Made by a program: the position numbers and the translations under genes. Positions 1 to 64,000 of a DNA stretch of 64,000 nt are shown here, one piece after another. Source of the DNA: Verrucomicrobia bacterium LW23 (lineage in GTDB: Bacteria; Verrucomicrobiota; Verrucomicrobiia; Methylacidiphilales; UBA1321); NCBI GenBank assembly GCA_003054695.1, contig QAZA01000001.1, positions 1 through 64,000 of the forward strand, given 5' to 3'. Each line of letters starts with the position of its first letter. Within the stretch, counting starts at the first letter, position 1. The notes beneath the pieces were generated by a model that saw only the letters and a program-made list of their open reading frames with translations, ran no database searches and was not told where the DNA came from.

Positions 1-65
1 TACAAAAGCAACTCAAAAAAACCATTCCTTATTACAGCTATTTCTGACTCAGGACACTAGAGCGC

Positions 66-142
66 TTTCCAGATAGCTTGTCGCGAACGCCCGGCTCCGC
101 CGTTTTCGGAGCCCGGAAAACTCGCGACAAGCTATCTGGAAA
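66..142. repeat. Long nested hairpin (21-bp perfect inverted repeat)
   Basis: Positions 66-86 are the exact reverse complement of 122-142 (21 bp). The 35-bp spacer carries a second, slightly bulged palindrome built on cggctccg / cggagcccgg. A degenerate copy of the inner and right part recurs near 29850-29889, so this is a dispersed element. Function is unknown; a transcript through it would fold strongly. Confidence 0.75.
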
Positions 143-229
143 ATGCTCCAGGGTCGCGCCTCCGGCGCTTCGGAGCACGTCGCATTGTCTGCACCCGTAC
201 TGTCACCGTTAAGGGCCCAGGATTCCCCG

Positions 230-757
230 ATGTCCCCCGTTTACACGCCCCTTGCAGCGCTCTACCATAGCCCCATGCAGGACGACTCCGCGACGCCCCA
301 CGCCTCAGCGCCTGACGCGATCCCTGCCAGCCCCACCCCCGCCGCGCGCCTGCGCGTTGTGGTGTTTGCCCTGGCTATGGTGGTGCTGGCCGCCATGTGC
401 AATGCGGCGATGGACAAGCTCTCCTTCCATTTTGACAGCAGCGTGTTTGCGAGCCCGGCGCTGGAAGAGTGGCGGCCGTGGCTGGATCCGCGCCTCTCCT
501 GGCGCAACAAATGGCGCGGGGGCGACCGGGCGAAGGGCGAGGCTTTCCCCTTTAGCAGCACGGCGCTGGTGGCGCTTACAGATGCGTGGCATTGCCTCAA
601 GTCGATTGCCAAATCGTGCCTCATCCTGGCCCTGCTGGCGCCGTTTACGTTGCTGTACCGGCTGCGCGCGGTGGAGTGGGCGGCCGCCTTTCTGGTGCTG
701 CATGTCATCAGCGGGGCGGTGTTTGAGCTTTTTTTCGCCGTGCTGTTGCGGGCGTAG
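230..757 (+). CDS. Uncharacterised small membrane protein
   Basis: I do not recognise a named family. The protein has a Pro/Ala-rich N-terminus, one hydrophobic helix (about residues 43-60 from this start), a polar central part with the segment DPRLSWRNKW followed by FSSTALVALTDAWHCLKS, and two more hydrophobic helices at the C-terminus. The SWRNK and LTDAWH segments look like conserved motifs of a small inner-membrane family, which is from memory only. Start 230 is chosen because AGGA lies seven bases upstream; ATG at 275 and an upstream ATG at 143, inside the hairpin, are alternatives. It appears to be a single-gene unit. Confidence 0.55.
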   Translation: MSPVYTPLAALYHSPMQDDSATPHASAPDAIPASPTPAARLRVVVFALAMVVLAAMCNAAMDKLSFHFDSSVFASPALEEWRPWLDPRLSWRNKWRGGDRAKGEAFPFSSTALVALTDAWHCLKSIAKSCLILALLAPFTLLYRLRAVEWAAAFLVLHVISGAVFELFFAVLLRA

Positions 758-938
758 GCCCCTCCGGGGCGGGACGCGTCGTGGAACGTGCAGGTGCACA
801 ATCGCGCCGGTTGTACTTGGCAGAGTTGTCACACCGTTGTAAGGTGATGCTGACGTTTCGGCATTACCCTTTCTCCGCAAAGGCAGTGGCTCTCTCGCCA
901 TGCTTTCAAAAAAAGCGGTAACGCCACTATTTGAGTCT

Positions 939-1556
939 ATGGAACTGGAAACGCGATTGCGTACATTTCTCGGCCGCACGCCCCGCATTCATGCGACGGT
1001 CTACATCTCACGACATGCCGTCGTTCAGGGCGACGTACGACTGGCCGCCGGCTGCAGCGTGTGGCCCATGGCCGTCCTGCGCGGCGATATCAACTACATT
1101 GAGGTGGGCGAAGGCACCAACATCCAGGATGCCTGCGTGCTGCACCTGGCCGATGAGCACCCCACTATCGTCGGCGCCTACACCACCGTGGGCCACCGCG
1201 CCATCCTGCACGCCTGCACGGTGGGCGACGAATGCCTGATCGGCATGGGCGCAACCATTCTGGATGGCGCGCAGATCGGCAACAACTGCATCATCGGCGC
1301 CCACACCCTGGTTACCCGCGACACGGTCATCCCCCCAGGCTCCCTGGTAACGGGCACCCCGGGACGCGTGGTGCGCCAGCTATCCGAGCAGGAGCAGCTG
1401 GACCTGCGCGGTTGGGCCGAGAAATACATTGTGGTGGCCCGCGCCCACCGCGACAAGGAGTTTGCCCGGCACGGCCTGGGCGATTTTTACGTCCCCAACC
1501 AGGTTCGCAGCCCCATGTCCAAACGCCAGCAACAGCAGGCGCAGCAGCAGCAGTAG
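939..1556 (+). CDS. Gamma-class carbonic anhydrase-like hexapeptide-repeat protein
   Basis: This is a left-handed beta-helix protein of the YrdA/PaaY/gamma-carbonic anhydrase group. Repeated hexapeptides run through most of the chain, beginning after TPRIHATVYIS. The candidate metal-binding histidines sit in CVLHLADEHP and TVGHRAILHAC, the places expected for the trimer-interface zinc site. Such proteins may hydrate CO2 or act as acyl-group-binding scaffolds; which applies here cannot be told. ATG 939 matches the usual family N-terminus (MELETRLRTFLG), while ATG 900 would add 13 residues. The C-terminus ends in a poly-Gln run encoded by CAG/CAA repeats, directly followed by GAG repeats after the stop. 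Confidence 0.85.
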   Translation: MELETRLRTFLGRTPRIHATVYISRHAVVQGDVRLAAGCSVWPMAVLRGDINYIEVGEGTNIQDACVLHLADEHPTIVGAYTTVGHRAILHACTVGDECLIGMGATILDGAQIGNNCIIGAHTLVTRDTVIPPGSLVTGTPGRVVRQLSEQEQLDLRGWAEKYIVVARAHRDKEFARHGLGDFYVPNQVRSPMSKRQQQQAQQQQ

Positions 1557-1641
1557 GAGGAGGAGGAGGAGGGCGGCCGCCGTTCTGCATTGCACGGCGC
1601 GGGGGGGAGTGTAGGCTCGGGCGCAGGAGCTATTTATCACT

Positions 1642-3240
1642 ATGTCATTCGGCTCGTTCATTTCGTCGCGGCAGAAGGTATCGCAATCGCCCACCAATCC
1701 CGCAGTTGCCCAGACGCGTAAGGCGTTTGATGTGGCGGACTTGTACAAGGGGCCTGTGGAGACGGCCGCCTCCGCCGCCGATGGCGCCGCGGCGCCGGCC
1801 ATGGGGCTGGATGAAAAGCTGCGCAAAGCGTACTTCTGGATCGTGAACTACGGCATCATCAGCCCGTTCTACGATATTGAGTACAACGACAAGCCGCCGC
1901 AAACCTACACGTTTGGCGATACCAAAAGCCAGCTGCGCCTGCCCACGGGCCAAAGCTACTCCAGCTTCGTCCTGCTTCCGCTTCTCAACCTGGCCGTGCG
2001 GAAACGGTGCCTGCTTGTCGGCGGGCCCGGCCGCGGCAAAACGGCGAGCGCGGTGCTGATGGGGCTGATCTCCGGCTACAGCATGCAGGAGCTCAAGCGC
2101 TCCATCCAGCACGGCCAGCCGCAGATGACCATTGCGGACCTGCTGGGCAATCCGCTGCCCAGCGACATGGTCAACGCCAAGTCGATGGACGAGATCCGCA
2201 TCGCCTGGCGCAAATGGCTGGGCATGCGCATCAAAATCATCGACGAATACAACCGCATCCCCACCCGCACGCAGTCCGCCCTCCTTACCGTGATGGGCGA
2301 CAACTACGCGGAGCTTCTGGACCAGATTTACGAGTGCCCGGAGGCCGCCTGGTACCTCACCGCCAACGACGACGCGGGCGGCGGAACCTACCAGGTGATC
2401 GAAGCGCTGCGCGATCGTATCGACGTTGTCGTCAAGGCGTTGCACTTCAACAACCGCTTCCTGCGCGAGCTGTTGCTGCGCATTGAGGCGGGCGTGAAGC
2501 CGGAGCAGATTTTGCCGCCGGAAATCGTGTTTTCCATCGAGGAGCTGGACCGCGTGAACGACGAGATCCTCGCCGTGCGCATTCCGCAGGAGATCCGCCG
2601 CCGGCTGGAGTTCTTTGCCAGCCAGTTCGAGTTCTGCGAGTACGGCGCGGAGCAAATCGAGTACAAGACGAAGGACACCATCAAGCTGGCCGGCATGGAG
2701 TACCACGTTGTCGCCTCGCAGGACACGGGCAAGGACAAGATGCGCGAGCTGGGCGCGCACACCAAAAACGGTTTCTCGGTGCGCTCGCTGATGACGATCC
2801 TCGTGTTTGTCAAGGCGATGGCTTACTTCCGCGGCGAGCGCGAGGTGGCCATTGAGGACATGCGCCAGATGCTCCCCTTCGTCCTGCACGACAAACTCGT
2901 CCCCGACCTCGACGCCGCGTTCTTTAACCAGCCCGAGCATGCCGTCTACCGCCTGGACCGCGTGGCCTGGCTGCGCCGCATTTTTGACGTAAGCTGCCAG
3001 GAGTACGACCGCCTGGACCTGGATCGCAAGGACCCCGTCGCCGATATCGAAAAGGCCTTCGACCGCGGCCTGGACGGGCTGAGCGAGACCGATGTGCGCG
3101 CCCAACTGGCCAAAATAGAACGCGCGCTGAGCGACTGGGCCGCCGGCCGCAAGCTCTACGGCCATCAGTTCGACGACATCCTGAAAATGAAGTACTACCA
3201 CCAGCGCTACACCAACTACCTGGCGTGGCTGCAAAGCTGA
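1642..3240 (+). CDS. MoxR-family AAA+ ATPase (long form)
   Basis: This is an AAA+ ATPase of the MoxR type: Walker A GGPGRGKTAS at about residues 130-140, Walker B IKIIDEYNRI at about 195-205, and a sensor-1-like YLTANDD. MoxR proteins act as chaperones that insert cofactors or remodel partner complexes, often with a von Willebrand A protein. At 532 residues it is longer than the common 300-350, with about 120 extra residues before the ATPase core and a long charged C-terminal region. The next gene starts 27 bases downstream on the same strand and is probably co-transcribed. No vWA protein lies nearby, so the usual partner is missing or replaced by that gene. Confidence 0.85.
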   Translation: MSFGSFISSRQKVSQSPTNPAVAQTRKAFDVADLYKGPVETAASAADGAAAPAMGLDEKLRKAYFWIVNYGIISPFYDIEYNDKPPQTYTFGDTKSQLRLPTGQSYSSFVLLPLLNLAVRKRCLLVGGPGRGKTASAVLMGLISGYSMQELKRSIQHGQPQMTIADLLGNPLPSDMVNAKSMDEIRIAWRKWLGMRIKIIDEYNRIPTRTQSALLTVMGDNYAELLDQIYECPEAAWYLTANDDAGGGTYQVIEALRDRIDVVVKALHFNNRFLRELLLRIEAGVKPEQILPPEIVFSIEELDRVNDEILAVRIPQEIRRRLEFFASQFEFCEYGAEQIEYKTKDTIKLAGMEYHVVASQDTGKDKMRELGAHTKNGFSVRSLMTILVFVKAMAYFRGEREVAIEDMRQMLPFVLHDKLVPDLDAAFFNQPEHAVYRLDRVAWLRRIFDVSCQEYDRLDLDRKDPVADIEKAFDRGLDGLSETDVRAQLAKIERALSDWAAGRKLYGHQFDDILKMKYYHQRYTNYLAWLQS

Positions 3241-3267
3241 GTCCGCCCCGGCGGCGCGCCCCCCGTC

Positions 3268-4443
3268 ATGATGAGTGAATCGCCCTGCCCGGCCAACGCC
3301 TGCGAAACAGCGCCGCCGCCCGTGCGCGGCATTTTCGCGCAGTTTCTGGAGGACCGCCGGCAGGAGCTGAACCAGCAGTACGCGCGCAAGCGGCTGCTCC
3401 GCCCGCAGACGGACGAGCACAACGTTATAGCTGTGCTGACGCAAGTGCTTGCGCCCCTGGTGGATGCCGTGGCACAGGCCGATCTGCAGCTGAGCGGCGA
3501 GTGCGGCCACACGGCCCGGATGTTTGAGCTGGCCGAGGCGCTCTACCCCATCGCGCTGGACCTCGCCGCCCGCGATCTCCTGGGCCCCGGCGCCCGCAAC
3601 CGCCATGCCCAGCTCGCCTGGGCCGATGTCCTGCGCGCCGTGCCCCTGCTGGTGGCGGCCGAGCCTGAGCGGATGGCCGCGGCCGTCACCAACGCGGTCT
3701 ATCACCTTAGCGAGGTGGCGGGGGGGAGCCCGAGCGCTTCCGCCGCGCCGGAGGAGGAAACCGGCCCGAGCCTGTGGATCCGCATCATGGCCGCCGCCGG
3801 GCCGGACTGCGCGGACGTCCGCGAGTTTCTGGAAGCCGGCAAGGTGGCCGCCTGGCGCTGCGGATGCGCCCAGTACCGCGCCGGCGCCCTGGCCGCCGCG
3901 CGCCGCCTGCCGGAGGCCATCGCACGCAAAGTGCTGGGGCTGAAGAGTCTGCAGGAGTGGCGCAACGCCCCGCCGCTGCAGGGCGTGCTCGATCGCCTGG
4001 AGAGCGACCCGTGGCTTAACCCGCGCCTGGCCGGGCTGTCCTTTGCGCACTCGCGCCTGCGCATCGTCCGCGTGGCGGGAGGCTTCCGCGGCCTGGGCGG
4101 CCCGTTTCTCACCCCGCCCCAGCTGGGCCGCTGCGAGGATGGCGCCCTGGCTGTGCTGGACGCCGAGGGCTGCTGGGAGCTTCACGCCGATATCTTCGGC
4201 GCCGTCTTCCTACGCCGCAAACACCGCACCGCTGCCGCGACGGCGCAGCCTCTCAGCATGGACGGCTGGGTAGTCTCGGCCAACGGCGATGTCACCCACA
4301 ACTCCCAGCGCATCGACAGATTCGCCGAGCTCGCCGGCGCCTGGTCCTGCGCGGACCTCGGCGGCGCCCTCGCCGTCACCACCCCCCTCTCGCACCACGT
4401 CTACATCCTCGCCCACGCCGCCGACCCCGGCCTGGCAGGGTGA
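3268..4443 (+). CDS. Unknown protein, probable partner of the MoxR ATPase
   Basis: Not recognised. The 391-residue product has no signal peptide or membrane segment. The N-terminal half looks helical and Ala/Leu-rich (FAQFLEDRRQELNQQYARKR, then long amphipathic stretches). Around residue 190 comes EAGKVAAWRCGCAQYRAGAL with two close cysteines, and the C-terminal third looks beta-rich, with GGFRGLGGPFLTPPQ and VLDAEGCWELHADIFGAVFLRR. The close spacing to the MoxR gene implies a joint function. I see no vWA MIDAS motif (DxSxS), so it is not the classical MoxR partner. Confidence 0.7.
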   Translation: MMSESPCPANACETAPPPVRGIFAQFLEDRRQELNQQYARKRLLRPQTDEHNVIAVLTQVLAPLVDAVAQADLQLSGECGHTARMFELAEALYPIALDLAARDLLGPGARNRHAQLAWADVLRAVPLLVAAEPERMAAAVTNAVYHLSEVAGGSPSASAAPEEETGPSLWIRIMAAAGPDCADVREFLEAGKVAAWRCGCAQYRAGALAAARRLPEAIARKVLGLKSLQEWRNAPPLQGVLDRLESDPWLNPRLAGLSFAHSRLRIVRVAGGFRGLGGPFLTPPQLGRCEDGALAVLDAEGCWELHADIFGAVFLRRKHRTAAATAQPLSMDGWVVSANGDVTHNSQRIDRFAELAGAWSCADLGGALAVTTPLSHHVYILAHAADPGLAG

Positions 4444-4596
4444 GGGGGATTAGTTAACCACGAATAACACGAATGACACGAATAGTTCGGAGGGGACGAA
4501 TGGGGGCGGGGAGAGGGGAGTTTTTTTAACCACGGAGCACACGAAGCACACGGAATTTGCGGAGGGGACGAAAGGGGGCTATTTACTCCTCCTGTA

Positions 4597-4809
4597 CTAC
4601 GCAATTGCCGCAAGTCCTTTATGTTCAACCAGCGACAAGAGCTTAAGGCAGCGGATTTCCGTGGCGCTGAAATCGTGGATTGGCGTGAGGCAGCTTTCAT
4701 CGAACTCGCGCATTGTCTTCTTTTCCATTCCGCCAGCCGCAAAAAGAGCCGTGGCGGTTTCGTGGACTGCCGACGCAATGTCACTTCTGTAAGTTTTCGT
4801 TTTCTTCAT
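4597..4809 (-). pseudogene. HigA-type antitoxin with the helix-turn-helix deleted
   Basis: This 70-residue frame begins MKKTKTYRSDIASAVHETA and continues MREFDESCLTPIHDFSATEIR, the N-terminal signature of HTH antitoxins of the HigA/YiaG-like group. It then jumps straight to CLKLLSLVEHKGLAAIA, their C-terminal signature. In intact members, from family knowledge, about 35-40 residues with the DNA-binding helices lie between these parts. Here they are missing and the frame is kept, so the product could still be made but probably cannot bind DNA. The start overlaps the stop of the upstream fragment (ATGA), the normal toxin-antitoxin coupling. Confidence 0.7.
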
Positions 4810-4898
4810 GGCTTCACCTCTTCGAGATCACCTGATTTCAGCATGTTATCCAGCACCTGGTCGCTTGCTATGTAGTACTCTGTTCTATAGAAGTCAAG
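4806..4898 (-). pseudogene. C-terminal fragment of a RelE/HigB-like toxin
   Basis: Reading the minus strand from about 4898, an open frame without a start codon encodes FYRTEYYIASDQVLDNMLKS followed by GDLEEVKP and a stop. The stop overlaps the antitoxin ATG by ATGA. The pattern 'D-x-x-L-x-x-x-L-x-x-G-x-L-x-E-V' at the very end resembles the C-terminus of RelE-type toxins of the PF06296 kind; the fragment is too short for certainty. The gene is cut where the right inverted-repeat arm begins at 4900, consistent with insertion or recombination at that arm. Confidence 0.5.
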
Positions 4899-5026
4899 AC
4901 GTCCCCTCCGTAAATTCCGTGTGCTTCGTGTGCTCCGTGGTTAAAAAACTCCCCCTCCCCCCCGCCCCCATTCGTCCCCTCCGCAATATTCGTGTCATTC
5001 GTGTTATTCGTGGTTAAATACTCCCC

Positions 5027-6250
5027 ATGAGTAAGCAACCCTCCATTGCATCGCGGGCGCATTGCTCGTCCCAGCCGTGGATTGGCTCGGCGTGGGTGGA
5101 TGGCGCCTTTATCCTGGCGCCGCCACTTCTCGCTGCCGCGGTGGTGCTGGGGTGGCGAGCGGCTTATGGGGGGGAGGCGGATCCGCTGCCGGTGTGGGCG
5201 TGGGTGCTGCTGGTGATGGCGATCGACGTCGGCCACGTCTACAGCACGCTCTTTCGCACCTACTTTGACCGCGACGAGATGGCGCGGCACGGCACGCTCT
5301 ACACGGTGGTGCCGGCCATCTGCTTTGTCGTGGGCATGATGCTCTACAACTGGCACGCTATCGCCTTCTGGCGCGCGCTGGCCTATCTGGCGGCGTTTCA
5401 CTTTGTGCGGCAGCAGTACGGCTTCATGCGCATCTACAGCCGCCGCGAGAAGGATCACCCCGTGTGGTGGGCGCGGCTGGACGCCGCCGTCATCTACCTT
5501 GCCACCGTTTACCCGCTGCTGTACTGGCACGCGCACCTGCCGCGGGCGTTTGAGTGGTTTGTGAAGGACGACTTTCTCGCGCTGCCCCACGGCTTTGCGC
5601 ACGTGCTGGAGCGCGCCGGCTGGGCGGCGTATCTCGTTGCGGGCGTGCTGTATGTGGGCAAGGAGGTGTGGCTGTGGCACTCGCGCCGCTACTTTAACGC
5701 GCCCAAAAACCTGCTGGTGGCGGGCACCGCCGCCGCCTGGTACATGGGCATTGTGTGGCTTAACGGCGACATCGCGTTTACGGTCACCAACATCATCTCG
5801 CACGGCATCCCCTACATGGCGCTGGTGTGGCTGTACGCGCGGCGCAAGCAGGAGCAGGAGACGGCGCCGGTGCCCGCCTCCTCCGCGGCCGGGGCGTCCG
5901 CCGCGTGGCTTTGGCAGCTGCTCAGCGTCCGCACGCTGCTGCGCTGGGCGCCGCTTTTTGTGGTGTTTCTGGTGCTGCTGGGCTGGGTGGAGGAGGGGCT
6001 GTGGGACGCGCTTGTCTGGCGCGAGCACGCTTCCGTCTTCGGCATCTTTCAAAGCCTGCCGCAGGTGCGCGATCACAATACGCTGGCCTGGCTGGTGCCG
6101 CTGCTGGCGCTGCCGCAAATGACGCATTATGTTCTCGACGGCTTCATCTGGCGCATGCAGCCTTCGCCCGCCGCCGCTTACCCGACCGCCATTACCGCGC
6201 GCCCCGGCGACGACTCCACGGCCTGGATGAAACACACGCTTCATGACTGA
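5027..6250 (+). CDS. Polytopic membrane protein with conserved-looking His motifs
   Basis: The 407-residue protein has roughly eight or nine hydrophobic helices. Polar motifs lie in or next to helices: AIDVGHVYSTLFRTYFD (about residues 64-80), AAFHFVRQQYGFMRIYSR (about 121-138), NIISHGIPYMALVWLYARRK and QMTHYVLDGFIWR. Several His, Asp and Arg residues at membrane faces suggest a metal- or lipid-binding membrane enzyme, loosely reminiscent of Brp/Blh-type proteins, but I cannot assign a family. Its stop overlaps the speD start by eight bases, so the two are translationally coupled. The promoter side is the right arm of the inverted-repeat cassette, which ends only nine bases before this ATG. 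Confidence 0.75.
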   Translation: MSKQPSIASRAHCSSQPWIGSAWVDGAFILAPPLLAAAVVLGWRAAYGGEADPLPVWAWVLLVMAIDVGHVYSTLFRTYFDRDEMARHGTLYTVVPAICFVVGMMLYNWHAIAFWRALAYLAAFHFVRQQYGFMRIYSRREKDHPVWWARLDAAVIYLATVYPLLYWHAHLPRAFEWFVKDDFLALPHGFAHVLERAGWAAYLVAGVLYVGKEVWLWHSRRYFNAPKNLLVAGTAAAWYMGIVWLNGDIAFTVTNIISHGIPYMALVWLYARRKQEQETAPVPASSAAGASAAWLWQLLSVRTLLRWAPLFVVFLVLLGWVEEGLWDALVWREHASVFGIFQSLPQVRDHNTLAWLVPLLALPQMTHYVLDGFIWRMQPSPAAAYPTAITARPGDDSTAWMKHTLHD

Positions 6251-6680
6251 CCGCTCCCATCCTCCCCGCCCGGCGGGTATCGTGACAGCCGCCCACGCGC
6301 AGACGCCCCCGCCGCCGCCCTCGCGCGGGAGCCTCTCCCTTGTACTGGGCCGGCACCTGCTTGTCGACTTTACCGGCTGCGCGCCCGCGTTGCTCGACGA
6401 CCTGGAGCACGTGCGCGTGTCGCTTCTGGAGGCCGTGCGGCGCAGCGGCGCCACCATCATCACGCACGTCTTCCACCAGTTCAGTCCGCAGGGAATCACC
6501 GGCGTTGTTGTCATTGCAGAGTCCCACGTGGCCATCCACACCTGGCCGGAGCACGGCTACGCTGCAGTCGACATCTTTACGTGCAGCCCCACCATCCGCC
6601 CCGAGCCCGTGCAGGAGTGCCTGCGCGAAGCGTTTGCGGCGGAGCAGAGCCACGTTGCGCTGGTGGAGCGCGGGATTTAG
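6243..6680 (+). CDS. speD: S-adenosylmethionine decarboxylase proenzyme
   Basis: This pyruvoyl enzyme decarboxylates S-adenosylmethionine to supply aminopropyl groups for spermidine synthesis. The self-processing site is IAESHVAIHTWPE: cleavage between Glu93 and Ser94 would make the pyruvoyl group from Ser94. His99 and Cys114 stand at +5 and +20 from that serine, the same spacing as Ser63/His68/Cys83 of the short prokaryotic (class 1B) enzymes. About 33 Pro/Ala-rich residues precede the core (VLGRHLLVDFTGC), so translation could start later. ATG 6243 is kept because it overlaps the upstream stop. No spermidine synthase gene is in the window. Confidence 0.92.
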   Translation: MTDRSHPPRPAGIVTAAHAQTPPPPPSRGSLSLVLGRHLLVDFTGCAPALLDDLEHVRVSLLEAVRRSGATIITHVFHQFSPQGITGVVVIAESHVAIHTWPEHGYAAVDIFTCSPTIRPEPVQECLREAFAAEQSHVALVERGI

Positions 6681-6905
6681 AAGCTGTCGATACTCGAGTT
6701 TTTCTCCCGCGCTCTCGCTCTCTCGCAACGGGCGGATACGCAACGTACGTAACGGCAGAATGTTAGAGCAGGCCTCACTCGAAGCCCCGAGCCTCACCAG
6801 AGAGCCTTGGCTGGGGGGGGAATGAAGGGCGTGCATTTGCCAGAGGCTGTTGACATCTCCGCATCCTGCGGTTCCCCCTTGGCGATCTTTCCGCCCTTGG
6901 CGTTA

Positions 6906-6980
6906 AAAATCTGTTTGAGGAGAGGAAAAGAGAATGTCGACAGCCTTTGGAACTCCCCCGTTCATCATCAAACAGATTTT
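6906..6980. repeat. 13-bp inverted repeat in the speD-RND gap
   Basis: 6906-6918 (aaaatctgtttga) is the exact reverse complement of 6968-6980, 49 bases apart, inside the 427-bp gap 6681-7107. A tgttgacat near 6848 also faces an atgtcgaca near 6934. The gap has no convincing gene; the pairing may be a leader-RNA hairpin or an old repeat. Confidence 0.5.
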
Positions 6981-7107
6981 GAGCGCCTGTAGGTCAAAGG
7001 CCCTCTTTAAACCCGGCCATTCGCACATCTCGAATGCGGGGCAACCTCAAACCCAACGCGAATTTCCTGCGCAAAGTGATTGCCTGATGGCAGCAGGGCC
7101 CTAAAGT

Positions 7108-10035
7108 GTGCGCGCAATGTTCGGCATTCATCGATTTCTTCAAAGCAACCTGCTTGTGCTGGCGCGTGCCATTTACGCGCGACCGCTGCTTATTCTGGTT
7201 GTCTCCATTCTTCTGACTGTGGTTTCCGCTGTGGTGGCGTACCGCAACTACAAGGTTATCAACAACACCTCGCAGCTGCTCGACGCCGATTCGGAGGTGA
7301 ACAAGACGTACCTGGAGCTGGAGCGCGAGTTTGGCGGCGACGTGGTGTATCTCGTTCTCATCCAAAGCAATAGCAAGGAGACGAGCCGTAAGGTAGCCGT
7401 GGAGGTGGGCTCCTTTCTGGAGACGCTGCGCCCCTACGTGGGCACCATTACGGCCAGGCTCGACTACTCGAAGCTGAAGGATCGGCCGCTGTTTTATTTA
7501 AGTGTGGATGAGCTGGAGAAGATCCAGAACCAGACGGCGTTTCTCTCCAAGATCGATTTTAATTTCAACTCGCTGCTTCACTTCACCAACGTCAGCTTTG
7601 CGGATGACGAGCTGAAGGACTCGGACAACTGGAAGCAGTTTAAGCCGATGATGGACAAGTTCCCGCCGATGATCGCCTTTATGACCGAGCGTCTGGAAGG
7701 CAAGGCGGACAGCCAGTTCCCCGCCCTGGCGCTGATGACCCAGGATGACGAGCCCGCCCCGGCGCAGGACCCCGCCGATCCCAATGCCGCCCCGGCGCCG
7801 GCCGCGCCTGCCCAGCCGGGCTTCTCCCTGGCGGATGGCCAGGCCAAACTGGACGAGGAGATGGCGAACAACGAGTTCGTGACGTTCCACGATACCAGCG
7901 GCAAGGACCCCACGCGCGAGTGGTCGGTGCTCATTACCGCGGCGCGCGGCAAAACGGAGGACAAATCGCACTCCCCCACTACCCTTACGGTGCGCAAAAT
8001 CCGCGCCTTCCTCAAGGAGATGGAGGCCAAATACCCCGGCGTACACCTGGGCCTTACGGGCGAGCCGGTGCTGGGCGACGACGAGCTGATTACCACCGAC
8101 CGCGATATCCATAACGCGTCAATCATCACCGCCGTCCTCATCGGCCTCCTCTTCCTCATCAGCTACCGCAACCTGGAGCGCCCCATTTACGCCGGCCTGG
8201 TGCTGGGCATGGGCATGGCCTACAGCTTTGCGTTTACGATGACGGTGGTGGGGCATTTCAACATCATCTCCATCGCGGTTATCCCCATGGTGCTGGGCCT
8301 GGGCATCGATTTCGGTATCCAGATTATGGGCCGGTACGAGGAGGAGCTTGCCAACGGCAAAAGCGTGCTCTATGCGCTGGAGCAATCGCTGGGACACACC
8401 GGCGTGGCCGTGATTACCGGCGGCAGCACCACCGCCATGGCGTTCCTCACCATCTGCTTTAACGACTTTCTGGGCCTGCGCGAGCTGGGCACCATCGCCG
8501 GCGTGTCGGTTATCCTCTGCATGGTGGCCAATCTCATCACGCTCCCGGCCATCTTTGTACTGCGTGACCGCAACCGCAGCAGGGAGGCGCTTATCGCCCA
8601 GGCCGGCTCGTCCAACTGGACCTTTCTGGCGCCGCTGGACAAGTACCTGACGCTGCACCCCTGGCCGGTGCTCATCGCCTCCGGCCTCATCACGGCCGCG
8701 TCCATCTACGGCATCTTCCACGTCAAGTTCGATTATAACCTGCTGCATCTGCAAAACCCTCAGCTGGAGAGCGTTAAGGTATTGCACGAGCTTTTCCGCG
8801 TCAGCGGCAACAGCACGCTCTTTGCCAGCGTGGTGGCCAGGGATATGGACGAGGCGCGCGTGCTGAAGGAGCAAATTCTGGCCCTGCCCAGCGTGCGCAC
8901 GGTGGAGGATCCCACGAAGGTCATCCCCGAAGGCCAGGACGAAAAGCTCCCCATCATCCAGGGCATACTGGAGCCGCTGCAGAAGATCCCGACGACCGGC
9001 GATTTCCCCAAAGTCGACGCCGCGGCCTTCCGCAAGGATGTGGACCAGCTGCTGATTAACGTGGTGACGGCCGAAAAAGGGGCCAGCGAGATGGCAAGCG
9101 TGGGCAAGAAGGCCAGGCAGGCGGCGGAGCTCTTCAAGAAGCTCATCCCCGCCGTAGAGCGCCTGAAGCAAGCGGCCGCCGCCCTCTCCGACGCCGAAAT
9201 CAGCGCCCGCCTCACCCCCGCCCAGGCCGACGTGTTTGGCGCCATCCGCGAGAAAATCGCGTGGCTGAAGACCATGAAGTATGACCGCGGCATTACCGTG
9301 TACGACGTGCCCGAAGCGGTGCGCAAAACCTTCTTTGGCAGCAACGGCAAGGTGCGGCTTATGGTGTACGGCAAACGCGACGTGTGGGACTTTGAGCCCA
9401 ACACCGAGTTTGTGAGCCAGCTGCGCACCGTTGCTCCCAACGTCACCGGCACGCCGGTCATGAACTTCCAGTACATCGACCTGCTGCGCGTCAGCTTTCT
9501 GCACGCGGCGGCCTACGCGTTTGTTGCCATTGCGGTCCTCATCGGGTTCCACTTTCGGAACTGGAAGTACGTGGCCCTGGCGATTGCCCCGCTGGCCATG
9601 GCGGTCATCTGGCGCACGGGCCTGATGACGCTGCTGGACATCGAGTTTAACCCCGCCAACGTGATGACACTGCCGCTGATGATCGGCATCGACGTGGCCT
9701 ACGGCGTCTACATCGTCGATCGCTTTCGCGAGGAGCGCGACGTGAGCATGTTTAGCAGCAGCACAGGCAAAGCCATTGTGCTGACGGGACTTACGTCACT
9801 TTTCGGCTTCGTTAGCATGCTCGTCAGCAACTACGTGGGCATGTACAGCATGGGCCTGCTGATGAGCCTCGGCATCGCCATTGGCATGTTCACCACAATC
9901 GTCGTCCTGCCCCAGGCCCTGGCCCTTATGGTGCGCCACAACGCCATCCCGGACGAAGAAGTGGGCAATAGAGGCGAAAAGGGCAGCGCCGGCGTCGGCA
10001 CGCCCAAGACGGGCGAGGCTAGCACGGCGTCGTAA
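7108..10035 (+). CDS. RND-superfamily (MMPL/HpnN-like) exporter
   Basis: The 975-residue integral membrane protein has two matching halves: a first helix, a large periplasmic loop, then five or six clustered helices, repeated after residue ~510. The first cluster contains GLGIDFGIQIMGRYEEE and the second IGIDVAYGVYIVDRFREE; these are typical RND/MMPL transmembrane segments with acidic residues for proton coupling. The layout resembles HpnN, which moves hopanoids to the outer membrane, but substrate cannot be read from sequence. An Ala/Pro-rich insertion (about residues 215-235) sits in the first loop. GTG 7108 has AGGG upstream; ATG 7117 is an alternative start. Confidence 0.85.
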   Translation: MRAMFGIHRFLQSNLLVLARAIYARPLLILVVSILLTVVSAVVAYRNYKVINNTSQLLDADSEVNKTYLELEREFGGDVVYLVLIQSNSKETSRKVAVEVGSFLETLRPYVGTITARLDYSKLKDRPLFYLSVDELEKIQNQTAFLSKIDFNFNSLLHFTNVSFADDELKDSDNWKQFKPMMDKFPPMIAFMTERLEGKADSQFPALALMTQDDEPAPAQDPADPNAAPAPAAPAQPGFSLADGQAKLDEEMANNEFVTFHDTSGKDPTREWSVLITAARGKTEDKSHSPTTLTVRKIRAFLKEMEAKYPGVHLGLTGEPVLGDDELITTDRDIHNASIITAVLIGLLFLISYRNLERPIYAGLVLGMGMAYSFAFTMTVVGHFNIISIAVIPMVLGLGIDFGIQIMGRYEEELANGKSVLYALEQSLGHTGVAVITGGSTTAMAFLTICFNDFLGLRELGTIAGVSVILCMVANLITLPAIFVLRDRNRSREALIAQAGSSNWTFLAPLDKYLTLHPWPVLIASGLITAASIYGIFHVKFDYNLLHLQNPQLESVKVLHELFRVSGNSTLFASVVARDMDEARVLKEQILALPSVRTVEDPTKVIPEGQDEKLPIIQGILEPLQKIPTTGDFPKVDAAAFRKDVDQLLINVVTAEKGASEMASVGKKARQAAELFKKLIPAVERLKQAAAALSDAEISARLTPAQADVFGAIREKIAWLKTMKYDRGITVYDVPEAVRKTFFGSNGKVRLMVYGKRDVWDFEPNTEFVSQLRTVAPNVTGTPVMNFQYIDLLRVSFLHAAAYAFVAIAVLIGFHFRNWKYVALAIAPLAMAVIWRTGLMTLLDIEFNPANVMTLPLMIGIDVAYGVYIVDRFREERDVSMFSSSTGKAIVLTGLTSLFGFVSMLVSNYVGMYSMGLLMSLGIAIGMFTTIVVLPQALALMVRHNAIPDEEVGNRGEKGSAGVGTPKTGEASTAS

Positions 10036-10061
10036 GCTTCCTAAAGTCCCCCTCCCCCTCT

Positions 10062-10136
10062 ATCCCCACTTCGCGGCTTTGTCCCCCTTCGTGCGAAAAA
10101 ATCCCCTCTGCAATCTGATTCAGAGGGGGAGGGGAC
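10062..10136. repeat. Partial copy of a palindromic intergenic repeat
   Basis: The stretch tccccacttcgcggctttgt, followed by cccccttcgtgcgaa, closely matches the left arm of the longer inverted repeat at 12391-12515. The copy ends in a local hairpin, cccctct...agaggggg, at about 10103-10131. It lies in the gap between the RND exporter and scpB and may act as a bidirectional terminator. Confidence 0.6.
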
Positions 10137-10254
10137 GTGGTGGTTCGGGGTGGCTTATTTGCGTGCCAATTCGCACGGGCTCAACGTGTTGCGTTGAGAT
10201 GGATCGGCGGCTTGCGCTTTGGGGGCGGGTACGGTAGGCTCATCCGCTTTGGCC

Positions 10255-10962
10255 ATGGACCTGCACCGAGTGATAGAAGCGCTGCTGTACGCATCGGATA
10301 AACCGTTGCCGATCAAGCGCATACAGGCCGTGCTCCGGTCCGCCGCAGAGAATTCCCCCACCGACGCCACCGCCGCCCTGGCCAAAACGGGGGAGAAAGA
10401 GATCCGCAAAGCCATCGACGCCCTGGAGGCCGTGTACGAGCAGGAACGCGCCGGCCTGACCGTGCTGGAGCTGCAGGAGGGCTACCAGCTGCGCACCCGC
10501 CCGCTGGCCGCCCCCTGGGTGCGCGAGCTCTTCGACGGCCCCAAACCGGCGCGCATCAGCCAGCCCGCCCTCGAGACGCTCGCCGTCGTCGCCTATCGCC
10601 AGCCCATCTCGCGCTCCGAGATGGAAGCCGTGCGCGGCGTGGCCGTGGACGGCGTCGTCGCGTCGCTGCTGGAGCGCCGCCTCATTCGCATCGCCGGCCG
10701 CTCCGAAGGCCCCGGCCGCCCGCTGCTGTACGAGACAACGCCCGAGTTCCTCATCGAGTTCGGCCTGCGCAGCCTTAAGGATCTCCCCAACGCCGAGGAA
10801 CTGCGCCGCCTCTCCCCGCCCGAGACGCCGCCCGCGAACCCCAACGGCGTCGGCGCCCAGGCCGGCGTTGCGACCGGGCCCGCGCCTGCACCCGCGCCGG
10901 TGGAACAAGCTGTGCCGAAGGGGGATACGGCCATTGCGGAGACGGGGGAGAGTGGGAATTAA
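10255..10962 (+). CDS. scpB: Segregation and condensation protein B
   Basis: ScpB binds ScpA and the SMC ATPase to form the bacterial condensin. The sequence has the two winged-helix domains expected: VIEALLYASDKPLPIKRIQ at the start of the first, and ISQPALETLAVVAYRQPISR with EAVRGVAVDGVVASLLERRL in the second. The latter is the most conserved part of the family. The C-terminus after about residue 190 is Pro/Ala-rich and probably disordered. ATG 10255 begins directly with MDLHRVIEALL as in relatives; an ATG at 10219 would add 12 unlikely residues. scpA is not adjacent. Confidence 0.92.
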   Translation: MDLHRVIEALLYASDKPLPIKRIQAVLRSAAENSPTDATAALAKTGEKEIRKAIDALEAVYEQERAGLTVLELQEGYQLRTRPLAAPWVRELFDGPKPARISQPALETLAVVAYRQPISRSEMEAVRGVAVDGVVASLLERRLIRIAGRSEGPGRPLLYETTPEFLIEFGLRSLKDLPNAEELRRLSPPETPPANPNGVGAQAGVATGPAPAPAPVEQAVPKGDTAIAETGESGN

Positions 10963-11037
10963 AATTTCTTGGCATAAAGACTTGCTATTTATGGGGGCAT
11001 TGGTAGTCTCTTCACTTCCGCAACCGAAAAGCCTTCC

Positions 11038-11211
11038 ATGAAAAGAACCTATCAGCCGTCGAAAAAGCGCCGCGTGCGCCAGTTCGGATTTCTCTCTCGC
11101 ACGCGTACCGCCAACGGTCGCGCTATCCTCGCTCGTCGTCGCCGCAAGGGCCGCGTGCGTCTCGTTCCGAAGAACACCAGTGTCAAGTTTGCCGCCCACA
11201 CCCAGGCCTGA
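11038..11211 (+). CDS. rpmH: 50S ribosomal protein L34
   Basis: This 57-residue highly basic protein starts [18 protein letters not shown] and contains [19 protein letters not shown], the L34 signature. It is about ten residues longer than the usual 44-47; the extra tail is [14 protein letters not shown]. The last 32 bases overlap the start of rnpA in another frame. Possible promoter hexamers ttgcta and tagtct lie 16 bases apart around 10983-11010, but they are weak. Confidence 0.95.
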
Positions 11212-11965
11212 CGACGACGCGGGCACCCCGGTAACTCCGGCGGCGCCCGTTGATGCGCTGCGGCCTGCTGCCCTTAGGGAGTCCGCTCCCCAGGCCGCAC
11301 CCGGCGCCACGGTTTCTTCTGTTTCCGACGTCGCACCTACTGCCGCGCCCGCATCCCCTGCCGCGCCTGCGCAACCGGGGAAACCGCGCGGAGGCCGCCG
11401 CCGCAATATACTGCCTCGCGCCTGGATCCTGCGATCCGGCGCGACTTTTCGTGCCTTGAGAGAGCGTGGACGGCGCATCCACGGGCCCCACTTTACGCTT
11501 ACTATCGCCATCCCCGCCTCGGCCGCGCTTGCGCCCGCCGCGGGGGCTGTTGCGACGGATGCGCGCGGCAAGGGTGGCACACCGGGGCCGATTCGCGACA
11601 GCAAGGGCAAGGGGCGATCGCGCGAGCTTGTCGCTTTTTCCACCGCCCGCCGCGTGGGCAACGCCGTCACCCGCAACCGGGTGCGCCGGCTGATGCGCGA
11701 GGTGCATCGCCAGTTCCTGTCCCGCCCGGGGCAGGATCGCGTGCTGCTGTGGAGCGCCAAACCCAGCGCCGCCACCCTCAGCTTTGCCGAGCTGCACGCA
11801 GCTATGGAGGTGCTGTGGAAACGCGTGACCCGCTGGAACGCCCCCGAGCCGACGAGGGGAAGCACAGCTGCCGACAAGACCGATAAGGCCGGCACGGAAT
11901 CGCAAAATCCGCGTAAATCGTTTGGCGCGCCCGATAAAACCTGCGATGATAGTCGCGCAACTTGA
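11180..11965 (+). CDS. rnpA: Ribonuclease P protein component, with long N-terminal extension
   Basis: RnpA assists the RNase P RNA in maturing tRNA 5' ends. The core begins near residue 77 ([20 protein letters not shown]) and contains the RNR signature [20 protein letters not shown] basic insertion ([11 protein letters not shown]...SKGKGRS) interrupts the strand before it. The first ~75 residues are Ala/Pro-rich, and no ATG is available before the core. The best start is GTG 11180, inside the end of rpmH. A similar rpmH/rnpA overlap with an extended RnpA is known in Thermus. The C-terminus is also extended and polar. Confidence 0.9.
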
Positions 11966-12001
11966 CGCGGGGCCGCAGCTCCCGCCCCATGTATCTACTC
12001 T

Positions 12002-12343
12002 ATGGAAGTCCTTCAATCCACCGAAGATAGCATCCAGCAAATCGCCGTCAGCGGCAAACTCGACGGCCTGTCGTCGCCCGCGCTGGAGGAAGAGCTGAAC
12101 AAGGCCGTGGCCGCTTCCGAGCTGCCCGCCATCCTGAACTTCTCGGAGCTCGCCTACATCTCGTCCGCCGGCCTCCGCGTCATCCTGGACTACCTTAAAA
12201 AGATGAAGGGCGCCGGCCGCAAAGTTGCCATGGTGGCCAACGACGAAATGCTTCTCTACGTCCTCAAGCGCGCCGGCTTCAACCTCCTCCTGCCCATCGT
12301 GCCGACATCCGAAGAAGCCAAAGGCAAACTCGGCGCCGCGTAG
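12002..12343 (+). CDS. STAS-domain anti-sigma factor antagonist
   Basis: The 113-residue protein is one STAS domain (SpoIIAA/RsbV-like): SGKLDGLSSPALEEEL near the N-terminus, then LNFSELAYISSAGLRVILDY. The serine pair in YISSAGLR is the usual site phosphorylated by a partner serine kinase, which switches binding to the anti-sigma factor. No cognate kinase or sigma factor is encoded in this window. It starts 36 bases after rnpA and may be read through from it. Confidence 0.88.
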   Translation: MEVLQSTEDSIQQIAVSGKLDGLSSPALEEELNKAVAASELPAILNFSELAYISSAGLRVILDYLKKMKGAGRKVAMVANDEMLLYVLKRAGFNLLLPIVPTSEEAKGKLGAA

Positions 12344-12390
12344 AGTGCCTTGCAAGTGGGGTGGTTGGACGCCCCCCGGCTGCTTTCCCT

Positions 12391-12515
12391 TCCCCACAAT
12401 CCCCGCTTAGCGGCTTCGTCCCCCTTCGTGCGAAATATCCCCTCCGAAAACGGAGGGCAGATGGGAGAGCTTCGCACGGAGGGGGACGAAGCCGCTAAGT
12501 GGGGATTGTAGGGGA
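12391..12515. repeat. Intergenic inverted repeat (~44-bp arms)
   Basis: The left arm (12391-12434) and right arm (12471-12515) are imperfect reverse complements. Key shared parts are ccgcttagcggcttcgtccc and cttcgtgcgaa. The 36-bp centre holds a small hairpin, cccctccg...cggaggg. The element sits between convergent genes (the STAS gene and the LptE-like gene), where it could end transcription from both sides. A half copy is at 10062-10136. Confidence 0.75.
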
Positions 12516-12527
12516 CGTTTTCCGGTT

Positions 12528-13121
12528 TTACCAGCCTTCGACGATCTGCTTGACGATGTTGTAGGCCAGGTTGTCGGCGGCCTGGGGCAGGGACTGGCGT
12601 TCGCCTTCCTGCTGGTCCTGCTGGATGAAGTAATTGCTTTCGCCGTAGACGTAGAACTTGATCTTTTGGCCGGTGCGGCGGTTGGTATAAGTTGCCTCGG
12701 CGTCGATGGTCAGCAGGTACTCGGCGGTGATGTTGGCGTCGCCCTTGGTACCGCGCGAGGGGGTGCGGCGGACGTTGGTGATGAGCACTTGCAGCTCGGC
12801 GTCGGCGTTCATCGAGTCGTTGGTGCCGACGGTGCCGTCATTCTCAATCTGGCGCACCACGGCGCTGGTGACGGTGGTCTGGATGTCCGGCACAATACTG
12901 CGGTTGATCGCCATCGGCACGTAGATGGACCGGACGCCCTGGGTGCGCTCGCCGCCGATATTGCCGACGCGGTAGGCGCAGCCCGTGAGCGTTGCGCCGA
13001 CGATGGTGGCGACCGCCGCGATTGTCGCGATCATTGCGATCGCGCGAAAGACAGCAAAAAGCCCGGCACGCCGGCCGGGGTAAGCAATAGCGGACCGCGT
13101 CCGCAAAGAGTTGGAGATCAT
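12528..13121 (-). CDS. LptE-like outer-membrane lipoprotein
   Basis: The N-terminus has a hydrophobic segment ending in the lipobox LTGC (Cys48), followed by AYRVGNIGG. The rest matches the pattern of LptE-family lipoproteins: SIYVPMAINRS, then VTSAVVRQIENDGTV, a beta-rich middle and a C-terminal helix (ADNLAYNIVKQIVEGW). LptE plugs and guides the LptD channel that inserts lipopolysaccharide into the outer membrane. The BamD-like gene lies 96 bases upstream on the same strand, so the two outer-membrane biogenesis genes may be one unit. Start is uncertain, because the 47 residues before Cys48 are long for a signal peptide. Confidence 0.75.
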   Translation of the reverse strand: MISNSLRTRSAIAYPGRRAGLFAVFRAIAMIATIAAVATIVGATLTGCAYRVGNIGGERTQGVRSIYVPMAINRSIVPDIQTTVTSAVVRQIENDGTVGTNDSMNADAELQVLITNVRRTPSRGTKGDANITAEYLLTIDAEATYTNRRTGQKIKFYVYGESNYFIQQDQQEGERQSLPQAADNLAYNIVKQIVEGW

Positions 13122-13217
13122 GCAGTTCCGACGAGCGGAGGCGATGGTGGGGCTGGGGGGAACGACGAGAAGAGAAGCGATGCGGGGCGGGGCAAAGGGA
13201 AGTAATGCGCCGGCGCG

Positions 13218-14381
13218 TTAGCGGGGCAGCGCTTCGTTTTCCGGGTGGCTGGCGGCGTCCTGCGGGGGGAGGCTTCCGGGCGAGTAGGGGCGCTCGGTGC
13301 GCCGAGGGGCCTCGGCCAGGCTCTCGGGGGCCTTCTGGCTCTGGCGCGAGGGCGCGGGCGGGCCGGAGACGACGGGCAGGGCGGGGCGCGGTGTGGCGGC
13401 CAGGGCTTTCTGGCTTTCGGCGTACGGGCGCAGCTGCTCAATCTTTTTCTTGGCAATCTCCGCCTGGCGCGGGTCGGGATTTTCCTTCAGCACCTCGTTG
13501 TAGTAGATGTATGCGGCCTTCCAGTTCTTCTGGCTCTCGTAAAATTTGGCGATGTTGAGGGAGCCTTCCGTCTGCCGGGTGGTAAGCTTGCGGATGTTGT
13601 CCTCCGCCTGCGCCGTTTTTTCGCTGTTGGGGTAGCGGACAAGGAAGTCCTGGAACGCTTCGACAGCTTTTTCGGCGGCGCTCTGGTCGTAGTCGGCGGC
13701 GCTGGCGGCCATCATCCACGCGTAGCCAATCTGGTACTGGGCGTCGTCGACGATATCGTGGCCGGGGTATTTGTTAATCAGCTCGTTGTAGGCGCGCACG
13801 GCTTCGACATATTTCTTCTCTTTCTCGCGCGCGAGGCCGATTTTAAACTGCGCCTGCGGGGCCCACTTGCCGTAGGGCGCCGCTTTGATGATGGACTCGA
13901 ATATCTCCACCGTTTTGCCCGGCTGTGTGGGTACGGGGATGACCTTGGCCAGCTTCACCGGCTCGCCGCCGAGAAACATGTTGCCGATCATAAACTCCTG
14001 CTCCAGCGCCTGGTCAAAAAAGGCGCTGTTGGGGTACTTCTCCACCATGCGCTGGTAGCTTTTAAAGGACTTCCAGAAATCGCCCTTTTTGCTCTCGATC
14101 CACGCCACTTTGTACTGGGCCTCCGGCGCGGAAAAGGAGAGCGGCCACTTGCGCACGAGGCCTTTGTACGCCTTGTAGGCTTCGTCGAGATCGCCCTTGG
14201 CCTCCAGCTTTTTGGCCAGCTCCAGCTGGTCCTTGGAGGAGGACGCGGAGATATCCCCGCCTTTTTCGTCCGCCCAGCCCTCGCCGGGGCGCCACACCAG
14301 GGCAGCCTGCGCACCAGGTCCCGGCGCGGCAATAAGGCACAGGCCCACGGCAAGCAAAAGGGCGGCTCTCAAAGATCTCAT
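13218..14381 (-). CDS. Tetratricopeptide lipoprotein-like protein, BamD-related
   Basis: A cleavable signal peptide (to about residue 26, ending GAQA) precedes a chain of TPR-like helix pairs, for example LAKKLEAKGDLDEAYKAYKG, YPNSAFFDQALEQEFMIGN, VRAYNELINKYPGHDIVDDA and FQDFLVRYPNSEKTAQAED. This spacing and the 'YPxS...A' pattern are those of BamD/YbgF-type periplasmic proteins involved in outer-membrane protein assembly. Unlike classical BamD there is no lipobox cysteine at the signal-peptide end. The C-terminal 70 residues are Pro/Ser/Ala-rich and probably disordered. Function as a BamD equivalent is inferred from the repeats and the LptE-like neighbour. Confidence 0.75.
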   Translation of the reverse strand: MRSLRAALLLAVGLCLIAAPGPGAQAALVWRPGEGWADEKGGDISASSSKDQLELAKKLEAKGDLDEAYKAYKGLVRKWPLSFSAPEAQYKVAWIESKKGDFWKSFKSYQRMVEKYPNSAFFDQALEQEFMIGNMFLGGEPVKLAKVIPVPTQPGKTVEIFESIIKAAPYGKWAPQAQFKIGLAREKEKKYVEAVRAYNELINKYPGHDIVDDAQYQIGYAWMMAASAADYDQSAAEKAVEAFQDFLVRYPNSEKTAQAEDNIRKLTTRQTEGSLNIAKFYESQKNWKAAYIYYNEVLKENPDPRQAEIAKKKIEQLRPYAESQKALAATPRPALPVVSGPPAPSRQSQKAPESLAEAPRRTERPYSPGSLPPQDAASHPENEALPR

Positions 14382-14499
14382 GCTGACAGGCTAGCAGAGG
14401 TTTGCGGCCGGTCAAGTGCCGGAACGTGCGCAAGGCAACTTTGTTTAGAATATTGTGTAATAAACAGGGGCAAGCAGGGGAGGGGTAGATTTCTCCCTG

Positions 14500-16518
14500 C
14501 TACGCCGTCGCCCCCTGGGGTTCCAGCACGGTGCCGTTACCGTTGCTTTCCGCTTTCTCCATGGCTACCGAGGCGGCGGTGATCCCTTGTTTGGCGGCGC
14601 TGGCAGCAAAGAAGCCCCCCTTGGAGAGGAGCTCGTCGAAGCTGCCTTCCTCCACAATCACGCCGCGCTCAATCACAATAATCTTGTCGCAGCGGCGCAG
14701 GGTGGAGAGGCGGTGGGCTACCATAACGACCGTGCGGTTCTCGGAGAGCTTGTCGATGGCGGCCTGCACCTCGGCCTCGGTGGCGCTGTCCAGGCTGGCC
14801 GTCGCTTCGTCCAGCACCAGAATCGGGGCATCGCGAATAAACGCGCGGGCGATGGAGACGCGCTGCTTCTGGCCGCCGCTGAGGCGGGAGCCGCGCTCGC
14901 CGATCATCGTGTCGTAGCCGTTGGGCTGCGCCATAATAAATTCGTGCGCGGAGGCCTTTTTAGCGGCTTCCACAATCTCCTCGTGCGTGCAGTCGGGCCG
15001 GCCCGCGGCGATGTTGGAGGCGATGGAGGTGTCGAAAAGCTGGATATCCTGTGTAACGATCGCCATTTTGGAGCGCAAATCGGCCAGCTTGTACTTGCGG
15101 ATGTCCACGCCATCCAGCTCGATGGAGCCGCCGATCACGTCGTAAAAGCGGAACAGCTGGTTAAGCAGCGTGGTTTTGCCCGCGCCCGTCTCACCCGCAA
15201 TGCCCACCTTGCTGCCCTTGGGGATGGTAAAGTTCAGGTTCTTATGCACCATGATGGTGGGATCGCCATGCAGGGCGCCGCCGGCTTCCAGCATCTGCGC
15301 CGCGGTTTCCGGGCTGTAGCCAAAGGAGACGTCGCGGAACTCAATCTTGTCGCGGAACTCACGCAGCGGTTTGGCGTCCGGCGCGTCCACCACCGTCGGC
15401 TTCAGGCGGCTGATCTCCATCAGGCGGTCAATACCCGCCGAGCATTGCTGGAAGACCATGTGAATGGCGGCCAGCTTTTTGAGCGGCCCGTAGAAAATGC
15501 CCAGGCCGGTAAGGAAGCCGATCAGGTTACCCGTCGTCTGGCCGGACCAGATGACGTACACCAGCACAATGCCGACGCCCATAGAGGAGAACGTCTCGAT
15601 GATCGGGTTAAGCATTTCCTTCTGGCGGATGGCGCGCAGGCCCTGGCGGCTTTCGAAGCGGACGGTTTCGTCCAGCAGCTTTTCCTGCCGCGCCTCCAGG
15701 CCGAAGGCCTTGACGATGCGGAAGTTGGCAAAATTTTGCACCAGCACGTCGGCCTGCATCACGCCGCCGCGGATGCCCTCCTTGGCGATACGACGGACTT
15801 TGCGGCCCATCAGAATGGTGGGCAGCACGCACGCGGGCAGGAAGATGGTGGAAATGATGGTGAGTTTCCAGTCGATGTACCAGAGCGTGCAAAACACGGT
15901 GAGGAGGGTGATCGGCTCCTTGATCAGGTCGGAAAGGCCGAGGCTGAGACAGCCGTAGAGCGCGCCGGTATCGCCGTTAACGCGCAGGATGTGGTCGCCG
16001 GTGGTGGATTTATCGTGGTAGTCAAACGACAGGGAGTTGAGCTTGTGGAAGACGTCGTTTTTCAGGTCAATCATCACCATTCGGCTTGTCCACGCCATAA
16101 AGTAGCTGGAGGCATAGCCCAGGCCGCCGCGCAGCAGGGTAATGGCCGGCAGCAGCATAATGCCGCCGATGATCTGCAGCCAGGTGATGGGCCGGCCGGC
16201 AATGGGCAGCCACACCTCGCTCCAGGCGTTGATCGCATCCATCGCGGGGTCCGTATATTGCTGGACGGACCAGGTCAGCTCGTCTGTCGTAGTGGGCGGC
16301 TTCAACGCCCTGGCGCCCAGCTTGGACATGCGAGGCGCAATCGGATAGTGCACCTGCTCCGAGGCGTTGAGGCGGTTAAAGATCAGCGTGGTGGCACTAA
16401 TGATGGTGGCGTTGGAGAGACCAAACAGAATACCAAGGAACACGCCCAGGCTGAATCGGAACCAGTACCGGGAGAGGTACGGCATCCCGAACTTGAGGAC
16501 TTTCAGAATATCATGCAT
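14500..16518 (-). CDS. ABC exporter, fused membrane and ATPase domains (MsbA type)
   Basis: This is a half-transporter of the lipid/drug exporter class. Six membrane helices fill the N-terminal ~370 residues, with the coupling-helix region NDVFHKLNSLSFDYHDKSTT. The nucleotide-binding domain has Walker A GETGAGKTT, signature LSGGQKQR, Walker B ILVLDEATAS and the switch MVAHRLST. A periplasmic loop after the first helix is unusually long. ATG 16518 (MHDILKVLKFG) is preferred over an ATG 48 bases upstream. MsbA-type proteins often flip lipid A, but substrate is unproven. Confidence 0.9.
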   Translation of the reverse strand: MHDILKVLKFGMPYLSRYWFRFSLGVFLGILFGLSNATIISATTLIFNRLNASEQVHYPIAPRMSKLGARALKPPTTTDELTWSVQQYTDPAMDAINAWSEVWLPIAGRPITWLQIIGGIMLLPAITLLRGGLGYASSYFMAWTSRMVMIDLKNDVFHKLNSLSFDYHDKSTTGDHILRVNGDTGALYGCLSLGLSDLIKEPITLLTVFCTLWYIDWKLTIISTIFLPACVLPTILMGRKVRRIAKEGIRGGVMQADVLVQNFANFRIVKAFGLEARQEKLLDETVRFESRQGLRAIRQKEMLNPIIETFSSMGVGIVLVYVIWSGQTTGNLIGFLTGLGIFYGPLKKLAAIHMVFQQCSAGIDRLMEISRLKPTVVDAPDAKPLREFRDKIEFRDVSFGYSPETAAQMLEAGGALHGDPTIMVHKNLNFTIPKGSKVGIAGETGAGKTTLLNQLFRFYDVIGGSIELDGVDIRKYKLADLRSKMAIVTQDIQLFDTSIASNIAAGRPDCTHEEIVEAAKKASAHEFIMAQPNGYDTMIGERGSRLSGGQKQRVSIARAFIRDAPILVLDEATASLDSATEAEVQAAIDKLSENRTVVMVAHRLSTLRRCDKIIVIERGVIVEEGSFDELLSKGGFFAASAAKQGITAASVAMEKAESNGNGTVLEPQGATA

Positions 16519-16850
16519 GCGGAGAGAAGGAGGGAGAGGAGGGGCAGGGCTAAGGTGCTGGAACAAGGCTGGCGGTAGCCGCCGGGTCCACGCCCGGGGC
16601 CGCCTCCGCCGCCCGCCAAACCATGCATCTCAACAAAAAGCGCACCAAAGGGGAAGCGGAAAACAGCGGCCATCACCCGCGCGGGTCCGCGTGTCGGCCC
16701 GGCCCTTGCCGGCAGAGGCGGGTGGCGTACATAAAAAGCCCTCCGCGAAGTCAGGGCCAGGACCGGGCGGGCGGGTGTCAAAGACTTGCGGGTGCGCTGG
16801 GGCGAAGCTTTGCGCGGCTCAAGACGATTGTAGTCAAGGCATCCTCTTAA

Positions 16851-16976
16851 GCGCCGCCGGCGCGAAAGCCTGTAGCCCAGAGCGTGAACTTGGGCGTGAG
16901 CCCTGGGTAAGTTGCGTCCCCGCAGGACGCGATTCCTTTCGGACTCTCCTCTCCAGGGCTCACGCCCTGAGCTGGT
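16851..16976. repeat. Diverged copy of the nested palindromic repeat
   Basis: The copy reads cgcgaaagcctgtagcccag, then gtgagccctgggtaagttgcg, gtccccgcaggacgcgat and cagggctcacgccctgagct. This is the same order of parts as the intact element at 44527-44709, but with the centre shortened. It lies in the 719-bp gap 16519-17237 before the tetR gene, in which I see no gene. Confidence 0.65.
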
Positions 16977-17237
16977 ACCCATAATTGGTCTACCATCCCC
17001 TATTTCGTACTCGCATGAAACCGGCGCTAACAGCCTCGCAAATTGCACTTTTTTTTCCGCATACATGTGCAACGTGCTTGCACTGTGTGGCAGGCATAGT
17101 GCTATAGTTAAGAACGGCGCTCATAACTGGTTCAACCGTACTAGCTGCGCATTGTTTTCACAAACCTCTGAAATATTGGGATTCTCCGCCTATTTTCTCG
17201 ACAAATCGGCACCTGTGCGATTACACTCATCACCAGA

Positions 17238-17885
17238 ATGGATACGTCCACTTCCTCGCCCACTGTTGGCCGTCCTCGCTCTTTCTGTACCACTACGGCA
17301 CTAGACCGCGCGATGGAGGTGTTTTGGCTGAAGGGGTACGAGGGTGCCTCGCTCACCGATCTGACGCATGCCATGGGCATCAACCGCCCCAGCTTGTACG
17401 CCGCCTTTGGCAATAAGGAGGAGCTCTTTCGCAAATGCCTGCAGCGCTACGCGGAACGCATGGTGAGCTATGTGCGCGACGCCCTGAAAGCGCCCACCGC
17501 CCGCGGCGCCGTGCTGGAGCTGATGCACGCCGCCGTTGGTCTGCTGACGGACCCCGGCAACCCGCGCGGCTGCCTGGCCGTGCACGGCGCCCTGGCCTGC
17601 GGCGACGAAGCCCGCGTGATTAAGGACGAGCTTGCCGCCTGGCGCGGCGCCGGCCAGGAAGCCCTGCGCCAACGCCTGGAACGCGGCCGCCTGGAAGGCG
17701 ACTTGCCCACCAACGCGGATACCAACACGCTGGCCCGTTACTTCTACATCGTCGCCCAGGGCATGGCCGTCCAGTCCACCGCCGGCGCCACCAAAGAGGA
17801 GCTCCTCGCCGTCGTCGCCACCGCGATGCGCGCCTGGCCCGGCGATAACATTATGGACGCCGCGTCGGCGCCCAATGAGTCGTAG
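17238..17885 (+). CDS. TetR/AcrR-family transcriptional regulator
   Basis: The N-terminal domain is a standard TetR helix-turn-helix: ALDRAMEVFWLKGYEGASLT, then DLTHAMGINRPSLYAAFGNKEELF. The C-terminal ligand domain (residues ~80-205) carries NPRGCLAVHGALACG, seen in the sub-group that resembles YxaF/LmrA-type regulators. It probably represses itself and a nearby gene; the small membrane protein gene downstream on the same strand is one candidate, but no operator palindrome was found with confidence. Confidence 0.9.
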   Translation: MDTSTSSPTVGRPRSFCTTTALDRAMEVFWLKGYEGASLTDLTHAMGINRPSLYAAFGNKEELFRKCLQRYAERMVSYVRDALKAPTARGAVLELMHAAVGLLTDPGNPRGCLAVHGALACGDEARVIKDELAAWRGAGQEALRQRLERGRLEGDLPTNADTNTLARYFYIVAQGMAVQSTAGATKEELLAVVATAMRAWPGDNIMDAASAPNES

Positions 17886-18004
17886 GGCGTTGGCGGAGCA
17901 GTTTGAGGATAGGTAGAGAAACGATTGGGTTCCGCTCCAGGTTTGAGCGAGGAGCCGGCAGGCACACGGTTGACGCAAAGCCGCACACGGGGCAAAGTAC
18001 TCTC

Positions 18005-18460
18005 ATGCCAGCTTTAGGCTCCCCATCATCGCAGACGCAGCCGGCGGATACAGCGCCGGCCGCCCCCTTGCCCGCCTACATCCCCGGCGCATGCAATATC
18101 GGCGGGGCGGAGGTGCGCTTTCGCAAGCTGGTGGCCTGGGGTTGCACCGCCGCAACGGCCGCCGCGTGGGGCGCGTGCGCGTGGTGGGGAGTCGCCCCCG
18201 CATGGCGCCTGCTGGTGGGCCTGCCCGCCGCCGGTGCCGCCCTGTGCGTACTTCAGGCCCGCGCCGGCTTTTGCGTTAACTACGGCCTGCTCGGCATCGC
18301 CAACTTTACGGACGATTTCCGCCACCCCCAGCCCGTGGAGCACGAGGAGCATCGCCGCCAGGACCGCGCCCTTGCCCTGCGCATCATCGGCGGCGCGCTC
18401 CTCATCGGCGCCGCCGTCGGCGTGGCCGCCATGGTGCTGGCCGTGGTGATTGTTGTGTAG
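18005..18460 (+). CDS. Small membrane protein with CNIG and GFC motifs
   Basis: The 151-residue protein starts with a Pro/Ala-rich leader, then YIPGACNIGGAEVRFRKLVAWG before the first of probably four hydrophobic segments. A central loop reads QARAGFCVNYGLLGIANF. The paired motifs (CNIG...A-E-x-x-x-R and F/GFC) look like those of a small conserved inner-membrane family of unknown function. ATG 18005 is the first methionine in a sensible position. It follows the tetR gene by 119 bases and may be its target. Confidence 0.65.
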   Translation: MPALGSPSSQTQPADTAPAAPLPAYIPGACNIGGAEVRFRKLVAWGCTAATAAAWGACAWWGVAPAWRLLVGLPAAGAALCVLQARAGFCVNYGLLGIANFTDDFRHPQPVEHEEHRRQDRALALRIIGGALLIGAAVGVAAMVLAVVIVV

Positions 18461-18522
18461 AGGCTAACGATCCCCCACAATCACACCTTGAACCGCTCCA
18501 ACGCCTCCTGTATCCCCGCCGC

Positions 18523-19668
18523 TCACTCCCACCCGGCGCGATCGAGCGTCTCCCCCGGCACGAACTCGGGCTCGAAGGCGGGGGCGGTGTGGAGTTTGCC
18601 GAGGGCCAGCTCCACGGCGGTGGCGGCCATGCGGGCCAGGGGCTGCCGGTAGGTGGCCAGCGTGGGGGCGGAGAGGCGGGCGGCGGGGGTGTCGTCAATG
18701 CCGATTATCTGGATGCCCCCGGCTCCGCGGCGGCCGGGCTGCAGGCCCAGCTTGCGGCACGCCTGCAGGGCGGCCAGCGCCACGCTGTCGTCCACGGCAA
18801 GGATGGCGTCCGGCGTAAAGTCGCCGTACAGCAGCGGCATAATGTCCTCCGGGCCGGCGGGCCACATCACCTCGCTGCGCCAGCCGGCGGCGGGGAGCGG
18901 GCCGGGATGCAGAGAGTCGCCCGGCATGGCGCACAGGGCGGTATGCGGTTCCTCGCGCACAACGGTCGCCGTCTCCGCCGCTTCCGCCGTTTCGCTGCGC
19001 GCTTCGGCGCCCGTTGCCTCCGTTTCTCGGTCAAAATAGCGCGGCGCCAGCTCGCGAAAGGCCGCGGCGCGCTCCGCGTGGTCCTGCTCGCCGGGGCGGC
19101 CGCCGATAAAGAGCACGCGCCTGGCGCCAGCCTTGCGCAGGCGGCGCAGCGCGTCGGCCATCCAGCCGTGCTGGGAGAGTTGCACGCTGCGCCAGTCCGG
19201 CCGCACGGGCAGGCTGCCCATCAGGCACACCACCGGCTTGCGGCAGGTGGCCAGCGCGGCCATCAGCTCGGTGTCGTCGCGGCGCGGGTAAAGCAGCACC
19301 CAGGCGTCGCACCGGCTGCGTAGCAGCGTGCGGCGGGCGTGGGCCATGGTGGCGGGCACGCGGCGGTCCACCGGGCAGATCAGCAGGTCCAGATCGTGCC
19401 GCACCAGCACCTGCGTCAGAGAGGAGAGGAATCGCTGGGCAAAGGGCGCCTCGCTGCCCTCCACCTCCAGCGGCCACACGACACCCAGGGCGTCGTGCCG
19501 CCCGGTAACCAGGGCGCGACCGCTCGGGTCCGGGTAGTAGTGGAGTTTCGCCGCCAGCGCCAGAATGCGGTCGCGCGTTTGTGGCCGGACTTTGTCGGGC
19601 TCATGAAAGGCGCGGGAGATCGTGGCGGTGGAAACCCCGGCGGCCTTGGCAAAGTCGATGATATTCAT
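18523..19668 (-). CDS. LacI-family transcriptional regulator
   Basis: The first residues, MNIIDFAKAAGVSTATISRA followed by FHEPDKVRPQTRDRI, form a LacI helix-turn-helix with hinge helix (LAAKLHYYPDPSGRAL). The rest is a periplasmic-binding-protein-like sugar-sensor domain ending in PDAILAVDDSVALAAL and IQIIGIDDTPAARLSAPTL. Such regulators usually control carbohydrate genes. The nearest carbohydrate gene, the GH38 mannosidase, is 22 kb away, so the target is unknown. ATG 19668 is chosen because it opens the HTH; an upstream ATG adds 14 residues. An insertion rich in Glu/Ala (about 215-250) lies within the effector domain. Confidence 0.9.
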   Translation of the reverse strand: MNIIDFAKAAGVSTATISRAFHEPDKVRPQTRDRILALAAKLHYYPDPSGRALVTGRHDALGVVWPLEVEGSEAPFAQRFLSSLTQVLVRHDLDLLICPVDRRVPATMAHARRTLLRSRCDAWVLLYPRRDDTELMAALATCRKPVVCLMGSLPVRPDWRSVQLSQHGWMADALRRLRKAGARRVLFIGGRPGEQDHAERAAAFRELAPRYFDRETEATGAEARSETAEAAETATVVREEPHTALCAMPGDSLHPGPLPAAGWRSEVMWPAGPEDIMPLLYGDFTPDAILAVDDSVALAALQACRKLGLQPGRRGAGGIQIIGIDDTPAARLSAPTLATYRQPLARMAATAVELALGKLHTAPAFEPEFVPGETLDRAGWE

Positions 19669-20109
19669 GGAAGACGTCGTGAAGATACGGGAGCGACGCG
19701 CACTTGCCAATAGCGGAAGTGGTGTTTGGACGCCAAAATATCATTCCCGCTACGACATATGGACAACGCGTTCCCCAACACCCCGCCATCTCTGCTCTTT
19801 CCGCCCCGCGTACGAGCGGCGCCGACGCCAAAGAGACCGGGCATCGGCAGGCGCCGCACCTCACAACCAGGCGCCACCGCAATGGTGACAAAAATAGACG
19901 CGAAATGCGCGAAAAAAAGTTTGGCGACGCCGCCCGCGGACGCTATGCCGGGGAGGTGCCGCGTCTCGGATACCACCTCATCCGCACCGGCACGAAGCCC
20001 AACCATCCATAGCACGCTTACCCCATCCCTCCCCTCCACTTACCGCCGGCCACGGCGGGCGCGAATCCGGCTACCGTAACCCACGGCGCCGGCAGCGAAG
20101 GTGCACGCC
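19669..20109. other. Gene-free divergent promoter region
   Basis: This 441-bp stretch separates the divergent lacI-type and ppk2 genes. I see no credible coding sequence, RNA gene or strong palindrome in it. Promoters for both genes are expected here. Confidence 0.5.
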
Positions 20110-20826
20110 ATGATAAAACTTTCCGAGCTTGATCTCTCCAAACAGATTGCCAGCAAAGACGAGTACAAAGAAAAGCTGCAGGGCTACCAGCTGGAGCTCC
20201 TGAATTTCCAGCGTCGCCTGGCCGAAAGCAAACGCACCATCGCCCTGGTGTTTGAAGGGCCCGACGCGGCCGGCAAAGGCGGCGTCATCAAGCGCATTAC
20301 GGAGAAGCTGGACCCCCGCTTTGTGCGCGTGTGGTCCATCGTCAAACCCACCGCCGAGGAGTACCGCCACCACTACCTCTGGCGCTTCTGGAGCAAAGTG
20401 CCCGCCCACGGGGAGCTGACCATTTTTGACCGCAGCTGGTACGGCCGCCTGCTGGTGGAGCGCGTGGAAGGGTTCGCCACCGAGAAGGAGTGGAAGCGCG
20501 CCTACGGGGAGATCAACGACCTGGAGCGCACCCTCGTGGACGACGGCTGTATCCTCATGAAGTTCTTCCTCTTTATCAGCAAGGAGGAGCAGCTGCGCCG
20601 CTTTGAAAAGCGGGCGGCCGACCCCTACAAGTGCTGGAAGATCAGCGAAGAAGACTGGCGCAACCGCCGCAAGTGGAAGGAACATGTGGAAGCCGCCGAG
20701 GAGATGTTTGAGAAGACCGACACGAAAACGGCGCCGTGGAACGTCATCGAAGGCGACTACAAGTGGCACGCCCGCATCAAGACGCTGAAGCTCCTGTGCA
20801 AGCGCCTGCGCGAGGAATTTCCGTAA
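20110..20826 (+). CDS. ppk2: Polyphosphate kinase 2 family protein
   Basis: PPK2 enzymes phosphorylate nucleoside mono- or diphosphates from polyphosphate. The P-loop is GPDAAGKGG (residues 50-58), and the catalytic/lid motif is FDRSWYGRLLVERV (106-119). The downstream EEDWRNRRKW segment is also typical. At 238 residues it is a single-domain form. The subclass (AMP or ADP phosphorylating) cannot be fixed by eye. ATG 20110 is chosen; GTG 20101 would add three residues. No ppk1 or phosphate regulation site is visible nearby. Confidence 0.9.
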   Translation: MIKLSELDLSKQIASKDEYKEKLQGYQLELLNFQRRLAESKRTIALVFEGPDAAGKGGVIKRITEKLDPRFVRVWSIVKPTAEEYRHHYLWRFWSKVPAHGELTIFDRSWYGRLLVERVEGFATEKEWKRAYGEINDLERTLVDDGCILMKFFLFISKEEQLRRFEKRAADPYKCWKISEEDWRNRRKWKEHVEAAEEMFEKTDTKTAPWNVIEGDYKWHARIKTLKLLCKRLREEFP

Positions 20827-20969
20827 AGCGCTTTCGTTAAGACACTTTCCGCAACGGCGGCGCGCTTCTTCGCCCCCGGCCCATCCGCTTCCCCCGCATG
20901 ATGCGGGGGGTGACGCGCCGCCCTGGTGGTGACGGAGAACTCCCGCCTCCACAAAGCCTTACCCCCGGA

Positions 20970-21506
20970 ATGTCCGACCCCGAATCATCGCCCGCTGCCG
21001 AGACGCACGAGCCAACACCGCCGCCGGTCGCGGAGTCCGAGCGCGTCTTCGGCGCCACGGAAATCGTGGTGCCCGTGCGACTCTATTACTTCGATACCGA
21101 CGCGGCCGGGGTGGTGCATAACGTGGCCTATCTGCGCCTTATCGAAGTAGCGCGCAGCGACCTGGCCGCGCAGATGGGCTGGACGCTCGCCGAAATGCAC
21201 GCCACCGGCTGCGTCCCCGTCCTCACCCGCACGGAGATCGATTACGTCTACCCCGCCCGCATGGGCGACGCCGCGGAGATTTACGGCGCACTCCAAAGCT
21301 TCGATCGCGTCCGCTTCCAGTTCTACTTCGAGATGCGCGAGCCCGCCGCCGTCGCCGCAACGGTCACCGGCCGCGCTCCCCGCGTCTTCGTCCGCTGCAA
21401 CCAGACGCTCGCCACCCTCAAAATGCCCGAGGGCAAGCTCCTGCCCACCCCGGAAAGCTGGCGCAAAGCCTACCCGCACTTGTACCTGCAGCGCAAAAAG
21501 GCGTAG
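20970..21506 (+). CDS. Acyl-CoA thioesterase, hot-dog fold (YbgC-like)
   Basis: The hot-dog-fold 4HBT signature is clear: RLYYFDTDAAGVVHNVAYLR, where the Asp in DTDAAG is the catalytic residue of 4-hydroxybenzoyl-CoA-type thioesterases. It continues with LIEVARSDL and VLTRTEIDYVYPARMGD. YbgC-like members hydrolyse short or medium acyl-CoA, and in proteobacteria sit with tol-pal genes, which are absent here. ATG 20970 leaves a 27-residue polar leader; an ATG at 20898 would add 24 residues. Confidence 0.85.
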   Translation: MSDPESSPAAETHEPTPPPVAESERVFGATEIVVPVRLYYFDTDAAGVVHNVAYLRLIEVARSDLAAQMGWTLAEMHATGCVPVLTRTEIDYVYPARMGDAAEIYGALQSFDRVRFQFYFEMREPAAVAATVTGRAPRVFVRCNQTLATLKMPEGKLLPTPESWRKAYPHLYLQRKKA

Positions 21507-21535
21507 GCCAGACGACGACACGGCCTTACGGGCAC

Positions 21536-21570
21536 AAAAAAAGCTGGTCGCGCATGCAAGCGCAACCAGC
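21536..21570 (-). terminator. Rho-independent terminator of the small lipoprotein gene
   Basis: On the minus strand an 11-bp stem (gctggttgcgc / gcgcgaccagc, one mismatch) with a six-base loop is followed by seven T residues. It lies about 130 bases beyond the stop of the lipoprotein gene at 21700-21822 and faces it correctly. It also follows the thioesterase gene, from which it would be read in the weaker orientation. Confidence 0.8.
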
Positions 21571-21699
21571 CTGTGCCAGGTACAAATGGGCAGCTCTCCT
21601 GTGCCGATGACGAACGTTGAACGGGCCCGCTACGCCATGAGGGGCGGTGCGGGCGCGGACAGCGAGCGCCGTCAGAGGCTCACAAGGCCGCAAGGGGAA

Positions 21700-21822
21700 T
21701 TAGCCCTTGGGGTCGTGAACGGGGGGAGGAGGCGTGGTGGGAGCGGGCTCCGACTTGGTCGCGCAGGCCGAGAGGCTGGCGGCAACCATGAGGGCCAGCA
21801 CGAGACGAATGATGTGCTTCAT
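21700..21822 (-). CDS. Tiny lipoprotein (40 residues)
   Basis: The minus-strand frame encodes MKHIIRLVLALMVAASLSAC followed by ATKSEPAPTTPPPPVHDPKG. A basic start, a hydrophobic stretch and the lipobox LSAC (Cys20) make a good lipoprotein signal, leaving a 21-residue Pro-rich mature peptide. Size and make-up recall entericidin-type lipoproteins, but no sequence identity is claimed. Support comes from a promoter-like -10 TATAAT 40 bases upstream and the terminator at 21536-21570, which together define a monocistronic unit. Confidence 0.7.
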   Translation of the reverse strand: MKHIIRLVLALMVAASLSACATKSEPAPTTPPPPVHDPKG

Positions 21823-21861
21823 TGCGAGCCACTATAGAAAAAACGCGAGCGGACGCAAGAG

Positions 21862-21890
21862 ATTATACATGCGAACGGTAAGATTTTGCA
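21862..21890 (-). promoter_or_regulatory. Putative sigma-70 promoter of the tiny lipoprotein gene
   Basis: Minus strand: perfect -10 TATAAT (21862-21867), 17-base spacer, weak -35 TGCAAA (21885-21890). A TG directly precedes the -10 box. The transcript would start about 30 bases before the lipoprotein ATG. Confidence 0.55.
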
Positions 21891-22093
21891 TAAAAACGTG
21901 TAAAACGTTATCGCAACACTTGCGCCGCAAAGCGTAAAGGCAAAAATAATCGCGCCGCACAACCCCAGGAGTGCTCGCCCGGATCTCTCCATCCCCTCCG
22001 TGCAATCCGTGGTTAACTACTGCATTCGCAAAAATCCATTTGAGGATCAGACGTGCATGGACGGGGAATTTCCGAGAACCTCGAAGAGGTTCT

Positions 22094-22280
22094 ATAACCT
22101 AGCCCAGGGTTCCCCGAGCGAAGCGAGAGAACCCTGGGTAAGCGGCAGTTTCAGATCAACCCCAACGCGGGTTGTATCCCTCGGCGTAGAAAAGGGATGC
22201 GACCCGCGTTGGGGTCGTTCGATTTCGCGCCTTTACCCAGGGTTCTCTCGCTTCGCTCGGGGAACCCTGGGCTAGGTTAT
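22094..22280. repeat. Perfect 48-bp inverted repeat with inner palindrome
   Basis: 22094-22141 and 22233-22280 are exact reverse complements over 48 bp, containing tagcccagggttccccgagc and gaagcgagagaaccctggg. Between them 22160-22172 (ccccaacgcgggt) pairs exactly with 22202-22214. Outside the arms, gagaacctcgaagaggttct and acaacctcgttgaggttgt are short palindromes. The whole is a cruciform or multi-hairpin element in the 691-bp gap 21823-22513, which has no gene. Confidence 0.85.
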
Positions 22281-22367
22281 ACAACCTCGTTGAGGTTGTC
22301 AGAGCCTTGCGAACATCTGTTCTTGAACCGCCCTAATCCTAAAATAGATCCTTGCCGAAACACTAGT

Positions 22368-22484
22368 ACAGGACGCAACAGCTTTGCCTGACGACGTTGC
22401 GTTCCTACAGAACGCTACCGATTTTCATCCGTACCCAGGGCTTACGCCCTGGGCTATAGGCTTTCGCGCCTGTGGCGCTTCGGA
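22368..22484. repeat. Right-half copy of the nested palindromic repeat
   Basis: This copy has acaggacgcaac, gttgcgttcctacagaacgc and then cagggcttacgccctgggct followed by ataggctttcgcgcctgtgg. It matches the right half of the complete element at 44527-44709 almost base for base. It ends 30 bases downstream of the stop of the PIG-L deacetylase gene. Confidence 0.75.
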
Positions 22485-22513
22485 GGTAGGAGAGGAAGTC
22501 TGGCTCGCTCGCC

Positions 22514-23425
22514 CTACAAAGAGTTCACCGCAATCTCCACGCCCTGGCTTTGCCTGGCAATGGCATCGCGCACGGCGCTCTCGAATCTCCGGATGTAGCC
22601 GCACGTGAACTCGGCGATGTCGAGCTGGGGATCGCGGATCAGGGGCGTCAGGTCCATCGCGTACTCGGCCAGCTCCATCTTGTCCACTTCGTGGCTGTTG
22701 GCGTAGGTGGCGTTGGCGCGTTTACGGCCCAGGGTGGCGGTGTCGTAGTTTTTGCCACCGGCAATCTGGGAGTCGTATACCGCCATAAGTTTTTGCAGCA
22801 GAACGGAATGCTGCGGCGAGGAGGGGCCGCCATACACGTTCAGCATCACCTTCTCATCATCGCCCACCCAGTCCAGGCTGCGCCAGGCTTCGCAGCCGTA
22901 CACCTTGCGGGGGCGCAGATCCTCCGGAAGCTCGCGCAGCGCCTGGATAACCCGCAGAACCACAGCAATATGCGTCGTGTGCTTATCCGCCGGGTTGTGC
23001 GTGTAGACGATCTCCGGCCGCGTATCGGCCAGCAGATTACGGAGATCGCGCGTGGCCCCCTGCTCGGCGGCGTTCTTGAGCTCCGAGCTGAGGTAGCCCA
23101 GCTGCGCGATAAACGAGTAGCCGCCGATAGCCGCCGCCGCCCGCTGCTCATTCTTGCGGATCTCGATCATCTCCACTTCCGAGTACTCCGCGTAGCCGCC
23201 CGTGCGCGCGCTGCCGCGGCCGTCGGTCAGAATCACCCCGCCAAACCAGTGCGTGGACGACGCGTGGCACGCCAGGATGCCGGCCGCGCACATAAATTCC
23301 AGGTCGTCCTGATGGGCGCCGATGCCGAGGTGGGTGGTGCGGGAGAGCGCGGCGTCGACGCCGGAAACCTTGCCGCTGTCCGGGATGTAGATGTCGACGC
23401 GATCGGGGCGATGAAGTTTGAGCAT
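22514..23425 (-). CDS. PIG-L/LmbE-family deacetylase
   Basis: The metal-binding signature is THLGIGAHQDDLEFMCAAGI (AHxDD near residue 36), with later VYTHNPADKHTTHIAV providing the distal His residues. These zinc enzymes remove N-acetyl groups from GlcNAc-containing sugars or glycolipids. ATG 23425 gives MLKLHRPDRVDIYIPDSGKV; the frame runs further upstream, but that part is antisense-like and overlaps the heptosyltransferase gene. It is the last gene of a minus-strand operon after DUF1189 and the heptosyltransferase, which fits a role in surface-glycan or lipopolysaccharide sugar trimming. Confidence 0.88.
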   Translation of the reverse strand: MLKLHRPDRVDIYIPDSGKVSGVDAALSRTTHLGIGAHQDDLEFMCAAGILACHASSTHWFGGVILTDGRGSARTGGYAEYSEVEMIEIRKNEQRAAAAIGGYSFIAQLGYLSSELKNAAEQGATRDLRNLLADTRPEIVYTHNPADKHTTHIAVVLRVIQALRELPEDLRPRKVYGCEAWRSLDWVGDDEKVMLNVYGGPSSPQHSVLLQKLMAVYDSQIAGGKNYDTATLGRKRANATYANSHEVDKMELAEYAMDLTPLIRDPQLDIAEFTCGYIRRFESAVRDAIARQSQGVEIAVNSL

Positions 23426-23474
23426 GTTGTTGAGGGTGAGGTGGTTACCGTGGAACGTCCACGTGGGAAAAAGG

Positions 23475-24530
23475 TCAGCCCGCCGCCGGCCCGCGAGCGC
23501 GGTCCCACAGATCCAGGCACACAGGCAGGACGACAGCGGGCGGGCTGCCGTGCATGCAGGCAAAATCGAGCGGGCACTCCCGCAAAAAGCAGGGGCTGCA
23601 CGGCACGTGGCGGCGGAAGATGCGTGTGCGGGGGCCCAGCGGGCCGGTGCGCGCGGGCTCCGTGCTGCCAAACACGGCGGCGGTGGGCGTGCCCAGGGCG
23701 GAGGCCAGATGCATCGCGCCGCTGTCGTTGCACAGCACCAGCCGGGCGCGATAGAGCGCGACGATCAGCTCGCGCAGGGTGGTTTGGCCGGTGCGGTTGT
23801 GGGCAAAGGGGATGCGTCGCGTCAGCTCCGCGGCCACCTCGGCGTCCCTGGCGGCGCCAAAGATTTCCACGCGCGCGCCGCGTTGCTCGTGCAGGGCGCG
23901 GGCCACCTCGGCGTAGTACTCCACGGGCCAGCGCTTGGCGGGGCCGTACTCGGCGCCGGGGCACAGGGCCAGCACGGGCTCGGCGGCGGCATCCGCGGGG
24001 GTGGCGGTTTCGCCCTCGGGTACCAGCGGGGGGAAGTCATCCTTGTCCCACCCGCCGACGGCGCGCACCAGGTCGATATAGTAGTACTGCTGGTGGCTGC
24101 GTGCAGGGGAGTACTCCGGCACCGGCACGGCGCGGTTGAGCAGCCAGCCGCGCATGCTGCGGTTGTAGCCGACGACCTGGGGGATGCCGGCGAGCTTTGC
24201 CTCTGCGGCGGTGCGCAAACTGTTGGGCAGCAACACGGCGCACGCAAAGCGGCCGGCGCGCAGGGTGGCGGCGGTAGCCCACAGCTGCCGGGGTTTATCC
24301 AGCTCCAGCACGTGGTTCACCCACGGGCAGGCGCGCCACAGGTCCGCAATTTTGGAGGGGGTGGCGACGGTGATGGGGTTGGGCCCGAGGACGTGCCGCA
24401 GGTTGCGCACGGCGGGCAGCGCCATCACGGCGTCGCCCAGCCAGTTGGGGCTGCGCACCACCAGGGGCGTGCGTACGCCCGGCGAGCGCGCGCCGGCAAC
24501 GGCCTGGATGGTCAGGGGATGACTCGTCAT
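23475..24530 (-). CDS. Glycosyltransferase family 9 heptosyltransferase (WaaF-like)
   Basis: GT9 enzymes add heptose to the inner core of lipopolysaccharide. The N-terminal motif VVRSPNWLGDAVMALPAVRN and the C-terminal LVLCNDSGAMHLASALGTPT, VFGSTEPARTGPLG, are diagnostic of heptosyltransferase II-like proteins. A Cys-containing HVPCSPCFLRECPLDFACM stretch follows, as commonly seen in WaaF. Length 351 is normal. It is 20 bases from the DUF1189 gene upstream and 49 from the deacetylase downstream. Confidence 0.9.
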   Translation of the reverse strand: MTSHPLTIQAVAGARSPGVRTPLVVRSPNWLGDAVMALPAVRNLRHVLGPNPITVATPSKIADLWRACPWVNHVLELDKPRQLWATAATLRAGRFACAVLLPNSLRTAAEAKLAGIPQVVGYNRSMRGWLLNRAVPVPEYSPARSHQQYYYIDLVRAVGGWDKDDFPPLVPEGETATPADAAAEPVLALCPGAEYGPAKRWPVEYYAEVARALHEQRGARVEIFGAARDAEVAAELTRRIPFAHNRTGQTTLRELIVALYRARLVLCNDSGAMHLASALGTPTAAVFGSTEPARTGPLGPRTRIFRRHVPCSPCFLRECPLDFACMHGSPPAVVLPVCLDLWDRARGPAAG

Positions 24531-24550
24531 GTCACGCTCGCTACATCAAG

Positions 24551-25528
24551 TCAGGGCAGCCGGGCGGCGCCATGGGCTTCCGCTTCGTCGCCGGCTTCCT
24601 CGTCGTCGTTGTTGTCGTCGTCGTCGTTGGAGTGATCGGGCGCGAGCTCGGGAGGCAGGGCAATGGCCTGCACGCCAAAAATGATGTAGCCCAGCGCCAC
24701 CGCCCCGGTCACCGCGCCGGCCACGCGCATCCACCACATCGGCAGGCCGACGGCAATGATGCCGAGCTGCAGGGCAATGTTGAGCAGAATGGCCGGAGTC
24801 ATCGCCAGCACCGTAATGCGCAGCAGCGGTTGATAATACAACCCGCGCTGCAATACATTGTTCGTCAGCACGGCCAAAATGGAAAGCAGCAACGCGCGGA
24901 ACACCTCGCCAAAATAATACAGCACGCTGCCCAGCGGGTAGACGATGATTTTGAGCGTGTTGCCAAACCAGTAGGCTGTTTGCTCCACGCGCTCGGCCTT
25001 CAGCGTCACGTCGCCCTTGGAGGGGTAGAGCGCGGTAAAGATTTGCTCCACAGAAGTGAGAGGCACGGTGGAGGAGGAGTCGTCCGTCTGAAAGCGTATC
25101 TCCTTCTCGCCCAATATGATATCCGCTTTGCTTTTGAGCGCGGCATCCGCCTTGCCCTGCGGGTCGATCACCAGAAGCAGCGGCGTTGCCTCCCCCTGCC
25201 GGGGATCGGGCGTTGCGGCCAGATCGGGCAGCGGGATGGAGGCCGCGCCGGGCAGGTTGATGAGGAACGGGCCGGGTTCCGGCGCAATAAGGCTCCCCTG
25301 CCGCAGCACCATGCCGGGCGGCCAGTGTTTGACGAGCACGGGCACGTTATCGGCCATGACCTGGTCGGTGGATCGCACAATCTGAAGCGTCAGCGGCACC
25401 CAGCTTAGCGCGCACAACGGCAGCAGGAAAAGGAAGCCGGAGCCACGCCACTTCCACACCACCTCGTTGTAGAGGTCGCGTGAGAAGAAGGACTTAGCCA
25501 GGATGGTAACGTAGCGGATGAGAAACAT
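24551..25528 (-). CDS. DUF1189-family membrane protein
   Basis: The N-terminus SFFSRDLYNEVVWKWRGSGF and FLFLLPLCALSWVP is the DUF1189 signature: a cytoplasmic stub, a first helix, a long extracytoplasmic domain (residues ~55-185), then four helices near the C-terminus. Function of the family is unknown. The C-terminal tail is a striking Asp/Asn/Glu run. It is the first gene of the DUF1189-heptosyltransferase-deacetylase operon, suggesting an envelope role. Confidence 0.8.
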   Translation of the reverse strand: MFLIRYVTILAKSFFSRDLYNEVVWKWRGSGFLFLLPLCALSWVPLTLQIVRSTDQVMADNVPVLVKHWPPGMVLRQGSLIAPEPGPFLINLPGAASIPLPDLAATPDPRQGEATPLLLVIDPQGKADAALKSKADIILGEKEIRFQTDDSSSTVPLTSVEQIFTALYPSKGDVTLKAERVEQTAYWFGNTLKIIVYPLGSVLYYFGEVFRALLLSILAVLTNNVLQRGLYYQPLLRITVLAMTPAILLNIALQLGIIAVGLPMWWMRVAGAVTGAVALGYIIFGVQAIALPPELAPDHSNDDDDNNDDEEAGDEAEAHGAARLP

Positions 25529-25724
25529 CAGGCACCTCTCTTAACCCGGATATTTCATCAGGTCGCGCGAAATCTGCGAGGAAATCTGCGGGATATCGGG
25601 GAGCGCCGGCGCGCGCCCGGCCAATCGACCCCGGGGCACGGCGGCCGAAAATGGCGGAGACAAAGCGGCGGCGAATGGTGTAATATACGTTTTGGATGGT
25701 GCGCAGGCAATGCCGGAGTAACGG

Positions 25725-26813
25725 TTGGCGCGATTGAGTTTGCAGCCGCCGTCAGGCAGCCCGTCGCCTCGCTCCCCCCACTGCCTACCGTCACCGCCAT
25801 CTTCCTCTCCCCCTAGCGCCGTGCCTCCATCATCTACCCCCGTTATCGATCGCGACACTACCGTCGGCGCAGGCTTTGCGCCGCTAAGCGCCGAACTGGC
25901 CGCGCACCTTAAGGAGTGTGCGCTGGTGCTGGCCGGACACGGCTCCACCCTCAACGCGGACAGCAGCGAGCCCACCTACCAGCACGCGGAGACACTGCGC
26001 CGGCGCGGCATTTTTGCGGAGGTGCACGAGTGCTTCTGGAAGGAGGAGCCGAACTTCCGCAACATCCTGCGCGAGGTGGAGGCGCGGCGCGTTTACATCG
26101 TGCCCAATTTCATCAGCAGCGGCTACTTTACGGAGCAGGTCATTCCCCGAGAACTGGGCCTGATTACCCGAGGCGAGCCGGGGAGCCTGCGCTGGCCGGT
26201 GACACATTGCCCGGTGGCACACGGCGGCCCGGATGGCCCTGCCGGCGCTGTCTGGAAGGAGCTGCGCTACTGCCAGGCCGTGGGCCTTCACCCCAGCATG
26301 ACGCGGGCGCTGATGAAGCGTGCGCAAGACGTCGTGGCGGCGTGGCCGGGGGCGGCCGCTGAGGGGAGTGGCGCAGGCATCGCAGATCCGTCGCGCACCG
26401 CCGCGCTGCTGATTGTGGGGCACGGCACCTCGCTCAACGACAACTCGCTCAAAATCGTGCACGAGCAGGCGGCGATTTTACGCGCCACCGGCCGCTTTGC
26501 CGAGGTGCACGCCTGCGCCATGGAGCAGGAGCCGCTGATCCAGAACTGGCGCACCCTTACGCAACTGCCTGACGTTGTGGTGGTTCCCTTCTTCATCAGC
26601 GACGGCCTGCACTCGTGGGAGGACATCCCCGTGCTGCTGGGCGTGCGCGAGCAGGGCGGCCCGCCGTTCCGCCTGGCCCACAACCCGTGGCTGGAGGGCT
26701 CCGGCCCCGCGCGCCGGCGCCTGTGGTACGCCAACTCCATCGGCACGGAGCCGGTGATTGCGGACGTTATCCTGGCGCAAGTCGCCCAGTTTTACCACGA
26801 GCACGGGGAATGA
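25725..26813 (+). CDS. Double CbiX-type chelatase domain protein
   Basis: Two copies of the CbiX/SirB fold are visible: LVLAGHGSTLNADSSEPTYQ near residue 70 and LLIVGHGTSLNDNSLKIVHE near 230. In both the His of GHG is the expected metal-insertion residue, with EVHECFWKEEPN and EVHACAMEQEP as matching second motifs. CbiX enzymes insert cobalt (or iron) into sirohydrochlorin. TTG 25725 has GGAG six bases upstream; GTG 25821 is an alternative. It overlaps the next gene by ATGA. No cobalamin riboswitch was seen upstream. Confidence 0.85.
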   Translation: MARLSLQPPSGSPSPRSPHCLPSPPSSSPPSAVPPSSTPVIDRDTTVGAGFAPLSAELAAHLKECALVLAGHGSTLNADSSEPTYQHAETLRRRGIFAEVHECFWKEEPNFRNILREVEARRVYIVPNFISSGYFTEQVIPRELGLITRGEPGSLRWPVTHCPVAHGGPDGPAGAVWKELRYCQAVGLHPSMTRALMKRAQDVVAAWPGAAAEGSGAGIADPSRTAALLIVGHGTSLNDNSLKIVHEQAAILRATGRFAEVHACAMEQEPLIQNWRTLTQLPDVVVVPFFISDGLHSWEDIPVLLGVREQGGPPFRLAHNPWLEGSGPARRRLWYANSIGTEPVIADVILAQVAQFYHEHGE

Positions 26814-27715
26814 GCGACATGAGTGCCGATATGTTCTCGCAACCCGGAGCGGAAGGTACGGGGGGAACGCACGAGGCGCCTGAGGCGCCATGGACGCTCG
26901 AGCCCCTGACGTTGAACCCCTCCCCCGCCCGTCCCTCGCCGCCGTGCCCGAGCGACCATTTGCGCGCCTGGCTGGCCGCCGCGCCCGGGCCGTGGCGCAT
27001 CGGCCAGGTGGCCATGGTGCGCGCGGAGGAGTCGGCGCGGACTGCGCGGACCGAGGCAGGCGGAGCCGATGGGGTCGCGGACGAAAGCCGCTACCTGCTG
27101 CTTCACGAAGATGACGCCGCGGGGGAGGCCGATGCGGCCACCGACTCGGCAGCCCGTGCCAGGGCGGCGCTCGTTCCCCTCCTTCTGGAGTCCGGCGCCA
27201 GCACCGTGCTTTCCGCCCCCGCCTCCGCCTCCACCCCCGCCCCCGTCCTCCTGCGCGAGTGGCTGCGCTGGGACGCCGCCGGCGCCTTCCGCCCCCTGCG
27301 CGGCGCGCCCAACCTTCGCCCGGGCTGGATCCTCGGCCCGCTCAGCGCCATGCAGGTGGTGGAGGCCCTGCGCCTCATCTACCCCGGTGCCGTGGCCGAC
27401 TGGGCGCTGCACGAGGCCGGCGCCCTGCGCGTCACCCCCTACGAGGAATCCGCCGCGCGCCAAACCGGTCGCTTCTCCGTCGTCCGCAAGCTGGGCGACG
27501 AACGCCTGGCCGACATGCTCCGCGAATGCTGCGGCGGCGCCCCTTCCGCGGACGGCACCCCCAACTCCGGCTGCCTCCGCATCCCCATCTGGGCGCCCCA
27601 CACCCCCCGGCCCCCCACCGCCAAGTCCCGCCCGGAGATCCCCCTCCTGTGCGCAGAGGCCTGCAACTACTTCATCTCCAAAGCCCGGGAGAAAATCCTC
27701 GGCCGGTTGGATTAG
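26810..27715 (+). CDS. DR2241-like protein, possible Fe-S partner of the CbiX protein
   Basis: The product has a Pro/Ala-rich N-terminus and a middle domain (LRAWLAAAPGPWRIGQVAMV...RYLLLHEDD). The C-terminal part has LRPGWILGPLSAMQVVEALR, ending with cysteines in ECCGGAP, SGCLRIPIW and LLCAEACNYFISKARE. The cysteine pattern and position after a CbiX gene recall Deinococcus DR2241, in which a CbiX domain is joined to a stabilising domain and a 4Fe-4S domain in one chain. Here the parts would be split into two coupled genes. Assignment is from pattern memory, not a search. Confidence 0.6.
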   Translation: MSDMSADMFSQPGAEGTGGTHEAPEAPWTLEPLTLNPSPARPSPPCPSDHLRAWLAAAPGPWRIGQVAMVRAEESARTARTEAGGADGVADESRYLLLHEDDAAGEADAATDSAARARAALVPLLLESGASTVLSAPASASTPAPVLLREWLRWDAAGAFRPLRGAPNLRPGWILGPLSAMQVVEALRLIYPGAVADWALHEAGALRVTPYEESAARQTGRFSVVRKLGDERLADMLRECCGGAPSADGTPNSGCLRIPIWAPHTPRPPTAKSRPEIPLLCAEACNYFISKAREKILGRLD

Positions 27716-27771
27716 CCCTCGCCCTCCAAGTCCGTCATGGCAATCCGCGCCGCCTTGGATAGCAAACCGCT

Positions 27772-29733
<1,962 letters not shown>

Positions 29734-29849
29734 GGGAAAGCAGTTGCAACGCCCGCACAACATAACGCGCAGACGCGTAGGCCTACCGTTTTGCCACACT
29801 TCCCACAAAACGCAAGCCATGCGTTTGAGGGGGGCGGCGGAAAGGGCCG

Positions 29850-29889
29850 CGGCTCCGCTGTTCTCGGAGACCTATCCTCGCGACAGCTT
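29850..29889. repeat. Degenerate copy of the 66-142 hairpin element
   Basis: The order cggctccgctgttctcggag then tcctcgcgacagctt parallels the inner palindrome and right arm at 96-133 (cggctccgccgttttcggag ... ctcgcgacaagct). The left arm is not recognisable. Confidence 0.45.
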
Positions 29890-30004
29890 CAACGGGCTTT
29901 GTTCACGTCCGCACAAAAGCGGCCCGTTATTGTACCGATCCCCGCGTCCCCGGGCTCCCGAGCCTCCCTGGCTGCCCTGTTGTTGTGGGGGTGGGTGAGG
30001 TTGA

Positions 30005-30420
30005 ATGGTGCGCATGATTCCGATATCCGACGAACAGGTGGCGCAGGCGCTGCGGGTACGCGCTATGGCTTTGCTGAAAGATCCGGCGGCTGATTTTGGA
30101 GAGATGATCCATGCGGTAAAGCTGGTGCAAAAGTATGCGGAGCTGGAGCTCAGGTACAAAGTGCTTGAGCTGGCGCGACGGAAGTTCGAGTTCCGCAAGG
30201 CGTGTGCTGTGTTGCGCCTTGCAGCCAGGGAGAAGAAGGCCGCTTCGCGCAAAGCCGCAAAGCAAAATCCGGCGCATCCGGCCTGTGCCAGCACGCAACG
30301 GTGGATCCCGGACGGCGAGCGCGATCTCCTCACCGGGTGTCCGCCTGCGTCCACTTGTCCGCCTGTTTCCCCTTCTCCGCCTGCTGCCGATCCGGCTGCG
30401 GCCGCCTCCCTAATCGTCCC
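30005..30420 (+). pseudogene. Probable decayed gene, phage-type small helical protein
   Basis: A convincing start (GAGG then ATG at 30005) leads into MIPISDEQVAQALRVRAMAL, FGEMIHAVKLVQKYAELELR and YKVLELARRKFEFRKA, a helical, non-random sequence. Similar segments occur in small unknown proteins near phage genes, from memory only. After about residue 90 the sequence becomes Pro/Ser/Ala-rich and meaningless. The frame stays open to 31279, but from 30410 it lies antisense to two well-supported genes. I therefore take the 3' end as lost, by frameshift or deletion; the end given is approximate. Confidence 0.4.
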
Positions 30421-30868
30421 GCCGGTACTCCACGGCGCCGTACTCCGCCCAGGTAAAGACGATGCGCTCGGCGCTGAGCACTTTGAGCTGGCCGGGGACG
30501 AAGCGGGGGTTTCGGAATTCTTCTTCGGCAATTTGCCCTTCGCCTTCGCCCGTGGTGAGGCAGGCTTTCCAGGTGATTTCGTCCGCAGGCACGTAGTCGT
30601 CGCCGGTGATTTTGATGGCGACGACTTTGTCGCCGTCCTGCTGAATGCGGATAACCTCGTCGAAATGGCCTTTGTAATGCCCGATCCACTCGCCGGTAAG
30701 GTTGTAGCGCGGCGCGGATACAGGCGCGGGTGCGCTTTGCGCGCCGGCGTCGGGCGATTCGGGCCCGGGCAATCCGCTCGCCTGGCTGCCCTTGGCTTTC
30801 GCTCCTCTTGCGGCGCGTTTTCTGGTGCTATCGCTGTCGCTGCTGCTGCTATGGCTCATGTCATCCAT
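30410..30868 (-). CDS. Small protein with an FBXO31/EXECUTER-like motif
   Basis: After a 50-residue Ser/Pro/Ala leader comes a compact domain: LTGEWIGHYKGHFDEVIRIQ, then QDGDKVVAIKITGDDYVPAD followed by EITWKA. The pattern 'G-x-W-x-G-x-Y...-V-A-x-K-x-T-G-D-x-x-V-P-x-x-x-x-T/W' is the one I know from the beta-barrel domain of eukaryotic FBXO31 and related plant F-box and EXECUTER proteins. No F-box is present. Function in bacteria is unknown; a ligand-binding barrel is the plain inference. It lies 20 bases downstream of the chemoreceptor gene, same strand. Confidence 0.65.
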   Translation of the reverse strand: MDDMSHSSSSDSDSTRKRAARGAKAKGSQASGLPGPESPDAGAQSAPAPVSAPRYNLTGEWIGHYKGHFDEVIRIQQDGDKVVAIKITGDDYVPADEITWKACLTTGEGEGQIAEEEFRNPRFVPGQLKVLSAERIVFTWAEYGAVEYRRDD

Positions 30869-30888
30869 CGTCAGGCTTTTCAGGCGAT

Positions 30889-32640
30889 TCAGGCGGAGGG
30901 GTTGCCCTCTTTGCGAAATGGCTTGAACTCGTGGTCGGCGGGCTCTTCCAGGTCGCTCTCCGGGCCGGGGCCGCCCACGTGTGTTGCGGCGGACGAGCGC
31001 CGCGGCGGCATAATGCGCGGGCGCGCCGCGGGAGAGTCCCCATGCGGAAGCATGGGCGAGGACGAGAGGCCGCCGTGCCCCATGCCCGTGCCCGCGCCGC
31101 TGTTGCGGACCATGTTGCCGCCCGCAAAGCTGCGGTTGTGCGCACCGCCACCGCCGCTGTACGCGCTTGTGCCGTATCCGCCGGCGCCTGCGGATCTGCC
31201 AGCGCCTCCGTTGCCGCTGCCGCCGATGTGGCGGTGGATCTCGCCGGCTTCGCTTTCCACATCCGCAATGGCGCGTTGAAAATCCATAAGCACGCCGGCC
31301 AGGTAGTCCGTTTGCTGATTGAGATCCAGCTCGGAGCTGGCGGCCTCCTCGGCGCTGGCGGCGTTGGCCTGCGTTACCTTATCTATTTGCGCGAGGGAGA
31401 GATTGACCTGGTCGACGCCCTGCCGTTGCTCCTCGCTGGCGGCGGCAATCTCCGCCACAAGCTCGTCCATGCGGCGGATGCGGCGCACAATCTCGCCAAA
31501 AGTGTTGGAGACGCCGGAGCCGAGGCTGACGGCGCGGGCGTTTTGTTGCACGCTGGCCTCAATGTGGTCCGCCGTTTCGCGGGCGGCTTCGGCGGTGCGT
31601 TGGGCCAGGTTGCGCACCTCCTCGGCCACGACGGCAAAGCCCATGCCGGCCTCGCCGGCGCGTGCGGCTTCCACGCTGGCGTTCAGGGCCAGGATGTTGG
31701 TCTGGAACGCGATCTCGTCGATGGTGCGGATGATGCGGCTGCTGCTGGTGCTGCTGGTTTTCATGCTTTCCAGCAGCTGACTCATCTCCTGCAGGCGCGT
31801 GTCGCCGCTCTCGGCGGTGGTGCGTGTTTCGGTGGCCAGGCCGTTGGCTTTGCGGGCGTTTTCGCTGTTGCGGCGGGCCACGCCACCCAGCTCCTCCAGG
31901 CTGCTGCTGATCTCCTGCAGCGATGCGGCCAGCTCCGGCGCGCCCTGAAGCAGTGTGTGGCTGCTGGCGGTAACCTGGCCCAGCGCGCTGGTGGAGAACT
32001 CGACATGCTGAATCAGCGACGTGATGAGCGTGCGCAGGTGGTTGCCCAGCCAGCGGCTGATGAGCCACGCGATGCCCAGCGCCACAATCACGCCGGAGAG
32101 CGTCAGCAGCAGCAGCCACTGATACAGATCGTTCAGTTGCTTATCGATGCGGGCGCTGCCGTCCGCGCTGATGCGATTGACTATCGACTTGATGGCCTCC
32201 TGCGCGGGGCCGTACGCCTCGCTGTCCAGCGCCTCGGCTATGCGCGGGGCGTTCACGCCCACCGGCCGGCTGTTGACGAGCTTGTCGGGATACTGCAGCA
32301 GCGTCGTCATGGCCTGGGTATCCAGCTCCACGCCAGCGCGGCGCGCGTTGAGGTCCAGCCCCTTGACGGAGGTCGAGTACTCCGCCACAAGCTGGGCCCA
32401 CGATGTGGCGGCGCGGTCCTCCAAAGCATTGCGCAGGGCGGAGTTGTACAGCACGCCCGTCAGCCGGGAGACATGGGCGGCTGCTGCCAGCGCCGGCACC
32501 ACGGAGCCGCGCGCCACGGTGCTGATGCCGGAGGCCCCGCTGTAGCCCAGGCAGGCGACAATCACGACGGTCAGTGCCACCAAAACGCTGGCCACCATCA
32601 GGCGCCCGCGCAACCGCAGTTGGGGAAAAAGGAAGTTCAT
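30889..32640 (-). CDS. Methyl-accepting chemotaxis protein
   Basis: A chemoreceptor: N-terminal helix (about 12-33), a short periplasmic four-helix-type sensor region, a second helix (about 178-198) and a long cytoplasmic coiled coil. The hairpin tip is the canonical [40 protein letters not shown]. The C-terminal ~100 residues are Gly/Ser/Pro-rich with no NWETF-like CheR-docking pentapeptide. The HAMP region is poorly recognisable. It faces the same way as cheW, 169 bases upstream, so both may be one signalling unit. No cheA, cheR or cheB is in the window. Confidence 0.92.
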
Positions 32641-32809
32641 CGTGGGGAAAATGCCGAAGAGCAGGGGGTGCGGGCGGTTGCCTCAAAGCGGCGCGCGATG
32701 CAAGGGCAACGGGGCACGTGATTATAACAAGGCATTGATGCGAGGTCCATGGGAATGACACGGAAAGCCAACAACACAAGCGCCTTGCCTCCACGCTGGG
32801 GGGGAAGGA

Positions 32810-33373
32810 TCAGAGCGCCTCCGGCGTAGCCAGGGGGGGCGCCGCCGCACCCAGTACGGCGCGGTTCACTTCCTCCAGCACATCGGCCGTCATCACACGG
32901 TCCACATCCAGAATAACGCGCACGGAGTTGCGCACCTTTGCCACGCCTATAACAAACTCCGGCGTAAGCTTGCCGCCAAAGTAAGGCGCCGGCTCAATGG
33001 ACTCCGGCGGCAGCGTCACCACTTCGTCGGCGGAGTCGATGATAAAGCCCATCAGCGCCGTGCCGCCCGCCGCGCCGGGCAGGGTAACCTGCACCGTGCC
33101 AATGCAGGTGCGGTCGTGGATCGCCGCGTCGGAGAGCTCAAACTTCAGCCGCAAATCGATAACCGGCACAACCTTGCCGCGCACGTGGATGATGCCGCGC
33201 ACGTACGGGGGCATCTGCGGCACCTGCACAATATCCACCATCAGCAGGATCTCCCGCACGCGCAATATGGAGATGGCATAGTGCTGTTGTCCCAGCCGAA
33301 ACGCCAGGTACTTGTTGCGCGCGGTGGCCGGGCCCGTGCGGGGTGGCGAGGCATGATGCGGTGCGGTAATCAT
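32810..33373 (-). CDS. cheW: CheW-like chemotaxis coupling protein
   Basis: CheW links chemoreceptors to the CheA kinase. The SH3-like double barrel is recognised from YLAFRLGQQHYAISILRVRE, VPQMPPYVRGIIHVRGKVVP and VIDLRLKFEL, the standard CheW core, ending with SVRVILDVDRVM. N- and C-terminal tails are short and Ala/Pro-rich. Located upstream of the chemoreceptor gene on the same strand. Confidence 0.92.
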   Translation of the reverse strand: MITAPHHASPPRTGPATARNKYLAFRLGQQHYAISILRVREILLMVDIVQVPQMPPYVRGIIHVRGKVVPVIDLRLKFELSDAAIHDRTCIGTVQVTLPGAAGGTALMGFIIDSADEVVTLPPESIEPAPYFGGKLTPEFVIGVAKVRNSVRVILDVDRVMTADVLEEVNRAVLGAAAPPLATPEAL

Positions 33374-33705
33374 GGGGCGGAAGGCGGAGCGAACGTTGGC
33401 GGTGGGGGCGAAGCGCCTGATGCTGCGTAAGATCCATTACTAGCGAAAACGCGGCAAAAGGCAAGCCGCCATGGGGGGCAGGGCCGCGCGCAGGCATGCG
33501 CAGGGTGAAACAATGGCTGAATTTACATGTAGTTTACATTAGGTTTGCTAATCGGCGAAGCGGCACTTCCGAGGGGAAAGTCGCGTTTGCTCGCGTTAAG
33601 CTGGTATGCTGTACGATCCCGGTTGATTGTGTCTGATAAATAATTTATTGAATTCCTTCTGAAATCGATCTAAAAATAGAACACCAAAGTCCGAAACGCC
33701 TAACC
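33374..33705. other. Divergent intergenic region, AT-rich in its right half
   Basis: The 332-bp gap between cheW and the Cys-motif gene becomes clearly AT-rich after about 33510 and contains a short direct repeat, tttacatgtagtttacat (33521-33538). Promoters for both divergent genes are expected; no gene or RNA was recognised. Confidence 0.45.
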
Positions 33706-34386
33706 ATGGCGACAGACTACGCTCCGCTCCCCGCCCCGCGCCACGCTGCGACGGACATCGGAGACAGCCCTTTCCCGGGAGAACCTGACGGTGGCAGCCT
33801 CACTCGCCCTATCTCGCTCCTCATGAATCCCAACTGCGCACAATGCCGTTTTTTTGCGCGGCATGTCTTCCCAGGCATGCTGGAGCACTATTCGGGATTT
33901 TGCCGAAAGCCGATGGAGCGCCCCGTGGAGCTCAATGGCACCTTCTGGCCCATGGTGCGCGACGAAGACGTGTGCTACCAGTACCAGTACCAGGACATCG
34001 TGCTGACCAGCAGCGACTTCCCACCGCACGTCGCCTCCACATCGCAGGCCGATTACCCGCCCGTCAGCGCCGCGTCGCCGGAGTTCCGCCACAGCGACTC
34101 CGCCCCGGGCCAGGCCGCCCCCTGCGAAAGCGCCACCCCCGTGACGGGCCCCGGCTTCATTCCTCCCCTTCCCGTGCCCTTCGGCGTCAGCACGCCGGAG
34201 GTCGTTCCGCCCGCCCGCGCCGCCTCGTCGACCTCCAGGGCGCGTCCATTGGTGCACGTCTACCGCGCAGGCTTGCCCGACCGCAAGGGCACGACCGGCA
34301 AGGCGCAGAAGAGCTTCGGCCCCAATCCCTTCCGCCGCACCCCGCCCGCCCGCATGGGCAGCGGCACGTTCCAGACGGTAAGCTGA
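33706..34386 (+). CDS. Unknown protein with CxxC...C...C metal-site pattern
   Basis: The first 100 residues carry NPNCAQCRFFARHVFPGMLE, then GFCRKPMERP and FWPMVRDEDVCYQYQYQ. This is the order C-x2-C-R-F ... G-x-C-R-x2-P ... W-P-x-V-x3-D-x-C, known from small proteins with a probable zinc or Fe-S knuckle. The remaining 120 residues are Pro/Ser-rich, ending basic. No signal peptide or membrane helix. The function is unknown. Confidence 0.6.
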   Translation: MATDYAPLPAPRHAATDIGDSPFPGEPDGGSLTRPISLLMNPNCAQCRFFARHVFPGMLEHYSGFCRKPMERPVELNGTFWPMVRDEDVCYQYQYQDIVLTSSDFPPHVASTSQADYPPVSAASPEFRHSDSAPGQAAPCESATPVTGPGFIPPLPVPFGVSTPEVVPPARAASSTSRARPLVHVYRAGLPDRKGTTGKAQKSFGPNPFRRTPPARMGSGTFQTVS

Positions 34387-34518
34387 GGGCTCGGGCAACC
34401 CAGGCTATGTGAGGGGAATAGACTGGCTGATGAGGGAACGTCCTGGTCAGGATCAACGGGTAAAATAGCCTGCCTGACAACGTCCCCCGTTGCGTACGTT
34501 GCATACGCAGCAACCTGC

Positions 34519-35498
34519 TCAAAGGGCTCTGGCAGGAACCTGTCGCGCAGCCGGGCTCCCCGCCGTCACGCGCGGCCTCACCGCTCCTGGCGGTTACGCT
34601 TGCTTCGTGCCATAAACCACTCGCTCAGCCACGTGGCGATAAACGCCAGGACAACCGAAGCGCACACCAGGCGAAAGGCCGTCGTGTCGTCGCTCTGCTG
34701 AATGGCCGTGTAGATGGCCAGCGATAACGTGCTGGTTTGCCCCACAATATTGCCGGCCACCGCAATCGTCGCGCCAAACTCCCCCAGCGCGCGAGCAAAA
34801 CCCAGCAGCGCCGCCGCGCCCAGGCCGGGCAGCGCCAGCGGCAGCGTTACCTGCCAGAGCACCCGCCATTCCCCGGCGCCCAGCGTGCGGGCAATCTGCT
34901 CCAGGCGCGGGTCCACGCTCTCAAACGCCACGCGGGCGGTGCGGATAACCATAGGCGCCGCCATCACCGCCAGCGCCAGCACCACGGCGCGCCACGTAAA
35001 AATCACTTTCAAAGGGCTCTGGCAGGAACCTGTCGCGCAGCCGGGCTCCCCGCCGTCACGCGCGGCCTCACCGCTCCTGGCGGTTACGCTTGCTTCGTGC
35101 CATAAACCACTCGCTCAGCCACGTGGCGATAAACGCCAGGACAACCGAAGCGCACACCAGGCGAAAGGCCGTCGTGTCGTCGCTCTGCTGAATGGCCGTG
35201 TAGATGGCCAGCGATAACGTGCTGGTTTGCCCCACAATATTGCCGGCCACCGCAATCGTCGCGCCAAACTCCCCCAGCGCGCGAGCAAAACCCAGCAGCG
35301 CCGCCGCGCCCAGGCCGGGCAGCGCCAGCGGCAGCGTTACCTGCCAGAGCACCCGCCATTCCCCGGCGCCCAGCGTGCGGGCAATCTGCTCCAGGCGCGG
35401 GTCCACGCTCTCAAACGCCACGCGGGCGGTGCGGATAACCATAGGCGCCGCCATCACCGCCAGCGCCAGCACCACGGCGCGCCACGTAAAAATCACTT
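34519..35498. repeat. Exact 490-bp tandem duplication
   Basis: Bases 34519-35008 and 35009-35498 are identical at every position I compared, with the two units directly abutting. Flanks differ immediately (c at 34518 against t at 35008; t at 35009 against c at 35499). The unit spans the 3' two-thirds of modB and about 59 bases beyond its stop. The identity implies a very recent event or an assembly artefact. Confidence 0.9.
34578..35012 (-). pseudogene. Duplicated 3' part of modB without its start
   Basis: This frame repeats residues ~88-228 of ModB exactly (from VIFTWRAVVLALAV to KRNRQER), preceded only by a junction-derived TTG AAA. It lacks the first membrane helices, the gene start and any ribosome-binding site. 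It is a by-product of the tandem duplication, not a second transporter. Confidence 0.85.
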
Positions 35499-35754
35499 CC
35501 AGCCCCACGGTATGTTCCAGAAACTGGCCCAGATCGCCCCGCCGGGCAAAAAGCTTCAGCAAAATCAGGCCCATCGCAATGGGCGGCATCACCAGCGGCA
35601 AGGCCACCAGAGTCTCCACCAGGCTTTTGCCCGGCCAGTCAAACCGCGCCAGCAGCCAGGCCACCAGCAGACACGGGGCCATCACCAGCGCCATGGCCAG
35701 CAGGGCCATCCGCACCGTAAAGGAGAGGATCTGCAGCTCTTCGGGAGTCAGCAT
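35068..35754 (-). CDS. modB: Molybdate ABC transporter permease
   Basis: The 228-residue inner-membrane permease has five or six helices: FTVRMALLAMALVMAPCLLV, LPLVMPPIAMGLILLKLF, FTWRAVVLALAVMAAPMVIR. The EAA loop LGAGEWRVLWQVTLPLALPG, which docks the ATPase, is followed by LLGFARALGEFGATIAVAGN. The 'ALGEFGA' segment is characteristic of ModB. ATG 35754 gives a length matching known ModB. Neither modA nor modC is adjacent; instead the 3' part of modB itself is duplicated downstream. A functional transporter needs those subunits elsewhere. Confidence 0.9.
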   Translation of the reverse strand: MLTPEELQILSFTVRMALLAMALVMAPCLLVAWLLARFDWPGKSLVETLVALPLVMPPIAMGLILLKLFARRGDLGQFLEHTVGLEVIFTWRAVVLALAVMAAPMVIRTARVAFESVDPRLEQIARTLGAGEWRVLWQVTLPLALPGLGAAALLGFARALGEFGATIAVAGNIVGQTSTLSLAIYTAIQQSDDTTAFRLVCASVVLAFIATWLSEWFMARSKRNRQER

Positions 35755-36149
35755 GGGGCGGGGAAAGAGAAGGGGAGGTGGGGGCAGTACGCCGCGTGGG
35801 GTGCCACGCACGATGCACGAGCCGGGCGCGCTCTGGCAAGGATTTCGCGCGGGAGAAATGGGGTGGCGCAGCCATGTACGAATGTGTGCCGTTTCCACGC
35901 GTGTACGGGACATTTTGGTTCTTGCACATAGCGACAGCGATTCATTATCACACAATTATTCCTTTGATGAATAGGAAGCCCCGCGTCATTAAAGAGAGGT
36001 CTTGTCGTTTTTTAGCTGTTTATTATTATTAGGAATAGGTTGCACTGCACGATAAACGAGAGTAGGGTGCCACATAGGTTCAGCGTCATAAATGACTCGC
36101 TCCGCCTTTCATTGCACTCCTCCATTTCATTTTTACCTCCTGTCATCCT
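35755..36149. other. Divergent gap between modB and a membrane protein gene
   Basis: These 395 bp hold no gene that I can support. Bases 35930-36130 are AT-rich and probably contain promoters for both directions. I saw no molybdate-riboswitch-like fold or ModE palindrome. Confidence 0.45.
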
Positions 36150-36860
36150 ATGGAGCCCCTCGCTTTCGCCTCTCTCCACACCGCCATAGCCGGCAGCCGC
36201 GCCTCCCTACCCGTGCGCGATTCCCTCTGCGCCGGGGTCCTCGGCGCCTCCCTTACCGGCGCCCGCGCCGGCGCGCCAACAGGCCCCGAGCAGGGGACGC
36301 CCCTCAGCGCCACGGTTGCCACGATTGCCCGCCAGGCCCCCATTGCCCAGCGCCTGGTGCGCCTGGGCCGCATCCTTATGCTGCCGATGCTCGTCTTCAT
36401 CCTGGCCCTGGCGTGCGTCACCCCCTCCCACGCGGACCCGCGCCCGCCCGAGTACCCGCGCGGCGAAAAGGCCAGGGACGGCGTGGGCGGCACCACCGCC
36501 ACAGAAAACTGGTACAAGGAGATCAACATCGCCGGCCGCATCATGATCGGCGCCATCGTCTTCTGCGGCATGGGCATCACCTACGCGTGCATCATGCTCT
36601 CCGGGTCCATCCGCGCCGTCATCTGCGTCGTCTTCTGCCTCATCATGATTGGCTTTGCCGACCCGCAGACCGTGACAGAGCCGCTCACCCGCTACCCCGA
36701 GCAGGTCCGCGCGCTCATCGAGAAACCCACCATGCCACTACGCATATGGGTGATGGCGCACGCCATGCTGTTCGTCTTCACCCTCGTACTGATCCTCTCC
36801 GTCGGCCTCAAAGAGGGCGTGGACCTGGACGACGTGACGGTGCAGGACTCCTGGCGCTGA
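36150..36860 (+). CDS. Unknown membrane protein
   Basis: Not recognised. The first ~70 residues are Ala/Arg-rich without clear structure. A hydrophobic segment (LMLPMLVFILALACVTPSHA) resembles a signal peptide or first helix. After a polar stretch (RPPEYPRGEKARDGVGG) come AGRIMIGAIVFCGMGITYAC and a following helix pair, then a final helix near RIWVMAHAMLFVFTLVLILS. The true start may be ATG 36378, just before the first hydrophobic segment. It lies 152 bases upstream of tmRNA. Confidence 0.55.
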   Translation: MEPLAFASLHTAIAGSRASLPVRDSLCAGVLGASLTGARAGAPTGPEQGTPLSATVATIARQAPIAQRLVRLGRILMLPMLVFILALACVTPSHADPRPPEYPRGEKARDGVGGTTATENWYKEINIAGRIMIGAIVFCGMGITYACIMLSGSIRAVICVVFCLIMIGFADPQTVTEPLTRYPEQVRALIEKPTMPLRIWVMAHAMLFVFTLVLILSVGLKEGVDLDDVTVQDSWR

Positions 36861-37012
36861 GCCGTCCCCCCCCCCGAGCGGCCCCAAACCACCCCGAGCC
36901 GCGCGGCGCCCGGACTCGGCCCAGCCTCCCCACAAAAAAGACGAGCCATCTCCCCCGATTTTACTTGCAATCCAGCAGAGGATCGCGTAGCTTGACCTCT
37001 CACCAACCAACC

Positions 37013-37373
37013 GGGGGCGCACTGGTTTCGACTGAAGCTCAGGGGTGGTTGCTGCAAGCCGAGGATTGAGAAGGTGTCCTCGTAAATCTCCCTTTTCAAA
37101 AATCAAACGCCAATGAAGAACTGGCCCTCGCTGCCTAAATAAAAAACAGGCACGACGTCGCTACCCTGACTCCTGCTAGGGAATAGCGGCGACATTCAGC
37201 AGGGCTCTCCGCCAGGTGGGACACCGACCTGTCACGGGAGTATTAACGCGGTGACTAAGGGCGAAGGGTGAGCCGTTGCACAACCTTCGCCACCAAAACC
37301 CATACAACGGACACGCTTGTAGATGCAGCCATGACTCAGTTTTAGGACGCGGGTTCAACTCCCGCCGCCTCCA
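37013..37373 (+). ncRNA. ssrA: Transfer-messenger RNA (tmRNA)
   Basis: The tRNA-like ends pair: 5' GGGGGCG (37013-37019) with 3' CGCCTCC (37366-37372), discriminator A, CCA not encoded. The 5' end continues CACTGGTTTCGACTGAAGCT, the D-loop-like signature of tmRNA, and the 3' end has the T-arm GCGGGTTCAACTCCCGC. The tag reading frame at 37109-37138 encodes ANEELALAA and stops at TAA; the AAC just before could be the resume codon, giving NANEELALAA. tmRNA rescues stalled ribosomes with SmpB. A T-run directly after the 3' end may terminate it. Confidence 0.95.
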
Positions 37374-37463
37374 CTATTTTTTCGGATTGCCTGCGTGTGT
37401 CTGAGCGTGCGTGCGGGTTGTATTGACAGCCTTTGCATTGGGGCCGTAGGGTTCGTTCTAACT

Positions 37464-38414
37464 ATGGTGATACGTTGCGGTATATTCTATCTGCTGTGGG
37501 TGGGGGTTATTCTCTTTTGTGCTCCGTTTACGGGGCGGGCTGAGGAGCCGCTGATTGCGCAATATAACGAGGCGTTGGAGAAGTTACGGGCAAACGGGCC
37601 GACGCAGGAGGCGCGTGACGTGTTTCGGGAGGAGTGGAGCAGGCGGCTGGAGACGGCGGCGGCGGAGTCGGGGGCCTCGCAGGAGCTGAAGGTGTTTGCC
37701 TATCAACGGCTTGTGGAGTGGGCGACGTTGAGGGATTCGCCCAAGGCGTTGCACTACACGAGGTTGCTTGTTGCGGAGCAGACGGATCCCCGGGAGAAGG
37801 CTTATTGGCAGATTAATGGCGCCGTTATTGCGTACCTGGAGGCAGGGAAGCAGGCCCGTAAGCCGACGGCCAAGGCCGCTGCGTTGGAGGCGTTGCCCTG
37901 GTTTGAGGGGGCGGTGGCGCTTATCAAGGCGCTACCTGAACTCCGGGGTGGTGTGGAGGGGCGGGTTCCGTCGTTTTACGGCAACTATGCCAGTATGCTG
38001 GAGCAGGCGGAGCGCCCGGAGGAGGCGATTGCCGTGCTTAAGGAGGGGCTGGAGCTGTTTAAGCAGGGCCGGCTGGAACCTGTCAAAATCATTGGAGGGC
38101 GGCCCGCGGGGATGCCTGATGATCAGCAGCAGCTGGAGCTTCAGCTGCTGGAGATGTCCATCCGCCATAGTGACTCCGACAGCGCTATCGCGGTGCTGAT
38201 GTGCCTGGGCGGCAAGGATTTGCAGAAAAATAAGAGGCTGTTTCGCCAGGTGGAGATTGCGTTGATAGAAGGGCTACGCAACTTCAACGGCAAGAAGCCT
38301 TTACGGATGGGCGGGCTGGGCAGGTATCTGGAGGAATCCGGCTTGCTGGCTGTGATGGATAAGGAGATTGCTCAGATGGTGTCGGAGTACAAGGCGCGGG
38401 AAGGCAAGCGCTGA
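37464..38414 (+). CDS. Secreted TPR-like protein of unknown function
   Basis: Signal peptide IFYLLWVGVILFCAPFTGRA is followed by a helical protein with TPR-like spacing: IAQYNEALEKLRANGPTQEA, RLVEWATLRDSPKALHYTRL, YGNYASMLEQAERPEEAIAV, KEGLELFKQGRLEPV. No enzyme motif is visible. ATG 37464 is chosen for its signal peptide; an ATG at 37395 would add 23 residues. Third-position G/T use looks more relaxed than in the neighbours, and the gene begins 90 bases after the tmRNA 3' end, a frequent island insertion point. Confidence 0.65.
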   Translation: MVIRCGIFYLLWVGVILFCAPFTGRAEEPLIAQYNEALEKLRANGPTQEARDVFREEWSRRLETAAAESGASQELKVFAYQRLVEWATLRDSPKALHYTRLLVAEQTDPREKAYWQINGAVIAYLEAGKQARKPTAKAAALEALPWFEGAVALIKALPELRGGVEGRVPSFYGNYASMLEQAERPEEAIAVLKEGLELFKQGRLEPVKIIGGRPAGMPDDQQQLELQLLEMSIRHSDSDSAIAVLMCLGGKDLQKNKRLFRQVEIALIEGLRNFNGKKPLRMGGLGRYLEESGLLAVMDKEIAQMVSEYKAREGKR

Positions 38415-38579
38415 CGATGTGCCGGATCTGAAGCACAGGGTCTCATCTCGTTGCTGAACATCCACAGCACGCCCGGTGGGCGAACCCATTTCTGAGGCTT
38501 CGCCGATCCGCCTTGTCCCTCGGTCCTTTGCGTCGTGGTGCCTTGGGGGGGAAAGATAAAGATCGCCTCCGCGGCTGCC

Positions 38580-39284
38580 TCAGCCGCCGTCTTTATCCCG
38601 CTTTTCCAGGCTCATGCCGCCGGCGCCGGCTTCCTGCAGCAGGTTGCCTACGGCGGCGAAGTAGCGCAGGGCGTCTTTGTCGGCGTCATCGCCCAGGCTG
38701 GCGGGGTAGCTGTAGCGGATTTTGAAGAAGTTGCCTTTGTAGCCGGTCATCAGCAGGTAGGAGATGACGGGGACGCCGTCTTTGGTGTTGAAGCTGAGCT
38801 TGATGTAGCGCATTTTGGGGGCGCCGTTTTTGCCCATGGTGGCGATGCCGGTGTCGAGTTCGCGCACGTCGCTGTAGAGCTTTTTGTCCTGCAGGGCAAA
38901 GACTTCGCCTTTGGAGCGCTCGAGCTCTTCGCGGATGACCTCGTTGTTGGGGTCGGCGGGGATGCCCCGCTTCTTCATGTTGTAGATGTAGATGTTGGAC
39001 TTGGCGCCGCTGGGGCTGCTGTAACCGATGGAGCTGCCGAGGCCGGGCATTTTCGACTCGAAATCCTGCGCGATGCCGCGGGTCTGGCCGGCCAGGTCCT
39101 GAGGGAAGTTCAGGCCGGTGGCGGCGTCGGTGTAAGTGGGGGCGGTGGTGGTGCCGGCCGAGGGGGCGGAGGAGGAGGCGCCGCTTTGCGCCATGGCCGC
39201 CGTGGGCGGGGGGCTGTACGTCAGGGTGGCGGTCAGGGCCGCCAGTGCGAGGAGTCGAAGCGCGCTGCCTGGGGTGGGGTGCAT
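38580..39284 (-). CDS. Unknown exported protein
   Basis: An N-terminal signal peptide (LRLLALAALTATLTYSPPPT, AAMAQSG) precedes a Ser/Ala/Thr-rich linker and a compact domain. The domain begins TGLNFPQDLAGQTRGIAQDF and continues GLGSSIGYSSPSGAKSNIYI, MRYIKLSFNTKDGVPVISYL and YKGNFFKIRYSYPASLGDD. This looks like a single alpha/beta domain with a C-terminal helix. I do not recognise the family. It is a single-gene unit. Confidence 0.6.
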   Translation of the reverse strand: MHPTPGSALRLLALAALTATLTYSPPPTAAMAQSGASSSAPSAGTTTAPTYTDAATGLNFPQDLAGQTRGIAQDFESKMPGLGSSIGYSSPSGAKSNIYIYNMKKRGIPADPNNEVIREELERSKGEVFALQDKKLYSDVRELDTGIATMGKNGAPKMRYIKLSFNTKDGVPVISYLLMTGYKGNFFKIRYSYPASLGDDADKDALRYFAAVGNLLQEAGAGGMSLEKRDKDGG

Positions 39285-39637
39285 GGTTGCGAAGGGGTGA
39301 TGGGTGCCGGGGGTGGCTCCTCGTGCCAGGCGAAATCAGGATGGGAATGCGCCGGCTGTGTGGAGTAGTCCGTGTTTCTGGGGAAACGGCATGGTGCCGC
39401 GAGGAGGCGGGGGAGGGCAGGGCGGAAATCGGTCAACCGTCCAGGCCGGGCACGAGCGCTGACGTGCCGGCATGTCGCTGGGGGCGGGCGCGATGGGTGG
39501 AGCGTCGTGCGTCGTACGTGGTGCGCGATGCGCGATGGGGATTTTGCCCTTCCGCTCTTTCTCCCTTTCGCCTTATCTTGCCTGCTTCTTTCTAAAGTTT
39601 ACGTTTTCCGTCTCGTCCAGTGTCCTGGGTGAGGTTG

Positions 39638-39775
39638 AAAATCCGGAGCGTTCTGCAGGAACGTAACATCGTCAGGCAGAGGCTGTTGCGTCCCTGCAGC
39701 ACGCGATTTTTTTCGGCCTCGCACCCAGGGGCTTAGGCCTCTGGGCTACAGGCGTTCGCGCCTTTGGCGCTTCGG
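39638..39775. repeat. Diverged copy of the nested palindromic repeat
   Basis: Order of parts: aaaatccggagcgttctgca, aggctgttgcgtccctgcag, cccaggggcttaggcctctg, ggctacaggcgttcgcgcct and ttggcgcttcgga. It matches the centre and right half of the element at 44527-44709 with scattered changes, mostly paired so that hairpins are kept. It lies in the 540-bp gap 39285-39824, otherwise without a gene. Confidence 0.7.
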
Positions 39776-39824
39776 ATCATGTCATGTCTGCGCTTGTATG
39801 GAAACCGCTCTGGCCGGGGCCGGG

Positions 39825-40874
39825 TTATTCGGAGACGCAAATGCGCCCTCGTACGGCGTGGGAGTGGGCGCCGACACCGGCGAGGCCCGTGCCTTGCTTC
39901 TCCACGGGCAGGATAACGTCCGTACCGTAGGAGGTGGCGAAGGTGGCAAGGAGGGCGGTGGCGACGGAGGGGATGGTCGGCTCCGGCGCGACGGAGGCGA
40001 CGACGATTTCCGGGGTGCCAAGCTTCTCCACCGCAGCGCAGAAGCCGACAATGTTGACCAGCGCGCCGGTGGCGCCGCCCACGGAGAGGAACTTTACGTC
40101 GTCGAGCCTTGTTGAGGCGGAGAGCCGTGCCTCGGGAGTGCCGGCGGGTGTGGCGTGGCCGGCCGTGGCGGCGTCCTCGGCCGCGGCCAGGCGTGCGAAG
40201 GCGGCCAGGGAGCGCTCCCGCACAAAGGGGCTGAGGGCGCTTTCGGAGATCAGCTCGCGCACCTGGGCCCACGTGCGGGCTTGAGGGGCGGGGGCGGCGT
40301 CGTGGGCGTGGCCGGTGTGGGTGTGGGAGTGCTCGTGGTCATGATCATGACTATGCTTGTGGTCATGATGATGCTTATGTTCAGACTCCTCGAACTCATC
40401 CACCTCCTCGTGCGCGTGCGGGTGAGTATGCGAGTGCGAATGCGAGTGTCCGTGGTCATGAGTGTGGCTATGGCCATGCTCGTGCTCATGGTCGTGGTCG
40501 TGGCCCTGCTTCTCACCATCATCGTGCCCATCATCGTGCCCATCATCGTGCCCATGGTCGTGATCATGATCGTGGCCGCACCCGCAGCAGGTGCCTTTGC
40601 CATGATCATGCTTGTGGCCGTCCCCGTGCGCATGCCCGTGCCCGCCGTGGGCGCAGCTGTCGCCGGGGGATCCATGCACGTGCACCGTAAAGCGGATGCC
40701 GGACGCGCCGTCGGCGGACGTCACCTGATCCGCATGCAGATGATACTCCCCGTCCAGATCCAGCTTGCCCAGCTCCCACTCCAGGGAGGAGAGTTTGACG
40801 CCGAGATCAAGCATCACACCAACAAGGGCCTCCGCCGCCACCGGCGCAGGGCATTCCAAAGCAATAGTTTTCAT
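39825..40874 (-). CDS. LarC-like (DUF111) protein with a very long His-rich tract
   Basis: The start MKTIALECPAPVAAEALVGV aligns with the LarC N-terminus, as do LDLDGEYHLHADQVTSADG and later ISESALSPFVRERSLAAFAR and VNIVGFCAAVEKLG. LarC inserts nickel into the pincer cofactor of lactate racemase. Here the normal GISGDM and HEVGAxDxIxD motifs are replaced (PAPVAAEAL, LSVGGATGALVN), and the C-terminal LarC2 domain is absent. Between residues ~64 and ~191 lies a His/Asp/Glu/Gly tract with a CCGC cluster and three exact copies of a 12-bp unit. It may store or deliver nickel or zinc; cofactor synthesis is doubtful. ATG 40874 is used. Confidence 0.65.
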   Translation of the reverse strand: MKTIALECPAPVAAEALVGVMLDLGVKLSSLEWELGKLDLDGEYHLHADQVTSADGASGIRFTVHVHGSPGDSCAHGGHGHAHGDGHKHDHGKGTCCGCGHDHDHDHGHDDGHDDGHDDGEKQGHDHDHEHEHGHSHTHDHGHSHSHSHTHPHAHEEVDEFEESEHKHHHDHKHSHDHDHEHSHTHTGHAHDAAPAPQARTWAQVRELISESALSPFVRERSLAAFARLAAAEDAATAGHATPAGTPEARLSASTRLDDVKFLSVGGATGALVNIVGFCAAVEKLGTPEIVVASVAPEPTIPSVATALLATFATSYGTDVILPVEKQGTGLAGVGAHSHAVRGRICVSE

Positions 40875-41059
40875 GAATAGAAGGAAAAATCCGGGCGCAG
40901 TCCCGCAAACCAATTCTGCCTGAGTATCGCCCCACTATGCACACCCTGTCAACCAGCCTCGCGACGATGGGGCGTCGAAGATCGGCGAGCAGGAGGCGTG
41001 TGGGTAAGGGGCGACGTCCCACATTGACGTAGTCCCACTTTGGTGGTAAGATCGACCTT

Positions 41060-41335
41060 ATGATCGAATTTGTACAGAATTTCAGGCCGGACTCCAAAGG
41101 GCGGATATCCTTGGGCAAACTTGCGAAAGGAGTCAGTAGCTTCCGAGCCCGTAAGACGGCGGAAGGCCACATCATCCTGGAACCCTTTTGCGAAATCCCC
41201 GCCCGTGAGAAATGGCTGTTTGAAAACGCTGCCGCCCTGGGTGCAGTAAAGGCCGGCCTTGCGCAGGCTGCCGAGGGGAAAACGCGATCGCTGGGCAGCT
41301 TTGCCCGGCACATCGATGATGAGGAGACAGCGTAG
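41060..41335 (+). CDS. Type II antitoxin
   Basis: The 91-residue protein opens with a beta-type segment, RPDSKGRISLGKLAKGVSSF, and has IILEPFCEIPAREKWLFENA, AALGAVKAGLAQAAEGKTRS. This layout (SKGR-x-SLGK...PAREAWLF-x-N) is known for antitoxins paired with RelE/ParE toxins. It ends three bases before the toxin start. Upstream, two gacgt-containing direct repeats (41008-41034) could be the autoregulatory operator. Confidence 0.8.
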   Translation: MIEFVQNFRPDSKGRISLGKLAKGVSSFRARKTAEGHIILEPFCEIPAREKWLFENAAALGAVKAGLAQAAEGKTRSLGSFARHIDDEETA

Positions 41336-41338
41336 AAG

Positions 41339-41635
41339 ATGGCCTTTGCACTCCTGTTTACGGAGCAGGCTGAATCGGACCTGAGATCTCTCGAGAAGAA
41401 CACGAGCCCCGTCAAGCGCCTCAAGGCCGTACGAAAGGCGCTCGCTTACCTGGAATCCAATCCCCGACATCCCTGTCTAAACATCCACACATATAGTGCA
41501 TTGACCGGGCCGAAACGGGAGGAAATCTTTGAGGCCTACGCCGAGAATAAGACGCCGGCAGCTTACCGGATCTTCTGGTTTTACGGCCCTGGCACGAAGG
41601 AAATCACGATCATCGCCATCACGCCCCATCCGTAG
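41339..41635 (+). CDS. RelE/ParE-family toxin
   Basis: The 98-residue protein has the RelE/ParE fold signature: FALLFTEQAESDLRSLEKN, a helical part KAVRKALAYLESNPRHPC, then AYRIFWFYGPGTKEITIIAI with the usual terminal beta strands. Such toxins cleave ribosome-bound mRNA or poison gyrase; which cannot be told. Complete and in frame with its antitoxin, so the module looks functional, unlike the remnant at 4597-4898. Confidence 0.85.
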   Translation: MAFALLFTEQAESDLRSLEKNTSPVKRLKAVRKALAYLESNPRHPCLNIHTYSALTGPKREEIFEAYAENKTPAAYRIFWFYGPGTKEITIIAITPHP

Positions 41636-41685
41636 CGTTTTCTCTCCGGATGGGGGCGAATGGAAATCGCTCAGCTCCGCCGGCC

Positions 41686-44268
41686 TTACCCTGCCGCCAC
41701 GGTGCGGGTGGCGATTTGCTGAGCGCCCAGCTTGCCCAGAGGCGTGGCTTTGCCGCCGAGGGTCAGCGTGGCATCCGCCTGGGACGCCGTGCGGTTTTGC
41801 ACACGCACGCTCACGCCGCCGGCTTCCGTGCGCCGCGCGGCCAGCAGGCGCGTGGCGGCCGGCTGGAGGCTGCCGAGGGAGCCGGGGGAGGGGAGGGCGG
41901 GCTTTGCGGGCGCGCCAGGTGTAACCAGCTGCGCCACAGGGGGATGAATCAGCGCGTTGACGACGGTGTCCGGATCCACAGCGCCGGCAAAGAGCGCGAG
42001 GCGGAACTTCAGCTCGCCGCTGTCCACGGCCGGCTCCCACATCTTTTCCTCGGCGCGGGTGGGGACGTCGTTAGCGTAGCGGGTGGCGCGGGCCAGGGTC
42101 AGGCGGGTCTCGGTGGGGAGGAAGTCCGCGTCGCTCAGTACGTCGCTGGCCACGCCCACCACGTCGCCGCGCTCATTGTGGCGCGTGAACCAGCGGCCGA
42201 CGGGCAGCTGGCCGCGGCGCGTGCGCAGGGCGGTGGCGCCGGGCATGTCGCACAGGGCGTCGCCCCGGCTAGGCAACACCAGCTGGAGGCGGGCGCTGCG
42301 CTCGTTCATCAGCAGGCGGCCTTGCACCACCAGCCACGGCGTGTTGCGCGCGGCCTGAAAGGTCAGGTCCAGCCACGACCGCGCGCCGCTCCAGCGCGTC
42401 CACAGGGTGGCGCGCTCGGGGCCGGACTCCACGACTTTGCTGTGCGTCAGGGCCCATTCCTCGCGCAGCGTGTCCAGCTGCCAGCTGTCGGGTTCCTCAT
42501 TCATGCCGCCCCAGCTGCCGTAGATGTCGTCCATAAGCCGCACGCGCAGGCCGCCGGGGCCGAAGAAGGGGGAGCTGTCGTGCTCGATGACAATGCGCTC
42601 CGCGGAGGCGGAGTCGGTGCCGCCGCCCGGCGAGACGCGCGGGACGGAGACGCCCCAGCCGCCTCCGTCGATCCATGGCGCCGCCTGGTACTCGCTGCGT
42701 GCCGTCCCGGGCGCGTCGGCATCGGCGAGCGGCAGGCTTCCGGCGCTCGTATCACTTTGCGCCGCAGGGAATTGCGGCTTGGCGGGGGCGCAGCCAAAGC
42801 GCACCACGCGCCAGCCAAAGGCGGGGATCTCCAGCGGCAGCACGACGCGTTTGCGCCACGCCAGCTCCGGCATGCTGGTGTGCTCGGTCTGGATCTCCTG
42901 GAAGGGCAGCAGGGCGCCGGCTTCGTCGCGCAGCTCAATGGGGAACTCGGCGGGGCGGTCCTTATAGGCCCAGCTGGGCCGGTAGTCCATGGAGGTCTCC
43001 AGCTCCACCGGGCCGCTGAAGGGGACGGGCAGGGCGTTCCAGATCAGCAAGGGCACAGGGGTGGGGGCGTCGGGATCAGCCGGGCGCGGCACGGTTGTAT
43101 CGACATGTTGCGCCAGCAGGTTCATCGCCTCAAAGCGCGCCTTGTGGGCGTGATGGATGGCCAGGCCCACCCACGCCATCTGCTCCTCCATGGCGCGCTC
43201 AATGCTGGTGCCGGGCAGGATGTCGTGGAAGGCGTTGAACAACAAAGCGTTCCAGCTTTCGTCCAGCGATTGCGCGGGGCCGGCGGCGTTACCGTCCAGT
43301 GCGTTATGGATAAGAGTTTGGGTAATCTCCGCCGAAACCACCGCCGCCTCGGCATGACGGTAATGCGCCTTGAACTTCTGCACCGACGAGTAGCAGCCGC
43401 GCAGGCAGTAGCCCAGATCTCCCTGCACGTGAGGCACTTGCGCCGCCCGGGCCGCGTCGCCCAGCTCCTCCTCGCGCAGCGCGCGGAAGAAGCTGTGCAG
43501 CGTGGCATACTTGACGGTAACGCCCGGGTGCTTCGCGGCCCACTCGCGCAGCTCCGCAATGTGGCGGCGGGAGGGGCCGCCGCCGTGGTTGCCCAGGCCC
43601 ATCAGCACGCCCGCGTTGCGCCAGGGCTGGGTGGCACAGCCCTTCAGCGTGGTGTCCAGCACCTCCGGCAGGTTGGCGCGCTCCGAGCAATACCAGGGAG
43701 CGTGCTGGCGATAGCAGAGCAGCGGATCGCCAAAGTCGGTATCCCACCAGAACATGGGGGAGGGGAGGTGGTACTCGCGCTCCTGCGGCCGCGTAAACGT
43801 AAAGCCTTCCATCCCAAAGCTTCGCAGAATGCCGGGCCACCCGGCCGTGTGGCCAAAGCTGTCCGCCTGCCACGCGATGGTAGGGCGCACGCCAAGCTCG
43901 CGCTGAAAGTAGGCGAGCGACTCCTCAAACTGCCGGCACAGCGTCTCGGTGGACGTGAGGTTGGAGTCCGGCTGAATATGCGTGCCGCCCACCACATCCC
44001 ACCGCCCCTGCTCTATATATGCGCGGATGCGGCGGAAGGTGCAGGGCGATGTCTTCTGGATGTGCTGATAAATCGCCGCCTCGCCGCGGATAAAGGTGAG
44101 TTCCGGGAACTCATCCATCATGTCCAGCATGGTGGTGACGGTGGTGAGCCCCTCGCTAAGCCCCTCGCGCCAGTCCCACAGCCACACGGGATCCAGGTGT
44201 GCGTTGGGGATGATATGGAAGGTGAGGGGCAGGGGGGAGGTTGCGGGGGACGACGAGATGGTGGACAT
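41686..44268 (-). CDS. Glycoside hydrolase family 38 alpha-mannosidase
   Basis: GH38 enzymes release alpha-linked mannose and need one zinc ion. The metal site starts at IIPNAHLDPVWLWDWREG (His24, Asp26), and the nucleophile is Asp136 in IAWQADSFGHTAGWPGIL. A later FHDILPGTSIERAM supplies another zinc ligand. The C-terminal half is beta-rich as in the family. 860 residues is normal. No signal peptide, so it is probably cytoplasmic and acts on imported oligosaccharides. No sugar transporter is adjacent. Confidence 0.92.
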   Translation of the reverse strand: MSTISSSPATSPLPLTFHIIPNAHLDPVWLWDWREGLSEGLTTVTTMLDMMDEFPELTFIRGEAAIYQHIQKTSPCTFRRIRAYIEQGRWDVVGGTHIQPDSNLTSTETLCRQFEESLAYFQRELGVRPTIAWQADSFGHTAGWPGILRSFGMEGFTFTRPQEREYHLPSPMFWWDTDFGDPLLCYRQHAPWYCSERANLPEVLDTTLKGCATQPWRNAGVLMGLGNHGGGPSRRHIAELREWAAKHPGVTVKYATLHSFFRALREEELGDAARAAQVPHVQGDLGYCLRGCYSSVQKFKAHYRHAEAAVVSAEITQTLIHNALDGNAAGPAQSLDESWNALLFNAFHDILPGTSIERAMEEQMAWVGLAIHHAHKARFEAMNLLAQHVDTTVPRPADPDAPTPVPLLIWNALPVPFSGPVELETSMDYRPSWAYKDRPAEFPIELRDEAGALLPFQEIQTEHTSMPELAWRKRVVLPLEIPAFGWRVVRFGCAPAKPQFPAAQSDTSAGSLPLADADAPGTARSEYQAAPWIDGGGWGVSVPRVSPGGGTDSASAERIVIEHDSSPFFGPGGLRVRLMDDIYGSWGGMNEEPDSWQLDTLREEWALTHSKVVESGPERATLWTRWSGARSWLDLTFQAARNTPWLVVQGRLLMNERSARLQLVLPSRGDALCDMPGATALRTRRGQLPVGRWFTRHNERGDVVGVASDVLSDADFLPTETRLTLARATRYANDVPTRAEEKMWEPAVDSGELKFRLALFAGAVDPDTVVNALIHPPVAQLVTPGAPAKPALPSPGSLGSLQPAATRLLAARRTEAGGVSVRVQNRTASQADATLTLGGKATPLGKLGAQQIATRTVAAG

Positions 44269-44526
44269 AGGTTGGCCGCCAGGGGCGGGAAAAGGGGAAA
44301 TTGCCTGAAGAAAGGGCTAATAGTTTCTTCTTTAAAGGAGAATAGCAAGTGCGAAGACTTCCCTCTTTTCAACATTTTATGCTACCCGTCAGACCAATTC
44401 GCAAAGTTATTTGCGAATTGGTCTGACATGGCGGAACTGGCTTTCAAACGCGCGCTGGGTTTCTTCTATAAAGAAGCGTGGCGTCGGACCCGTTTTGACA
44501 CGAGGATGGCTACGGCATCCTCTGGA

Positions 44527-44709
44527 GCGCCAGAGGCGCGAAAGCCTATAGCCCAGGGCGTGAGCCCTGGTTAAGAACGAAAATCCGCAGCGTTCTGTAG
44601 GAACGCAACCTTGCCAGGCAAGGCTGTTGCGTCCCTACAGGACGCGATGCTTCTATTACGCGTACGCAGGGCTCACGCCCTGGGCTATAGGCTTTCGCGC
44701 CTGTGGCGC
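44527..44709. repeat. Complete nested palindromic repeat (type copy)
   Basis: Outer arms 44527-44569 and 44667-44709 are 43-bp reverse complements with one mismatch. Inside, gcgttctgtaggaacgcaac and gttgcgtccctacaggacgc pair with two mismatches around a cttgccaggcaag hairpin. Related copies are at 16851-16976, 22368-22484 and 39638-39775, and a short motif copy is near 153-176. No coding capacity; probably a MITE-like or REP-like element. It fills most of the 476-bp gap before rex. Confidence 0.85.
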
Positions 44710-44744
44710 ATCAGAGTATGCGGAGGGGTACAGCCGCGCTCCAC

Positions 44745-45368
44745 CTACCTGATAAAATAAGCCAGATTCTCCAGCTCAATCGCCAGATTCACATTATTGG
44801 CGGCCACATCCTCAGGCACCTGCAGTAATATAGGGGCGAAGTTGAGGATGCCCTGCACGCCGGCGCGTACCAGCTCGTTGGTCACCTCCTGCGCCACGGC
44901 GCCGGGGACGGCCAGGATGGCCAGCTTCACGTCGTGCTTGGCCATGTAGGCGGGCATGTCGGCCATGGGGTAGATGGGGACGGGGGCGGCTTTGGTGCGT
45001 TTGCGGCTGGGCTCGATATCGAAGCCGGCCACGATCTCAAAGCCTTCCTTCGCAAACCCTTGATAGCTAAGCAGTGCGGAGCCCAGGTTGCCGACGCCCA
45101 CCAGCGCGACGGGCAGCAGGCGGTTAGTGCCCATCGTCTCGTTGATGCGGCGCAGAAGCTCCGGCACATTATAGCCCAGCCCGCGCCGGCCAAAGTTGCC
45201 CAGGTAGGTGAGGTCCTTGCGAAGCTGCGCCGGCTTCACGCCCGTGGCTTTGGCAAGTGCCTCGGACGAAACAGTTTCCACCTTGTTTTCCACCAGGCGG
45301 CTTAGGCAGCGGGAGTAGAGGGAGAGGCGATAGATGCTCTTGCGGGGAATCTGAGTTCTGTCGATCAT
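44745..45368 (-). CDS. rex: Redox-sensing transcriptional repressor Rex
   Basis: Rex binds DNA when NADH is low and leaves when NADH rises. The N-terminal winged helix is KSIYRLSLYSRCLSRLVENK, LAKATGVKPAQLRKDLTYLG; the NAD(H)-binding Rossmann domain has LPVALVGVGNLGSALLSYQG and continues to EIVAGFDIEPSRK. The C-terminal swapped helix ends LAIELENLAYFIR. 207 residues is normal. It diverges from the actA operon, whose upstream region holds a Rex operator at 45810-45827. Confidence 0.95.
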   Translation of the reverse strand: MIDRTQIPRKSIYRLSLYSRCLSRLVENKVETVSSEALAKATGVKPAQLRKDLTYLGNFGRRGLGYNVPELLRRINETMGTNRLLPVALVGVGNLGSALLSYQGFAKEGFEIVAGFDIEPSRKRTKAAPVPIYPMADMPAYMAKHDVKLAILAVPGAVAQEVTNELVRAGVQGILNFAPILLQVPEDVAANNVNLAIELENLAYFIR

Positions 45369-45973
45369 TCAGGGGCACCTCGGGGGGCGCTTATGGGGCG
45401 CGATGGAAATTATGGGGAAAAAGAAGGAAACGCTTGGGGCAGCGATGTTTGATGCCGACCGGTAAGGAGGTAGCACGCTCGGTGAAGTGTCCCGCTCGAT
45501 TAATGCAAGTAATTGGTGCCCTGCGCCTTGGGCGATAACAGTGACGAATAGCAGCCGTTTTCGCATCGTTACAACGACATCTAATAACTTGCGAAACCAG
45601 CCACATTTCGCTGGCGATCGGTTGCGGTGGCCACTATAACGCCTTCGTTGCGACAAGGCACCGTAATACTTTGCATAAAAAAGAGCAAACGCGGGCATTG
45701 GGCAATTTTGCGGCTTGCTTTATAAATACCTTAATTTCAGAGACATGCAACTTGTTTGATGGGCGGCTGGGAAGCTATTAGATCCCCAGCTTTGGCCATT
45801 AAAAAAAGTTTGTGAAACTTTTCACAAATAGAGTTGCCTGTTTCCAAACGGGTATGATACCAATCCTCATCCACATATCTTCCATGCCTTTGATTACGGC
45901 CCTTTATCCCCACGTGCGTCAAAGCGTGCTGCCCGCAGCTTCGGCTCCCCTATCCACTTTCTGATCTCCAGCC
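45369..45973. other. Long divergent regulatory region between rex and actA
   Basis: This 605-bp region has no gene. It is more AT-rich than its surroundings from about 45650 on. It contains the Rex operator (45810-45827) and should hold the promoters of rex and of the respiratory operon. Hexamers with good spacing could not be assigned with confidence. Confidence 0.6.
45810..45827. promoter_or_regulatory. Rex operator upstream of actA
   Basis: TTGTGAAACTTTTCACAA is a perfect 7-4-7 inverted repeat matching the known Rex consensus TTGTGAA-N4-TTCACAA. It lies 146 bases before the actA ATG and 442 bases before the rex start. The rex gene is the divergent neighbour, which strongly supports the site. 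Confidence 0.9.
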
Positions 45974-46624
45974 ATGGCCAATATCTTCCCCCGCTCGGCC
46001 AATTGGTTGCCGCTCCAGCTCATTACCTGCATCGCGCTTCTAGGAGCGGTTGTGCCGGTGGGGCTGTGGTATTACTTCACCCCGAAGTATACGCGAGTCG
46101 GCTACATGCCAAACCAGCCCGTCGATTTCAGCCACCGTATCCACGTCGGTCAGGTCGGTCTGGATTGCCGTTACTGCCACTCGTTTGTGGAGAAGTCGAG
46201 CCACTCCAACGTGCCGACCACGCAGACGTGTATGAACTGCCACAGCCAGATTCAGGCAGGCAACCCGCGCCTGCAGCCGGTGCGTGACAGCTTTGAGACG
46301 GGCACGCCGATCAAGTGGGTCAAGATTCACCAGGCGCCCGACTACGTTTACTTTAACCACTCCGTGCACATTGCGCGCGGCGTCAGCTGCGTGAGCTGCC
46401 ACGGCAAAGTCAACGAGATGCCGGTGGTGTGGCACGATAAATCCCAAAGCATGAAGTGGTGTCTGGATTGCCATCGCGACCCCGGCGCCAATGTCCGCCC
46501 CGTAGAGAATGTGTTTAACCTGGATTGGGCGCCCCAGGGTACGACTCAGCGCGAGCTGGGCGACAAGCTGGTTAAAGACTGGAAAATTACTCCGCCCACC
46601 TCCTGCCAGGGCTGCCACCGATGA
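45974..46624 (+). CDS. actA: Alternative complex III subunit A, pentaheme cytochrome c
   Basis: ACIII is a quinol:electron-acceptor oxidoreductase that replaces cytochrome bc1. This subunit has an N-terminal membrane anchor (LQLITCIALLGAVVPVGLWY) and five heme sites: CRYCH, CMNCH, CVSCH, CLDCH and CQGCH. FDFSHRIH/YFNHSVHIARG-type segments supply distal His ligands. 216 residues is normal. Its stop overlaps the actB start by ATGA. First gene of the operon. Confidence 0.95.
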   Translation: MANIFPRSANWLPLQLITCIALLGAVVPVGLWYYFTPKYTRVGYMPNQPVDFSHRIHVGQVGLDCRYCHSFVEKSSHSNVPTTQTCMNCHSQIQAGNPRLQPVRDSFETGTPIKWVKIHQAPDYVYFNHSVHIARGVSCVSCHGKVNEMPVVWHDKSQSMKWCLDCHRDPGANVRPVENVFNLDWAPQGTTQRELGDKLVKDWKITPPTSCQGCHR

Positions 46625-49600
46625 AACGCGTATTCCAACATCCCCCCGAAACCCAGACGGGCCGCAAATACTGGCGCAGCCTCGGCGAACAGGCCGATAC
46701 GCCGGAGTTCCGCACGTGGCTGGAGCGGGAATTTCCCGCCGGCCACGCCCAGATGGAAAATGACGGCCTCTCGCGCCGCAATTTCCTGCGCCTGATGGGT
46801 GCCAGCGTGGCGCTTGCCGGCTTTGGCCTTACAGGCTGCCGCCGTCCTGAGGCGTACGTCGTTCCCTATACCAAAAGTCCGGAGTGGATTATCCCTGGCA
46901 AGGCGCTGCAATACGCCACCGCCATGCCCCGCCGCCGCGGTGCGGAGCCGATTCTCGCGACCTCCTACGAGGGGCGTCCCACCAAGATTGATGGCAACCA
47001 CCTGGCTTATAAGCAGGGCGGTTTCTCCAAGAATTACGGCCCGTCCGACAGCTTTGCGCAGATCTCGATCCTTGATCTGTACGATCCTGAGCGCGCGAAG
47101 GAATACAAGCAGGGTGGCAAGGTCATTGACGCCGACGGCAAGGAAGTCGTCAAGTTTGAGACGAAGGATAACGTCACGTTTATTCAGGAGCTGGAGAAGC
47201 TTGCCGCCACGTTTGGTGATGGCGATGGCCTGGCCTTCCTGGCGGACGCCTCCAACTCTCCGACTCGCGACCGCCTGCGTGGCGAGATTGAGAAGAAATT
47301 CCCGAAAGTCATCTGGGCGGAGTACGATCCCGTCGAGGATTCCGCCGAGCTCGCAGCCTCCAGGGCAGCGTTTGGTGATCGTGTTATCTTTACGCCCGAC
47401 TGGGATAAGGCCGACGTCGTTGTCGCGCTCGATTCCGACTACCTGGGCGGTGAAGAAGGTGGCCACGAAGCCGTTCGCGGCTGGGCTAATGGCCGTCGCA
47501 AGCTGGGCAAGGGCGAGACGATGAACCGCGTGTACGCGGTGGAAGGCCGCCTGACGCCCACGGGCGGCATGGCGGATCACCGCCTGCGCATCGCCTCCTC
47601 CAAGGTTGGTCTTGTTGCGCTGCATCTGGCCGGCAAGCTGGGTATCCAGGGCCTGCCCACGGTGCACGTCAAGGCAAAGGGCAAGGAGACGGAGGACAAG
47701 GCCTGGGGCCTGACGGATCGTGAGGACAAGTGGGTTGCCGCAATGGCGGAGGACCTGCTGGCCCATAAGGGCAAGTCGATCGTCACCACCGGCTTTACCC
47801 AGCCTGCCGCGGTGCACGCTCTGGCGCACCTGATCAACAACGCCCTGGGCAACTTTGGCGCGACGATCACGGCCATCAAGCATCCCCGCCCGGAATCGAA
47901 GACGATTGCCGAGCTGGCGGCCGCCGCCAAGGCTGGCAAAGTCAAGACTCTTTTCCTGCTAAACTACGCCAACCCCTCCTATACCGCCCCGGTGGATCTG
48001 GAGTGGGACAAGGCGATTGCCAAGGTGCCGACCGTTGTGCAGCTGACGCACGACATCAACGAGTCGTCCAACACGGCCAACTGGATCGTTCCCGCCGCTC
48101 ACTACCTGGAGAGCTGGGGCGACGCGTGGGGCCGCAACGGCACCTACATGTGCACGCAGCCGATGATCCTGCCGCTCTACAACGGCCTCTCGGAGATCGA
48201 GCTTCTTGCGCGTATCCTCGGCATCCTCAAATACGAGGCGCCCAAGGCGGACGCTCCGAAGTCCGATCTGCCCCCCGGCTTTGGCCCGCAGCTGGTGCAG
48301 GAGACCTTCAAGACGATCAGCAAAGGCACCGATTTTGCCAACGACTGGACCCAGTTTGTGCACGACGGCGTGCTGGCCAACAGCGCCGCGCCCAAGGCTC
48401 CCCTCGCGTTCAACGCGGGTGAGGCCACGAAGCTGGCGACGCAGGCCCTGGCCCTGCAGATCAAGCCCGGCGGCTACGAGGTTGTGTTCTATCCCGGCCC
48501 GTCCACGGACGATGGCCGCTATAACAACAACGGCTGGACCCACGAGCTTCCCGATCCGATCACCAAGCTGACGTGGGACAATGCCGCGCTTATAAGCCCC
48601 GCTACGGCCACCCGCCTGGGTGTGCCCGATCGCCGAGCGCCGATCGACGAGACCCCGTGGTCGGATGCCGAGTCCGCCATTCCCGTCCCTGTTTTCAGGA
48701 TCACGATCGATGGCCGCACGCTCGACATTCCCGTGCTGGTCGTGCCTGGTCAGGCCGACGAAACTATCTCCATCGCACTGGGTTACGGCCGCTCGGTCGT
48801 CGGTAACGTGGGCATCGGCACGGGCCGTAACGCCTACCTCATCCGCTCCAGTGCCAAGCCGTGGATCTGCCCGGATGCCGGCATTGAGAAGACCTCCGAC
48901 ACCTACGTGCTGGCCACCACGCAGGAGCACCACGTAATGGAAGGCCGCGCGCTGGTCCGCGAGGGCTCGCTCGATTTCTACAACAAGCATCCCGACTTTG
49001 CCCACAACATGGGCATTCAGCTCCACGGCAACAAGGAGCTGTACAATAATCCCCAGCTCGTCCCCGGCAAGCGCGATATCCACCAGTGGGGCATGGTGAT
49101 TGACCTGAACAGCTGCACCGGTTGCACGGCGTGCATCGCGGCGTGCCAGGCGGAGAACAACATTCCTATCGTCGGTAAGGATCAGGTGATGCGCGGCCGC
49201 GAAATGCACTGGCTGCGTATGGATCGCTACTACCAGGGCGACATCAACGACCCGACTGTGCTTAGCCAGCCCGTTGGCTGCCAGCAGTGCGAGAACGCCC
49301 CGTGCGAAACGGTGTGCCCGGTCAACGCGACGATTCACTCGGAAGACGGCCTGAACGTGATGGCCTACAACCGGTGCATCGGCACCCGTTACTGCGCCAA
49401 CAACTGCCCGTACAAGGCGCGCCGCTTCAACTTCTTTAACTACAACGAGCGCCCGATCAAGGAGCTTTACTACGGCCCGCTGGCCCAGAAGGGATCGCCC
49501 GAGACGATCAAGATGCAGAAGAACCCGAACGTTACGGTCCGCGTCCGCGGCGTGATGGAAAAGTGCACCTTCTGCGTCCAGCGTATCGAAGACGCGAAGA

Positions 49601-50058
49601 TTACCCAGCTGACGAAGGCCCGCGTGACGAACGCCTCCGCGCCGGTCAGCAAGCTGATCCCCGCTGATACCGTGGTAGCCGCCTGCCAGCAGGTGTGCGC
49701 GGCCGAGGCCATTGTCTTCGGCAACATCGACGACCCCAACAGCCACGTGGCCAAGCTGCGCGGCGACCCCCTGCACGACAACAAGGGCGCCGACCCCCGC
49801 AACTACGAGTTGCTCCACTACCTCAACACCAAGCCCCGTGTCACCTACCAGGCGCGCATTCGCAACGTAAACGCCAAGGTGCCCGGTGCGGAAGCCCTGC
49901 TGGCCACGCCCGAGACGTGGCACGATGCCCATCACGGTGGCGGCGACGATCACAAGGAAGCCGGCCACGGCCACGGAAACGACGGTCACGGCCATAAGGA
50001 TGACCACGGTCACAAGCCGGACCACGCGCCCGCCGCTCAACCTCAAGGTGCCCACTAA
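46621..50058 (+). CDS. actB: Alternative complex III subunit B, molybdopterin-like/Fe-S protein
   Basis: A twin-arginine motif SRRNFLRLMG (51-60) directs export, followed by a hydrophobic stretch and Cys73. The large N-terminal domain resembles molybdopterin oxidoreductases but carries no cofactor in known ACIII. The C-terminal ferredoxin-like domain starts at CTGCTACIAAC (Cys832-842) and has CQQCENAPCETVCP, CIGTRYCANNCPY, CTFC and ACQQVC, enough for several Fe-S clusters. The last ~45 residues form a His/Asp/Gly tail, HGHGNDGHGHKDDHGHKPDH. Length 1145 is slightly above usual. Confidence 0.95.
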   Translation: MKRVFQHPPETQTGRKYWRSLGEQADTPEFRTWLEREFPAGHAQMENDGLSRRNFLRLMGASVALAGFGLTGCRRPEAYVVPYTKSPEWIIPGKALQYATAMPRRRGAEPILATSYEGRPTKIDGNHLAYKQGGFSKNYGPSDSFAQISILDLYDPERAKEYKQGGKVIDADGKEVVKFETKDNVTFIQELEKLAATFGDGDGLAFLADASNSPTRDRLRGEIEKKFPKVIWAEYDPVEDSAELAASRAAFGDRVIFTPDWDKADVVVALDSDYLGGEEGGHEAVRGWANGRRKLGKGETMNRVYAVEGRLTPTGGMADHRLRIASSKVGLVALHLAGKLGIQGLPTVHVKAKGKETEDKAWGLTDREDKWVAAMAEDLLAHKGKSIVTTGFTQPAAVHALAHLINNALGNFGATITAIKHPRPESKTIAELAAAAKAGKVKTLFLLNYANPSYTAPVDLEWDKAIAKVPTVVQLTHDINESSNTANWIVPAAHYLESWGDAWGRNGTYMCTQPMILPLYNGLSEIELLARILGILKYEAPKADAPKSDLPPGFGPQLVQETFKTISKGTDFANDWTQFVHDGVLANSAAPKAPLAFNAGEATKLATQALALQIKPGGYEVVFYPGPSTDDGRYNNNGWTHELPDPITKLTWDNAALISPATATRLGVPDRRAPIDETPWSDAESAIPVPVFRITIDGRTLDIPVLVVPGQADETISIALGYGRSVVGNVGIGTGRNAYLIRSSAKPWICPDAGIEKTSDTYVLATTQEHHVMEGRALVREGSLDFYNKHPDFAHNMGIQLHGNKELYNNPQLVPGKRDIHQWGMVIDLNSCTGCTACIAACQAENNIPIVGKDQVMRGREMHWLRMDRYYQGDINDPTVLSQPVGCQQCENAPCETVCPVNATIHSEDGLNVMAYNRCIGTRYCANNCPYKARRFNFFNYNERPIKELYYGPLAQKGSPETIKMQKNPNVTVRVRGVMEKCTFCVQRIEDAKITQLTKARVTNASAPVSKLIPADTVVAACQQVCAAEAIVFGNIDDPNSHVAKLRGDPLHDNKGADPRNYELLHYLNTKPRVTYQARIRNVNAKVPGAEALLATPETWHDAHHGGGDDHKEAGHGHGNDGHGHKDDHGHKPDHAPAAQPQGAH

Positions 50059-50061
50059 GCC

Positions 50062-51582
50062 ATGGCCAAATCTTCCAACAAAGTCGATCTCTACCCGTAC
50101 TGGGACCAGTCCGCGCCCCGGCCGGCTGGTATTACGGAGGCTCAGGAGAAAGTCGCCAAGGCGGCGATTCTTCGTCCGCAGCTCATCGGCAACGCGCCTG
50201 GTGTCAAGCGCAGCTATAACTGGATCACCGAGCGCGTGTGCGGCATTATCGAGGCGCCGACTCCCCTCTGGTGGTTTATCGCTCTCGCCATTACCGCGAC
50301 GACGACGCTGCTGACCATCGGCGGCGTGCTGTATCTCATCGCCACGGGCGTCGGCGTGTGGGGTCTCAATCACCCGGTCGGCTGGGCGTGGGACATCACC
50401 AACTTCGTGTTCTGGATCGGTATCGGCCACGCCGGTACTCTGATCTCGGCCATCCTGTTCCTGACGCGCCAGAAATGGCGTACGTCGGTCAACCGCTCCG
50501 CGGAGGCCATGACGCTGTTCGCCGTGTGTTGCGCGGGTATCTTCCCCGCCGTGCACGTCGGTCGTATCTGGATGGTGTGGTTCCTGGCTCCGCTGCCCAA
50601 CGCCAACGGTATCTGGCCCAACTTCCGTTCCCCGCTGCTGTGGGACGTGTTTGCGGTATCCACCTACTTTACGGTGTCGGTTCTCTTCTGGTACGTCGGC
50701 CTTATTCCTGACCTGGCCACCCTTCGCGACCGCGTCAAAAGCCGCTGGGCCAAGTGGTTGTACGGCACTTTTGCCCTGGGTTGGACGGGCTCCAACAAAC
50801 ATTGGAGCAACTACGAAATGGCGTACATGATCCTGGCGGGTATCTCCACCCCGCTGGTGCTTTCGGTGCACTCGGTCGTGTCGTTCGACTTCGCGACATC
50901 GGTGGTGCCCGGCTGGCACACCACGATCTTCCCGCCTTACTTCGTGGCCGGCGCCATCTTCGGCGGCTTTGCGATGGTGCTTACCATCCTGATGCCCGCC
51001 CGCCTGATCTACGGCCTGGAAGATCTGGTAACCGACCGCCATATCGACCTGATGTGCAAGATCATCCTGCTGACCGGCTCCATCGTCGGTTACGCCTACC
51101 TGATCGAGCTTTTCATCGCCTGGTACGGCGCGAACCCCAACGAGCGCTTTGCGTTCTGGAATCGCGTGACCGGTCCTTACTGGTGGGCGTTCTGGTGCAT
51201 GATGTCGTTCAACGTAATTGCGCCCCAGCTTTTCTGGGTCGACTCCTGGCGCCGCAACTGGATCGTCATTTACATCGTCATCAACATCGTCAACGCGGGC
51301 ATGTGGTTTGAGCGTTTCGTCATCATCGTGACGTCCGTGCACCGCGACTACCTGCCTGGCGCCTGGGGCATGTTCCACCCGACGGTAACCGACATCCTGA
51401 CTTTCGTCGGCACGTTCGGCCTCTTCCTCACGTTGTTCCTCCTTTTTGTCCGGTTCCTGCCGATGATCGCTATCGCGGAAGTGAAAGCGATTGCCCCTGA
51501 GTCGGATCCTCACTATCACCCGCCCGGTGGCCATGACCACCACGGCGACGCAACCAAGACATCTACTCACGCCAAGGCATGA
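50062..51582 (+). CDS. actC: Alternative complex III subunit C, NrfD-like
   Basis: Polytopic NrfD/PsrC-type subunit that binds quinol in the membrane. About ten helices, with [20 protein letters not shown] at the start, [20 protein letters not shown], and [20 protein letters not shown] in the middle. The tail ends His-rich ([13 protein letters not shown]). 506 residues is normal. It starts three bases after actB; its stop overlaps actD by ATGA. Confidence 0.93.
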
Positions 51583-52124
51583 GCACACCTGATATTGCCA
51601 AAATTTACGGCATTGGAGCCGAGTTCAAGAGCGTCGTCGAGCTATACGAGGCCGCCGAGAAGGTTCGCGATCGCGGTTTCCAGTTCTGGGACGTTTACTC
51701 TCCGTTCCCGATCCACGGCATGGATCAGGCGCAGGGGCTCAAACGGTCCTGGGTGTCGGCCCTTTCGCTCATCGGCGGCTTTACCGGATTTACCACCGGC
51801 CTGCTGCTGGAGACGATCACCTCGGTGTTCGTCTACCCGATGATTGTGAACGGCAAGCCTTTCTTCAGCCTGCCCGCATTCTTCCCGGTCATGTTCGAGC
51901 TCACCATTCTGTTCACCGCATTCGCCACGGTGTTCGGCATGCTGGCCATCAACATGCTGCCCAAGTGGTACAACCCGGTGTTTAACTGGGATCGCTTCAG
52001 CAAGGTGACCGACGACAGCTTTTTTATTGTTATCGAAACCCTCGATCCACGCTTTGACGGCCCCAACACGGCGGCCTTCCTCAATTCCCTGGGCGGGACC
52101 AACATCACCTATATCTCGAAATAA
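51579..52124 (+). CDS. actD: Alternative complex III subunit D (DUF3341)
   Basis: The N-terminal cytoplasmic domain has [20 protein letters not shown] and [20 protein letters not shown], the DUF3341 signature. Two membrane helices follow, with [20 protein letters not shown] between. 181 residues is normal for ActD, which packs against ActC. ATGA overlap with actC. Confidence 0.93.
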
Positions 52125-52126
52125 TT

Positions 52127-52885
52127 ATGGTTCTCCGCTATTTCGTGATCAGCCTCTTCTTCGCCATACTATTTGTGGTGTTGATTGCTGGTCCCCGCGG
52201 CCAAAAAGGGCCGGGTCGCCCCTTCGAGTTCTTTGCGGATATGGATCGGCAGCCGAAGGTCAAGTACCAGACCACCAGCGAGTTTTTCGCTGACGGCATG
52301 TCTGCGCGCATGCCGGTGCCCGGTACTATTGCGATTACGATGCCCGCCCGCGAGACCTACTTTAACAGCGGCAAGTTTAACGCGACCACCTGGGGCAAAG
52401 GCTTTCCCGACAAGAACGACCTGACCGGCCAGCCCTTCCAGATTACCCGCGCCGACCTGCTGCGTGGCAAAGAGCGTTACGACATTTACTGCAAGGTGTG
52501 CCACGGCACCACCGGCGACGGCAAGGGCTTTACCTCCCAGTTCGGCCTCAGCGGTATCGCCAACCTGCACGACCCGAAGTTTATCACGATGGATGAAGGC
52601 GAAATCTTCCACACCATTACCGCTGGCAAGGGCCTGATGCAACCCTACGGCGCCAACATTACGCCCGAGGATCGCTGGAAAATCATCGCCTACGTCCGCG
52701 TGCTGCAGCGCAGCCAGAATGTGAAGGCCGCGGATGTTCCCGCCGACCTGAAGAAGGAGCTGCCTGCGCCCGCCGCAGCCGCCCCCGCGCCTGCCGCACC
52801 CGCTGCTCCTGCTACGGCCCCCGCGACCAAGCCCGGCGCCAGCGTAACGCCTGCCGCACCTCTTACCGTTTCCCTCGCCCAATGA
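52127..52885 (+). CDS. actE: Alternative complex III subunit E, monoheme cytochrome c
   Basis: After an N-terminal hydrophobic anchor (YFVISLFFAILFVVLIAG) comes a cytochrome c domain with CKVCHGTTGDGKG and a Met ligand probably in GLMQPYGANI. It passes electrons from ActA/B to the outgoing carrier or oxidase. The last 45 residues are an Ala/Pro linker-like tail. The stop overlaps actF by ATGA. Confidence 0.92.
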   Translation: MVLRYFVISLFFAILFVVLIAGPRGQKGPGRPFEFFADMDRQPKVKYQTTSEFFADGMSARMPVPGTIAITMPARETYFNSGKFNATTWGKGFPDKNDLTGQPFQITRADLLRGKERYDIYCKVCHGTTGDGKGFTSQFGLSGIANLHDPKFITMDEGEIFHTITAGKGLMQPYGANITPEDRWKIIAYVRVLQRSQNVKAADVPADLKKELPAPAAAAPAPAAPAAPATAPATKPGASVTPAAPLTVSLAQ

Positions 52886-54072
52886 GCCACTCCACCCCCA
52901 CACTTCCCAAACCAGAGTACGTTGCCGGCACGGGTTTTCTGCGCATGGTGCTGCTGGGCATTGGCGCCATTGCGATGCTCATCAGCATCATCGCTGCGTT
53001 CTTCATGACGGGTAAGCAGGTCGCTCACTCCTACCTGTTTGCCTACTTCTACTTCTTCACCATCGTGGGCGGCGCGTTCTTCTGGACGGTGCTGCACCAT
53101 GCGGTGGACGCCGACTGGTCGGTGGTTGTCCGCCGCCAGCTGGAGAATATCATCAGCTCGTGGATCGTGCTGGTCATTCTTTTCGTCCCGCTGGTCTTCT
53201 TGTATCCTTACCTGTGGAAGTGGCTTTTGCCTGAGACCCTCGCCGCCGACCCGATGCTTCAGGCCAAGCAGCCCTACCTCTCCTGGTGGTTCGCGGGGCT
53301 TCGCACCATCCTCATCTTCGGGCTCGTCGGCCTGTACGCCTACCTCCTGCGCAAGCACTCTGTCGATCAGGACAAGACTGGCCATCCTGCTTACACCATC
53401 AAGATGCGGTACCTGAGCATCCCCGGCATCCCCATCATCGCCCTCGCGATCACCTTCGCGGCGTTCGACTGGGTGATGGCGATGGATTACCACTGGTACT
53501 CCACGATGTTCGGCGTGTGTATCTTTGCCGGCGCGGTGCAGCAAAGCCTGGGCACGCTCATCATCACCTGCTTTATCCTCAAGCAGCTGGGCTACCTTAA
53601 GGAAGTGAACTCCGAGCACTTCCACATCATGGGCAAGTTTCTGCTCGCCTTCACCATCTTCTGGGCCTACGTCCACTTCTCCCAGTACATGCTTATCTGG
53701 TATGCCAACATTCCGGAAGAAACGAATTGGTTTGTGAAGCGCAACGAGGGGATGTGGACCTACCTGGCCATCCTGCTGACTGCCGGCCACTTTATCCTGC
53801 CCTTCATCTTCCTGCTGCCGCAGTGGGTCAAGAAGAATCCTCTGACGCTGAGCCTGATTGCCGGCTGGCTGCTGTGCATGCACGCGGTGGATCATTACTG
53901 GCTCATCCTGCCCAACTACCATAAGGATCTGTCGCCCAACATCCTGGACTTCACGTTCTTCATCGGTATCGGCAGCCTGGTGTTCTCGCAGATCATCCAC
54001 AGCATCGGCTCCAGCCCCACCATTCCCGTTCGCGATCCCCGCATCTTTGAGAGCCTGAAGATCAAGAACTAA
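52882..54072 (+). CDS. actF: Alternative complex III subunit F
   Basis: A polytopic subunit related to ActC, with about ten helices: AYFYFFTIVGGAFFWTVLHH, AAFDWVMAMDYHWYSTMFGV, FWAYVHFSQYMLIWYANIPE. These are typical of ActF. The segment HYWLILPNYHKD near the end is also conserved in the family. 396 residues is normal. Overlaps actE; the next gene follows after 16 bases. Confidence 0.93.
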   Translation: MSHSTPTLPKPEYVAGTGFLRMVLLGIGAIAMLISIIAAFFMTGKQVAHSYLFAYFYFFTIVGGAFFWTVLHHAVDADWSVVVRRQLENIISSWIVLVILFVPLVFLYPYLWKWLLPETLAADPMLQAKQPYLSWWFAGLRTILIFGLVGLYAYLLRKHSVDQDKTGHPAYTIKMRYLSIPGIPIIALAITFAAFDWVMAMDYHWYSTMFGVCIFAGAVQQSLGTLIITCFILKQLGYLKEVNSEHFHIMGKFLLAFTIFWAYVHFSQYMLIWYANIPEETNWFVKRNEGMWTYLAILLTAGHFILPFIFLLPQWVKKNPLTLSLIAGWLLCMHAVDHYWLILPNYHKDLSPNILDFTFFIGIGSLVFSQIIHSIGSSPTIPVRDPRIFESLKIKN

Positions 54073-54088
54073 CCCGGACTGAACGACC

Positions 54089-54529
54089 ATGAACAAAAAA
54101 GAATTCAGCACGGGGACATTCTACCTCATCATCCTCGTCATCCTGGGCGTGACCCTGCTCTTTCCCATCGCCAGCTTCCTGCTGGTGGCCCAAGGCCCGG
54201 CCGATACCCTGGAGGCTGAGCGCGAGCTCAACCGCCTGAAGGTGCATCACGAGCTGGAGGAAGCCGCGAACAAGACCGCCACCACCACCGCCTGGGTGGA
54301 CGAAAAGGCCGGCATTGCGCGCATCCCCATCGCCCGTGCCATGGAGCTGGAACTGCCGGCCCTTGCCGCCAGCAAGCCCGCCGCCGGCAACGCGCTCCCC
54401 GCGACCCCGGCCGCTGCGCCCGCCGCCCCGGCGCCGGCCCCGGCAGGCGCCACTAACGCTCCGGCTGCAACGCCCGCGCCCGCTCCGGCACCCGCCCCCG
54501 CGGCTACCAACGCACCGGCCAAACCCTAA
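54089..54529 (+). CDS. Small single-helix membrane protein, unknown
   Basis: The 146-residue protein has one N-terminal helix (STGTFYLIILVILGVTLLFP), a charged helical segment (AERELNRLKVHHELEEAANK) and a long Ala/Pro-rich C-terminal tail probably in the periplasm. No cofactor motif. Its place between actF and ccoS suggests a structural or assembly role in the ACIII-oxidase supercomplex, which is inference. Confidence 0.7.
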   Translation: MNKKEFSTGTFYLIILVILGVTLLFPIASFLLVAQGPADTLEAERELNRLKVHHELEEAANKTATTTAWVDEKAGIARIPIARAMELELPALAASKPAAGNALPATPAAAPAAPAPAPAGATNAPAATPAPAPAPAPAATNAPAKP

Positions 54530-54541
54530 ACCTTGCCCGCC

Positions 54542-54763
54542 ATGTCCACCGCCTTTCTCATGCCCACTCTGGTCATCTTCGGGATGATGATCGCGATGAG
54601 CGCCAGTGCGCTCGCCGCACTCTACTGGGCCACCCAGGATGGGCAATTTGTGGACATCGAAAAGAACGCGGAGTGCATCTTTGACAAGGACGAGCCCATC
54701 GGCAAATGCACCGACTATTTCCCTGGCCAGGCTCCCCAACCCCCCTTTAACAACGGCAAGTAA
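54542..54763 (+). CDS. ccoS: CcoS-like cbb3 oxidase assembly protein
   Basis: The 73-residue protein has one membrane helix (ASALAALYWATQDGQFVDIE) followed by the CcoS/FixS pattern 'W-A-x-x-x-G-Q-F-x-D' and a short acidic tail (CIFDKDEPIGK). CcoS helps load copper or heme into cbb3 oxidase subunit I. It lies four bases before ccoN. ATG 54542 is used. Confidence 0.75.
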   Translation: MSTAFLMPTLVIFGMMIAMSASALAALYWATQDGQFVDIEKNAECIFDKDEPIGKCTDYFPGQAPQPPFNNGK

Positions 54764-54766
54764 CAC

Positions 54767-56263
54767 ATGAGCGCAATTGGTACAGAAACCACTCTGGGAC
54801 AAGAATACAGCAAGGTCGTCCCGAATTACAGCGTGGAGGACGCTGCGGAACGCTCCGAGCTGGATGCGTCGACGCGTCTGCCCGTGCTCCTTTACCTGGG
54901 CTCCAGCATCTTCTGGCTGCTGGTGGGTACCGCCTTTGCGCTGGTCGCCTCCTTCAAGCTGCACGATCCCGCGCTGTTCGACAACGGCATGCTTAGCTGG
55001 CTCTCCTGGCCGCGCATGCGCATGGCGCACCTTAACGCCGTGGCTTACGGCTGGGCCGCGACGGCCGGTGTCGGCGTCGCCATCTGGCTTACCTCCCGAC
55101 TGTGCCGCACCACCCTGCGCTATCCGGCCATCGTTATTGTGGCGGGCGTCTTCTGGAATATAGGTGTCGCCATCGGCATCACAGCCATCCTCGCGGGTCA
55201 GTCCACCGGTGTGGAATGGCTGGAGTTCCCTCCTTACGTCGGCGCCATCCTGTTCGCCTCGTTCGGCCTTATTTCCCTTTGGACCCTCCTAATGTTCTGG
55301 TACCGCGCGCCCGGGCACATCTACGTGTCGCAGTGGTATATCCTCGCCGCCTTCTTCTGGTTCCCCTGGCTGTACGCCACCGCCTACCTGCTGATCTTCG
55401 TCTTCCCGGTGCAGGGCGTGCTCCAGCCGATCACGAACTGGTGGTATGGCCATAACGTTCTGGGCCTGTGGTTTACGCCTCTTGGCCTGGCCTCCGCGTA
55501 CTACTTTATCCCCAAGGTTATCGGCCGCCCCGTCTACAGCTACTACCTCTCTGCCCTGGGTTTCTGGTCGCTCGCCTTCTTCTACAGCTGGAACGGCGGC
55601 CACCACCTCATCGGCGGCCCGATCCCCCTCTGGGTGCAGACAGTCTCCATTGTGGCCAGCGTGATGATGATCATCCCGGTTGCGGTTACGGCCATCAACC
55701 ACCACATGACGTTGACCGGCAATTTCCATCTGCTGCTCACCAGCCCCACGCTGCGGTTCACGGTTTTCGGCGCCATGTGCTACACCCTCGTCAGCGTGCA
55801 GGGCATGTCGATGGCGATTCCCTCGCTCAACTTCGTCACCCACTTTACGCACTACACCGTGGGCCACTCCCACCTCGGGCTCTACTCCTTCTACAGCTCC
55901 ATCATGTTCGGCGCGATGTACTACATTGTTCCGCGCCTCGCGCAGTGCGAGTGGCCGTCCGCCGGGCTCATCAAGCTCCACTTCTGGTGCGTGTTTTACG
56001 GCAGCGCGCTGATGTTCGTCTGCCTTAGCGTGGCCGGTGTTACGCAGGGCACCATGTGGCTGGCCAAAAACGGCGATCTCCCCGCCTACGCTTTTATCGA
56101 TACCGTGCAGGCCACCCTCCCTTACCTCATCGGCCGCTCCGTAGCCGGCGTCATCCTGGCTCTGGGCCACGTTGCCTTCGCCTACCACTTCATGCTCATG
56201 GTTCTCCAGATGGGCAAGCACACCGACAAGCCCACCCTCTTTACCGAACCCACCAAAGCCTAG
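54767..56263 (+). CDS. ccoN: cbb3-type cytochrome c oxidase subunit I
   Basis: The catalytic heme-copper subunit. About twelve helices; MAHLNAVAYGWAATAGVGVA carries the low-spin heme His, WWYGHNVLGLWFTPLGLA the first CuB His, and YSWNGGHHLIGGPIP further ligands. FTHYTVGHSHLGLYSFYSSI holds the C-terminal heme ligands. It reduces oxygen to water with electrons from CcoO and the next cytochrome. The family usually has high oxygen affinity. 498 residues is normal. Confidence 0.93.
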   Translation: MSAIGTETTLGQEYSKVVPNYSVEDAAERSELDASTRLPVLLYLGSSIFWLLVGTAFALVASFKLHDPALFDNGMLSWLSWPRMRMAHLNAVAYGWAATAGVGVAIWLTSRLCRTTLRYPAIVIVAGVFWNIGVAIGITAILAGQSTGVEWLEFPPYVGAILFASFGLISLWTLLMFWYRAPGHIYVSQWYILAAFFWFPWLYATAYLLIFVFPVQGVLQPITNWWYGHNVLGLWFTPLGLASAYYFIPKVIGRPVYSYYLSALGFWSLAFFYSWNGGHHLIGGPIPLWVQTVSIVASVMMIIPVAVTAINHHMTLTGNFHLLLTSPTLRFTVFGAMCYTLVSVQGMSMAIPSLNFVTHFTHYTVGHSHLGLYSFYSSIMFGAMYYIVPRLAQCEWPSAGLIKLHFWCVFYGSALMFVCLSVAGVTQGTMWLAKNGDLPAYAFIDTVQATLPYLIGRSVAGVILALGHVAFAYHFMLMVLQMGKHTDKPTLFTEPTKA

Positions 56264-56296
56264 CCCGAGACCTGTCGCACCAGGATTTCCCGCTCC

Positions 56297-56914
56297 ATGA
56301 ACAGATTGCCCACACTCTTCCTCGGCTTCATCCTCACGTTCCTCTCGGCGTGGGTGGGTCTCATTGCCGTGCCGTACTTCCAGTTCGGGAACCTCAAGCC
56401 CGAAGTTACGGAGGATAACACCTACTCGCCCCCCAACCCCGCAGGCAGCGCCATCGCCGGCGAGCTCGTCTACGGCGCCAACGGTTGCGTCTACTGCCAC
56501 ACCCAGCAGGTGCGCAACAAGATCGATACCTCCGACGGCCAGTACGGATGGGGACGCCAGACGGTTGCCCGCGATTATATCTCGCAGCGCCGCATCTTCC
56601 TCGGCACCATGCGCACCGGCCCCGATCTGGCCAACACCGGCGCCAGCAAAAGCGAAGCGATGTGGCAGCACCTGCATCTCTATAATCCGCAGCACTTTGT
56701 GGGCGCCAGCATCATGCCCTCCTTCCGATATCTCTACGTAACGCAAAAGATCAAGGGCCAGCGATCCGCCTTCGCCCTCGACGAATCCCGCCTGCCCCCC
56801 GGCGATCGCCCGCCCGCCGGCTACGAAATTGTGCCGACCCAGGACGCCAGGGATCTCGTCGCCTATCTCCTTTCGCTCAATCGCAGCTACAGCCTTAAAG
56901 AGGTCAAAGAATAG
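56297..56914 (+). CDS. ccoO: cbb3-type oxidase monoheme subunit II
   Basis: An N-terminal membrane anchor (LFLGFILTFLSAWVGLIAVP) precedes the heme motif GCVYCHTQQVRN, with RRIFLGTMRTGPDLANTGA and the Met ligand region GASIMPSFRYLY. These are CcoO/FixO hallmarks. 205 residues is normal. The stop TAG shares its last base with the GTG start of the next gene. Confidence 0.93.
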   Translation: MNRLPTLFLGFILTFLSAWVGLIAVPYFQFGNLKPEVTEDNTYSPPNPAGSAIAGELVYGANGCVYCHTQQVRNKIDTSDGQYGWGRQTVARDYISQRRIFLGTMRTGPDLANTGASKSEAMWQHLHLYNPQHFVGASIMPSFRYLYVTQKIKGQRSAFALDESRLPPGDRPPAGYEIVPTQDARDLVAYLLSLNRSYSLKEVKE

Positions 56915-57702
56915 TGAAACCGGACACCGAAACCAACCTCCCTGTGAAGGACCCTTCCGACGCCCTCGTGCCGGAAGAGCACCTCGCCGAACATCACCCC
57001 GAGGCGAAGAATGCCGACTACGCAGAAGGCATCGACGTCACCCAGGTGCACGGCGCCATCCTTCGCGAAAAGAGCGATCCGCATGACGGCCAGGAGCCGA
57101 TTCCGGTGTGGATTATCGCCATCTGCCTCGGCGTCGTCCTGTGGGGCGGCTACTACCTGGGCAAGAATACCGCCAACTTCCGCCCCGATATCTTCGACAC
57201 CCACGCCGCTGCGATCGGCGGCCCCGCCGCGCCCGGCGCCCCCGGTGCCGCCGGCGATACCAAGGCCGAAGGCGCCGCCGCGGACTCCCCCGAAAAGCAA
57301 CTGGCTGCCCTGATGAAGGAAGGCAAAAGCGCCTACGGCTCCATCTGCGCCTCCTGCCACCAGGCGGGCGGCGGCGGCCAGCCCGGCACCTATCCTCCGC
57401 TGGCCGGCTCCGAGTGGGTTACGGGCGACTCGCACGTACTCATCCCTATCGTCCTGCACGGCGTGCACGGGCCGATGACCGTGGCAGGCGCGCAGTACAA
57501 CAACAACATGCAGGCGTGGGGCCCCACCATCAAGGACAAGAAGATGGCGGCGATCCTCACCTACATCCGCCAATCCTGGGGTAACAACGCCAGCCCCGTT
57601 ACCCCTGAGGAAGTGGGCAAGATCCGCGAAGCCTTCAAAGATCGCAAGACCCAGTGGACGGAAGCCGAGCTGTTGCAGCTGAAGGCGAACCCGCCCAAGT
57701 AA
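56914..57702 (+). CDS. Monoheme cytochrome c, CcoP-like position
   Basis: Cytoplasmic N-terminal leader with an acidic/His stretch (EEHLAEHHPEAKN), one membrane helix (VWIIAICLGVVLWGGYYLGK), an Ala/Gly linker and a cytochrome c domain with CASCHQAGGGG. CcoP normally has two CXXCH sites; only one is present, so this is a reduced CcoP or a different cytochrome that replaces it. The start is GTG 56914, overlapping ccoO. Last gene of the operon. Confidence 0.85.
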   Translation: MKPDTETNLPVKDPSDALVPEEHLAEHHPEAKNADYAEGIDVTQVHGAILREKSDPHDGQEPIPVWIIAICLGVVLWGGYYLGKNTANFRPDIFDTHAAAIGGPAAPGAPGAAGDTKAEGAAADSPEKQLAALMKEGKSAYGSICASCHQAGGGGQPGTYPPLAGSEWVTGDSHVLIPIVLHGVHGPMTVAGAQYNNNMQAWGPTIKDKKMAAILTYIRQSWGNNASPVTPEEVGKIREAFKDRKTQWTEAELLQLKANPPK

Positions 57703-57737
57703 AAAGCTTAAGCTTCCACTCGGATAGCTCCAGGCGA

Positions 57738-57782
57738 GGCCGGCAACACTTCCCCAACGAAGTTTGCCGGCCTTTGCTTTTT
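57738..57782 (+). terminator. Terminator of the ACIII-cbb3 operon
   Basis: ggccggcaa (57738-57746) pairs perfectly with ttgccggcc (57764-57772), loop 17 bases, followed by tttgcttttt. It lies 35 bases after the last stop codon of the operon. Confidence 0.8.
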
Positions 57783-57878
57783 GCCGCAGGAGAGGCAGGA
57801 AAGGGTGGGATCGAATGTGGACAGTCGCGGAGTCCATCGTGCATTGTATCTGTTTCGGTTCTCTTTTATTTCTATCAC

Positions 57879-58877
57879 ATGAGCACCTCCCCCGGCCCCG
57901 CCCTCGAGGCCTCTTACGAGCAGTGCAGGTTGATGACGAAGCGGCATGCCCGCACATTTTACTTTGCGTCTCACACCTTGCCGGCTGCCAAGCGGCGGGA
58001 TGCCTATGCGGTCTACGCGTTCTGCCGCTATGTGGATGACGAGGTGGATGCCGCGCCGGACGTCGACTCCGCGCGGGAGCGGGCGGCGGCGGTGCGGCAT
58101 TTTGTACGGGTCATTTTTGCTCCCGGGGCTGCGGCAGGCAGCGCAGGGCAGGGGACTTCCGACAGTGCCGCTTCCCCTTCCGATCCCGCGCTCCTCGAGG
58201 CCATGGCGCGCCACCCCTGGCTGCCGGCGTTCCTCAACACCGTGCGCACGCGAAGCATTCCGGAGAGTTATTTCCTGGATCTCGTCCGCGGGGTGGAGAT
58301 GGACCTCGGCCCGGTGCGCCTTCGCACGTGGGAGGAGTTGAACATCTACTGTTATCACGTTGCTTCGGTTGTCGGACTCATCATGGTGCATGTGGTAACG
58401 GAGCCGCGGCCGGAGCTCCTCGAGCCCGCCGCCGACCTGGGCCGCGCCATGCAGCTCACCAACATCCTGCGCGATATCCGCGAGGACTGGGATCGCGACC
58501 GCATCTACCTGCCGGCCGAAGAGTTGGCGCAACACGCTCTGGCGCAGGAGGATATCGCCGCCATGTGCCGTGCCGGTTCGCTCGACAAAGGCGCGTCCTC
58601 GCCCGCCGTGGCGGAGCGTTTTCGCGGGATGCTGCGCGAGCAAATCGCCCGCGCCCGCGACTACTACGCGCGTGCGGAGCCTGGCATCCGCAAGCTTCCC
58701 CGCGACGGATCGCAACTTACCGTGTGGCTCATGCGCGTGATATATGGCGCTATTCTGGAGGAGATTGAGCGGGCGAACCTCGATGTCTTTCGTGCCCGTG
58801 CGGCGGTGCCGATGTGGCGCAAGCTTGCGTTAGCGGGGCGCACACTTGTGCGATATCTCTTTCAGCCAGCCCGATAG
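57879..58877 (+). CDS. Squalene/phytoene synthase family protein
   Basis: Head-to-head prenyl synthase. The two Asp-rich motifs are FCRYVDDEVDAAPD (near residue 50) and NILRDIREDWDRDRIYLP (near 200). ARTFYFASHTLPAAKRRDAY is also typical. It would join two C15 or C20 prenyl diphosphates on the way to hopanoids or carotenoids. Product cannot be set by eye. ATG 57879 fits the family N-terminus, although the frame extends back to overlap the terminator. Probably monocistronic. Confidence 0.9.
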   Translation: MSTSPGPALEASYEQCRLMTKRHARTFYFASHTLPAAKRRDAYAVYAFCRYVDDEVDAAPDVDSARERAAAVRHFVRVIFAPGAAAGSAGQGTSDSAASPSDPALLEAMARHPWLPAFLNTVRTRSIPESYFLDLVRGVEMDLGPVRLRTWEELNIYCYHVASVVGLIMVHVVTEPRPELLEPAADLGRAMQLTNILRDIREDWDRDRIYLPAEELAQHALAQEDIAAMCRAGSLDKGASSPAVAERFRGMLREQIARARDYYARAEPGIRKLPRDGSQLTVWLMRVIYGAILEEIERANLDVFRARAAVPMWRKLALAGRTLVRYLFQPAR

Positions 58878-59023
58878 CTCCAGCCCATGCCTTCGCGGAG
58901 GCCAGTGTTCTCCATTTCCTGCAATTTGCATCAGGCAACCGTGCTTTTAGTATCGCTTTGGAAAAAAGACTACGTTAATTTCACAAAAAGCCGATTCCTG
59001 TTCGTACCCGGGCATGCTCTAAT

Positions 59024-59089
59024 CCGGATATTTGAAGTGACGTGAGACCGCGATTGTGGCGCTCACAACGTTGCGCTTCAAACATCCGG
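59024..59089. repeat. Intergenic inverted repeat before the RNase D gene
   Basis: 59024-59037 (ccggatatttgaag) and 59076-59089 (cttcaaacatccgg) pair over 14 bp with one mismatch. The centre has gtgag / ctcac. It lies in the 338-bp gap 58878-59215; no gene is seen there. Confidence 0.55.
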
Positions 59090-59215
59090 CTTAACCATAC
59101 CGTGCTGCGTCAGTGTGTCGCGCTGTAACCTTTTTCTTTGCATAAAGGCTTCATCAGGAAGTTTTTATGCATTTGGATTTCTCCGATTTCCGACGGACAC
59201 ACACGCACGCACAAC

Positions 59216-60397
59216 ATGGGCGATACTTACCTTTGGATTGACAAAGCCGACGCACTTGCGCAACTGGTCGAACACCTTCGCGACGACACGCCGATCGCGA
59301 TCGACACCGAAGCCGACAGCCTGCACCACTACAAGGAGAGCGTTTGCCTGGTGCAGATTACCCAGCGCGGCGAGCACTTTTTGCTGGATCCCTTTGCGCG
59401 CCTGGATCTTACGGACCTGTGGGCCAAGCTGCACAACACCGTGTGGGTGCTGCAGGGCGCCGACTTTGACCTGCGCATGCTGCGCCGCATCGGTGCGCGG
59501 GAGCCGGCCGCCGTGTTCGACACCATGCTGGCCGGGCAAATCCTCGGCCTGCCGGCTGTCGGCTACGCCGCGCTCGTGGAGCGCTACTTTGGCATCACGC
59601 TGTGCAAGAAGAATCAGAAGGCGGACTGGAGCCGCCGCCCCCTCTCGCAAAGCATGCTGGAGTACGCGATGCAGGACACGCAGCACCTGGAGCCGCTGGC
59701 CGGCCGCCTGCAGGACGACCTCATCGCCGCCGGCCGCCTGGAGTGGCACCGCCAAAGCTGCGCCCGCGTGGTGCGCCTCAGCCTCGTCTCGCGCGGGGCG
59801 GATGAGGACGCATGGCGCATTACCGGCAGCAACAAGCTCCAGCCCGGCGCTCTGGCCGTGCTGCGCCGCGCCTGGGAGTGGCGCGAGGCCGAGGCGGAGC
59901 GGATGGATCGCCCGACGTTTAAGGTGTGGCCCAATGAGTCATTGCTGGCTCTGGCCAGCTGGGCCGACAGTCACCGCCGCCTGCCCCCTTACGCCTGGGC
60001 GCACTGGCCGCACCACATGCGCCAGGGCGGCAGCACCCGCCTGGCTGCGGCCATCGAGCAAGGGCGCGAGGATTCGCCGCAGTCGCGCCTCTCCATGGGC
60101 GGGCGCCCGCAGCCCAATCCGGCCGCCGACCAGCGCCTGGAGAAGCTGCGCCAAAAGCGGGACGAGGTAGCCGCGCGCGAGAAGCTGGAGCCCAGCCTCA
60201 TCGCCGCCAAAAGCGTGCTCACCACCATCGCCCACAACCCGGAAACCGGCGCCACCCAACTCATTGCGCAAGATCGCTGGTGCCCCTGGCAAGCCGAACT
60301 CCTGGAAGTCCCCTACGACCCGCCCGTCACCGAAGCCGTCTCGCTGGCCCACCCCATGGAGCCCCCCGTCGACTTTGCGCACGAGCCTGGGGCGTGA
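59216..60397 (+). CDS. rnd: Ribonuclease D
   Basis: 3'-5' exoribonuclease acting on structured RNA, including tRNA precursors. The DEDDy exonuclease core: PIAIDTEADSLHHYKESVCL (Exo I, Asp and Glu), GADFDLRMLRRIG (Exo II) and LEYAMQDTQHLEPLAGRL (Exo III region, YAMQD). HRDC-like helical domains follow (residues ~210 on). The C-terminal ~100 residues are extra. ATG 59216 (MGDTYLWIDKADAL) is chosen; an upstream ATG adds 26 residues. Confidence 0.9.
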   Translation: MGDTYLWIDKADALAQLVEHLRDDTPIAIDTEADSLHHYKESVCLVQITQRGEHFLLDPFARLDLTDLWAKLHNTVWVLQGADFDLRMLRRIGAREPAAVFDTMLAGQILGLPAVGYAALVERYFGITLCKKNQKADWSRRPLSQSMLEYAMQDTQHLEPLAGRLQDDLIAAGRLEWHRQSCARVVRLSLVSRGADEDAWRITGSNKLQPGALAVLRRAWEWREAEAERMDRPTFKVWPNESLLALASWADSHRRLPPYAWAHWPHHMRQGGSTRLAAAIEQGREDSPQSRLSMGGRPQPNPAADQRLEKLRQKRDEVAAREKLEPSLIAAKSVLTTIAHNPETGATQLIAQDRWCPWQAELLEVPYDPPVTEAVSLAHPMEPPVDFAHEPGA

Positions 60398-60430
60398 GCC
60401 TCGTACGGAGAGCCCGGGCTGCGGGGCGGT

Positions 60431-62089
60431 CTACCCGCCCTTCTCAATCTTGGACGTGATGCGCATGAGCATGGGGAGGAGTTGCTTTTTGCGGCTGACG
60501 ACGCCGTCGAGTTGGAAGAGGTCGGGTTCGACGCGGGGGTATTCGATGGCGTCGAGGAGTTTCTCGTTGCCGATGGCCAGGAGGTAGCTGTCGTGCTCGG
60601 TGATGTCGGTGATGAGCAGGCAGGCGAAGTCGCGGCGGTTGCTGGCGGCGTGGTCGCGCAGGGCGTTGGCGAGGGCGTCTTTGCGGGGCCAGAAGTGGTG
60701 GAAGCCGAGTTCTTCGACCTGGGAGACGGCGATTTCCCAGCCGTGGGTCTCGTACTGTTTGCAGTCGGACGTGACAACCTGCTCGGGCGTAAGCACTTGC
60801 AGGCTGGAGCCGGCTTCGAAGAAGGCGCTGGCGTACTCCTTGAGGGAGCGTGGGACGAATTTTTGCAGCCAGTCGATGATCTGCTTGTCTGTCTGCGTGG
60901 TGGTGGGGCTGGTGAGGAAAAGGGTGTCGGAGATGATGCCGCTGGCCATGCAGAGGGCGATGCCGGGGGTGGGATCGACGCCGCGGGCGCGGAACTGGAG
61001 GGCGACGATGGTGCAGGTGCTGCCGACGGGCTCGTTCATGAAGCGGATCGGCTCGTCGGTTACGAGGCTGCCGCCAAGTCGATGGTGGTCAATAACTTCC
61101 ACAATTTCGGCGTCTTCGATGCCGTTGACGGCCTGGGCGAATTCGTTGTGGTCCACCATTACCACGCGGATGGGCGGCGGGTTGAGCATGTCGGTCTTGG
61201 AGAAGATGCCGATCATTTTGCCGTCGCCGTCCAGCACGGGGAAGGCGGGCTGGGCGCTGGTTTGCAGGTCCAGGAGGACTTGTTTGACGAGGGTGTCCTC
61301 GGTATACGTCTGTATATCCTTGTCGAGCGCAGCGACGATGCTTTTGCTGCACTTGATGAGAAATGTGGTCGTCGCGGTGTCGTGCGGGCTGGTGAGGACG
61401 CTGACGCCTTTGGCTTTGGCCAGCTCCAGCAGTTCCGCGCTGAGGTTGTGGCCGCCGGTAACGACGAGGCAGCGCACGCCGTACTCGATGGACGGCTTTT
61501 GCACGGTGGGGCGGTCGCCGGCCACGACGAGGAGTTTGTCCGCTGGGTAGGTGGCCAGGCGGGTGCGGAAGTTGGCGGCGCTGAGGGCGCCGACGGTGAG
61601 GATGAAGGGTTGTTCCTCCTCCGGCCGCACCAGGTGCACGGCCTCGCCGCCCACGACGTGGTGGATGCGGTTGAGGTTGGTTTCCACGCGGCGGGAGTCG
61701 TCGAGCTTTTCGGCGCGGGGCAGCAGTTCCTCCACCAGTTTGTTGAGGGCGACCATGCCGGCCAGGCAGCCGTCGTCGTCCAGGATGGGGAGGCTGCGGA
61801 AGCTGTTGTCGCGCATGCGGTTAAAGACGGTCATCAGCGTCTCGTCGCACCGGGCGGTTTGCACGTCGCGCTGGCATATCATGCCGGCGGTGGGGCGCAC
61901 GTCGTTGAGCAGCATGGGGGTTTCGAGGCCGGCTTCGCTCAGGGCGAACGCGGTGCGCTGATTGAGTTCGCCGCAGCGGGCGGCCACAGCGTCCGGGCGG
62001 TCCGTCTGCTGGAGCAGATCGGCGTAGGCGATTGCTGAGCAGATCGCGTCCGTGTCCGGGTTTTTGTGGCCGATGACGTAGGTGGGCAT
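60431..62089 (-). CDS. ppaC: Family II Mn-dependent pyrophosphatase with CBS and DRTGG domains
   Basis: Hydrolyses pyrophosphate. The DHH domain opens YVIGHKNPDTDAICSAIAYA (His8, Asp12, Asp14 bind metal), and VIDHHRLGGSLVTDEP is the DHH motif. Between them are inserted a CBS domain (near 70-120), a DRTGG domain (near 185-240) and a second CBS (near 245-300). The DHHA2 domain ends the protein (VSRKKQLLPMLMR). In known members this insert binds adenine nucleotides or diadenosine polyphosphates and controls activity. 552 residues matches that subtype. Confidence 0.93.
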   Translation of the reverse strand: MPTYVIGHKNPDTDAICSAIAYADLLQQTDRPDAVAARCGELNQRTAFALSEAGLETPMLLNDVRPTAGMICQRDVQTARCDETLMTVFNRMRDNSFRSLPILDDDGCLAGMVALNKLVEELLPRAEKLDDSRRVETNLNRIHHVVGGEAVHLVRPEEEQPFILTVGALSAANFRTRLATYPADKLLVVAGDRPTVQKPSIEYGVRCLVVTGGHNLSAELLELAKAKGVSVLTSPHDTATTTFLIKCSKSIVAALDKDIQTYTEDTLVKQVLLDLQTSAQPAFPVLDGDGKMIGIFSKTDMLNPPPIRVVMVDHNEFAQAVNGIEDAEIVEVIDHHRLGGSLVTDEPIRFMNEPVGSTCTIVALQFRARGVDPTPGIALCMASGIISDTLFLTSPTTTQTDKQIIDWLQKFVPRSLKEYASAFFEAGSSLQVLTPEQVVTSDCKQYETHGWEIAVSQVEELGFHHFWPRKDALANALRDHAASNRRDFACLLITDITEHDSYLLAIGNEKLLDAIEYPRVEPDLFQLDGVVSRKKQLLPMLMRITSKIEKGG

Positions 62090-62230
62090 ATCGAAAGCGA
62101 AAGCGAAGGAGGTATGAAAGGTATAAACCGGTAATAAAGTTATGCCAACCGGTTGTAATAGTGCAAGGGGAAATGTTGCGCCGTTGCTGGATAGGCGGCG
62201 AGTGAAGTAGTGTAGCGCAAAATCGCTTTT

Positions 62231-62641
62231 ATGGGTAACACAATTTCATCTCGTCCGGAAGATGGAAATCCGATGAGGATTTGGGACGTGCCGACGCTGT
62301 GGCGGATGGCGGAAGATCTTCCCACAGAAGTGGTTGCGCTTGCGGATCTGGCCGATATCGACCGCGTGGCCTGGTACGGCGGCGACAAGCACCACGGGAG
62401 ATTGACTGTGCGACAATTTGCGCAGCACATGCGCCGCGTGGCGGAAGCGGATATGTCCCGGCCGATCCTCCTGGCCCCGGATGGCTGGGTGCTGGACGGC
62501 TACCACCGCCTGGCCCGCGCGCTGGCGGAGGGCCGCGCATCGCTGCCCGCCAAACGCCTGCACACGCTGCCGGAGCCGCTACGCAGCGTGGCGATGGAGG
62601 AGTATATCTGGCGGACTTATTTTGGCGGAGACACGCGATAG
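62231..62641 (+). CDS. Small ParB/Srx-like domain protein
   Basis: The 136-residue protein contains RPILLAPDGWVLDGYHRLAR, matching the ParB/sulfiredoxin-like 'P-I-x-x-x-x-D-G-x-V-L-D-G-x-H-R' pattern with Tyr in place of the usual Asn/His before H-R. Such small stand-alone proteins are often phage or plasmid related. ATG 62231 or 62273 may start it. Function unknown. Confidence 0.65.
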   Translation: MGNTISSRPEDGNPMRIWDVPTLWRMAEDLPTEVVALADLADIDRVAWYGGDKHHGRLTVRQFAQHMRRVAEADMSRPILLAPDGWVLDGYHRLARALAEGRASLPAKRLHTLPEPLRSVAMEEYIWRTYFGGDTR

Positions 62642-62686
62642 AAGTGACTAAATCGCGAATGTGGCGCTTTGCGTAAAGCTGAGTGC

Positions 62687-63067
62687 TCAGGGCTTAGAGG
62701 CTTCAACTTCGTGGAGCGTTTCACCCGGCCAGACGCCATTGACCCACCGGAATGCGCAGCTGTTGCCCATCAGGCCGACGAAGAAGCATAACGTATACTC
62801 GCCGAGCGCGATGTCTTTATGGGAAAGAGCAATGCCCACCCGGTAAACGACGATTCCAACAATTACGGGAACCAAAATAAAGTATGGAACCGGCCGCCTG
62901 CCGGTGAATCGGGCGTACGCAATCGGGAGGCTTGCGGTTGACGCAAATACGAAGGTGGCAAGCAGTAGCGTTATCCAGCTGAAACTCTGTAGCGGCTTCT
63001 CTCCCATTAGGGCGAGCAGCAGAAACATGGCTGCCAGGGAGATAATGAAGCGGAGCAGGTATTTCAT
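62687..63067 (-). CDS. Unknown membrane protein with four helices
   Basis: Four hydrophobic helices (YLLRFIISLAAMFLLLALMG, WITLLLATFVFASTASLPIA, YFILVPVIVGIVVYRVGIAL, YTLCFFVGLMGNSCAF), small loops and a short polar tail. ATG 63067 is preferred; an in-frame ATG at 63139 adds a basic leader. No family recognised. Confidence 0.55.
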   Translation of the reverse strand: MKYLLRFIISLAAMFLLLALMGEKPLQSFSWITLLLATFVFASTASLPIAYARFTGRRPVPYFILVPVIVGIVVYRVGIALSHKDIALGEYTLCFFVGLMGNSCAFRWVNGVWPGETLHEVEASKP

Positions 63068-63149
63068 GAAAGGCTTACGGGTATAGAAGGCATGGTTTGC
63101 TCTTCGCGCCGTTCCCCTTTCCTTCATCTCCCTCGTCAAGGCCTAACGC

Positions 63150-64000
63150 CTACCCTGAAATTCCCATCGCGGCGCGATCGAGGAAGGCGGCGGGGGAGGA
63201 GCCGGTGCGCTCGCGGCGCTCCTTGTAGCGGGCGATGAGGGCTTTGGCGCTGGGGAAGAGGACGGGACAGCAGCCGAGCTCCTGGCAGAAGGCTTTGGAG
63301 AAGTGGCTGAGGCTGGAGTAGCCGACTTCGAGCGCGGCTTCGGTGACGTTGTGCTTGCCGCTCAGCAGCAGCTCCGCGGCGCGATCCATGCGCACGCGGC
63401 GCAGGTATTGCGGGATGGTCATGCCCATCTCGCGGGAGAAGGTGCGGCTGAGGTAGAAGGGGGAGCAGCCGACGCGCGCGCCGAGCTGTTCGATGTCCGG
63501 CGGCTCCGAGAGGTTGGCGTTGAGAATGGCCAGGGCGCGCTCCACGCGCTCGCGGGCCACGCGCTTTTGGCGCTGGCAGAAAAGTTCCTCGCCCTTGGGC
63601 TGGAAGACGATCTGCGCCAGCAGCTCCAGGGCCTTGCTCTGGTACCAGATGGGGAAGGCCATTGGCGAGACGGGCGGGTTGCTGAGGCTGGCGGCCAGGT
63701 TTTGCTGGGCCATGCTCATCGGGCCCACGGGGCCGGCAAAGTGAGAGGAGCCGCGGCGCCCCATCCAGGCGCGCACGCTGGGGCGCAGGGCTTCGGCCAT
63801 GGGCTCCAGGTGGGTGGCCACGTAGCCGCGGGAGAGCTCGACGGTGATGAAGGAGTGGCGGCCGGCCTCGCGGGTGGCGCTCAGCGCCTCATTGCCGCTG
63901 CAGTAGAAGCCTAGTGTGTTGGAGTTGAAGACGGACTCGGCGGCGCGATCGCGCACCACGCCGGTGCCGCTGGTGTTCAGGCACACTTCCATGGAGTCGG
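63150..64000 (-). CDS. AraC-family transcriptional regulator (5' end beyond the window)
   Basis: The C-terminal double helix-turn-helix is complete: PDIEQLGARVGCSPFYLSRT, MGMTIPQYLRRVRMDRAAEL and VTEAALEVGYSSLSHFSKAF. The N-terminal part (EVCLNTSGTGVVRDRAAESV ...) looks like a sensor domain and its reading frame stays open to the window end. The gene is probably truncated here, although ATG 63990-63992 could serve as a start. Target unknown. Confidence 0.85.
   Translation of the reverse strand, partial: DSMEVCLNTSGTGVVRDRAAESVFNSNTLGFYCSGNEALSATREAGRHSFITVELSRGYVATHLEPMAEALRPSVRAWMGRRGSSHFAGPVGPMSMAQQNLAASLSNPPVSPMAFPIWYQSKALELLAQIVFQPKGEELFCQRQKRVARERVERALAILNANLSEPPDIEQLGARVGCSPFYLSRTFSREMGMTIPQYLRRVRMDRAAELLLSGKHNVTEAALEVGYSSLSHFSKAFCQELGCCPVLFPSAKALIARYKERRERTGSSPAAFLDRAAMGISG

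Follow-up and report, generated by a model that had tools for sequence, protein, structure and literature searches.

The palindrome between rex and the divergently oriented actA gene of Verrucomicrobia bacterium LW23 is most likely the operator of the redox-sensing repressor Rex encoded next to it. We place at about 0.88 the probability of this reading, in which Rex governs, by NADH/NAD+, the act-cco genes for alternative complex III (ACIII) and a cbb3-type oxidase as well as the nuo and atp genes for complex I and ATP synthase. The case is built on sequence evidence, namely on the operator site itself, the set of such sites in the genome, their conservation, and their co-occurrence with rex. 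In this bacterium, one sensor probably tunes the whole power-generating chain. With distinctly less confidence, we lean towards the broader view that Rex of Verrucomicrobiota acts as a master switch of the complete coupled chain (complex I, ACIII-oxidase, and ATP synthase, supplemented in some members by NDH-2 and a polyprenyl synthase), from which cytochrome bd is excluded in the organism studied here, with rex-less lineages losing the operators, and with Asn194 as a variant of the redox network in its family. The stretch of DNA that was analysed comprises 64 kb and is referred to as the window; its features and those of related genomes are listed in Table 1.

Table 1 Features of the window and of the genomes compared with it. 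Positions without a prefix are those of the window; prefixed positions refer to genomes (G), contigs (C), or loci (L)
Feature	Position	Strand	Remarks
rex, redox-sensing repressor, 207 aa	44745..45368	-	NCBIfam, Pfam, and PDB matches
Predicted Rex operator TTGTGAAACTTTTCACAA	45810..45827	.	Exact consensus match; kept in the aligned promoters of three relatives
Promoter-like block of actA	45828..45862	+	GTTGCCT at 45833-45839, TATGATA at 45853-45859; immediately 3' of the operator
actA, multihaem cytochrome c subunit of ACIII	45974..46624	+	Cytochrome_C7; first act-operon gene, conserved in relatives
actB, molybdopterin-like/FeS subunit	46621..50058	+	Fer4 domains, TAT-variant MoCo_extend_TAT
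actC, NrfD-like membrane subunit	50062..51582	+	NrfD; best PDB matches include the solved ACIII subunit C 6btm_C (E 3e-164)
actD	51579..52124	+	PF11821 ActD, 202 bits
actE, monohaem cytochrome c	52127..52885	+	Cytochrome_CBB3/Cytochrom_C
actF	52882..54072	+	Without Pfam match; same position conserved in relatives
orf146, small protein	54089..54529	+	No known family; homologues 29-50% identical, same position in relatives
ccoS-like, cbb3 assembly protein	54542..54763	+	PF03597 FixS, 25.8 bits (cut-off 23.1)
ccoN, catalytic subunit of cbb3 oxidase	54767..56263	+	Best solved relative cbb3 CcoN 3mk7_A (E 1e-58); COX1, 257 bits
ccoO	56297..56914	+	FixO PF02433, 71 bits, over cut-off
ccoP, cytochrome c subunit	56914..57702	+	TIGR00782 partial, under cut-off
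Genomic site before nuoI	C39:64764		42 bp before nuoI; nuoI, nuoJ, nuoL, and nuoM identified downstream (nuoI-M)
Genomic site at atpB	C45:296315		Overlapping with the longest ORF of atpB, whose probable internal start (ATG) is further downstream; atpB, atpF, atpA
Genomic site before nuoB	C11:260844		Before nuoB-C-D-E-F
Cytochrome bd and second haem-copper oxidase	G000:C25:98991-100418 and G000:C11:428391-430031		Source genome; without Rex site
rex-act gaps with N14 repeat	L040:13530-13909 (G004), L041:13658-14037 (G002), L102:4029-4386 (G006)
Apparently decayed operators before actA	L049:9724-9741, L056:3768-3785, L057 (aligned position)		Rex-less family members

The predicted operator and the promoter-like region of actA

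The original prediction had claimed a full match to the Rex consensus between actA and a divergent rex, and it proved exact down to the coordinates. The 18-mer shows no mismatch to TTGTGAAN4TTCACAA and none to the generalised Rex consensus TTGTGAANNNNTTCACAA, which was published by Ravcheev et al. 2012, as quoted in PMC5317091, and has been applied to Rex of Streptomyces avermitilis (PMC5355995). TTGTGAAACTTTTCACAA occurs only once within the window, and dinucleotide-shuffled windows contained no match to it, even when 3 mismatches were allowed. Apart from its centre ACTT, the 18-mer is a perfect inverted repeat of 14 bases; two of the four central bases are asymmetric, and because these break the symmetry, the opposite strand scores 2 mismatches. 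A gap of 605 bp separates rex (minus strand) and actA (plus strand), and the site is 146 bp away from actA and about 441 bp away from rex.

In the aligned actA promoters, the promoter-like block adjoining the operator is the best-conserved stretch after the operator itself, both in relatives with rex and in relatives lacking it. It is the putative promoter of actA, an assignment that we infer, since a scan of the act promoter detected no sigma-70 consensus whose elements are 16-18 bp apart.

The act-cco gene cluster

The genes actA to actF stand in order and include an NrfD-like ActC and an ActD domain, as in an ACIII operon, and the oxidase encoded behind them is of the cbb3 (C) type, its CcoN being nearest to cbb3 enzymes and accompanied by CcoO (FixO). 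Among proteins of solved structure, the relatives of CcoN are either cbb3-type or labelled as cytochrome-c oxidase, with 3mk7 ranking first; since its score with TIGR00780 (249 bits) stays under the cut-off of 583, CcoN is a divergent member. The ccoS-like gene, which reaches 21.2 bits with TIGR00847 (under the cut-off of 28.35), fills an apparent gap before ccoN. From actA to ccoP, a distance of about 12 kb, neighbouring genes overlap or are separated by at most 33 bp, and a terminator scan of the cluster gave 13 sites compared to 9.0 expected by chance, with no convincing break. Of the "fused ACIII-cbb3 respiratory operon" that had been proposed, one tight co-directional cluster actABCDEF-orf146-ccoS-ccoN-ccoO-ccoP was found, in which the genes are not fused; judged from this layout, act-cco is presumably transcribed as a single unit. 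The small gene orf146 between actF and ccoS is positionally conserved in many relatives and possibly encodes an accessory subunit.

The Rex protein

The window Rex exceeds several NCBIfam Rex equivalog cut-offs, is composed of an N-terminal winged-helix domain (PF06971, 62.7 bits, cut-off 27) and a Rossmann domain (PF02629, 66.8 bits, cut-off 22.3), and is matched by Rex structures in the PDB with E values from 5e-43 to 1e-38. The glycine residues G91, G93, and G96 of the GxGxxG motif and the residues R50 and K51 of the DNA helix are constant among 51 aligned homologues. Arg20 and Tyr102 are likewise retained in the alignment with homologues, and Asn194 in the C-terminal helix replaces Asp; all four family members as well as L137 and L139 have asparagine at this position, and the 45 other aligned homologues have aspartate. 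Asn194 aligns with D188 of T-Rex, whose residues Arg16, Tyr98, and Asp188 form the presumed redox-switch network, at the positions of which the window Rex has Arg20, Tyr102, and Asn194. With this variant, the NADH response of the window Rex could differ.

Predicted operators elsewhere in the genome

The source genome (6.6 Mb in 56 contigs, about 95% complete) contains four sites that match TTGTGAAN4TTCACAA with at most 1 mismatch, and none was found with the reversed control pattern; a stricter pattern with up to 2 mismatches returned the same four. Three perfect sites were observed versus 0.006 expected per 6.6 Mb under the dinucleotide model of the window. All four sites precede operons for oxidative phosphorylation. 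The weak sites C11:450226 and C25:6086, with 3 mismatches, were discarded because, with so many mismatches allowed, the control gave just as many matches in total. No Rex site was present in the regions surrounding cydA (cytochrome bd) and the second haem-copper oxidase; the operator is thus a mark of the coupled chain and not of the textbook target cytochrome bd. With operators at the genes for both halves of complex I and for ATP synthase, the prediction, which had been restricted to the quinol-to-oxygen module, extends to all of the coupled chain.

Conservation in relatives

Within the order, 60 genomes were searched and a genuine rex was recognised in four, i.e., the source genome, Verrucomicrobium sp. 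HJP_bin11 (G002), Verrucomicrobia bacterium Tous-C9LFEB (G004), and UBA1321 (G006); three further matches (E 2e-4 to 9e-4, below 30% identity) were not Rex-like. The rex-bearing genomes contain 4, 4, 4, and 3 sites, and the other 56 either none or 1-3 near the control rate. In the three relatives, rex is again divergent from act and a perfect site lies 137-138 bp before actA, the range for all four rex-bearing family members being 137-146 bp. Additional sites precede nuoB in G002 and G004, nuoI in G006, and atpB in all three; no site within 2 mismatches was found in the nuoI locus examined of G002, and nuoI of G004 has a weak match only. In the rex-less family members G011, G009, and G010, degraded sites with 1, 2, and 3 mismatches are aligned with the operator, 125-135 bp ahead of actA, and adjoin the same promoter-like block. 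These sites suggest that the operator decays once rex has been lost, with the reservation that the assemblies of G011 and G010 have a completeness of only about 65% and may simply lack the gene.

The rex-act gaps of G004, G002, and G006 harbour another inverted repeat, which fits TTGTGAA-N14-TTCACAA with 0-1 mismatch and is lacking in the window. In all three genomes, 277 bp separate it from actA and 54-76 bp from rex; its spacing exceeds that of the N4 operator by about one helical turn, and it is a possible candidate for an autoregulatory Rex site.

A scan of GTDB genomes with the window Rex yielded 55 loci, the new ones mostly from Akkermansiaceae, Verrucomicrobiaceae, Rubritalea, Luteolibacter, and Haloferula, with 55-63% identity; a recognisable act operon adjoining rex was present at none of the newly found rex loci. 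As had been expected if the prediction was correct, the palindrome before actA was kept in relatives: besides the four family members (4/4), 43 of the 46 act loci of other rex-bearing Verrucomicrobiota have a perfect site upstream of actA, in most cases at a distance of 21-84 bp from its start codon. Altogether, such a site precedes actA at 47 of 50 act loci of rex-bearing Verrucomicrobiota versus 0 of 31 act loci of rex-lacking relatives from the order of the window (Fisher P ~3e-19, a value uncorrected for phylogeny that overstates independence, as the genomes are related). Exceptions are Rubritalea marina (L244), which has rex and no site near actA, and G074 (L250), which has an imperfect site only. 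All 49 rex-bearing Verrucomicrobiota genomes searched carry sites (1-13 each), and those sampled precede nuoB, nuoD, nuoF, nuoG, atpB, and actA. TTGTGAAN4TTCACAA is thus found near promoters and together with rex, as in a Rex operator set, and by these comparisons of genomes the link between Rex and act is conserved.

Proposed mode of regulation

As long as NAD+ dominates, a Rex dimer would occupy the operator and block the actA promoter directly downstream. When NADH accumulates owing to scarce oxygen or excess reductant, Rex would be released and the act-cco cluster transcribed, whereupon alternative complex III would pass electrons from quinol to the cbb3 oxidase. With near-identical operators before nuoB-F, nuoI-M, and atpB, complex I and ATP synthase would be raised simultaneously, and Rex would serve as a single gain control of the whole coupled oxidative-phosphorylation chain. 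The operator abuts the promoter-like block in the window and is near the start codon in other Verrucomicrobiota; both positions suit the blocking of RNA polymerase. Binding of Rex, repression, and the response to NADH are properties predicted for these operators.

Alternative explanations

The consensus of CRP is TGTGA-N6-TCACA, which the operator fits exactly, and the site might be bound by an activator of the CRP/FNR family. Such an activator is, however, very unlikely, since the genome, which is nearly complete, has no match to the Crp/Fnr-type helix-turn-helix family PF00325 and none above the cut-off to PF13545, with control profiles being matched, and since the occurrence of the site tracks rex, the AA/TT on the inner side of each half-site does not vary, which is a feature of Rex operators, and most sites of other Verrucomicrobiota have a repressor-like placement close to the actA start. 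Very unlikely, too, is the view that Rex mainly autoregulates rex, with act as a bystander of the divergent layout. Although rex and act border on one intergenic region in all four family members, rex is distant from act in other Verrucomicrobiota and actA still has a perfect site of its own, the site in the window is closer to actA than to rex, and three relatives possess the separate spaced repeat nearer to rex.

The distribution of Asn and Asp at residue 194 raises the question of whether the variant Rex binds the same operators but senses the NAD+ level or another ligand instead of NADH/NAD+ as usual; we regard this as unlikely, as a single residue is changed, GxGxxG, Arg20, and Tyr102 are kept, and the target set equals that of Asp-bearing relatives. 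The probability that the palindrome is a functionless product of chance is negligible. Some rex-less genomes do have 1-3 chance-level sites, but the excess of perfect sites over expectation, the position of all four genomic sites before oxidative-phosphorylation operons, and the 47 of 50 act loci speak against it, and a chance origin of the site at 45810-45827 is rejected; the observation of a Rex consensus site is real. We retain control of act-cco, nuo, and atp by Rex as the preferred reading.

Comparison with known systems

Little has been described of how the transcription of alternative complex III is controlled; to our knowledge, the complex is absent from both Staphylococcus aureus and Bacillus subtilis. 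In S. avermitilis, Rex binds and represses nuoA1-N1, atpIBEFHAGDC, and cyd via TTGTGAAN4TTCACAA, and NADH lowers the binding (PMC5355995). The Streptomyces regulon, first described in S. coelicolor, shares the operator and the nuo and atp targets with the set reported here, whereas its oxygen-reductase target is cydA1B1CD (bd) rather than ACIII-cbb3, cydA has no site in the window's genome, and the phylum is a different one. Rex of S. aureus and B. subtilis belongs to the same repressor family and recognises TTGTGAAW4TTCACAA; its targets in S. aureus are anaerobically induced (fermentation-type) genes, and cytochrome bd and an NADH dehydrogenase are among those in B. subtilis (PMC2883068). The ACIII-caa3 superoperons of Acidobacteria likewise combine act genes and a following haem-copper oxidase in one cluster, but the oxidase is caa3 instead of cbb3, and Rex is not mentioned (PMC8407424).

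The only paper found that covers both Rex and alternative complex III concerns Caldithrix abyssi, where Rex is tied to a hydrogenase cluster and not to ACIII (PMC5317091). Neither Rex control of ACIII nor a Verrucomicrobiota Rex regulon centred on oxidative phosphorylation was reported in the open literature searched; the main regulon survey (Ravcheev et al. 2012) lies outside this literature and may predict act. We are thus dealing with a known regulator and a real, conserved new target set, the ACIII-oxidase genes, control of complex I and ATP synthase being already known in Streptomyces. A single operator that hardly varies and precedes the genes for complex I, ACIII-oxidase, and ATP synthase provides a testable rule for the conditions under which Verrucomicrobiota build their respiratory chain, and cultured rex-bearing relatives such as Haloferula rosea and Luteolibacter pohnpeiensis make it practically testable.

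Further sites in relatives

A perfect site in G002 (C15:98865) has no respiratory gene nearby and is probably due to chance. In G004, a one-mismatch site (L101:6001, G004:C3:6101) is located about 83 bp upstream of an ORF for a membrane protein, which is followed by a molybdopterin oxidoreductase-like gene. In Haloferula sp. BvORR071, perfect sites (L258:5001, L261:5001) lie directly before genes for an NDH-2-like dehydrogenase and a polyprenyl synthetase of the quinone-tail type.
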